Shown piece by piece: positions 1-33,536 of a DNA stretch of 33,536 nucleotides. Where the stretch lies: contig CAJFVQ010000083.1 of the NCBI GenBank assembly GCA_904420535.1, positions 1 to 33,536 of the forward strand, given 5' to 3'. The notes below the pieces were generated by a model. That model was given only the letters and a program-made list of their open reading frames with translations. It did not search any database and was not told the origin of the DNA. Source of the DNA: Candidatus Cryptoclostridium obscurum (GTDB lineage Bacteria; Bacillota; Dehalobacteriia; UBA7702). A program made the position numbers and the translations under genes. Position 1 is the stretch's first letter. Each line of letters opens with the position of its first letter.

Positions 1-32
1 CGGGAAAATTGAGGAAAGATGATACCGTAGGC

Positions 33-61
33 TTTCATTCTGGAAAAAAATAGTGTATAAT
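33..61 (+). promoter_or_regulatory. Candidate sigma-A promoter upstream of tgt
   Basis: A perfect -10 TATAAT at 56-61 lies 17 bp downstream of a weak -35 (TTTCAT, 33-38). It sits 55 bp before the tgt start. The 1-116 region has no complete gene; the tail of an upstream gene may be present, but the three short frames cannot be assigned. Confidence 0.45.
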
Positions 62-107
62 AATAACATTCGCATTAAGATTGCGAAAAGAGATGTTCCA
101 AACATGA

Positions 108-1217
<1,110 letters not shown>

Positions 1218-1230
1218 TGCGAAAAGAATA

Positions 1231-1259
1231 TAGACACAACGATTGAAATCATCTATAAT
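1231..1259 (+). promoter_or_regulatory. Sigma-A-type promoter of yajC
   Basis: TAGACA (1231-1236, five of six consensus bases) and a perfect TATAAT (1254-1259) are separated by exactly 17 bp, 33 bp upstream of the yajC start. This suggests yajC can be transcribed independently of tgt. Confidence 0.7.
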
Positions 1260-1292
1260 ACTAATCATTAGGAAAAAAGGAGTGAATCTTTT

Positions 1293-1553
1293 ATGAACAG
1301 TATGGTTTGGACGATCATCTATTTTGTGGCAATCATCGCCATCATTTATTTCTTGTTGATTCGTCCCCAGAAGAAAAGAACCAAACAGCACAATGATATG
1401 GTCAACAACCTTACCATAGGTGTTGAAGTCGTTTCCATTGGCGGAATCCATGGGGAAGTCAGCCGTATTAAGGATGATACTATTTGGATGAAGGTCAGCA
1501 ATAATGTGGAAATCGAATTAGAAAAAAGTGCTATTGGCAGGATCGTCAGCTAA
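1293..1553 (+). CDS. yajC: Sec translocon accessory protein YajC
   Basis: YajC is a small inner-membrane partner of SecDF that associates with the SecYEG channel. The 86-residue protein has one N-terminal transmembrane helix (about residues 5-23), then the family hallmark RPQKK (24-28) and a soluble domain containing GVEVVSIGGIHGEV. A strong AAAAAAGGAG ribosome site lies just upstream of the ATG. It has its own promoter upstream and a rho-independent terminator before secD, so it may be partly uncoupled from secDF transcription. The identification is strong from length, topology and motif. Confidence 0.95.
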   Translation: MNSMVWTIIYFVAIIAIIYFLLIRPQKKRTKQHNDMVNNLTIGVEVVSIGGIHGEVSRIKDDTIWMKVSNNVEIELEKSAIGRIVS

Positions 1554-1561
1554 TGAAAACC

Positions 1562-1600
1562 AAAAAGACTTCTTGCAATCATGCATGAAGTCTTTTTATT
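1562..1600 (+). terminator. Rho-independent terminator after yajC
   Basis: An 11-bp stem (1562-1572 with 1587-1597) is extended by an inner TGCA/TGCA helix past one mismatch. Its 3' arm ends in TTTTT and further T-rich sequence. It lies between yajC and secD, so it may set a lower level of secDF transcription. Confidence 0.8.
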
Positions 1601-1653
1601 TTTAACGCTTTGATTCATAGCTCTTTTGGTACATTTACAAAAGGAGTGAAATT

Positions 1654-2874
1654 ATGTCTAAAAAAATCTCCAATGGCCGCGTGGGGTTGGTGATTATCGC
1701 GCTCTTGCTCATTGCGGCAGTTTCAGCTTCCGTTTATTTGGTCAGCAAAAATCAAAATCTCATGCACCTTGGCCTTGACCTACAGGGGGGCGTCAGCGTT
1801 ACTTTAGAAGCCCAACCCGAGGAAGGGGCGGAAATTACACAAGATGACATGGACAAGCTATCCACCATTATGAGCAATCGTGTCAATGAATTTGGGATTG
1901 CAGAGCCCTTGATCCAACAAGAAGGCAGCGATCGCATGATTGTAGAGTTGGCCGGCGTTACGGATTCGCAGGAAGCTCTTGATATGTTGGGAAAAACTGC
2001 GCAACTGGAATTTCTTGATCCCAACAACAACGTGATTCTTGATGGTAATGATTTACAGGATGCTTATGTTTCACAAGATCAGTCGGGATATGTTGTTGCT
2101 TTGGAATTTACCGATGAAGGCGCTGAAAAATTTGCCGATGCGACGACTGAATTTTTGGGACAGGTCATTTCCATCAGCCTTGACGGTACTGTCATTTCCA
2201 GCCCAGTAGTGGAAAGCGCCATCACTGACGGGCGGGCAGTAATCAACGGTATGGCGGATTATGATGAATGTGCCGAACTTGCTTCCCTGCTTCGCGGCGG
2301 TGCCCTCCCCGTTGATGTGGAAGTTTTAGAAGTGCGCGTCGTCGGTCCTCAGCTCGGTTCCGATTCTTTGAGTCAGAGCTATGTGGCTATTCTTTATGGG
2401 ATTGCTGCGATTTTCCTCTTTATGATTATCTATTATCGTCTTCCCGGCCTGCTTACTTGCTTATCCTTGTTGCTCTATGGATTAATTCTTTTTTGGGTGC
2501 AAAGTTTGATCAATGTCACCTTGACTTTACCGGGGATTGCGGCGTTTCTTCTATCTATGGGGATGGCCGTTGATGCCAATATCATTATTTTTGAGCGTAT
2601 CAAAGATGAGCTGCGTCATGGGAAGACACTTTCCGCAGCGGTTACCTCTGGTTTTAAGCGTGCATTTAAAGCGATCCTTGATTCCAATGTTACGACGCTC
2701 ATTGCTACGGTGGTACTGTTCTATTTTGGAGTCAGTTCCATCAAAGGTTTTGCTATCACCTTAAGCATCGGTATTTTGGCCAGTATGTTTACGGCCATCG
2801 TCTTTACCCGTTTCATGTTGAAGATGTGCGTTAACGACAAGGTGTTGAGTAAACGCAGTCTTTACCGGTCGTAA
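1654..2874 (+). CDS. secD: Protein translocase subunit SecD
   Basis: SecD is a proton-driven RND-type membrane protein that pulls translocating preproteins out of the Sec channel, with SecF as partner. The 406-residue form is the short version usual in Gram-positives and lacks the extra periplasmic region of the E. coli protein. TM1 spans about residues 9-31, followed by the D1 motif GLDLQGG (40-46), an external P1 domain, and five C-terminal helices. GMAVDANIIIFERIKDE in the C-terminal part carries the conserved Asp of the proton path. The ATG is preceded by AAAGGAGTG. The stop codon overlaps the secF ribosome-binding site, so the two are translationally coupled. Confidence 0.96.
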   Translation: MSKKISNGRVGLVIIALLLIAAVSASVYLVSKNQNLMHLGLDLQGGVSVTLEAQPEEGAEITQDDMDKLSTIMSNRVNEFGIAEPLIQQEGSDRMIVELAGVTDSQEALDMLGKTAQLEFLDPNNNVILDGNDLQDAYVSQDQSGYVVALEFTDEGAEKFADATTEFLGQVISISLDGTVISSPVVESAITDGRAVINGMADYDECAELASLLRGGALPVDVEVLEVRVVGPQLGSDSLSQSYVAILYGIAAIFLFMIIYYRLPGLLTCLSLLLYGLILFWVQSLINVTLTLPGIAAFLLSMGMAVDANIIIFERIKDELRHGKTLSAAVTSGFKRAFKAILDSNVTTLIATVVLFYFGVSSIKGFAITLSIGILASMFTAIVFTRFMLKMCVNDKVLSKRSLYRS

Positions 2875-2887
2875 GGAGGTGGCAAAC

Positions 2888-3769
2888 ATGACTTTAAAGG
2901 ATATTCGATTGAATATTGTCGGAAAACGAAAAATTTGGTATTGTATTTCGATTGTAATTATTTTGGCAGGACTTGTCTCCTTCTTTGTGCAGGGATTTAA
3001 TACCGGGATCGACTTTACCGGCGGCAGTATTTTACAGTTAACCTTTGACAATAAAGTTGATGTCGCCGATCTGCGGGAAACGGTTTCCGATATGGTGGAA
3101 CATACCCCGCTGATTCAGGAGTCCGAAGGGAGCAACACCTTCAATATCCGTACGGATTTGACGACTGACGAAGATGTCAACGGGCTGTTGGCGGCCATTG
3201 AATCGTCTCATGGATCATATAGCATTGACCGCAATGAGCTTGTGGGACCAACAATCGGTAAAGAATTGACTCTGAACGCCTTTTTGGCATTGGTCATTGC
3301 TTGTGCTTTGATGTTGGTATACATATCCATTCGCTTTCAACTCCGTTTTGGAATTGCCTCCATCATTACACTGGTTCACGATGCGCTGATTTTACTTTCG
3401 GTTTTTACTATTTTCCAATTAGAGGTTTCCAGCTCTTTTATTGCGGCAATTCTAACGGTGATTGGTTATTCCATCAATGCTACCATTGTTATTTTTGACC
3501 GTGTCCGTGAGAACAAACCCAATTATCCTGCTGATCGTATCAAAGATTTGGTCAACGATAGTGTCAGCCAGACTTTGGCTCGTTCCATCAATACTGTTTT
3601 GACGACATTGTTTACCTTATTTGCTTTACTGATTTTTGGTGGAGATACGACCAAAATTTTCGTACTGGCATTGATTGTCGGCATCGGTGCTGGCGGATAT
3701 TCCAGTATCGTTCTTTCCGGTTCTGTTTACTATGATTTGGCGACACATTTTAAGAAAAAGAAAAAGTAA
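2888..3769 (+). CDS. secF: Protein translocase subunit SecF
   Basis: SecF is the partner of SecD in proton-driven late steps of protein export. The 293-residue protein has an N-terminal helix (about 17-36), the signature GIDFTGGS (40-47), an external domain, and five C-terminal helices including GYSINATIVIFDRVREN. The start is ATG at 2888 because AAGGAGGT (2873-2880) sits 7 nt before it; the in-frame GTG at 2879 lies inside that ribosome site and is rejected. It ends at a strong terminator, closing the sec group. Confidence 0.95.
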   Translation: MTLKDIRLNIVGKRKIWYCISIVIILAGLVSFFVQGFNTGIDFTGGSILQLTFDNKVDVADLRETVSDMVEHTPLIQESEGSNTFNIRTDLTTDEDVNGLLAAIESSHGSYSIDRNELVGPTIGKELTLNAFLALVIACALMLVYISIRFQLRFGIASIITLVHDALILLSVFTIFQLEVSSSFIAAILTVIGYSINATIVIFDRVRENKPNYPADRIKDLVNDSVSQTLARSINTVLTTLFTLFALLIFGGDTTKIFVLALIVGIGAGGYSSIVLSGSVYYDLATHFKKKKK

Positions 3770-3786
3770 TTCTTTGAAACCGCCGA

Positions 3787-3821
3787 GCGGGGAAGGGGCA
3801 TGATTCTTCCCCGCTTTTTTT
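3787..3821 (+). terminator. Rho-independent terminator after secF
   Basis: A GC-rich 9-bp stem, GCGGGGAAG (3787-3795) with CTTCCCCGC (3806-3814), is followed by seven T residues. Confidence 0.9.
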
Positions 3822-3873
3822 GTGGCTACGATAGAATTTATTAAAATATTCGAGGAAAACAACAGGTTTTCTA

Positions 3874-3902
3874 TTCTCAAATCAAAAATAATATGGTATA
3901 AT
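3874..3902 (+). promoter_or_regulatory. Extended -10 promoter of the rel operon
   Basis: TGG-TATAAT (-10 hexamer 3897-3902) is an extended -10 element, with a weak -35 TTCTCA (3874-3879) at 17 bp. A small GAAAAC/GTTTTC hairpin (3855-3871) lies just upstream. The promoter precedes rel by 40 bp and probably drives rel-dtd and the downstream genes. Confidence 0.65.
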
Positions 3903-3942
3903 TTATCATTAAAGTTAAAATATCAGATTGGGGGCGAAGGCG

Positions 3943-6105
3943 TTGAGTGAAATTCAAGCACTATTGGATAAAATTGCAGAATATAACCGAGAATCGGATA
4001 CCGCTCTGATTGAAGACGCCTACGCCTTTGCGGAAAAAGCCCATGCTAACCAATTTCGTCACTCTGGTGAAAAATATATCATTCATCCTTATTCCGTCGC
4101 ATTGATTCTTACAACGGTAGAAGCTGACGACAAAACTATCGTTGCAGGACTTCTTCATGATGTGGTGGAGGACACGGAATACACCATTGAAGATATTACC
4201 GAACGTTTTGGTAAGGAAGTTGCTGTTTTAATTGAAGGCGTTACGAAACTGGGAAAACTGGAAGGTCGCACCAAAAGCGAGCAAAAAATGGAGAACTTAC
4301 GTAAGATGTTTTTGGCTATGGCCATGGATATTCGGGTCATTATCATCAAACTGGCGGATCGTCTCCACAATATGCGCACCTTAAAATATCATTCCTCTGA
4401 AGCGAAACGACGGGAGATCGCCCAAGAAACATTGGATATTTATACGCCTTTGGCCAACCGTTTGGGAATTTTTCAATTTAAGTGGGAACTGGAAGATCTT
4501 TGTTTGCGCACCTTGGAACCTGCAAAATATTTCCGCCTAGTGGATGAGATTGCCAGTACCAGGGCAGCACGTCAAGCCTATATTGAAGAAGTAATTGATA
4601 TTCTACGGGAGAAACTGCACGAGGCGGGAATCCAAGGTGAAATTTACGGCCGTCCCAAGAACTTATACAGTATTTACAGTAAAATGATCCGACAAAATAA
4701 AGAACTTTCGGAGATTTATGATATTTTAGCAGTACGGGTCATTGTAAAAGATATTGCCGATTGTTATGGCGTTTTGGGACTCGTCCATAGCATGTGGACG
4801 CCGATGCCGGGACGCTTTAAAGATTATATTGCTCTGCCAAAACAAAATATGTATCAGTCCATCCATACTACCATCATTAGTCCCAACGGCAAACCTTTGG
4901 AGATTCAGATACGCACCGAGGAGATGCACCAAGTGGCGGAGCATGGTATTGCCGCGCACTGGCAATATAAGGAAGGTGTATCAGCTCCGGCGAAAACCGC
5001 GGAAAAACTAAACTGGCTCCGTCAGATGTTGGATTGGCAAAAAGAGGTGCGGGATGCCGATGAGTTTATGGAGTCGGTGAAAAACGAGCTGTTCGATGAG
5101 TCCGTTTATGTATTTACCCCCAAGGGAGATGTTTTTGAGCTTCCGACGGGTTCTGTTCCTTTGGATTTTGCGTATCGTGTCCATACGGAGGTTGGTCATC
5201 ATGCAATCGGCGCTAAGATCAATGGGCGCATCGCGACCTATGATACCAAATTGGAAAACGGCGATATCGTGGAGATTATTACTTCCAAGGCCGGAAAGCC
5301 CAGTCGCGACTGGCTTCAATTTGTAAAAACACCCCAGGCAAAAAACCGTATTCGCAGCTGGTTTCGAAAGGAACAGCGGGAGGAATTGATCGCCCGAGGG
5401 AAAGACCTGTTTGAAAGCGAGATCAAACGTTATGGTAGCTTGATGCTGGAGTTCTTAAAAGGCGAAAAACTTGCCAAATTGGTGGAACGCCATAATTTCG
5501 CCAGTCTGGAGAATTTTTATGTGGCTTTGGGGGAAAACCATTTACATATCAATGCCGTCATCGCTACGATCAAAGATGAACTGCGTTTTGAAGAACCAAA
5601 GCCTCAACCGGAGACGAAACCTTTTCAAGAACATCGAGGCAACCACATTGGCGTTTCTGTGCGTGGGGTGGATAATGTTATGATTCGTTTCGGTCACTGT
5701 TGCAATCCTCTACCTGGCGATGAAATTATCGGCTATATTACCCGGGGAAAAGGAATCACCGTTCATCGAAAAGATTGTAACAGTGTTGGCGCCAATGTAG
5801 ATCCGAATCGATTGATCGAAGTAGAATGGGTCGGGGAGACTGATGGAAAATTCCAGGCGGAGATCGAAGTAGAAGCATTTGACCGGGACCGTTTGACTAC
5901 CGATATTATGTTGGCTATTTCAGAAACGAAAAGTGCCATCAATTCAGTATTCAGCCGTTCTATAAAAACAGGTTCCGCTTTGGTTAATATGAAAATTGAG
6001 GTGAAAAGCCATCAGCACCTGGATTATATCATCAATAAAATCCGCAAGATCAAAGGCGTTACCGAAGTGCATCGTGTCATTCACGGTAAACAACATGAAA
6101 AGTAA
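3943..6105 (+). CDS. rel: Bifunctional (p)ppGpp synthetase/hydrolase (RelA/SpoT family)
   Basis: The enzyme makes and degrades the alarmone (p)ppGpp on starved ribosomes and governs the stringent response. From the start used here the domains are: HD hydrolase (about 20-180, intact with His48, His72-Asp73 and LADRLHNMRT); synthetase (about 220-340, with YGRPK and the EIQIRT segment); TGS (VYVFTPKGDVFELP, about 385 onward); the conserved-Cys region (FGHCCNPLPGDEI); and a C-terminal ACT domain. The synthetase loop reads GRFKD, the RxKD type of bifunctional Gram-positive Rel rather than the ExDD of E. coli RelA. The start is TTG 3943, preceded by a GGGGGCG/GAAGG run; the upstream in-frame TTG 3928 lacks a ribosome site. 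dtd follows after 15 bp. Confidence 0.95.
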   Translation: MSEIQALLDKIAEYNRESDTALIEDAYAFAEKAHANQFRHSGEKYIIHPYSVALILTTVEADDKTIVAGLLHDVVEDTEYTIEDITERFGKEVAVLIEGVTKLGKLEGRTKSEQKMENLRKMFLAMAMDIRVIIIKLADRLHNMRTLKYHSSEAKRREIAQETLDIYTPLANRLGIFQFKWELEDLCLRTLEPAKYFRLVDEIASTRAARQAYIEEVIDILREKLHEAGIQGEIYGRPKNLYSIYSKMIRQNKELSEIYDILAVRVIVKDIADCYGVLGLVHSMWTPMPGRFKDYIALPKQNMYQSIHTTIISPNGKPLEIQIRTEEMHQVAEHGIAAHWQYKEGVSAPAKTAEKLNWLRQMLDWQKEVRDADEFMESVKNELFDESVYVFTPKGDVFELPTGSVPLDFAYRVHTEVGHHAIGAKINGRIATYDTKLENGDIVEIITSKAGKPSRDWLQFVKTPQAKNRIRSWFRKEQREELIARGKDLFESEIKRYGSLMLEFLKGEKLAKLVERHNFASLENFYVALGENHLHINAVIATIKDELRFEEPKPQPETKPFQEHRGNHIGVSVRGVDNVMIRFGHCCNPLPGDEIIGYITRGKGITVHRKDCNSVGANVDPNRLIEVEWVGETDGKFQAEIEVEAFDRDRLTTDIMLAISETKSAINSVFSRSIKTGSALVNMKIEVKSHQHLDYIINKIRKIKGVTEVHRVIHGKQHEK

Positions 6106-6120
6106 TCATAGAGGAAACTT

Positions 6121-6564
6121 ATGCGAGTGATTATCCAAAGAGTAAAGTCTGCTTCCGTTACCTCTGAAGGTAAGCCCACCGGCAGCATTGAGGAGGGACT
6201 CCTTCTATATATCGGCGTCGGCAAAGAGGATTGTGAAGAAGATGTGATATATCTCGGCGATAAAATTCCAAATTTAAGGATTTTTCCCGATGAGAATGAT
6301 AAAATGAACCGTTCCCTGTTTGATGTGAACGGTTCCATTTTGGCTGTTTCCCAATTTACCTTGATGGGTGATTGCCGAAAAGGACGAAGACCGGGGTTTA
6401 GCGATGCCGCTCCGCCCGAGGAAGCCAATGAACTTTATGAATCTTTGATCGCTCGTTGGCGCAAAGATGGCATCGTTGTGGAAACCGGCGTGTTCCAAAC
6501 GGATATGCTTGTTTCATCGGTCAATTGGGGGCCCGTAACTTTTGTTCTTGACAGTAAAAAATAA
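6121..6564 (+). CDS. dtd: D-aminoacyl-tRNA deacylase
   Basis: This cytoplasmic proofreading enzyme hydrolyses D-amino acids (and glycine from mischarged tRNA) off tRNAs. The 147-residue length is exact for the family. Both signatures are visible: SQFTL (77-81) and the C-terminal Gly-cisPro segment NWGPVT (135-140). In most relatives as I recall them the residue after Asn is Asp or Glu, so Trp136 is a small deviation. It lies 15 bp after rel, the same rel-dtd pairing as in Bacillus. AGAGGA precedes the ATG. Confidence 0.95.
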   Translation: MRVIIQRVKSASVTSEGKPTGSIEEGLLLYIGVGKEDCEEDVIYLGDKIPNLRIFPDENDKMNRSLFDVNGSILAVSQFTLMGDCRKGRRPGFSDAAPPEEANELYESLIARWRKDGIVVETGVFQTDMLVSSVNWGPVTFVLDSKK

Positions 6565-6594
6565 ATTTGTAATTCTTTTATCATGAGGTGTAAC

Positions 6595-7215
6595 ATGGAA
6601 GTTCATAAAATTGAAGTCATGCCTTTGGGAACCAATTGCTATTTTGCTTTTGACGAATCGACCAGAGAAGGTATTGTCATTGATCCCGGCGGCAGCAGCG
6701 ATCTGATTATGAAAAAAATCGATGAACTACAAATGAAAGTAGTTGCCATTGTCAATACCCACGGACATTGGGATCATGTCGGCGCCAACCAAACTGTCTC
6801 TGAAAAAATGGGAGTACCTGTGTATATTCATGAAGATGATGCTGATTATTTGACGGATCCTGCGAAAAATATTAGCAATATGATGGGAACCCAATCCCAG
6901 ACCAAAGCGGCGGACCATTTACTTAAGGAAGGGGATACGGTCACCTTTGGTAGTTGCAAACTGGAAGTGATCCATACGCCCGGTCATACACCGGGTGGGA
7001 TTTGTCTTTATGGTCATGGCGTATTGTTCTGCGGCGATACCCTTTTTTATCGTTCTATTGGCCGAACAGATTTGCCAGGCGGTGATTTTCATACATTGAT
7101 CGAAAGCATAAAAAATAAGATTTTTACTCTACCGGGAGATACTCTCGTATGTCCAGGCCACGGTATGGTGACCAACGTACGGGATGAGATCAACGGAAAT
7201 CCCTTTGTGAGGTAA
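6595..7215 (+). CDS. MBL-fold metallo-hydrolase, glyoxalase II-like
   Basis: This is a cytoplasmic binuclear-metal hydrolase of the metallo-beta-lactamase fold, closest in pattern to short glyoxalase II-like proteins. All metal ligands are present: HGHWDH (His56, His58, Asp60, His61), His131 in HTPGHTPGG, Asp148 in FCGDTLF, and His189 in CPGHG. The 206 residues lack the long C-terminal HAGH domain of classical GloB, so the substrate is uncertain (thioesters such as S-lactoylglutathione analogues are only a family guess). The start is ATG 6595 because GAGGTG (6585-6590) precedes it; the ATG at 6583 overlaps that site. It sits 4 bp before hisS in the same operon. Confidence 0.88.
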   Translation: MEVHKIEVMPLGTNCYFAFDESTREGIVIDPGGSSDLIMKKIDELQMKVVAIVNTHGHWDHVGANQTVSEKMGVPVYIHEDDADYLTDPAKNISNMMGTQSQTKAADHLLKEGDTVTFGSCKLEVIHTPGHTPGGICLYGHGVLFCGDTLFYRSIGRTDLPGGDFHTLIESIKNKIFTLPGDTLVCPGHGMVTNVRDEINGNPFVR

Positions 7216-7219
7216 TGAG

Positions 7220-8482
7220 ATGACAACGACGAGACCAAAAGGTACCAATGATTTTTTGCCGGAAGATACTGTCAAATGGCAGTATGTAGAATCTGTCCTC
7301 AGAGAACTGGCACTGTGTTACGGCTTTGAAGAGTTAAGAACGCCAATTTTTGAATCAACGGAACTTTTTTTGCGTGGGGTTGGCGAAACTACCGATATTG
7401 TCAATAAAGAAATGTATACGTTTGAGGATAAGGGAGGTCGCAGCATTACTTTGCGCCCTGAAGGCACAGCTTCTTCCGCCCGCGCCTTGATTGAGCACAA
7501 ACTCTATGGCGGCCCTTTGCCTGTAAAACTGTGGTATACAGGTCCTATGTTTCGCTATGAGCGTCCGCAAAAAGGACGTTTCCGCCAGTTCCATCAATTC
7601 GGTGTAGAGGCTTTCGGTTCCCAGGATCCCGCTTTAGATGCAGAGGTTATCTCCTTTGCCATGAGTTTTTACGAAACATTGGGTTTGCGCGGTTTAGAAG
7701 TGCGACTAAATAGTGTGGGATGTCCAAAATGCCGCAAAGAGCATAAGGAAAAACTGCAGGAGGCTCTTCGCCCCGTATTGGGAGAATTATGCGCCGATTG
7801 TCAAAGTCGTTTTGAGAAAAACCCCCTTCGTATCTTCGACTGCAAAAATGAACACTGCCAGGAATTGATCGCGGGAGCGCCCACCATTCTTGACTGTCTT
7901 TGTGATGAATGCCACGATCATTTTGAAAAAGTAAAGACCTATTTGACAGGAGCGGGAATCCCGTTTCACATTGACTCTCATCTCGTTCGCGGTCTTGACT
8001 ATTATACAAAAACTGCTTTTGAAATTTTATTGTCAGATATCGGCGCTCAAAGCGCCATCTGCGGCGGTGGACGTTATGATGGACTTATCCAAGATTTGGG
8101 TGGCCCCGATACTTACGGTGTAGGGTTTGCCCTCGGTATGGAACGAGTTTTTTCAGCCATGGAAGCTCAGGGGCTTTCATTCCCGCAACGCCCCCGCTGC
8201 GATGTGTATTTTGTTGCCTTGGGTGACGATGCCAAGAAATCGATGTTTCCCATTCTGACTACTTTGCGTAAAGAGGGGATCAAAGGTGAAATTGATTTTA
8301 TGGGTCGTAGTCTTAAGGCACAAATGAAAGCCGCTGATCGAGTCCATGCACGGTATGCGGTGATCGCCGGTGAAGAAGAGTTGAAAAACAACGAAATGAT
8401 TCTTCGGGATATGACAGATAAAAGTCAAGCTAATATTAAAATCGAAGACATGAAAGAAGAACTTATTAGGAGGATAAAATAA
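7220..8482 (+). CDS. hisS: Histidyl-tRNA synthetase
   Basis: This class II synthetase charges tRNA-His. The 420-residue protein shows the N-terminal KGTNDFLP segment, motif 1 around RTPIFES, motif 2 (FRYERPQKGRFRQFHQFG), the histidine-binding LVRGLDYYT and motif 3 (GFALGMERVF), then the C-terminal anticodon-binding domain. A central CPKCRKEH / CADCQSRF / CLCDECHDH set of cysteines forms the insertion region seen in Gram-positive HisRS. The ribosome site GTGAGGT lies inside the end of the upstream MBL gene. No T-box leader was seen. Its last base overlaps aspS (TAATG). Confidence 0.97.
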   Translation: MTTTRPKGTNDFLPEDTVKWQYVESVLRELALCYGFEELRTPIFESTELFLRGVGETTDIVNKEMYTFEDKGGRSITLRPEGTASSARALIEHKLYGGPLPVKLWYTGPMFRYERPQKGRFRQFHQFGVEAFGSQDPALDAEVISFAMSFYETLGLRGLEVRLNSVGCPKCRKEHKEKLQEALRPVLGELCADCQSRFEKNPLRIFDCKNEHCQELIAGAPTILDCLCDECHDHFEKVKTYLTGAGIPFHIDSHLVRGLDYYTKTAFEILLSDIGAQSAICGGGRYDGLIQDLGGPDTYGVGFALGMERVFSAMEAQGLSFPQRPRCDVYFVALGDDAKKSMFPILTTLRKEGIKGEIDFMGRSLKAQMKAADRVHARYAVIAGEEELKNNEMILRDMTDKSQANIKIEDMKEELIRRIK

Positions 8483-10257
8483 TGAAAAGAACCCATTACT
8501 GTGGCGACTTGAGCCTAGCAAACGACGGCGAGATTGTCTCCATTTGCGGCTGGATTCAGCGCCGTCGCGACCATGGCGGTTTGATCTTCATTGATCTCAG
8601 AGACCGCACCGGTTTTGTCCAGATCGTTTTTGACCCTGCTATTTCCGGGGAATATTTCCCCCTGGCGGAAAAAGCGCGTCCCGAATATGTGATCAACGCC
8701 ACAGGAAAAGTTTCCAAACGACCTGAAGGCCAGGAAAATCCCAATATGACCACAGGGGAAATCGAGATCTATATCAGTGAAATGGAAATCCTGAATAGCG
8801 CGAAAACGCCTCCTTTTCTCATTGAAGATGATGTTGACTGCGATGAAAATGTTCGCCTGAAATATCGCTATCTCGATTTGCGACGTCCTGAATTGCAAAA
8901 GAATTTTAAGTTGCGTCATCAGCTTACCATGAAGATTCGAAACTACCTTGATGGACATGGTTTTTGGGAAGTGGAAACTCCGATTCTCGGAAAAAGTACT
9001 CCCGAAGGAGCCAGAGATTATCTCGTACCTTCCCGGATGCATCCTGGTGAGTTTTACGGTTTGCCCCAATCCCCGCAACTTTATAAACAGATGTTGATGA
9101 TTTCCGGTATGGATAAGTATTTCCAGATCGCTCGCTGCTTCCGTGATGAAGATTTGCGCGCCGATCGTCAGCCGGAATTCACCCAGCTCGATATCGAAAT
9201 GTCCTTTATTGATCGTGAGGTCATTATGGATTTGATGGAGAATATGATGGCGGAGATCTATCGGGAGCTGCTGGGCATCGAAATTAAAACGCCTTTTCTG
9301 CGGTTGAGTTATGCTGAAGCCATGGAGCGTTTTGGCTCCGATAAACCGGATCTTCGTTTTGGAATGGAATTAAAGGATATTAGTGATATCGCTAAAGATT
9401 CCAACTTTAAAGTTTTTGCGGCCAATGTGGCCAAGGGCGGTGTTGTAAAAGGGATCACTGTCAAAGGAGGAGAGCATTTCTCACGCCGAGAATTGGACGA
9501 CCTGACAAAATATGCAGGGATTTTTGGCGCGAAAGGTCTTGCTTGGATGGTTGTCATTGGCGGAGAAGATAAAGTCAAGTCTCCGATCGCAAAATTTTTT
9601 ACTCCGGAACAAATCGATGCTATTCTTGGGCGGATGGAGGCGGAAGTCGGGGATGTTGTAATGTTTGTAAGCGACAATTATGACACGACTTGTAATGTCC
9701 TGGGCAATCTCCGCTGCGAGATTGCCAAACGGGAAAATCTTATTGCCCCTGATGACAATCAATTCCTGTGGGTTGTGGATTTCCCGATGTTTGAATACGA
9801 TGATGAGGAAGAACGCTATGTAGCAAAACACCATCCTTTTACCATGCCCATGGATGAGGATTTGGATATTTTAACGGAGCATCCCGAAAAAGTACGCGCA
9901 AAAGCTTACGATATGATTTTGAACGGTGTGGAACTGGGTGGTGGTAGCATCCGTATTCATAACAGCGAAGTTCAGTCTAAGGTCTTTGAACTTTTAAAAT
10001 TAAGTGAAGAGGATATTCATGAAAAATTTGGTTATTTTCTCACTGCCCTGCAATATGGTACACCGCCCCACGGCGGCATTGCTTTTGGGATTGACAGAAT
10101 GGTCATGTTGATGGCTCAGAGAAAGAGCATTCGTGATGTAATCGCGTTTCCAAAAACCCAGAGCGCTACTTGTCTTACTACGGAATCGCCTTGCGATGTT
10201 GCGCCTAAACAACTTCGTGAACTCGGAATTTCCCTTAGAGAAACGGATAAAAATTAA
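8482..10257 (+). CDS. aspS: Aspartyl-tRNA synthetase, non-discriminating type
   Basis: This class II synthetase charges tRNA-Asp and, if non-discriminating, also tRNA-Asn. The 591 residues fit the bacterial type: N-terminal OB-fold anticodon domain, catalytic core with the flipping loop and QSPQLYKQ, motif 2 (FRDEDLRADRQPEFTQ), an inserted GAD domain (about 285-420), and motif 3 near GIAFGIDRMVML. The two positions reported to separate tRNA specificity in Pseudomonas AspRS read His31 (RRRDHGG) and Gly83 (PEGQEN), the relaxed-specificity state; E. coli has Leu and Lys. That would imply Asn-tRNA is made through GatCAB amidation. It is coupled to hisS by a 1-base overlap. Confidence 0.96.
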   Translation: MKRTHYCGDLSLANDGEIVSICGWIQRRRDHGGLIFIDLRDRTGFVQIVFDPAISGEYFPLAEKARPEYVINATGKVSKRPEGQENPNMTTGEIEIYISEMEILNSAKTPPFLIEDDVDCDENVRLKYRYLDLRRPELQKNFKLRHQLTMKIRNYLDGHGFWEVETPILGKSTPEGARDYLVPSRMHPGEFYGLPQSPQLYKQMLMISGMDKYFQIARCFRDEDLRADRQPEFTQLDIEMSFIDREVIMDLMENMMAEIYRELLGIEIKTPFLRLSYAEAMERFGSDKPDLRFGMELKDISDIAKDSNFKVFAANVAKGGVVKGITVKGGEHFSRRELDDLTKYAGIFGAKGLAWMVVIGGEDKVKSPIAKFFTPEQIDAILGRMEAEVGDVVMFVSDNYDTTCNVLGNLRCEIAKRENLIAPDDNQFLWVVDFPMFEYDDEEERYVAKHHPFTMPMDEDLDILTEHPEKVRAKAYDMILNGVELGGGSIRIHNSEVQSKVFELLKLSEEDIHEKFGYFLTALQYGTPPHGGIAFGIDRMVMLMAQRKSIRDVIAFPKTQSATCLTTESPCDVAPKQLRELGISLRETDKN

Positions 10258-10372
10258 TAACTTGTTATCTGGGAATTGTAGTAGCAGAATTATTTCATGT
10301 CTCAGTTGGTAAAATTTCAGAGGGAATGCCAATAAAATTTTTTGAAATAATAACTTTGGTGAATGTTTCTTC

Positions 10373-10401
10373 TTGCATTTACCGCGGTAATGTAGTATAC
10401 T
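10373..10401 (+). promoter_or_regulatory. Sigma-A promoter of the 6S RNA gene
   Basis: TTGCAT (10373-10378) and TATACT (10396-10401) are spaced 17 bp apart, placing +1 near 10408. No open reading frame starts downstream for about 200 bp, consistent with a promoter for a non-coding RNA. Confidence 0.8.
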
Positions 10402-10407
10402 TTAAAC

Positions 10408-10590
10408 AATCAATCCCTGCGTTGTACGTGTTAACCGAGTTTTGAACCTACACCACTTCTACGGGAATCTGGCGCTTTCTGTGGACCAAATGCCCCCTCG
10501 TCGGGGACTTGGAAATCAGGAAGGAGGATACCCACCTGCCTATGTGCAGGGAGCAAAACAAGGTACACGGCAAATGTGGGGATGTTTGCT
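10408..10590 (+). ncRNA. ssrS: 6S RNA
   Basis: This roughly 180-nt gene lies between aspS and tcdA, the same place as bsrA (6S-1 RNA) of Bacillus subtilis. It follows a good promoter and has no coding frame. The 5' end (10413-10423) pairs with the 3' end (10573-10583) in an uninterrupted 11-pair closing helix that includes G-U pairs. The middle holds a GC-rich hairpin (CCCC-CTCGT-CGGGG, around 10492-10506) as the tip of a long irregular hairpin. 6S RNA mimics an open promoter and sequesters sigma-A RNA polymerase. Exact ends are estimates; the 3' end has no clear U-tract terminator. It fills the 358-bp gap between aspS and tcdA, and nothing else was seen in 10258-10372. Confidence 0.85.
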
Positions 10591-10615
10591 TTTGGGCATA
10601 CAGTGAAGGAGTTAT

Positions 10616-11323
10616 ATGATTGATCAACGGTTTCAACGGTTTTCCGCATTGGTGGGAGAAGATCGGTTCTCTTTGCTTCAAAAAAGTAAGGTGATTATTT
10701 TTGGCATTGGCGGTGTCGGCTCTTTTGTGGCGGAATCATTGGCTCGTTGCGGCATTGGCAATTTGACGCTGGTGGATTTCGATACTATTGCGCTTCACAA
10801 TATCAATCGCCAAATCCATGCGCTGTCTTCTACAGTAGGAGAGTTGAAAGCTGCTGCGATGGCAGAACGTATTCTGGATATTAATCCCCACTGTCGTGTT
10901 AAAGTGATTGCCGATCGGGTGACGCCTGCATCGTTAGATCTCTTTTTCCGCGATGATTATGACTACATTGCCGACGCCATCGACGATGTCTCCGCAAAAA
11001 TCGGCTTGATCCTTTACGGTAGATCCCAAGGTATTCCTCTGATTTCCTCCATGGGAACCGGAAATAAACTTGACCCTTCTCGTTTAAAAATCGCCGATAT
11101 TTCTAAAACATCCGTGTGTCCGCTTTGCCGTTCCGTGCGGCGAAAATTGCGAGAAAACGATATTGAACAGGGAGTTACAGTTGTTTATTCTGATGAAACG
11201 CCAATCAAAAGTCCCATGGTGGAAGACGGACGAGCTGTACCAGCCAGTTCCGCGCTGGTTCCCCCGTCTGCCGGAATTTTGATTGCTTCCCATATTGTCA
11301 AAGAGCTAATAAAAACTGAGTAA
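10616..11323 (+). CDS. tcdA: tRNA threonylcarbamoyladenosine dehydratase (TcdA/CsdL)
   Basis: This E1-like ATP-dependent enzyme dehydrates and cyclises t6A37 in tRNAs to ct6A. The 235-residue protein carries the nucleotide-binding GIGGVGS (30-36), VDFD (53-56) and the HNINRQ segment typical of the ThiF/MoeB fold. A CPLC pair is near the C-terminal third. AAGGAG precedes the ATG. It follows the 6S RNA gene directly, as yrvM follows bsrA in Bacillus; no separate promoter was recognised between them. The family call is strong. Confidence 0.93.
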   Translation: MIDQRFQRFSALVGEDRFSLLQKSKVIIFGIGGVGSFVAESLARCGIGNLTLVDFDTIALHNINRQIHALSSTVGELKAAAMAERILDINPHCRVKVIADRVTPASLDLFFRDDYDYIADAIDDVSAKIGLILYGRSQGIPLISSMGTGNKLDPSRLKIADISKTSVCPLCRSVRRKLRENDIEQGVTVVYSDETPIKSPMVEDGRAVPASSALVPPSAGILIASHIVKELIKTE

Positions 11324-11351
11324 AAAACATTGTTTTGTCATAAAATAACAT

Positions 11352-11412
11352 AAATCATTTCAATCAGATGATTAAAGATTTATGGTAAGATAATATCAAA
11401 GAAATCATTTCA
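11352..11412 (+). repeat. Two 11-bp direct repeats upstream of trxA
   Basis: AAATCATTTCA occurs at 11352-11362 and again at 11402-11412, exactly 50 bp apart (about five helical turns). The first copy also overlaps an AATCAT/ATGATT inverted repeat. A possible TGG-TAAGAT -10 (11386-11391) lies between the copies. This could be an operator pair for trxA; function is unproven. Confidence 0.4.
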
Positions 11413-11434
11413 TCTAGATTAGGAGGTAATAAAA

Positions 11435-11758
11435 ATGTCGGATACTGTTGTGGCTTTACAGCAAGATACTTTTGATGCCTTTATTGGCGGCGACACCCCT
11501 GTTCTTGTGGATTTTTGGGCGGCATGGTGCGGCCCTTGTAAGATGATCTCCCCTGTAGTGGATGAAATTGCCCAAGCTTATGCCGGCAAAGTAAAGGTTG
11601 GCAAAGTGAATGTAGACGAATGTTCGTCTGTAGCGTCTGCTTATGGTGTGATGAACATACCCACTTTGGTTCTCTTCAAGAATGGGAAGGAGACGGAACG
11701 TATTGTAGGATTCCACAGCAAAGAAGAGCTGTCGGCAATTTTGAACCGCAATATTTAA
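11435..11758 (+). CDS. trxA: Thioredoxin
   Basis: Thioredoxin is the cytoplasmic protein-disulfide reductase recycled by thioredoxin reductase. At 107 residues it has classic thioredoxin size. The active site is WCGPC with Cys32 and Cys35, and the conserved cis-proline is Pro76 in NIPTLV. TAGGAGGTAA gives a strong ribosome site. It lies between tcdA and rarA with its own terminator, so it is probably a single-gene unit. The repeats upstream may regulate it. Confidence 0.97.
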   Translation: MSDTVVALQQDTFDAFIGGDTPVLVDFWAAWCGPCKMISPVVDEIAQAYAGKVKVGKVNVDECSSVASAYGVMNIPTLVLFKNGKETERIVGFHSKEELSAILNRNI

Positions 11759-11780
11759 CAACCGGATACTGAGAAAACGA

Positions 11781-11807
11781 AAAAGCCGGAGATTTTCCGG
11801 CTTTTTT
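11781..11807 (+). terminator. Rho-independent terminator after trxA
   Basis: AAAAGCCGGA (11781-11790) pairs with TCCGGCTTTT (11796-11805), followed by more T residues. It ends 12 bp before rarA, so rarA transcription must read through or start very close by. Confidence 0.88.
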
Positions 11808-11818
11808 GAGGATTTATC

Positions 11819-13135
11819 ATGGATTTATTTAAAAATGAAATTTCTCCGAACGCACCTTTGGCTGCCAAGATGCGTCCGCAAAATTTATATGAATACGTTG
11901 GACAGCAAAAAATTTTGGGGCCTGGCACTCTTCTGCGAAAAGCCATTGAGCATGATAAAATCGGTTCCTTAATTTTTTACGGACCGCCGGGAGCAGGAAA
12001 AACAACCTTAGCCGAGATTATTGCAAAAACTACGGCAGCCCATTTTGTCCCCATGAGCGCCATCACTGCAGGAAAATCCGATATTATGAAAGTTGTCGAT
12101 GAGGCTTCGGAACAGCTCCACTATTACGAGAAAAAAACCATTCTTTTCATCGATGAGATCCATCGTTTCAATAAAACGCAGCAGGATGCACTGTTGCCTG
12201 CGGTAGAGAACGGCATTGTCACTTTTATTGGAGCTACGACGGAAAACCCATACTTTGAAGTAAACAAGGCACTTTTGTCCCGTGCCCGCGTTTACGAGCT
12301 GGAACCGCTGACCACCGAGGATATCAAAAATATCTTAATTCGCGCTTTGGAAAACAAGGAACGCGGCTTGGGGAACGAACCGGTAGACTATGACGATGAG
12401 TCTCTCGATGCTTTGGCGATATTAAGTTCTGGCGACGCTCGAGTGGCCTTGAATGCCTTAGAAACGGTAGTGGCCGTTTCAGAACCGGGAGAAGACGGAA
12501 AAATCCATTTTTCGATTCCCGACATTGAGGAAGCCATTCAAAAAAAACAAGTTCGATATGATAAAGACGGCGATAATCACTACGACGTGATCTCCGCCTT
12601 CATCAAAAGTATGCGGGGTTCTGATCCAGATGCTGCTGTTCACTGGCTGGCACGAATGATTGCCGCCGGAGAGGATATGGAATTTGTGGCGCGCCGCATC
12701 ATGATCTGCGCGGCTGAGGATGTTGGTATGGCAGATCCTCAGGCTTTGCTTGTAGCCACCTCGGCTTTTCAGGCTTTGCGTGCGATTGGCTTGCCGGAAG
12801 CGCGGATTCCGTTGGCAGAGGCTGCTATTTATGTAGCCTTGGCTCCGAAAAGCAACGCCGTCATTAACGCCATTGATGCAGCTTTGGCTGATGTCAACAA
12901 AATTGATGTTGGGGAAGTGCCTAACCATTTGCGAGACGCTCATCATAGTGGTGTCGTCAAGGGGTTAGGCCATGGAAAAGGATATCTGTATCCCCATGAT
13001 TTTCCTCATGGTCTTGTCAAACAGCAATATTTACCGGATCGTCTTAAGGATAAGACTTACTATTCCCCAACGGAAAATGGAAGAGAAATCCGTATTAAAG
13101 AATGGTTGGAAAAAATCAGAAATTGGAAGGGTTGA
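11819..13135 (+). CDS. rarA: Replication-associated recombination protein A (RarA/MgsA)
   Basis: RarA is a tetrameric AAA+ ATPase acting on stalled replication forks. The 438-residue protein has Walker [10 protein letters not shown] (55-63), Walker [10 protein letters not shown] (109-117), a sensor-like [10 protein letters not shown] segment, then the RarA-type C-terminal oligomerisation region with [13 protein letters not shown] and [10 protein letters not shown]. Family length is typical. It sits where yrvN sits in Bacillus, after tcdA and before the mnmA region. mnmA follows 3 bp later, so the two are probably co-transcribed. Confidence 0.96.
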
Positions 13136-13138
13136 ACT

Positions 13139-14185
13139 ATGGCAAGGGAAAAAGTATTGGTGGCCATCAGTGGTGGTGTTGATTCTGCAGTAACCGTCCA
13201 TTTGCTGCAAGAACAAGGGTATGAGGTGTACGGTTATACCTTCTTGACTTGCGGCAGCGAAGAAGACCGGAAGGCCGTCGCCGAGGATGCGAAAAAAGTA
13301 GCGGATTTCTTTCATATTCCCCATAAAGTAGAGGATATCAAAGACGAATTTGAGAACACCGTGATGGTTTATTTCCTGGAACAATACACTTTGGGATTCA
13401 CGCCAAACCCCTGTGTCTACTGTAACCAAGTCATAAAATTTCCCAAGCTGTTGACTTGTGCCGATGGCATGGGGATCGACAAAGTTGCTACAGGCCATTA
13501 CGTCCGGGCGGAACAGGGGATCATCAAAAAGGCTTCCAATCTGCAAAAAGATCAAAGCTACGTCCTTTGTCAGTTGAGACGGCGTGACATTCCTCGATTG
13601 ATTTTTCCCCTGGGGGATTATGAAAAGCCGAAGATCCGAGAAATCGCCAGGAATATTGGTCTTCCTGTGGCAGAAAAAAAGGATAGCCAAGAGATCTGTT
13701 TTATCCCCAACGATGATTATCGCGCCGTGATCCGCCAATTTCCTCAGCATTATAAAGAGGGAAGTTTTTTGGATCGAGATGGGAATCATCTTGGAACTCA
13801 TCAAGGCCTACCTTTTTACACCGTTGGCCAACGCCGTGGCATAGGGATTGCCTTTGGAAGACCTATCTATGTAACCAAACTCGACGGAACAAAGAATGCA
13901 GTTTACCTTGGAGAAGAAAGAGATTTATATCATCGACGTTTAAGAATTGATTCCGTTAACTATATGGTAGATGGGTACGGCGATGAACCATTTCGCGCAG
14001 AGGTGAAGATCCGCTATCTCAGCCAGCCGGTACCTGCCTTGGTGAAACCATTGCAAAATGATGAGGCTGATGTCATTTTTGACGAGCCGCAAAAATCAAT
14101 TACTCCGGGACAGTATGCGGTTTTTTATGATGGCGATGTTTTATTAGGCGGAGGCGCTATTCAAGAGACCGATGATACTTTTTAA
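13139..14185 (+). CDS. mnmA: tRNA-specific 2-thiouridylase MnmA
   Basis: MnmA installs the 2-thio group on wobble U34 of tRNA-Lys, -Glu and -Gln using ATP and persulfide sulfur. The 348-residue protein shows the PP-loop SGGVDS (11-16), catalytic Cys92 in NPCVYCN, and the second sulfur-transfer Cys187 in DSQEICF, then the GQRRGIGI segment and C-terminal beta-barrel domain. In Bacillus mnmA follows cymR and an iscS-type cysteine desulfurase; both are missing here between rarA and mnmA, so sulfur must come from a desulfurase encoded elsewhere. Start ATG 13139 lies 3 bp after the rarA stop. Confidence 0.95.
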   Translation: MAREKVLVAISGGVDSAVTVHLLQEQGYEVYGYTFLTCGSEEDRKAVAEDAKKVADFFHIPHKVEDIKDEFENTVMVYFLEQYTLGFTPNPCVYCNQVIKFPKLLTCADGMGIDKVATGHYVRAEQGIIKKASNLQKDQSYVLCQLRRRDIPRLIFPLGDYEKPKIREIARNIGLPVAEKKDSQEICFIPNDDYRAVIRQFPQHYKEGSFLDRDGNHLGTHQGLPFYTVGQRRGIGIAFGRPIYVTKLDGTKNAVYLGEERDLYHRRLRIDSVNYMVDGYGDEPFRAEVKIRYLSQPVPALVKPLQNDEADVIFDEPQKSITPGQYAVFYDGDVLLGGGAIQETDDTF

Positions 14186-14271
14186 AAAATCATCCGAAGC
14201 AAAGTATTTAGTTTCAGATTCTTCACCAAAGATTTAATTTATGATTTTAATGAATGAAAAGGGGAAAACCA

Positions 14272-15417
14272 GTGATTTATCGAACTTTAGGGAAACAGGG
14301 CTTGAAAGTAAGTTGCCTTGGGCTGGGCGGCGTTCCTATGAACCATATGACACCTGAAAAAATCATTTCTTTGATCCGGGAATGTCATGATTACGGAATC
14401 AATTTGATTGATATTTATATGGCACAAACTTGGCTTCGCGACAGTATCGGTGCTGCCATTGCGGGAAAACGAGAGGAATATATTCTACAAGGGCATATCG
14501 GTACAATGGAAGAGGACGGAAACACGGTACGTACACGGAATCTATCAGAAACAAAAGCATCCTTTGACGCTTTACGAAGAAGTTTAAAAAGCGATTATAT
14601 TGATGTGGGAATGCTCTATTTTATCGATAGTGATGAGGACTACCGCAATGTATTTGAAAGCGAGATTATTGAATATGCTCAAAAATTAAAAGATGATGGT
14701 ATTATAAGATCAATCGGTATGGGGTCCCATAATCCCGCTACAGCCTTACGGGCAGTGAGGACAGGCCTCATTGACGTTTTGATGTTCAGTATCAATCCCG
14801 CTTATGATATGGCGAGTCCCGATGCTGATATTGATACCCTGAAAGATCACGAAGGCTTCTCTGACAGCGGTATGAAGATCGATCCGGCACGGCAAAAGCT
14901 CTATGCTTTTTGTGAGCAAAATGGTACTTCCATTACCGTAATGAAATCGTTGGGAGCTGGAACCTTGCTCTCTGCGACTGCATCACCTTTTGGCAAAGCA
15001 TTGACGGTACCTCAATGTATTCAATACGGTTTGGATCGCCCTGCCGTTGCCTCGGTGATTTTGGGATTAAGAAATTCGGAAGAAATCAAAGGCGCCTTAT
15101 CATATTTTGATACATCCGCAGAAGAGCGAGACTATTCATATATTTTTCACGATCATGAGCGGATTGTTGCCAATGGGCGTTGTATGTATTGTAATCACTG
15201 CCAACCTTGTCCAGAAGGTATTGATATAGCATCTGTGACAAAATATCTTGATATCGCGCTGGTGGCAGGTGAGGTGACCGCAACGATTAGAGACCATTAC
15301 AATGCATTAAAGAAAAATGCTGATGACTGTATTGCTTGCCGTTCATGTGAGGAACGTTGTCCCTTTTCCGTATCTATTTCTGAAAATATGTCAAAAGCCC
15401 AAGAAGTCTTTTCATAA
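14272..15417 (+). CDS. Aldo/keto reductase-like iron-sulfur protein
   Basis: The N-terminal 300 residues follow the aldo/keto reductase TIM-barrel pattern (YRTLGKQGLKVSCLGLGG, then IDIYMAQTWLRDSIG). The C-terminus carries two four-Cys motifs, CMYCNHCQPCP and CIACRSCEERCP, expected to bind two [4Fe-4S] clusters. By eye the AKR catalytic tetrad is largely absent: Asp47 remains, but the usual Tyr, Lys and His positions read Gln52, His75 and Tyr116. Reductase activity is therefore doubtful and an electron-transfer or ligand-binding role is possible. The start is GTG 14272, 7 nt after AAAAGGGG; the upstream ATG 14254 has no ribosome site. The gene stands alone before a terminator. Confidence 0.82.
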   Translation: MIYRTLGKQGLKVSCLGLGGVPMNHMTPEKIISLIRECHDYGINLIDIYMAQTWLRDSIGAAIAGKREEYILQGHIGTMEEDGNTVRTRNLSETKASFDALRRSLKSDYIDVGMLYFIDSDEDYRNVFESEIIEYAQKLKDDGIIRSIGMGSHNPATALRAVRTGLIDVLMFSINPAYDMASPDADIDTLKDHEGFSDSGMKIDPARQKLYAFCEQNGTSITVMKSLGAGTLLSATASPFGKALTVPQCIQYGLDRPAVASVILGLRNSEEIKGALSYFDTSAEERDYSYIFHDHERIVANGRCMYCNHCQPCPEGIDIASVTKYLDIALVAGEVTATIRDHYNALKKNADDCIACRSCEERCPFSVSISENMSKAQEVFS

Positions 15418-15422
15418 AAGCC

Positions 15423-15454
15423 AGCCCGTCTCTTTTAAGGAGTACGGGCTTTTC
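15423..15454 (+). terminator. Rho-independent terminator after the AKR-like gene
   Basis: AGCCCGT (15423-15429) pairs with ACGGGCT (15444-15450), helped by an inner CTC/GAG helix, and is followed by TTTC. Confidence 0.78.
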
Positions 15455-15762
15455 ATTATTTAGAAATAATATTTAATATATTTCTATTTGTTTGATATTT
15501 TTTAATTGTTTTAAATTGTTCTAATATTCAAATAATTTTGGTTGATTTTTCCAAAATTTCATGATAAAACTAGAGTATGAGATTGGAATAAAAGAAAGTG
15601 GAGAAATCGGTACAAAGATAAAAGGCTAGGGAAATTAAAGATTGAACAACAGGATATCAATGTGCGATTTTGCATAGAATAAAGTTTGTCACTCATTCAT
15701 GTTTTGGTAAGAACCTTAGGAACGCGCCGAGGATTTTAGAAAACGAAAGGAGTGTTTTTTTT
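15455..15762 (+). promoter_or_regulatory. AT-rich leader region of the aldehyde/alcohol dehydrogenase pair
   Basis: This 308-bp gene-free stretch holds an 8-bp inverted repeat, TAGAAATA (15461-15468) and TATTTCTA (15479-15486), 10 bp apart. A possible promoter is TTGATT (15542-15547), 17 bp, TGA-TAAAAC (15565-15570). That would give a leader of about 185 nt before the ALDH start. No riboswitch fold was recognised. A frame in the last 93 bp is open but lacks a ribosome site and is taken as non-coding. Confidence 0.4.
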
Positions 15763-17247
15763 ATGAAAAATCCTGCAAGAGAAAGTTACCAGTTGTTTAT
15801 TGATGGCAAATGGGTGGATGCTTCCGACGGCGGCACCTTTCAATCCTTCTCGCCTGCCAATGGTGAATTACTTTCTACCTGTGCCGAGGCGACAAAAGAA
15901 GATGTTGATGCTGCGGTCGACGCTGCCTGGAAAGCTTGGAGAACCTGGAAAAATGTTCCTCCTATTGAAAGAGCCGATTATTTGATGAAAATCGCCGATA
16001 TTATTGACGAGAACAAGGAAAAGTTGGCGATGATTGAAAGCCTGGACAACGGGAAACCTATCCGTGAAACCATGGCAATTGACGTTCCTTATGCTTCCGA
16101 CCATTTCCGCTATTTCGCCGGTGCTGTCCGTACAGAGGAAGGTTCCGCCGCGATGTTGGATGAAAATACCTTAAGCCTCATTTTAAGGGAGCCCATCGGC
16201 GTTGTAGGTCAGATTGTGCCTTGGAATTTTCCCTTCCTAATGGCTGCCTGGAAACTGGCGCCGGTGCTTGCGGCAGGATGTTGCACGGTGTTTAAACCTT
16301 CCAGTTATACATCATTAAGTGTCCTGGAACTGGCCAAACTCATTGGCGATGTGCTCCCCCCGGGAGTTTTCAACGTGATCACCGGGAAAGGTTCTCGCTC
16401 CGGTCAATATATGCTGGAACATAAAGGGTTCCGTAAATTAGCCTTTACCGGTTCTACAGAAATTGGTTGTAATGTTGCGGCTGCAGCTGCCAAACGTTTG
16501 ATTCCTTCCACTTTAGAATTAGGAGGTAAATCTGCCAATATCTATTTCCCCGATTGCCAATGGGATATGGCCATGGATGGCCTGCAGCTGGGCATTCTGT
16601 TCAATCAAGGACAAGTTTGCTGTGCCGGTTCACGAGTTTTCGTTCACGAAGACATCTATGATAGATTTATGGAAGATGCTGTAAAAGCCTTTGATAATAT
16701 CAAAGTTGGTATGCCTTGGGAAGAAGATACTCAAATGGGTGCTCAAATTTATGAAGCGCATCTTAATGATATTCTTAAATATATTGATTTGGCCAAAGAA
16801 GAAGGGGCAGAGATCGCTTGTGGCGGCCAACGCATTACCGAAGGGGAATTTGCCAAAGGCTGCTTCATGCGTCCCACTTTAATCACAAATGTAACCAATG
16901 ACATGCGCATTGCTCAAGAAGAGATCTTCGGTCCTGTTGCCGTTGTAATTAAGTTTAAAACGGAAGAAGAAGTCATTGATATGGCAAATGACAGCACATA
17001 CGGCTTGGGAGGCGCTGTTTGGACCCGCGATATTAACCGAGCAATGCGTGTTTGCCGCGGTATTGAAACCGGTCGCATGTGGGTGAATACTTATAACAGT
17101 ATTCCTGCCGGCGCACCCTTTGGTGGTTATAAAGAATCCGGGATTGGACGTGAAACGCATAAAGTTATTTTGGAACACTATACTCAGATGAAAAATATCA
17201 TGATCAATCTTGCGGAAACCCCTTCCGGGTTTTATCCAAAAGCATAA
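15763..17247 (+). CDS. NAD(P)-dependent aldehyde dehydrogenase
   Basis: This cytoplasmic ALDH-superfamily enzyme oxidises an aldehyde to the acid. The 494 residues are family length, with IVPWNFPF (Asn155), the nucleotide-fold segment FTGSTEIG (228-235), LELGGK (general base Glu252), GQVCCAGSR (nucleophile Cys286) and EEIFGPV. The substrate cannot be told from motifs; the pattern resembles betaine/aminobutyraldehyde-type ALDHs. The start is ATG 15763, after AAAGGAG; the open frame upstream from 15670 has no ribosome site. An iron alcohol dehydrogenase follows 10 bp later, so the pair probably interconverts an alcohol, its aldehyde and the acid. Confidence 0.93.
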   Translation: MKNPARESYQLFIDGKWVDASDGGTFQSFSPANGELLSTCAEATKEDVDAAVDAAWKAWRTWKNVPPIERADYLMKIADIIDENKEKLAMIESLDNGKPIRETMAIDVPYASDHFRYFAGAVRTEEGSAAMLDENTLSLILREPIGVVGQIVPWNFPFLMAAWKLAPVLAAGCCTVFKPSSYTSLSVLELAKLIGDVLPPGVFNVITGKGSRSGQYMLEHKGFRKLAFTGSTEIGCNVAAAAAKRLIPSTLELGGKSANIYFPDCQWDMAMDGLQLGILFNQGQVCCAGSRVFVHEDIYDRFMEDAVKAFDNIKVGMPWEEDTQMGAQIYEAHLNDILKYIDLAKEEGAEIACGGQRITEGEFAKGCFMRPTLITNVTNDMRIAQEEIFGPVAVVIKFKTEEEVIDMANDSTYGLGGAVWTRDINRAMRVCRGIETGRMWVNTYNSIPAGAPFGGYKESGIGRETHKVILEHYTQMKNIMINLAETPSGFYPKA

Positions 17248-17257
17248 GGAGGAGTGA

Positions 17258-18415
17258 ATGACTGTTTCTTATTTTATGCCCAACCGAAGCTATTTTGGAC
17301 CGGGCTGCGTCAATGAACTGGGTAATTTGTCCCAAAGTGTTGGAATGAAAAAACCAATGATTGTGACAGATCATGTTTTGGAACAGTTGGGAATGACAAA
17401 AAAGATTCAAGACATTTTGCTTCATTCTAATATTGAATCGATGGTTTTCAATGAAGTAGAACCAAATCCCACCGATCAAACTGTAACAAAAGGAGTGAAA
17501 AATTATAAAACTTGGGGATGTGACGGTCTGATTTCTCTGGGCGGCGGTTCTCCTCATGATTGTGCCAAAGCCATTGGCCTCGTGATCTCTAACGGTGGTG
17601 CTATTAAAGATTATGAAGGCCTTGATCAATCAAAAAATGATATGATTCCCATGGTTGCTGTGAATACTACAGCGGGAACCGCAGCAGAAATGACGCGTTT
17701 TGCCATTATCACCGATACAGAACGCCACGTAAAAATGGCAATTATTGATTGGCGTATCACACCTTTGGCCGCCATCAATGACCCCGAGTTGATGATGGGT
17801 ATGCCGCCGTCGCTGACCGCGGCCACAGGTATGGACGCGTTGACTCATGCCATTGAGGCCTACGTTTCTACCGGGGCAAATTCCTTGACAGATTGCGCTG
17901 CTTTAAAATCCATTGATATGATTGGAGAATATTTACCAAAAGCCTTTGCCAATGGTACGGATACCCAAGCCCGGGATCAAATGGCCTATGCGCAATACTT
18001 GGCAGGTGTAGCCTTTAACAATGCTTCTTTGGGTTATGTCCATGCCATGGCGCACCAGCTGGGTGGTATTTATGACTTGCCGCATGGCGTTTGCAATGCC
18101 ATCTTACTCCCATATGTTTGTGAATTTAATCTTCCCGCGCGGATAGAGAGATTCGGTGACATTGCTGTCGCGTTGGGGGAAAATATTGAAGGCTTATCTC
18201 CTTATGATGCAGCAATGAAAGCAATCACGGCGATCAAAAGGCTGTCCTGTTTGCTGGATATTCCCGGTGATTTAAAAGAACTCGGCGTAAAACCCAAAGA
18301 CTTTCCTGTCATGGCAGATAATGCCAAAGTTGATGCTTGTTGTCTTACAAATCCTCGTACCGCTACGAAAGAAGAAGTCATCGCAATTTATCAGCAAGCC
18401 TATGATAAAAAATAA
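17258..18415 (+). CDS. Iron-containing alcohol dehydrogenase (group III)
   Basis: This NAD(P)-dependent Fe-ADH interconverts a primary alcohol or diol and its aldehyde. The 385-residue protein has the dinucleotide motif GGGSPHDCAK (95-104). The metal ligands are Asp193 and His197 in GMDALTHAIE, His262 in YVHAMAHQLGG and His276 in LPHG, with His266 in the usual catalytic place. AAGGAGGAG lies just before the ATG. It is co-transcribed with the upstream ALDH (10 bp gap) and ends at a strong bidirectional terminator. The physiological substrate is unknown; no microcompartment or diol dehydratase genes are nearby. Confidence 0.94.
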   Translation: MTVSYFMPNRSYFGPGCVNELGNLSQSVGMKKPMIVTDHVLEQLGMTKKIQDILLHSNIESMVFNEVEPNPTDQTVTKGVKNYKTWGCDGLISLGGGSPHDCAKAIGLVISNGGAIKDYEGLDQSKNDMIPMVAVNTTAGTAAEMTRFAIITDTERHVKMAIIDWRITPLAAINDPELMMGMPPSLTAATGMDALTHAIEAYVSTGANSLTDCAALKSIDMIGEYLPKAFANGTDTQARDQMAYAQYLAGVAFNNASLGYVHAMAHQLGGIYDLPHGVCNAILLPYVCEFNLPARIERFGDIAVALGENIEGLSPYDAAMKAITAIKRLSCLLDIPGDLKELGVKPKDFPVMADNAKVDACCLTNPRTATKEEVIAIYQQAYDKK

Positions 18416-18430
18416 AAGTAAATGTTAGAT

Positions 18431-18464
18431 AAAAAGGAGTGGCTTACATAGCCACTCCTTTTTT
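18431..18464. terminator. Bidirectional terminator between the ADH and PII genes
   Basis: A perfect 13-bp stem (18431-18443 with 18451-18463) has A-tract and T-tract flanks on both sides and a 7-nt loop. It serves the plus-strand ALDH-ADH unit and the minus-strand PII operon. Confidence 0.92.
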
Positions 18465-18481
18465 AGTGTCAAAATACACAG

Positions 18482-18817
18482 TTATTTAGAATACTCAGAG
18501 CCCATCATATGGACAATTCCTGCTACATCATCCACAGGCAACGAAAAAGAAAGCCCTTTTCCTTCGGTAGTAAGTCCTGCACCTTGAGTGATCGCTTTCA
18601 TAATAGCACTTTTTTCTTCGTGGCGAACTAAAATCAAAACAATGTCCTTTTCCGGTTGGATGCTAAAACCAAAGAATTTTTCCGCTTCGTGGATTCCCGA
18701 CCCTCTGGCGGAAATAATGGTGCCACCTTGTGCTCCTGCTTCTTTTGCAGCCTCCATAGCCTCTTCTGCAAAACCTTTGTTGACAATGGTTAAAATTAAG
18801 TCAAAGTTTCGTTTCAT
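18482..18817 (-). CDS. PII-like protein (copy a)
   Basis: This 111-residue protein has the PII (GlnB-like) pattern: beta strand FDLILTIVNKG, a helix, a T-loop region GGTIISARGSGIHEAEKFFG, strand DIVLILV, and a C-terminal TEGKGLSFSLPVDDVAGI that matches the B-loop/C-loop end of the fold. PII proteins are trimeric sensors of ATP/ADP and metabolites that bind and control transporters or enzymes. Its start overlaps the stop of copy b by ATGA, so it is last in a DUF1538-PII-PII operon and its partner is probably the DUF1538 membrane protein. The tyrosine of the classical uridylylated T-loop is not evident. Confidence 0.85.
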   Translation of the reverse strand: MKRNFDLILTIVNKGFAEEAMEAAKEAGAQGGTIISARGSGIHEAEKFFGFSIQPEKDIVLILVRHEEKSAIMKAITQGAGLTTEGKGLSFSLPVDDVAGIVHMMGSEYSK

Positions 18818-19173
18818 CTTTCTACTCCTTTACCTAATATTCCTATGAAATAATTTAATGTATGGGGACCGCCTACACTGGCGATAGGTATGGTAAAAGC
18901 AATACCGTGACCCGGTTTACAAAATTCAAATTCTTCATTGAGCATCTTTATGATCGGGGGAACCTCGTCATTTTCCGCGATGGATAACACGATATCCCGC
19001 TCCTTATGTCCAAGTCCCAAACATTCTAAAAGTTCTGTTTTGGCGGTACCTCGCCCCAGGCAAATCAGGTGGTAGGTAACGCCATTTTTTTTGTAAGCTT
19101 CAACGATAGTTTTGCCTTTGCCGCGGTTTACAATGGTGACGATCAATTTTAGCCCCTTGATGGTTTCACTCAT
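18814..19173 (-). CDS. PII-like protein (copy b)
   Basis: A second, divergent PII-like protein of 119 residues. It starts with the PII-type strand GLKLIVTIVNRGKG, has LICLGRGTAKTELLECLGLG in the T-loop region, strand DIVLSI, and a GHGIAFTIPIASVGG C-terminal segment. It resembles copy a in fold but not closely in sequence, so a heteromeric or two-signal arrangement is possible. The start used is the ATG whose complement is at 19171-19173; the ribosome site AAAGGAGG lies 9 nt upstream inside the DUF1538 gene, and the start overlaps its stop by 8 bp. The longer in-frame start at 19203 is rejected. Confidence 0.82.
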   Translation of the reverse strand: MSETIKGLKLIVTIVNRGKGKTIVEAYKKNGVTYHLICLGRGTAKTELLECLGLGHKERDIVLSIAENDEVPPIIKMLNEEFEFCKPGHGIAFTIPIASVGGPHTLNYFIGILGKGVER

Positions 19174-20935
19174 TGGTCTCGGCCTCCTTTTTTTCTTTGT
19201 CAATGCTATCTCCGGTGATTTTTTCTTCTATGACCTTATTCTTTTCTTCTGTTTGGGTTCCTGTTTTTCTCTTTGTTTCAGTTTGGAGAGGAGTTTCTTC
19301 TTCCAAATTCTGGAGGAGAGAGTCGTTATCCGGAGAAGATACTTTTTCCGTTTGGTTGGTTTCGTCTGTTACAATAATTAACATATCGTCTGATATATCA
19401 TCGTCTGTTGTTTCTACTTCAAATTCCAGTTCCGTTTCTTCCGTTGCCGCAAGGGATCCGGCAGAAGCGGTTTCCAGTTTCGCTTTGGAACGTTCTTTGA
19501 TCGTATATAGTACACCTAAGATTTGGATGGTAATTAAAGGCGTCATTGCAACCATGGTGACGATGCCAAAGGCATCGGTGAAAAGATTACCACCGATCGC
19601 ACTGCAGGCTCCCAACGAGAATGGGAGAAGGAACGTTGCTGTCATGGGGCCTGAAGCAACGCCGCCGGAGTCAAAGGCAACAGCAGTAAAAATCTTCGGC
19701 ACAAAAAAGCTCAGTAACAATGCGATCCCATAGCCGGGAATGATAAGATACCAGATGCTTAGTCCCGTCAAAACACGGCACATGGCCAATGCAAGGGAAA
19801 TGCCGACGCCGGCTGCCAAACTGATCATCATAGCCTTTCTGGAAATAGAACCGCCAGTAATTTCTTCTACCTGTTTATTAAGAACGTGAACCGCAGGTTC
19901 TGCCAGGACAATAAAACAACCCATAATGAATCCCAAAGGGATTAAGATATAATGATAGTCGAGATTTGCCAGGGCACTGCCTAAATAATTCCCGGCAGGC
20001 ATAAAACCGACATTAACGCCGGTAAGAAATAGCACTAAACCGATATAGGTATAAATAAGCCCCATACACATCTGGATGAGTTTCCCCTTGGGCAAACGCA
20101 ATGTGAAAATTTGAAAAAGTGCGAAAATAACCACGATCGGTGATAATGCAATGGCCACTTCTTTGGCGTATTCTGGGAAATTATGACCGTAAACCGCCAG
20201 CAACTCATTGATTGTCTGGGGATCTGTGACCTGCATGACATCGGAAGTACCTTCCACATCCACAACGATGCCCATGATCATGACGGCGAGGATAGGGCCG
20301 ATAGAACAAAGGGCAATCAGACCAAAGCTGTCATCGTGGGAGCTTTTTCCACCGAGTACTGCTGTAAGACCGATCCCCAACGCCATGATAAATGGTACCG
20401 TAATGGGGCCAGTGGTCACGCCTCCGGAGTCAAAGGCAATAGCGATAAAATCATCTGGGACGAAGAATCCTAGTGAAAATACAATGATATAAAAACCTAT
20501 AAGCATATAACGCAACGGGATTCGAAGCACCATGCGCAGCAAAGCAACGACCAGGAAAAAGCCAACCCCCAAAGCAACGGACATAATAATAATACCGTTA
20601 GAAATCCCAACGACTTGTTCTGCCAACACTTGTAAATCCGGTTCAGCGATTGTGATAAAGACGCCTAAAGCAAAACATGTGAGAATAATAAACCAAAGGT
20701 TTTTACTTTGTGTAAGTTTGGAACCGATGCTTTCACCCATTGGCATCATGGCAATATCTGCTCCCAAAGTAAAAAAACCCATTCCCAAGATAAGCAAAAA
20801 AGCGCCTGTCAGAAACAGGGCAAATGTTCCGTTGGGCATGGGTGCGATGATATAATGAAGCAGAATAACAATAATTGTAATGGGGATCACAGAGACCAAA
20901 GCTTCTTTAATTTTTGGCCAAAATAAATCTCTCAA
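19166..20935 (-). CDS. DUF1538 family integral membrane protein, two-fold repeat, charged tail
   Basis: A 589-residue polytopic membrane protein with an internal duplication. Half one (about 5-225) and half two (about 285-480) each contain an AEP motif (IAEPD near 97, LAEPA near 345) and FDSGGVxxGP (168-177 and 421-430), the hallmarks of DUF1538. It looks like an inverted- or tandem-repeat transporter, but no substrate is established. Residues about 480-589 form a hydrophilic, acidic and Lys-rich, probably disordered cytoplasmic tail. The start is TTG: AAAGGAGG lies 7 nt upstream, and the ATG at 20995 would fall on the promoter -35. Two PII-like genes overlap its 3' end, implying direct PII control. 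Confidence 0.85.
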   Translation of the reverse strand: MRDLFWPKIKEALVSVIPITIIVILLHYIIAPMPNGTFALFLTGAFLLILGMGFFTLGADIAMMPMGESIGSKLTQSKNLWFIILTCFALGVFITIAEPDLQVLAEQVVGISNGIIIMSVALGVGFFLVVALLRMVLRIPLRYMLIGFYIIVFSLGFFVPDDFIAIAFDSGGVTTGPITVPFIMALGIGLTAVLGGKSSHDDSFGLIALCSIGPILAVMIMGIVVDVEGTSDVMQVTDPQTINELLAVYGHNFPEYAKEVAIALSPIVVIFALFQIFTLRLPKGKLIQMCMGLIYTYIGLVLFLTGVNVGFMPAGNYLGSALANLDYHYILIPLGFIMGCFIVLAEPAVHVLNKQVEEITGGSISRKAMMISLAAGVGISLALAMCRVLTGLSIWYLIIPGYGIALLLSFFVPKIFTAVAFDSGGVASGPMTATFLLPFSLGACSAIGGNLFTDAFGIVTMVAMTPLITIQILGVLYTIKERSKAKLETASAGSLAATEETELEFEVETTDDDISDDMLIIVTDETNQTEKVSSPDNDSLLQNLEEETPLQTETKRKTGTQTEEKNKVIEEKITGDSIDKEKKEAETNE

Positions 20936-20966
20936 ATAAGATCCTCCTTTCCATATCTTACTTAAT

Positions 20967-20995
20967 ATCTTATTATATCTAAATGAGTTTGTCAA
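20967..20995 (-). promoter_or_regulatory. Sigma-A promoter of the DUF1538-PII operon
   Basis: Reading the minus strand, a perfect TTGACA (complement at 20990-20995) and TAAGAT (complement at 20967-20972) are separated by 17 bp, giving +1 near 20960. It supports the TTG start at 20935. Confidence 0.82.
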
Positions 20996-21039
20996 TCAAA
21001 CCGATAGGACTTATATAGTGATAATCGTCGAATTTTGTG

Positions 21040-21074
21040 GGACAATGCAGAATTTTTATTGTTCTGCATATAAT
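21040..21074 (+). promoter_or_regulatory. Candidate sigma-E/SpoIIID-type promoter region of sigK
   Basis: CATATAAT (21067-21074) matches the sigma-E -10 consensus CATACAAT at seven of eight bases. GGACAAT (21040-21046) matches the SpoIIID box GGACAAG at six of seven. A 7-bp inverted repeat, TGCAGAA (21046-21052) and TTCTGCA (21062-21068), lies between them. No good -35 is present, which fits an activator-dependent promoter. In Bacillus sigK needs sigma-E and SpoIIID; applying that here is inference. Confidence 0.5.
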
Positions 21075-21103
21075 GGAGTAATGACATCGGAGGTGGACTT
21101 TGT

Positions 21104-21805
21104 ATGATTTTGCTGTTTCGCCATAAGTGGAAACTAAAAGTAATATGTCTTTTGGGACGTGATTTTTGCGGATATGTTGGGAACCATTATTTCCCAAAAC
21201 CTCTTTCAACAGAGGAAGAGAAGGAAATGCTCCTTCGGCGAGAAAATGGCGATGCCGAAGCCCGTAATATTTTGATCGAGAGGAATCTGAGGTTAGTAGC
21301 GCATATTTGTAAGAAATATGAAAATACCAATGTTGATAAGGACGATCTGATTTCCATTGGAACCATCGGTCTGATTAAAGCGATAGATTCTTTTTCCATG
21401 GACCGCAAAGTGCGCTTGGCAACCTACGCTGCTCGCTGTGTGGAAAATGAAATTCTGATGTTTTTGCGGGCCGGTAAAAATTTAAGGCAGGATGTTTCCC
21501 TTTATGAACCATTGGGACATGATAAAGAGGGAAATGAGATTGCTCTTATTGATATTTTAAGTACTGGTGAAAATACTATGATAGAGGATTTGGAGTTAAA
21601 GCATCTCAAATCAGAACTTTTGAAGCATATGGATACTTTGGAACCGCGGGAACGACGTGTTTTAATCATGCGGTACGGATTAAAGGATGACCACAAGCAA
21701 ACTCAGAGAAAAGTCGCGGAACAGTTGGGTATCAGCCGTTCCTATGTATCCCGCATTGAGAGCAAAGCGTTAAAAAAGCTTTTTGGAGTTCTGAAAGAAA
21801 CATAA
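21104..21805 (+). CDS. sigK: RNA polymerase sporulation sigma factor sigma-K (pro-form)
   Basis: Sigma-K directs late mother-cell transcription during endospore formation. The 233-residue protein shows sigma-70 region 2 (ARNILIERNLRLVAHI, DLISIGTIGLIKAIDSF, KLATYAARCVENEILM-like), the sigma-K/E signature GHDKEGNEIALIDIL, and region 4.2 (LGISRSYVSRIESKALKKL). About 34 residues precede FPKPLS, similar to the inhibitory pro-sequence of Bacillus pro-sigma-K, though with more basic residues; removal would need a SpoIVFB-type protease. The gene is intact, with no skin-like interruption. GGAGGTGG (21089-21096) is 7 nt before the ATG. It is a single-gene unit with its own terminator. Confidence 0.92.
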   Translation: MILLFRHKWKLKVICLLGRDFCGYVGNHYFPKPLSTEEEKEMLLRRENGDAEARNILIERNLRLVAHICKKYENTNVDKDDLISIGTIGLIKAIDSFSMDRKVRLATYAARCVENEILMFLRAGKNLRQDVSLYEPLGHDKEGNEIALIDILSTGENTMIEDLELKHLKSELLKHMDTLEPRERRVLIMRYGLKDDHKQTQRKVAEQLGISRSYVSRIESKALKKLFGVLKET

Positions 21806-21821
21806 TCGTAATGACAAAAGT

Positions 21822-21858
21822 AAAAGCCGCGGACCCATTGAAGGATCCTCGGCTTTTT
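21822..21858 (+). terminator. Rho-independent terminator after sigK
   Basis: AAAAGCCG (21822-21829) pairs with CGGCTTTT (21850-21857), with an inner GGA/TCC helix. The A-tract on the other side may also stop transcripts of the converging serine hydrolase gene. Confidence 0.82.
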
Positions 21859-21924
21859 ACGTACCTTACTTTTAGTAGAAAAATTGATGTCTATCAACTG
21901 TATATTTTTCATGTGGGTTTTTTA

Positions 21925-23007
21925 TTACGATCCGCAGTTTGCTACAATCGCATTGACAAACTGCCAATACATGCTGGTTCTACCTGTATTATGGCTTGTG
22001 AAAGCGATGATTAAATTAAAATCGGGAACGACAAAAATAAATTGACCGAAATGACCTTGGGCAAAATAGGCACTATGTCCTTCAAACTGTCTAACCCACC
22101 ATTGATAGCCGTAATCGGCTGAGCCTGAGTCTCTAATAAATTGAATGCTGGTGGATGCTTCTATCCAATCGGAAGAAACAATTTGCTCTCCCTGCCAATT
22201 ACCCTTGTTGAGATAAAGCCTTCCGATTTTTAACATATCATATACATTCATTTGGAAACCGTTTCCGCCGTCGGTAATGCCTTGGGGATCCGTATTGCAC
22301 TGCACACTTTCCATCCCCAGCGGTTCAAATAAATACTTTTGACCAAATTCATAAACACTCATGCCGGTTGCCTCTTGAAGAATGGCGCACAATAAATGGG
22401 AATTCCCGGTAGAATAACTGAAGACAGTTCCCGGTTCTGAGGTAACAGGTCGATCCAAGATATACTGAACCCAATGATCACTTGCAATCCATTCGTTCCA
22501 GTTTGCATCGTCACTCATGTCAATCCCGGACGTATGGGTCAGTAAATGCCAAATTGTTATTTGTTTCTGATACTCACTACCATTGGCTTCAATTTCTGGA
22601 AAGTATTCAGATATGAAAACATCAGTACTTTCAATCAATCCTTTGTCAATGGCGATGCCAACCAAAGCGCTGGTAATACTTTTTGAGCATGAATATAGAG
22701 AAAATATGCTGGACGCATCGTAGCTGTCTTTATAATATTCGTCGATGATATAGTCATCTCTGACGGTGACACATGCTTGAATTTCAGTATTGTCAAATTG
22801 GTTGTGGAGAGAAGTGAAGATACTGGAAGAAATATTATGGTTTTCGGGAGTATCCTTTTGCCACTCAAATTGTGTTTCTATGGTTTCCGTTGTTATATCA
22901 GAAGTTTGCTCTGATTGTTCTGTTGTTTCGGTATTGGCATTATTTGTACAGCCTGAGAAAGTCAGCAATAACAATAGTACCGGTAAGATAACAATCAGTT
23001 TTTTCAT
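21925..23007 (-). CDS. Beta-lactamase family serine hydrolase, lipoprotein
   Basis: A 360-residue exported lipoprotein: residues 1-19 form a signal peptide and LTFSGC ends in the lipidated Cys20, followed by a Thr/Glu-rich linker to about residue 50. The catalytic domain has SCSK (Ser106-x-x-Lys109), the SxxK motif of class C beta-lactamases, D-peptidases and related esterases. It also has YSTGNSHLL (Tyr198) in the place of the YxN motif, a form seen in 6-aminohexanoate-hydrolase-like esterases. The terminal HFGQFI segment stands where KTG-type motifs sit. The substrate is unknown; cell-wall peptide or ester hydrolysis are possible, and resistance should not be assumed. Confidence 0.88.
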   Translation of the reverse strand: MKKLIVILPVLLLLLTFSGCTNNANTETTEQSEQTSDITTETIETQFEWQKDTPENHNISSSIFTSLHNQFDNTEIQACVTVRDDYIIDEYYKDSYDASSIFSLYSCSKSITSALVGIAIDKGLIESTDVFISEYFPEIEANGSEYQKQITIWHLLTHTSGIDMSDDANWNEWIASDHWVQYILDRPVTSEPGTVFSYSTGNSHLLCAILQEATGMSVYEFGQKYLFEPLGMESVQCNTDPQGITDGGNGFQMNVYDMLKIGRLYLNKGNWQGEQIVSSDWIEASTSIQFIRDSGSADYGYQWWVRQFEGHSAYFAQGHFGQFIFVVPDFNLIIAFTSHNTGRTSMYWQFVNAIVANCGS

Positions 23008-23086
23008 TAAAATTTACCTTTCGTTTTCCTGCTATTTTATCTGCTTTCTATCTTTTTACCGGAATGAAATGTTGGGAAATGAATGA

Positions 23087-24508
23087 TTACCATTTTGACT
23101 CGGTCAAACCGCCATTGCTCCAGTCGGAAGAAGCATTTCCGTAAGTGATACCGTCAGCATCGGTAAATTGTCCCACACTAGGATACGTTGCCGAAGTTGT
23201 TGCATTGTGGTACCACGTTCCACGGAATGTCGCCCCATCGATAAGATATCCGATGCCCTCGGTAATATGGCCTTTGGAAAATGTGCCGACATACAGCTCA
23301 CCCATTGACGAAATATAGCGCCCGCTGCCGGTCATGGTTCCATTCGCCCAGTTTCCGATATAGCGATGTCCCGTTGCAGTAGTAAAGCTTCCATAAGTAA
23401 GATTTCCGCTTGCCACGGTTCCGTAAAAACCATCTCTCTGGTCGTTAAAACCAAGGGAAAGCAGACCGTTAATGTCATTTTGCGTCGATGCTGTTCCATA
23501 AAAGCCATTTGCATTCCGCAGAATGCTGGGTAATGTACAACTGATATAAATTGATTTGGTGCTTTCATTTTCTGTCACCGAGATATTCAGGGCGTCTGCC
23601 ATGGCTTTTAGGGGAAACATCGTGTTTTCATTTGACAAAATTGGGGCAGCTGCCAGCGTTGTTTCGTTACCATTGACATAAGCGTTGGTTTTTCCGATCC
23701 AGCATTGTAAATCTTGGGAATCGTTGTCTACTACTAGCAACTTTGTCGTGGGATAAAATGTGATTTCATATCCCATGGACTCCACAAAGGGCCGCGCCTG
23801 AATCATATTCACGCCGTCCACTGTTTCAACGCGAACATTGGATTTTACCAATGAACCGTTTACGTAGATCTTAACTTGATTTCCCTCGGGGATTTCAACG
23901 TTGCGAAGATAGTAAGCTAATATTTTTGCAGTTTCTCCGCGAGTGATTGCTCGTTCCGGTGTAAAAGAGCCATCTTCATTGCCATTAATGATCCCTGTGG
24001 CCTGGAGTCCGTACACTGCTTCCTTGGCCCAAACGCCAATTTCGTCATCATCGGTAAATGGGGTCGTTTCCATAGTAGCGTCGGGAAGGTTGTCTTTTAC
24101 TTTGACCAGATAACGGTAGAACATTACAGCCAGTTCCTGTCGGCTGATATTTCCATCGGGAAGAAAACGACCATCAGTATATCCGTCGACAACGCCGTTT
24201 TCCGTCGCCCATTGGATGGCAGACGCACCCCAATGATCATTTACATCACTATAGGGGACCTTCCCTGAGAACGATGTTAAATCAACACCAGCTTCTCTTG
24301 CCAGAATCATGACAAATTCTGCCCGGGTAATTTGACCGTTGGGTCGAAAGCTACCGTCGGGATATCCGTCGATCAGTCCTTTATCGGTAATATATTGGAT
24401 ATTTTCTTTGGACCAATGTCCATCGACATCTGTAAATTCCACCGCAAAAACGGGCATAGCGCAAAAAAGACACAGTATAAAAGCGCATAGGAAAATGTGT
24501 TTTTTCAT
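23087..24508 (-). CDS. SLH-domain exoprotein with copper amine oxidase-N and MORN-like repeats
   Basis: A 473-residue secreted protein with signal peptide 1-22 (cleavage after VFA). Three S-layer homology repeats follow (about 24-66, 86-130, 150-195; FTDVDGHWSKENI, GYPDGSFRPNGQITRAEF), which normally anchor proteins to pyruvylated cell-wall polymer. Residues about 205-325 match a copper amine oxidase N-terminal-like domain (IQARPFVESMGY, FPLKAMADALN), a stalk domain that does not itself bind copper. Residues about 338-460 contain degenerate MORN-like Gly-Tyr repeats (GFYGTV, YIGNWANG, YVGTFSKG, FRGTW). No enzyme domain is seen, so a structural or adhesive surface role is likely. AAAGGAG precedes the ATG. 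Confidence 0.87.
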   Translation of the reverse strand: MKKHIFLCAFILCLFCAMPVFAVEFTDVDGHWSKENIQYITDKGLIDGYPDGSFRPNGQITRAEFVMILAREAGVDLTSFSGKVPYSDVNDHWGASAIQWATENGVVDGYTDGRFLPDGNISRQELAVMFYRYLVKVKDNLPDATMETTPFTDDDEIGVWAKEAVYGLQATGIINGNEDGSFTPERAITRGETAKILAYYLRNVEIPEGNQVKIYVNGSLVKSNVRVETVDGVNMIQARPFVESMGYEITFYPTTKLLVVDNDSQDLQCWIGKTNAYVNGNETTLAAAPILSNENTMFPLKAMADALNISVTENESTKSIYISCTLPSILRNANGFYGTASTQNDINGLLSLGFNDQRDGFYGTVASGNLTYGSFTTATGHRYIGNWANGTMTGSGRYISSMGELYVGTFSKGHITEGIGYLIDGATFRGTWYHNATTSATYPSVGQFTDADGITYGNASSDWSNGGLTESKW

Positions 24509-24823
24509 AAAACAGTCTCCTTTGGGACAATGTAAGAGTGCCGAGATCTTAATTAAGATATTAGGGATATCAAGAAGTTTAATAAAATGAATGATAAATT
24601 AATAACTATATTTGATTTATTATATCATAACGATTGTAATGTTTCAAACCGATAATTGAAAAGAATGACCATAATAAATGACCAAAATTAATTTTAAATA
24701 ACGATTTTTTATGACATATCAAAGATTTTATAAAGATTCTTAATAAATTCCTTTATGAATTTTAAAAAACGTGGTATGCTATTATATATCATTTATAAAG
24801 AAAATGAAGATAAGGAGGTTCCC
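24509..24823. other. Divergent intergenic region between the SLH gene and dfx
   Basis: 315 bp of very AT-rich DNA. It carries the SLH-gene promoter on the minus strand and a 14-bp perfect palindrome, ATCTTAATTAAGAT (24546-24559), in the SLH leader. Toward dfx there is only a weak candidate, TGG-TATGCT (-10 at 24774-24779). No RNA gene was recognised. Confidence 0.55.
24619..24647 (-). promoter_or_regulatory. Sigma-A promoter of the SLH-domain gene
   Basis: On the minus strand TTGAAA (complement 24642-24647) and an extended TGA-TATAAT (complement of the hexamer 24619-24624) are spaced 17 bp. This predicts a 5' leader of about 100 nt. Confidence 0.75.
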
Positions 24824-25186
24824 ATGAAAATTTATTTATGTGAAAAATGCGGTGAAATGGTCATGGAATTAAAGGAAAGAGAGCACCCTTCTTGTTGTGG
24901 ACAACCTATGAAGATTCTTGAAGCAAACACTGTCGACGCCGCGAAAGAAAAGCATGTCCCCGCAGTAACGAAAGAAGATGGTAAACTTTCTATTCATGTG
25001 GGTTCTGTCGAACATCCAATGACAGATGAGCACAGCATTGAATGGGTAGCCGCCGTTGGCGATCAGTCACTGATTATGCATCATTTTCAACCGGGCGAAG
25101 CTCCTTCGGTAAAAGTTTGTGATCGAGGAGCAAAAGAAGTTTACGCCTATTGTAATTTGCATGGTCTGTGGAAAACGGAGCTTTAA
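24824..25186 (+). CDS. dfx: Desulfoferrodoxin (2Fe superoxide reductase)
   Basis: This enzyme reduces superoxide to hydrogen peroxide without making O2, a typical anaerobe defence. The 120-residue protein has both iron sites. Center I is the Cys4 desulforedoxin-like site (Cys6, Cys9, Cys24, Cys25). Center II is the catalytic His4Cys site (His44, His64, His70, Cys110 and His113), with the conserved Glu42-Lys43 before the first His. The start is ATG 24824, placed by AAGGAGGTT 6 nt upstream; the longer open frame from 24755 has no ribosome site. A flavin reductase-rubredoxin gene follows after 1 bp and is the likely electron donor. Confidence 0.95.
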   Translation: MKIYLCEKCGEMVMELKEREHPSCCGQPMKILEANTVDAAKEKHVPAVTKEDGKLSIHVGSVEHPMTDEHSIEWVAAVGDQSLIMHHFQPGEAPSVKVCDRGAKEVYAYCNLHGLWKTEL

Positions 25187-25187
25187 T

Positions 25188-25835
25188 ATGGATCAAACAG
25201 TTCTGTATCAATTATCTTATGGACTTTACGCCATTGGAGTCATGGATGGGCAAAATCCGACGGGATGCATTGTTAATACAGTGTTTCAGATTACCAGCGA
25301 TGCACCATCCATTGCTGTAAGTATCAACAAAAATAACTATACCATGGAAGTATTAAAACAGAATCCTCAATTTGGTGTGTCGATTCTTTCTGAAGACGTG
25401 CCTCCCGAAGTTATCGGCAATTTGGGGTTTTCGTCGGGTAAGGAAAATAAGGAAAAATGGAAAGATTTGCCTTATCGCATGTTCCATGGGGTTCCTGTGA
25501 TCAGTCAAGGAGCGACTGGGTTCCTTCGCTGTGAAATTTTGTCCATGACAGAGAATGGAACTCACATCGTGGTCATTGCCAAAGTGCTCGATGCTGAACA
25601 GGGAGAAAAGGGCGAGCCGATGACCTATAAATACTATCACGAGGTGAGGAAGGGGAACGCTCCGAAAAATGCTCCCACATACCGGGGAGAATCATCAGAA
25701 GATGAGTCTGAAGTTTCAGGTCCTCGTTATCGTTGTGTATTTTGCGGTTATATTCATGTGGGAGAACTGCCCGATGATTTTGTATGTCCGGGCTGTGGTA
25801 TGCCTGCTTCTGCCTTTGAGAAAATTTCCGATTAA
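25188..25835 (+). CDS. hrb: Flavin reductase-rubredoxin fusion (high molecular weight rubredoxin)
   Basis: A 215-residue two-domain redox protein. Residues about 1-155 match the FMN-binding split-barrel flavin reductase family (ATGFLRCEI segment). An acidic linker (about 165-178) leads to a C-terminal rubredoxin with Cys183-x2-Cys186 and Cys200-x2-Cys203 (YRCVFCGYIHVGE, FVCPGCGMPASAFE). The Moorella homologue passes electrons from NADH to an FprA flavodiiron protein. Here the gene is next to desulfoferrodoxin, so electron supply to superoxide reductase is the likely role (inference). The start is ATG 25188 with GGAG upstream, 1 bp after dfx. The unit ends at a strong terminator. Confidence 0.9.
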   Translation: MDQTVLYQLSYGLYAIGVMDGQNPTGCIVNTVFQITSDAPSIAVSINKNNYTMEVLKQNPQFGVSILSEDVPPEVIGNLGFSSGKENKEKWKDLPYRMFHGVPVISQGATGFLRCEILSMTENGTHIVVIAKVLDAEQGEKGEPMTYKYYHEVRKGNAPKNAPTYRGESSEDESEVSGPRYRCVFCGYIHVGELPDDFVCPGCGMPASAFEKISD

Positions 25836-25847
25836 TATCTGTTCTTT

Positions 25848-25884
25848 CAAAAGACCGGCGAAATAGTATTTCGTCGGTCTTTTG
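25848..25884. terminator. Rho-independent terminator after hrb
   Basis: A 17-bp stem (25848-25864 with 25868-25884), broken only by a wobble pair, has a 3-nt loop and A/T tracts on both flanks. Confidence 0.93.
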
Positions 25885-25931
25885 CATATGATAACATAGG
25901 AAAGTTTTGAGACAAGAGAGGGAATACCAAA

Positions 25932-26150
25932 ATGTATGATTATTCATCATTTCGCCAGTGGATGACCGGAGTAAATCGTGTTTATCTTGCTTCTTGGTCG
26001 GCGGCAGTCCTCAGTTATGGTAAAAATGCTGAAGATATTACTGTACTGGCGGAGTATTTTTCTCTTTTATCTACTTGTTTATCCAATATCGTATTGGCGC
26101 TAGGAGCGGAAGTAGTTCTCAATACGGATGAAGTGAACACGATTATTTAA
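25932..26150 (+). CDS. Small hypothetical protein (72 aa)
   Basis: A 72-residue frame between two transcription boundaries, with GAGAGGG upstream of the ATG. The N-terminal half is aromatic and polar (YDYSSFRQWMTGVNRVYLASW). The rest is a helical, Leu/Ala-rich stretch (DITVLAEYFSLLSTCLSNIV) resembling the small uncharacterised DUF6774-like proteins of Clostridia, a resemblance noted by eye only. No signal peptide or catalytic motif is visible. Codon use and spacing look genuine. Function unknown. Confidence 0.65.
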   Translation: MYDYSSFRQWMTGVNRVYLASWSAAVLSYGKNAEDITVLAEYFSLLSTCLSNIVLALGAEVVLNTDEVNTII

Positions 26151-26168
26151 ATACCGGTGCAGCTTTAC

Positions 26169-26197
26169 TTTAGAACGGCGCCATGATATTATATAAT
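26169..26197 (+). promoter_or_regulatory. Candidate promoter of cls
   Basis: TTTAGA (26169-26174, four of six) and a perfect TATAAT (26192-26197) are spaced 17 bp, 40 bp upstream of the cls start. Confidence 0.55.
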
Positions 26198-26237
26198 TAG
26201 CCATTTTTATGCCAGATTTTAAGAAAGGGGTGATTTA

Positions 26238-27770
26238 GTGAATTTACTTCATTTACTTTTTACTCGTCTTTTTTCTATTTCCATTTTAATTTTTTTGCAA
26301 ATCATCCTTTTCTTAGGTGCGGTTTTTGTTTTATCCGAAGTTGCGCCGCTCATTTATATTTTATTTATCGTTTTCAGTATGGTGATTGTTATCTACGTTT
26401 TAATGAAAGATGATAATCCTGCTTATAAATTGTCATGGTGCATTATCATATTAATGGCGCCGCTTTTTGGGGGCATTCTCTATTTAATTCTCGGCAATAA
26501 TCGTTTGCCTAAAAAAATCCGTGTAAGAGCAACGGCGTTTAATAGTACAAGCCTGCACCAGGCTTACCGCAATGACCATATTTTAAGCGATCTCTGGCAT
26601 AAAGATAAACGTCTCGGAACCATTGCTCGCTACATCGATGAAAACGGCGGATTTCCAGTCTGGGAAAATACTTCGGCAGAATATTTCCCAAGTGGAGAAA
26701 ATAAATTTGTACGTTTACTAGAAGAATTGGAAAAAGCCGAGCATTATATCCTGTTGGAATATTTTATTATTGCGGAAGGGCGGATGTGGGAAACCGTCCA
26801 CCATGTTCTATGTGAAAAAATAGAGCAAGGCGTTGAGGTCTATTTGATTTATGATGACGTAGGATGTATCAGAACGTTACCCCATGACTATTATAAAAAA
26901 CTGTCTCAAGAGGGTTTCCATGTAAAGGTGTTCAATCCCTTCCGTCCTCGTTTGAATCCCTTTATGAACTACCGTGATCATCGTAAAATTGTAGTGATAG
27001 ACGGTAAAACAGCGTTTTGTGGCGGAATTAATTTGGCCGATGAGTATATCAATGAAAAACCCCGCTTCGGCTATTGGAAGGATACTGCCGTCATGATTCA
27101 TGGCGAGGCTGTCTGGAATTTGACGGAAACATTTTTTAAGATGTGGAATTTCTGCTGCCGGTCTCAAGAGGAAAAAGTTGATATCAGCTCTTATCGACGT
27201 ACCATCGGTTCATCCTACAGCGACGGATACATTCAACCTTTCAGCGACAGCCCCTTGGATGGCGAAAATGTCAGTGAAAACTTTTATCTCAACGTGATTA
27301 ACAGAGCAAAGGAATATGTTTATTTATCTACTCCCTACCTTGTGATTGATTATGAAATGCAAACAGCACTTTGTCTTGCAGCAAAAAACGGTATTGACGT
27401 TCGTATTATTACACCGGGAATTCCTGATAAAAAGACCGTATTTATGGTAACGCGCAGTTATTACGCGCCTTTGATTGAGGCTGGTGTCCGAATCTATGAA
27501 TATACCCCCGGTTTTATCCATGCAAAAAATATGGTCTCGGATGATAAGATTGCTCAGGTAGGTACCATTAATATGGATTTTCGCAGTTTTTATTTCCACT
27601 TTGAATGTGGTGTTGCCTTTTATCGCAGTAGCGTTATTGAAAGTATTCGGGAGGATATGGAACGCACGATGGCAGAGTCACAAGAAATTACTTCACAAAC
27701 AGTCAAAGAAGTTCCCTTGTTTAAACGTTTTGCCAGAGCATTTCTCAAAATATTTGCTCCGATTATGTAA
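26238..27770 (+). CDS. cls: Cardiolipin synthase
   Basis: This membrane enzyme condenses two phosphatidylglycerols to cardiolipin and glycerol. The 510-residue protein starts with three hydrophobic segments (about 8-30, 34-54, 66-86, including the PLDc_N region DDNPAYKLSW). Two phospholipase D HKD motifs follow: His248-Lys250-Asp255 (DHRKIVVIDG) and His428-Lys430-Asp435 (IHAKNMVSDD). The usual bacterial family length matches. The start is GTG, placed by AAAGGGGTG 6-7 nt upstream. A DUF308 membrane-protein gene follows after 30 bp and may be co-transcribed. Confidence 0.94.
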   Translation: MNLLHLLFTRLFSISILIFLQIILFLGAVFVLSEVAPLIYILFIVFSMVIVIYVLMKDDNPAYKLSWCIIILMAPLFGGILYLILGNNRLPKKIRVRATAFNSTSLHQAYRNDHILSDLWHKDKRLGTIARYIDENGGFPVWENTSAEYFPSGENKFVRLLEELEKAEHYILLEYFIIAEGRMWETVHHVLCEKIEQGVEVYLIYDDVGCIRTLPHDYYKKLSQEGFHVKVFNPFRPRLNPFMNYRDHRKIVVIDGKTAFCGGINLADEYINEKPRFGYWKDTAVMIHGEAVWNLTETFFKMWNFCCRSQEEKVDISSYRRTIGSSYSDGYIQPFSDSPLDGENVSENFYLNVINRAKEYVYLSTPYLVIDYEMQTALCLAAKNGIDVRIITPGIPDKKTVFMVTRSYYAPLIEAGVRIYEYTPGFIHAKNMVSDDKIAQVGTINMDFRSFYFHFECGVAFYRSSVIESIREDMERTMAESQEITSQTVKEVPLFKRFARAFLKIFAPIM

Positions 27771-27800
27771 AGTATGTAAGAAAGGGATCGAAGGTGACGA

Positions 27801-28337
27801 ATGAGAAAACTTGACAGAAGTTTAGCAAACTACTTACTCTTGCTTTATGGGGGATTAATGATCATTGGACTTCTTTTAGTAATTTTTCCCCAGTGGAGTC
27901 TTATGGCCGTTACCTGGTTATTGGGCTTTGGTGCTTTGATTTCCGGGGCGATTTCTCTATTTCTTTTTTGGAAAAATCGCAAAGACGGAGGAAATAGCCT
28001 GTTGCTTTTTGGGGCTGTTTTGGGGATTATTGTGGGAATATTGATTATGATATTTCGGTTAGAGATAGCCCTTGTCATTTTACCCAGTTTGATCGGGGTT
28101 GCGGTGGTGGCTTCTGCTGCCCTCTGTATTATGGCTTCATTGCGTTATCGTGAACTCCGAGTGTCATCCTGGTGGCTGCCGTTGATTGCTGGCGCGGTAG
28201 CATTGACTGTGGCGATTTTGATTTTTTTGAATCTCAGCAGCACCGTATCGTTGCTCACTCGGATTATTGGTTTTTATTGTATTATTTTTTCCGGTATTCG
28301 GTTCGGTGAATGCTGTACCGTAAAAAAATATCTTTAA
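27801..28337 (+). CDS. DUF308 (HdeD-like) membrane protein
   Basis: A 178-residue, very hydrophobic protein with about six transmembrane helices arranged as three similar hairpins, the layout of the HdeD/DUF308 family. Segments such as LLLYGGLMIIGLLLVIFP and LLFGAVLGIIVGILIMIF show the repeat of a small-residue helix followed by a proline- or charge-ended loop. Family members are linked to acid or membrane stress, but no biochemical function is established. It lies 30 bp after cls with GAAGGTGA before the ATG and ends before a strong bidirectional terminator. Confidence 0.8.
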   Translation: MRKLDRSLANYLLLLYGGLMIIGLLLVIFPQWSLMAVTWLLGFGALISGAISLFLFWKNRKDGGNSLLLFGAVLGIIVGILIMIFRLEIALVILPSLIGVAVVASAALCIMASLRYRELRVSSWWLPLIAGAVALTVAILIFLNLSSTVSLLTRIIGFYCIIFSGIRFGECCTVKKYL

Positions 28338-28351
28338 AATTTGATTGTAAC

Positions 28352-28390
28352 TATGCAAAAAAGAGCCTTTTAAAGGCTCTTTTTTGCATA
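28352..28390. terminator. Bidirectional terminator after the DUF308 gene
   Basis: A near-perfect palindrome with about 18 pairs (28352-28370 with 28372-28390) contains an AAAAAAGAGCC/GGCTCTTTTTT core and long A/T tracts. It separates cls-DUF308 from the Rieske oxidoreductase. Confidence 0.93.
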
Positions 28391-28464
28391 TCTGTAATGA
28401 AGAATTGCCAATAATAAAGGAAATTGATTCCATTCAATTAAGAAATTAAGGGAGGTTTTATTTA

Positions 28465-29931
28465 ATGTCAATTTCCTATTGGCAAGATACTGTTAAGAAT
28501 CAGACAAATGATAGAAACCAGCGTCCCATTCCTCGAAGAACCGATGTCGCTGTAGTCGGCGGCGGTATCGCTGGCATTCTAATTGCTTATTACCTACAAT
28601 CCGCTGGAAAAAAGGTAGTTTTATTGGAAGCAAAACATATTTTGGAAGGTGTGACAGCTTGCACTACGGCAAAAGTAACGTCACAGCACGGATTGGTTTA
28701 CAGGGATTTGGAGCGCTATTTTGGCCTGGAATTTTCGTCTCTTTATGCTTCCGCTAATGAAGAAGCAATTTCGGAATATCGAAGGTTGATTCGGAAAAAA
28801 AAGATTGACTGCGATTGGGAAGATGTCAATGCTTACATTTACTCTCTTGGTGATCCGAAACGGGTAGAAAGAGAGATTGAATCTTCTTGTAACGCCGGCA
28901 TCAAAGCAGAGTGGACTGATCAAACGGAGTTGCCTTTCCCTGTGACTGCAGCTGTTTGTTTTCCTAATCAGGGAAAGTTCCATCCGTTAAAGTTTCTCAC
29001 CTGTTTGGCAGAGGAGTTAACTATTTTTGAAAATATCCGGGTGAAAGAAGTCCGTAATCAAGAAGTGATTTGGGATGGTGGAGCCTTGCAAGCAGAAGAT
29101 GTTGTCATTGCAACCCACTATCCATTTATCAATATTCCCGGTTTTTATTTTCTAAAAATGCATCAAGAGCGCTCCTATGTGGTGGCAATGGAACATGACG
29201 ACCACTTGCATCATCACTATTTGGAAGAAAGCAGTCATTGTTCTTTTCGAAGTCATGATAAATTGCTCTTTCTTGGCGGTGGCGGCCATCGTACCGGTGA
29301 GCATGATCATGCTGTTTACGACGATTTGTGGTTACGAGCGAAAAAGTGGTTTCCTCAGGCCAGGGCACGTTATTTCTGGTCGCCGCAAGACTGCATGACT
29401 GATGACCGACTTCCCTATATCGGACATTATTCTCTTGAAACACCGCATCTTTATTTGGCGACAGGATTCGGCAAATGGGGGATGACCAATGCCATGGTCG
29501 CTGCTCGCCTTATTTCTGATCTAATCATCAATGGTCACTCTCCTTACGCTTTTTTGTATGACCCGGGGCGGTTAAAAATTTCAGCATCGGCCAAACAGTT
29601 TTTTATTGACGGCAGCGAAGTAATAAAAGGACTTGGAAAGTCAATCTTTTCCATCGGCCCTCATCATATTGGTAACTTGGAAAACGATCATGCAAAAATC
29701 ATCGATCATCATGGCTCCCTTGTGGCCGTTTATCGAGATAGTAATGGGAAGGATACTGCTGTTTCAGGGGTATGTTCTCATTTGGGGTGTGCCGTTCACT
29801 GGAATAGTGACGAAAAAATCTATGAATGCCCCTGTCATGGCTCTTGTTTTGATGCCCACGGCCGGTTGTTGGGTGGCCCGGCATTGAAAAACCTGGAGCC
29901 TGTTGCCTTGGATCACTTGGATCAAGAATAA
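28465..29931 (+). CDS. FAD-dependent oxidoreductase with C-terminal Rieske domain
   Basis: A 488-residue fusion. Residues 26-60 form an ADP-binding fold (VGGGIAG at 31-37) of the DAO/glycine-oxidase-like family, ending in LLEAKHILEGVTACTTAK. The C-terminus is a Rieske [2Fe-2S] domain with Cys437-x-His439 and Cys455-x2-His458, plus Cys442 and Cys457 positioned for the stabilising disulfide (CSHLGC, CPCHGS). Bacillus YhfW has the same architecture; substrate and partner are unknown. GGGAGG lies upstream of the ATG, and an AATTGA/TCAATT inverted repeat (28422-28439) sits in the leader. Its stop is 7 bp before the first Fur-type operator of the zinc operon. Confidence 0.9.
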   Translation: MSISYWQDTVKNQTNDRNQRPIPRRTDVAVVGGGIAGILIAYYLQSAGKKVVLLEAKHILEGVTACTTAKVTSQHGLVYRDLERYFGLEFSSLYASANEEAISEYRRLIRKKKIDCDWEDVNAYIYSLGDPKRVEREIESSCNAGIKAEWTDQTELPFPVTAAVCFPNQGKFHPLKFLTCLAEELTIFENIRVKEVRNQEVIWDGGALQAEDVVIATHYPFINIPGFYFLKMHQERSYVVAMEHDDHLHHHYLEESSHCSFRSHDKLLFLGGGGHRTGEHDHAVYDDLWLRAKKWFPQARARYFWSPQDCMTDDRLPYIGHYSLETPHLYLATGFGKWGMTNAMVAARLISDLIINGHSPYAFLYDPGRLKISASAKQFFIDGSEVIKGLGKSIFSIGPHHIGNLENDHAKIIDHHGSLVAVYRDSNGKDTAVSGVCSHLGCAVHWNSDEKIYECPCHGSCFDAHGRLLGGPALKNLEPVALDHLDQE

Positions 29932-29938
29932 ATAGAAA

Positions 29939-29955
29939 ATGAAATTCAATTTCAT
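29939..29955. promoter_or_regulatory. Fur/Zur-type operator 1 (perfect palindrome)
   Basis: ATGAAATT-C-AATTTCAT is a perfect 8-1-8 palindrome and contains a 7-1-7 Fur-family box. It ends 1 bp before the -35 of the zur-znu promoter, so a bound repressor would block polymerase. Confidence 0.7.
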
Positions 29956-29956
29956 A

Positions 29957-29985
29957 TTGACAAATGACATCTTAAAGCGTACAAT
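29957..29985 (+). promoter_or_regulatory. Sigma-A promoter of the zur-znu operon
   Basis: A perfect TTGACA (29957-29962), a 17-bp spacer and TACAAT (29980-29985). Operators lie immediately upstream and downstream of it. Confidence 0.88.
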
Positions 29986-29990
29986 AAATT

Positions 29991-30011
29991 TGAAATTGAA
30001 ACTCATTTTCA
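29991..30011. promoter_or_regulatory. Fur/Zur-type operator 2 (overlapping boxes)
   Basis: A 21-bp imperfect palindrome with outer half-sites TGAAATTGA and TCATTTTCA around 3 bp. It can be read as two 7-1-7 boxes offset by 6 bp, the arrangement bound by two Fur-family dimers. It covers the transcription start just after the -10. Confidence 0.7.
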
Positions 30012-30036
30012 TTTTATGCCGTTTAAGGAGGTTGTG

Positions 30037-30450
30037 ATGGGATACAATACCAAGCAAAGAGATCGCATCATGGAATTCCTGAAGGCCAACGGTGACCGAC
30101 ATATTACCGTTGATGTCCTTTTTGATGCTTTCCGTAAAGAAGGAAAGTCCATTGGGAAATCAACGATTTACCGCTATCTTGATATTTTGGTAAGTGAAGG
30201 TGTTGTACGTAAATTCATGATTGAGGAAGGCCGTCCTGCCTGTTATCAGTATTGCGGTGACTGCTCTCAATGCTGCGAGCATTATCACTTAAAATGCAGC
30301 GGTTGTGGTGAGCTGTTTCATATTGATTCTATTTATTTGGAAAAGGCAAAAGATGAATTAATGCGACTTTATGGTTTTGCCGTAGATTCCTCTAAAACGG
30401 TTTTTTATGGTCTTTGTGCCAGATGCAGAGAGAAGGAGAACAGGGTATGA
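30037..30450 (+). CDS. zur: Fur-family transcriptional repressor, probable Zur
   Basis: A 137-residue Fur-family regulator. Its winged-helix DNA-binding domain (about 1-75) contains KSIGKSTIYRYLDILVSEGVVRK. The dimerisation/metal domain has HYHLKCSGCGELFHID, giving structural zinc Cys87-x2-Cys90 with Cys127-x2-Cys130, and candidate sensing ligands His82, His84 and His95. An extra CGDCSQCC cluster (73-80) is notable. It is called Zur rather than Fur or PerR because it is coupled to a znuACB-like transporter; Mn or Fe sensing is not excluded. The start is ATG 30037, 5 nt after AAGGAGG; the in-frame ATG 30016 is rejected. Likely autorepressed through the two flanking operators. Confidence 0.88.
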   Translation: MGYNTKQRDRIMEFLKANGDRHITVDVLFDAFRKEGKSIGKSTIYRYLDILVSEGVVRKFMIEEGRPACYQYCGDCSQCCEHYHLKCSGCGELFHIDSIYLEKAKDELMRLYGFAVDSSKTVFYGLCARCREKENRV

Positions 30451-31406
30451 GGCGTTTAGGAACTGTTTTTTTATTATTATGTAGTTGTCTGCTATTTGTT
30501 GCTTGTGGTTCCGTACCTTCATCCGATGATGGAACTGCCGCAACGGAGGGGGAGGCCAATGCCGAGAAAATCAATGTTGTAACAACCATTTTTCCAGTGT
30601 ATGATTTCGTGAGGGAAGTCGGCGGTGAATATGTATCCGTGACCAAGCTCTTGCCTTCAGGAGTGGAAAGCCACTCTTTTGAACCGAGTCCATCCGATAT
30701 CATTACCATCAACGAAGCGGATTTGTTCCTTTATACCGGTGATGCCATGGAGCCCTGGGCTGTCACAGTGATAGAAGGCACTGACTCTGAGTCTTTAACA
30801 GTGGGAACTGTCTCGGAAAATGTACCTTTGCTGCGCCATGAGGAAGAAACCGATGCCGACAGTGATGAGGAAAACTATGATTATGATCCCCATATATGGA
30901 CAGACCCCACCCGTGCCATGATTATGGTGGATAATATCGCATTGTATCTTTCCCAGTGTGATCCAACCCATGCCGACGATTATCTTGCCAATGCAGAAGC
31001 CTACAAAAAAGAGCTGGAAGCATTGGATCAGGAGATACTGGAAATTGTGTCTAATGGGTCACGAGATAAAATCATTTTTGGGGGGCGATTCGCCTTTCTC
31101 TACTTCGTTGATCATTACGACCTTGAGTATGACGCAGCTGTGGATTCTTGTTCAGATCACAGTGAACCCAGTGCCAGAAAAATTGCGGAAATCATCTCCG
31201 AAATTGAAGAAGAGACCATTCCCGTTGTTTATTACGAAGAGTTGACCACACCTACAGTGGCACAAAGTATCTGCGACGATACCGGTGCAAAAATGTTACT
31301 GCTTCATTCCTGCCACAATGTGACCGAGGAGGAACTTGAAGATGGCGTAACATATTTGTCTTTGATGGAACAAAATGCGGCCAATCTGAAAGAGGGGCTT
31401 GATTGA
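30447..31406 (+). CDS. znuA: Zinc/metal ABC transporter substrate-binding lipoprotein (ZnuA-like)
   Basis: A 319-residue cluster A-I (ZnuA/TroA-type) binding protein, lipidated at Cys20 (FVAC lipobox). Metal ligands visible are His76 (ESHSFEP) and His149 (DPHIWTD). The third His of classical ZnuA falls in GGRFAFLYF, where Arg214 is found, so the site must use another residue; a clostridial-type CHNVTEEE segment (Cys289-His290) lies near the C-terminus. The mobile loop before His149 is acidic (residues 131-147) rather than His-rich. The start is ATG 30447, overlapping the zur stop (ATGA) after AAGGAG; the ATG at 30414 is rejected. The ABC partners follow directly. Confidence 0.9.
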   Translation: MRRLGTVFLLLCSCLLFVACGSVPSSDDGTAATEGEANAEKINVVTTIFPVYDFVREVGGEYVSVTKLLPSGVESHSFEPSPSDIITINEADLFLYTGDAMEPWAVTVIEGTDSESLTVGTVSENVPLLRHEEETDADSDEENYDYDPHIWTDPTRAMIMVDNIALYLSQCDPTHADDYLANAEAYKKELEALDQEILEIVSNGSRDKIIFGGRFAFLYFVDHYDLEYDAAVDSCSDHSEPSARKIAEIISEIEEETIPVVYYEELTTPTVAQSICDDTGAKMLLLHSCHNVTEEELEDGVTYLSLMEQNAANLKEGLD

Positions 31407-32113
31407 TGTACTTGGCTTGTAACCACCTGACAATGAAATATGAAAATACTTTAGCGTTAGATGACGTCAGTTTTCAGGTCGATGCCGGAGATTACCTCTG
31501 TATTTTGGGAGCTAATGGTTCTGGAAAAAGTACGCTGCTCAAGGCAATCCTCGGGTTATTACCGGTAAAAAATGGATCTGTTATTTACGGTGATGGCATC
31601 AAATCATCCGAAATTGGTTATTTGCCTCAGCAAACATCGGCGCAGAAGGATTTTCCGGCTTCCGTTTGGGAAGTCGTGCTGTCGGGAACCTTAAATCATT
31701 GCGGATTGAAGCCTTTTTATTCTCGGCGGGTAAAATCCATTGCCGAGCACCATTTGGAGCGTTTGGGGATCATTGATCTGCGGAAAAAAAGCTATCGTGA
31801 ATTGTCCGGCGGTCAGCAGCAGCGGGTGCTTTTGGCCAGGGCACTTTCCGCTACAAAAAAACTACTGCTTTTGGATGAACCTGTCACAGGACTAGACCCT
31901 GTGATTACTGCGGAATTATATGGTCTCATCGAAGAAATCAATCAGAAAGAAGGCATTGCCATTATAATGGTTTCTCACGACATGGATGGTGCCTTAAAGC
32001 ATAGCAATAAAATTTTACACTTAGATCAAAAAGTATTATTCTTTGGCGATACGAAAACTTATACCCACTCTAAGATTTGCAGAATCTTCTTGGGAGGGGA
32101 ATGCCAATGCTGA
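31406..32113 (+). CDS. znuC: Zinc/metal ABC transporter ATP-binding protein (ZnuC-like)
   Basis: A 235-residue ABC ATPase with Walker A GANGSGKST (35-43), Q-loop Gln75, signature LSGGQQQR (133-140), Walker B LLLLDEP (153-159) and the switch His in MVSHD. It powers the ZnuB permease. The start is ATG 31406, sharing a base with the znuA stop (TGATG), with GAGGGG 8 nt upstream; the TTG at 31403 is not used. It overlaps znuB by 7 bp. Confidence 0.93.
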   Translation: MYLACNHLTMKYENTLALDDVSFQVDAGDYLCILGANGSGKSTLLKAILGLLPVKNGSVIYGDGIKSSEIGYLPQQTSAQKDFPASVWEVVLSGTLNHCGLKPFYSRRVKSIAEHHLERLGIIDLRKKSYRELSGGQQQRVLLARALSATKKLLLLDEPVTGLDPVITAELYGLIEEINQKEGIAIIMVSHDMDGALKHSNKILHLDQKVLFFGDTKTYTHSKICRIFLGGECQC

Positions 32114-32949
32114 ATTTATTGCAACAAATTTTTTCTTACGATTTTTTGGTACGTGCTATGATTGTCGGCTCTCTGGTTTCCGTTTGTGCTTCGTTGCTCG
32201 GTGTAACATTGGTTTTAAAGCGGTATTCCATGATCGGCGACGGTTTGGCTCACGTGGGATTCGGCGCTCTTTCTGTGGCGCTTGCCATGAATGTAGCGCC
32301 TTTACAGATTTCTATCCCCGTAGTGATGATTGCCGCAATACTACTTTTGCGAATCAGTGAAAACAGCAAAATCAAAGGGGATGCGGCCATTGCCTTGATT
32401 TCCAGCAGTGCCATTGCTATTGGTGTTATTGTAACTTCGTTGACGAGCGGATTGAGCGTGGATATTTACAGTTATATGTTTGGCAGTATTTTAGCAATGG
32501 GGCGTCAAGACGTCGTGCTGAGTGTGGTGCTTTCCATTGTGGTACTGGTTCTTTTCGTATTGTTTTATCATAAAATTTTTGCAGTAACTTTTGATGAGAA
32601 TTTTGCCAGAGCCACGGGAACAAAATCCGGTATCTATAACATGCTGATTGCTTTGCTCACGGCATGTACCATCGTTGTGGGAATGAGGATCATGGGAACC
32701 ATGTTGATTTCCAGTTTAATCATTTTTCCCGCTCTTTCTTCGATGCGTGTATTTAAAAGTTTCCGTAATGTAGTGCTTAGTTCTGCGATTATTTCTATCG
32801 TATGCTTTTTCTGGGGGATTGTGGCTTCTTTTGGCTGGTCATTGCCGACGGGAGCCAGCATTGTAATTGTTAACTTGATTGTATTGGGACTTTTTGCATT
32901 TGCAGGCTTTATGATATCGAAAATCAATAGGAGAAAACTACATGAATAA
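32107..32949 (+). CDS. znuB: Zinc/metal ABC transporter permease (ZnuB-like)
   Basis: A 280-residue ABC-3 family membrane permease with about seven to eight helices. The conserved segments MIGDGLAHVGFGALSVAL and FDENFARATG are present, the latter preceding the coupling-helix region. GGGAGGGG (32092-32099) is 7 nt before ATG 32107; ATG 32101 is too close to it and the upstream TTG 32077 is inside znuC. The gene overlaps znuC at its start and the DUF896 gene at its end, so all are one transcript. Substrate is called zinc from the operon context. Confidence 0.92.
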   Translation: MLNLLQQIFSYDFLVRAMIVGSLVSVCASLLGVTLVLKRYSMIGDGLAHVGFGALSVALAMNVAPLQISIPVVMIAAILLLRISENSKIKGDAAIALISSSAIAIGVIVTSLTSGLSVDIYSYMFGSILAMGRQDVVLSVVLSIVVLVLFVLFYHKIFAVTFDENFARATGTKSGIYNMLIALLTACTIVVGMRIMGTMLISSLIIFPALSSMRVFKSFRNVVLSSAIISIVCFFWGIVASFGWSLPTGASIVIVNLIVLGLFAFAGFMISKINRRKLHE

Positions 32950-33262
32950 AAAGAAGATTGAACGCATCAACGAACTGGCCCAAAAAGCCAAAACTCAGGG
33001 ATTAACAGCAGAAGAAACTTCCGAACGAGAACAGTTGAGAAAAGAATATCTCGCTTCCATTCGTAAAAATGTAAGAGCCACATTGGACAACGTCGTTGTC
33101 CAACAGGAAGACGGTTCTTTGGTTCCTTTAAAAAAGCGAGATCCAAATCAAACGCATCATCAACATTGCGGCTGCGGTTGCCATGACCACGACCATCACC
33201 ATCATCATCACAGTGAATGCGGTTGCGGTCACCACCATGGAGATGAGAAATGGAGGCAATAA
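32942..33262 (+). CDS. DUF896 domain protein with C-terminal His/Cys-rich metal-binding tail
   Basis: A 106-residue cytoplasmic protein. Residues 1-66 match the DUF896/YnzC helical-hairpin family (ERINELAQKAKTQGLTAEE, then EREQLRKEYLASIRKN and TLDNVVVQQEDGSLVP). Residues 72-99 are an added tail with 14 His and 5 Cys (two short CGCG runs and a six-His run), an evident zinc/nickel-binding stretch that family members such as YnzC of the Bacillus SOS operon lack. Its start overlaps znuB by 8 bp with AGGAG upstream. Coupling to znuACB suggests zinc buffering, storage or delivery to a client; the DUF896 function itself is unknown. A terminator follows. Confidence 0.88.
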   Translation: MNKKKIERINELAQKAKTQGLTAEETSEREQLRKEYLASIRKNVRATLDNVVVQQEDGSLVPLKKRDPNQTHHQHCGCGCHDHDHHHHHHSECGCGHHHGDEKWRQ

Positions 33263-33289
33263 ATCATATATATATTATGGTTTTGTCGC

Positions 33290-33312
33290 AAAGGAGGCTT
33301 TGGCCTCCTTTT
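33290..33312 (+). terminator. Rho-independent terminator of the zur-znu operon
   Basis: AAAGGAGGC (33290-33298) pairs with GCCTCCTTT (33303-33311) across a TTTG loop, followed by T-rich sequence. Confidence 0.88.
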
Positions 33313-33383
33313 GACTTTTTTATGATTTTTTTCAATAATTTTGGTAGATTTTCAAAACTGCTGGTCAGGTCAGAATGGAAGAT

Positions 33384-33412
33384 TTGCAATTCATTTGCTT
33401 TTCGTATACAAT
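33384..33412 (+). promoter_or_regulatory. Candidate promoter of the right-end gene
   Basis: TTGCAA (33384-33389) and TACAAT (33407-33412) are spaced 17 bp. It lies about 100 bp before the partial gene at the window edge. Confidence 0.5.
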
Positions 33413-33465
33413 AAATAGTAAATACAAAATAGAAAGAAAATTGCAATATAATTAGAGATTTGGCA

Positions 33466-33495
33466 GCTAAATCCCTGCATATGGGGTATTTTAGC
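33466..33495 (+). promoter_or_regulatory. Hairpin in the leader of the right-end gene
   Basis: GCTAAA (33466-33471) pairs with TTTAGC (33490-33495), with an inner CCC/GGG helix. It ends a few bases before the ribosome site GGAGGAAT, so it could affect translation or mRNA stability. Confidence 0.35.
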
Positions 33496-33513
33496 ATTTG
33501 GAGGAATATCGTC

Positions 33514-33536
33514 ATGTTGGAAACAATCATAAAAAG
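33514..33536 (+). CDS. Partial CDS at the window edge
   Basis: ATG at 33514 follows TTGGAGGAAT with about 8 nt spacing and begins MLETIIK before the window ends. Too short to identify. Upstream are a promoter candidate and a leader hairpin, supporting a genuine start. Confidence 0.5.

Follow-up and report, generated by a model that had tools for sequence, protein, structure and literature searches.

A DUF896 protein with a cysteine- and histidine-rich tail, encoded at the end of a putative metal-uptake operon of Candidatus Cryptoclostridium obscurum

The last gene of a putative metal-uptake operon of Candidatus Cryptoclostridium obscurum encodes a protein in which a DUF896 (YnzC) domain is followed by a tail rich in cysteine and histidine. 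The operon is found near the end of a 33,536-nucleotide stretch of DNA (contig CAJFVQ010000083.1), called the window below. DUF896/YnzC is an old family without known function. Judged from the sequence, the tail may be a metal arm, and the protein, made together with the znu importer, may accept or buffer metal in the cytosol. We assign this reading a probability of roughly 0.45, which ranks it first; second comes the reading in which the tail is a general feature of DUF896 proteins and its position here an accident. Two findings, a tail on over half of the DUF896 proteins sampled from one phylum and one such gene in a metal-uptake operon, provide a concrete and cheap hypothesis, namely that these proteins handle transition metals. 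If it is true, an uncharacterised stress protein becomes part of bacterial zinc handling.

The gene occupies positions 32942 to 33262 of the plus strand, starts with the ATG at 32942-32944 and codes for 106 amino acids. Its sole Pfam domain is PF05979 (DUF896), which spans residues 4-62 with an E-value of 3.1e-22 and a score of 78.7 bits against a gathering cut-off of 24.2, so that the DUF896/YnzC domain recognised in the initial annotation is confirmed. The core of the tail, residues 72-99 (33155-33238, plus strand), reads HHQHCGCGCHDHDHHHHHHSECGCGHHH and consists of a run of histidines between two CGCG motifs. It lies outside both the Pfam and the NCBIfam matches. The 14 His and 5 Cys counted earlier in these 28 residues are indeed present, and the tail is well suited to metal binding. 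From ordinary coordination chemistry, a Cys/His peptide of this kind would very likely bind Zn, Ni or Co.

The AlphaFold2 model contains two helices (residues 3-18 and 23-49) and two short strands (52-54 and 60-62). The hairpin is predicted confidently, with a pLDDT of about 90, and the value is about 50 from residue 71 on. At this pLDDT the tail is predicted to be disordered and thus forms an arm rather than a folded zinc domain, at least in the absence of metal; it is probably a disordered cytosolic arm that binds a transition metal. The best Foldseek match of the model is 3bhp (probability 1.00, target TM 0.84), the helical hairpin of YnzC, and no Foldseek match with a useful E-value other than YnzC was obtained. 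A sequence search for solved relatives likewise returned only the three B. subtilis YnzC entries (2hep, 3bhp and 2jvd). Bacillus subtilis YnzC (PF05979) has the same domain and the same helical hairpin, with 47% identity over the fold match, but it lacks a Cys/His tail; the terminal HHHHHH seen in the PDB chains was added for purification. The two genes also differ in their setting, since ynzC is SOS-regulated in Bacillus whereas the gene in the window belongs to a metal-uptake operon.

The operon has the order fur-znuA-znuC-znuB-DUF896, followed by a terminator, and all of its genes are on the plus strand. The gene of the Fur-family regulator (30037-30450; PF01475, E 5e-20) likely starts at the ATG at 30037, which follows an AAGGAGG, within a reading frame that is open from 30016. 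It overlaps by 4 nt with the gene of a ZnuA-like metal-binding lipoprotein (30447-31406; PF01297, E 2.3e-79), which in turn overlaps by 1 nt with the gene of a ZnuC-like ATPase (31406-32113; PF00005, E 2.7e-28). The latter shares 7 nt with the gene of a ZnuB-like permease (32107-32949; PF00950, E 1.1e-54), whose product is the only strong ABC-3 permease match of the genome. The TAA of znuB is at 32947-32949, beyond the DUF896 start codon, and the coordinates thus bear out the 8-bp overlap described in the initial annotation. The Shine-Dalgarno sequence of the DUF896 gene, AGGAG, is inside znuB at 32929-32933, eight bases 5' of the ATG. The joint is unlikely to be an assembly chimera, since it is spanned by the coding overlap with its ribosome site and the sequences to either side are similar in GC content. 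An intrinsic terminator (33290-33311, plus strand; 9-bp stem, loop of 4 and T-rich tail) is located directly 3' of the DUF896 gene, which is therefore the last gene of the operon, as had been proposed; the operon is probably metal-regulated. The next gene, nrdD, starts at 33514 on the plus strand and runs past the end of the window at 33536; it encodes 740 amino acids in all. Directly upstream of the operon, a gene at 28465-29931 (plus strand) encodes an FAD-dependent oxidoreductase with a fused C-terminal Rieske [2Fe-2S] domain. The only Rfam family found in the window is 6S RNA (RF00013, 80.8 bits), the gene of which is away from the operon, at 10411-10586 on the plus strand.

A strong promoter-like site, TTGACA-17-TACAAT (29957-29985, plus strand; 11 of 12 matches), precedes the regulator gene and is flanked by two operator-like palindromes. 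Palindrome 1, AGAAAATGAAATTCAATTTCA (29934-29954), is 5' of the -35 hexamer, and palindrome 2, TGAAATTGAAACTCATTTTCA (29991-30011), is 3' of the -10 hexamer. The search pattern TGAAAWTGA-N3-TCAWTTTCA was taken from palindrome 2, which matches it with 0 mismatches, and only palindrome 1, with 1 mismatch, is therefore an independent match. No other site in the 2.1-Mb genome matches the pattern with fewer than two mismatches. A wider regulon was considered and rejected, as the four next-best sites checked fall within or next to genes that have no obvious connection with zinc. This arrangement fits a Fur-family operon that controls itself and has a narrow regulon.

The identity of the metal is less sharply indicated. 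The Fur-family regulator scores under all of the NCBIfam equivalog cut-offs for Zur, Fur and PerR. The best NCBIfam matches of ZnuA are AztC and AdcA, both of which are zinc proteins, yet it stays under their cut-offs, so that neither the regulator nor the transporter reaches any NCBIfam equivalog cut-off. The two palindromes are also similar to Fur boxes. Zinc is the most plausible candidate for the metal of the operon, since AztC and AdcA are the nearest matches of the binding protein; the operon most likely serves zinc uptake.

Comparison with other DUF896 proteins indicated that the tail is a recurrent feature. A PF05979 search of 399 genomes of the phylum found DUF896 in 118 of them, and this sample together with relatives from the family and the class comprised 121 distinct proteins. 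When a tail was defined as at least two Cys and at least four Cys plus His on the C-terminal side of the domain, 70 of the 121 proteins had one, typically made of CxCG and a His cluster, with ends such as CSCGCGHHHHHKH, CGCGCGHKH and CHDDCCHHHHHH. The initial annotation had held that DUF896 proteins lack such a tail, and these numbers contradict it. In a matched test, the last 25 residues of DUF896 proteins and of neighbouring ORFs were subjected to the same Cys/His test, which was passed by 69/121 and 31/876, respectively (odds ratio 36; Fisher p 1.5e-48, a value that overstates the case because related sequences are counted as independent). Many of the 31 neighbouring ORFs that passed have recognisable Fe-S or zinc-ribbon ends. 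The distribution of the tail is patchy by lineage, since among 80 named loci of the genome collection, the best tblastn matches to the query alignment, a tail was found in one (labelled Syntrophomonadaceae), the rest being mostly labelled Lachnospiraceae, Oscillospiraceae or Clostridia. On the domain tree the tail state requires 22 changes, at least four of which are forced by well supported branches, although the count is rough because the tree was built on 58 columns.

These changes of state, and the strong variation in tail length and His number among close relatives (11 to 19 tail His across three genomes of one family), would be expected if the tail were a low-complexity expansion without function. 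CxC pairs, however, persist together with His in distant lineages, and the odds enrichment over neighbouring ORFs is 36-fold. Moreover, the His codons of the tail are a mixture of CAT (n=8) and CAC (n=6), which makes fresh slippage of a CAY trinucleotide unlikely. A functionless expansion is accordingly a very improbable explanation. Its local form, a repeat expansion for which the initial annotation had proposed looking for loss of the tail in all close relatives, was rejected on the mixed codons and on the recurrence of the tail: within the window's own family the tail persists in 3/3 DUF896 proteins, the fourth family genome being without a DUF896 match.

The setting of the gene is much less conserved than the tail. 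No Zur, ZnuA or ZnuB homologues were found at other DUF896 loci, within flanks of about 1.5 to 8 kb, some of them on short contigs. In the sister genomes G001 and G002, a nitrilase gene is followed by the tailed DUF896 gene and then, directly or one gene later, by nrdD, and nrdD homologues 78-80% identical to that of the window are downstream of DUF896 at L030 and L031. The nitrilase homologue of the window's genome is on a different contig. With other loci devoid of zur/znu and tailed orthologues of the family in unrelated operons, the earlier view that the zinc operon is the setting that explains the fusion is not supported, and zinc linkage as a general DUF896 rule, seen in one genome only, was rejected. 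Since the tailed gene of the nearest relatives sits between nitrilase and nrdD genes, the tail did not arise for the znu operon. ZnuB of the window shares up to 66% identity with proteins of a different family in the class, against about 50% with those of its own family; hence the znu operon was probably moved or acquired. No DUF896 match was found in the family with the closest ZnuB. The simplest history would be that the znu operon moved in front of a DUF896-nrdD pair that was already tailed.

This history lends weight to the second-ranked reading, according to which many clostridial DUF896 proteins, with a stress-, DNA- or RNA-related role, have the tail as a general part that senses metal or is structured by it, and its position in a zinc operon is an accident of rearrangement. 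The tail is widespread without a metal context, nrdD is the neighbour kept in the family and the znu operon the newcomer, ZnuB resembles that of another family (65%) more than that of its own family (50%), and DUF896 is under LexA control in Bacillus pumilus (PMC3896406). Such a reading is a serious possibility. It requires, however, the coincidence that a metal-binding tail landed in a metal operon by chance, and the 8-bp overlap, the separate ribosome site and the terminator mark a real transcriptional unit.

Several further observations concern the neighbourhoods of DUF896 and znuB. No Pfam family dominates among the DUF896 neighbours, and a LexA motif is near 0/175 of the DUF896 loci of at least 5 kb. 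The SOS/LexA context of Bacillus is not found in the window either, where the neighbours are znuB and nrdD, and it does not define the family. In 11/175 loci (L156, L171, L172, L189, L195, L223 and five others), an endonuclease III (Nth) motif occurs no more than 5 kb from DUF896, usually on the other strand, and this proximity might point to a link with DNA repair. ZnuB matches were obtained in 21 class relatives; in none of them was a DUF896 gene found behind znuB where the downstream DNA was covered. Some of their znuACB/adcACB operons likewise have an extra gene that is overlap-coupled to the end of znuB. In one relative (L238:2331-2930) a gene of a small DUF1980_C lipoprotein begins at the end of znuB, and similar lipoprotein genes are behind znuB at L241, L244, L245, L247 and L248. 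In that class, this small lipoprotein may be an additional component of the zinc system. These products are exported lipoproteins, whereas the protein of the window is cytosolic and unrelated.

The flexible His/Cys-rich terminal stretches of SlyD and HypB can hold several metal ions and bind nickel. The tail of the window protein is of the same type, but the host domains differ and a nickel gene context is absent. In a third reading the tail binds nickel (or cobalt) instead of zinc, as those of SlyD and HypB do, and serves the nickel enzymes of anaerobes. Strong matches to HypB and CO dehydrogenase occur in the window's genome, and HypB or CooS is present in 49/64 genomes with a tailed DUF896 against 20/48 with a tailless one. 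This correlation is not decisive because tailed and tailless genomes are of different ancestry and oxygen lifestyle; the association per enzyme is weak (p 0.035 and 0.019, uncorrected for ancestry), 15 tailed genomes have neither HypB nor CooS, and no nickel gene adjoins DUF896 here. The nickel reading is thus improbable, albeit less so than a functionless tail.

Under the preferred reading, in which the protein is a zinc acceptor or buffer, the arm on the DUF896 helical hairpin would bind a transition metal, probably Zn(II). Being encoded behind a Fur-family-autoregulated znuACB operon, DUF896 would be expected to appear along with the importer in cells short of the imported metal, most likely zinc. 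In the cytosol, the arm would take over or buffer the incoming metal and then pass it to clients, and the hairpin would dock to a partner. A zinc role of the tailed DUF896 is moderately likely here. Against it count the facts that the linkage is a single case, that znuB is followed by other genes in the class relatives, and that the tail is frequent in genomes where the context is not metal-related. A bolder and unlikely extension is that Cys/His-armed DUF896 proteins are widespread, unrecognised cytosolic zinc acceptors or sensors of anaerobic Bacillota, that this operon reveals their true job, and that tailless YnzC docks to the same client.

In COG0523 and UreG of the G3E group, a metal-binding His stretch is likewise carried by only part of the family, and some COG0523 proteins are tied to zinc limitation (PMC2770081). 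The optional stretch is shared with the window protein, which, unlike these metallochaperones, is a two-helix hairpin without a GTPase domain or GCxCC. One proteomics table lists EF_1580, a UPF0291 protein of E. faecalis, as found only in cells exposed to gliotoxin, a zinc chelator, and the same table contains AdcA, AdcA-II and alternative L33 and S14 ribosomal proteins (PMC10533825). This single table, on a different lineage of the family, is a hint of independent support for a link between DUF896 and zinc. Elsewhere, DUF896 proteins are reported to be controlled by LexA in Bacillus pumilus (PMC3896406), to belong to the Streptococcus mutans MecA interactome (PMC10845952) and, in Staphylococcus aureus, to rank among those whose genes citral induces most (PMC10213633), which agrees with a stress-linked role without defining it. 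A description of a metal tail on DUF896/YnzC/UPF0291 was not found in the accessible portions of the open literature. The DUF896 domain and His/Cys metal stretches on other proteins were already known; as far as the open literature shows, their recurrent combination is undescribed.

Besides DUF896, a scan of the genome revealed only one other protein with both HHHH and CGCG. It is a small acidic protein without a real Pfam match, encoded on contig C82 (L288:1165-1521) by a gene that begins shortly after an elongation factor P-like gene, and it carries the motifs CECGCGC ... CDCGCGGHHHHED.
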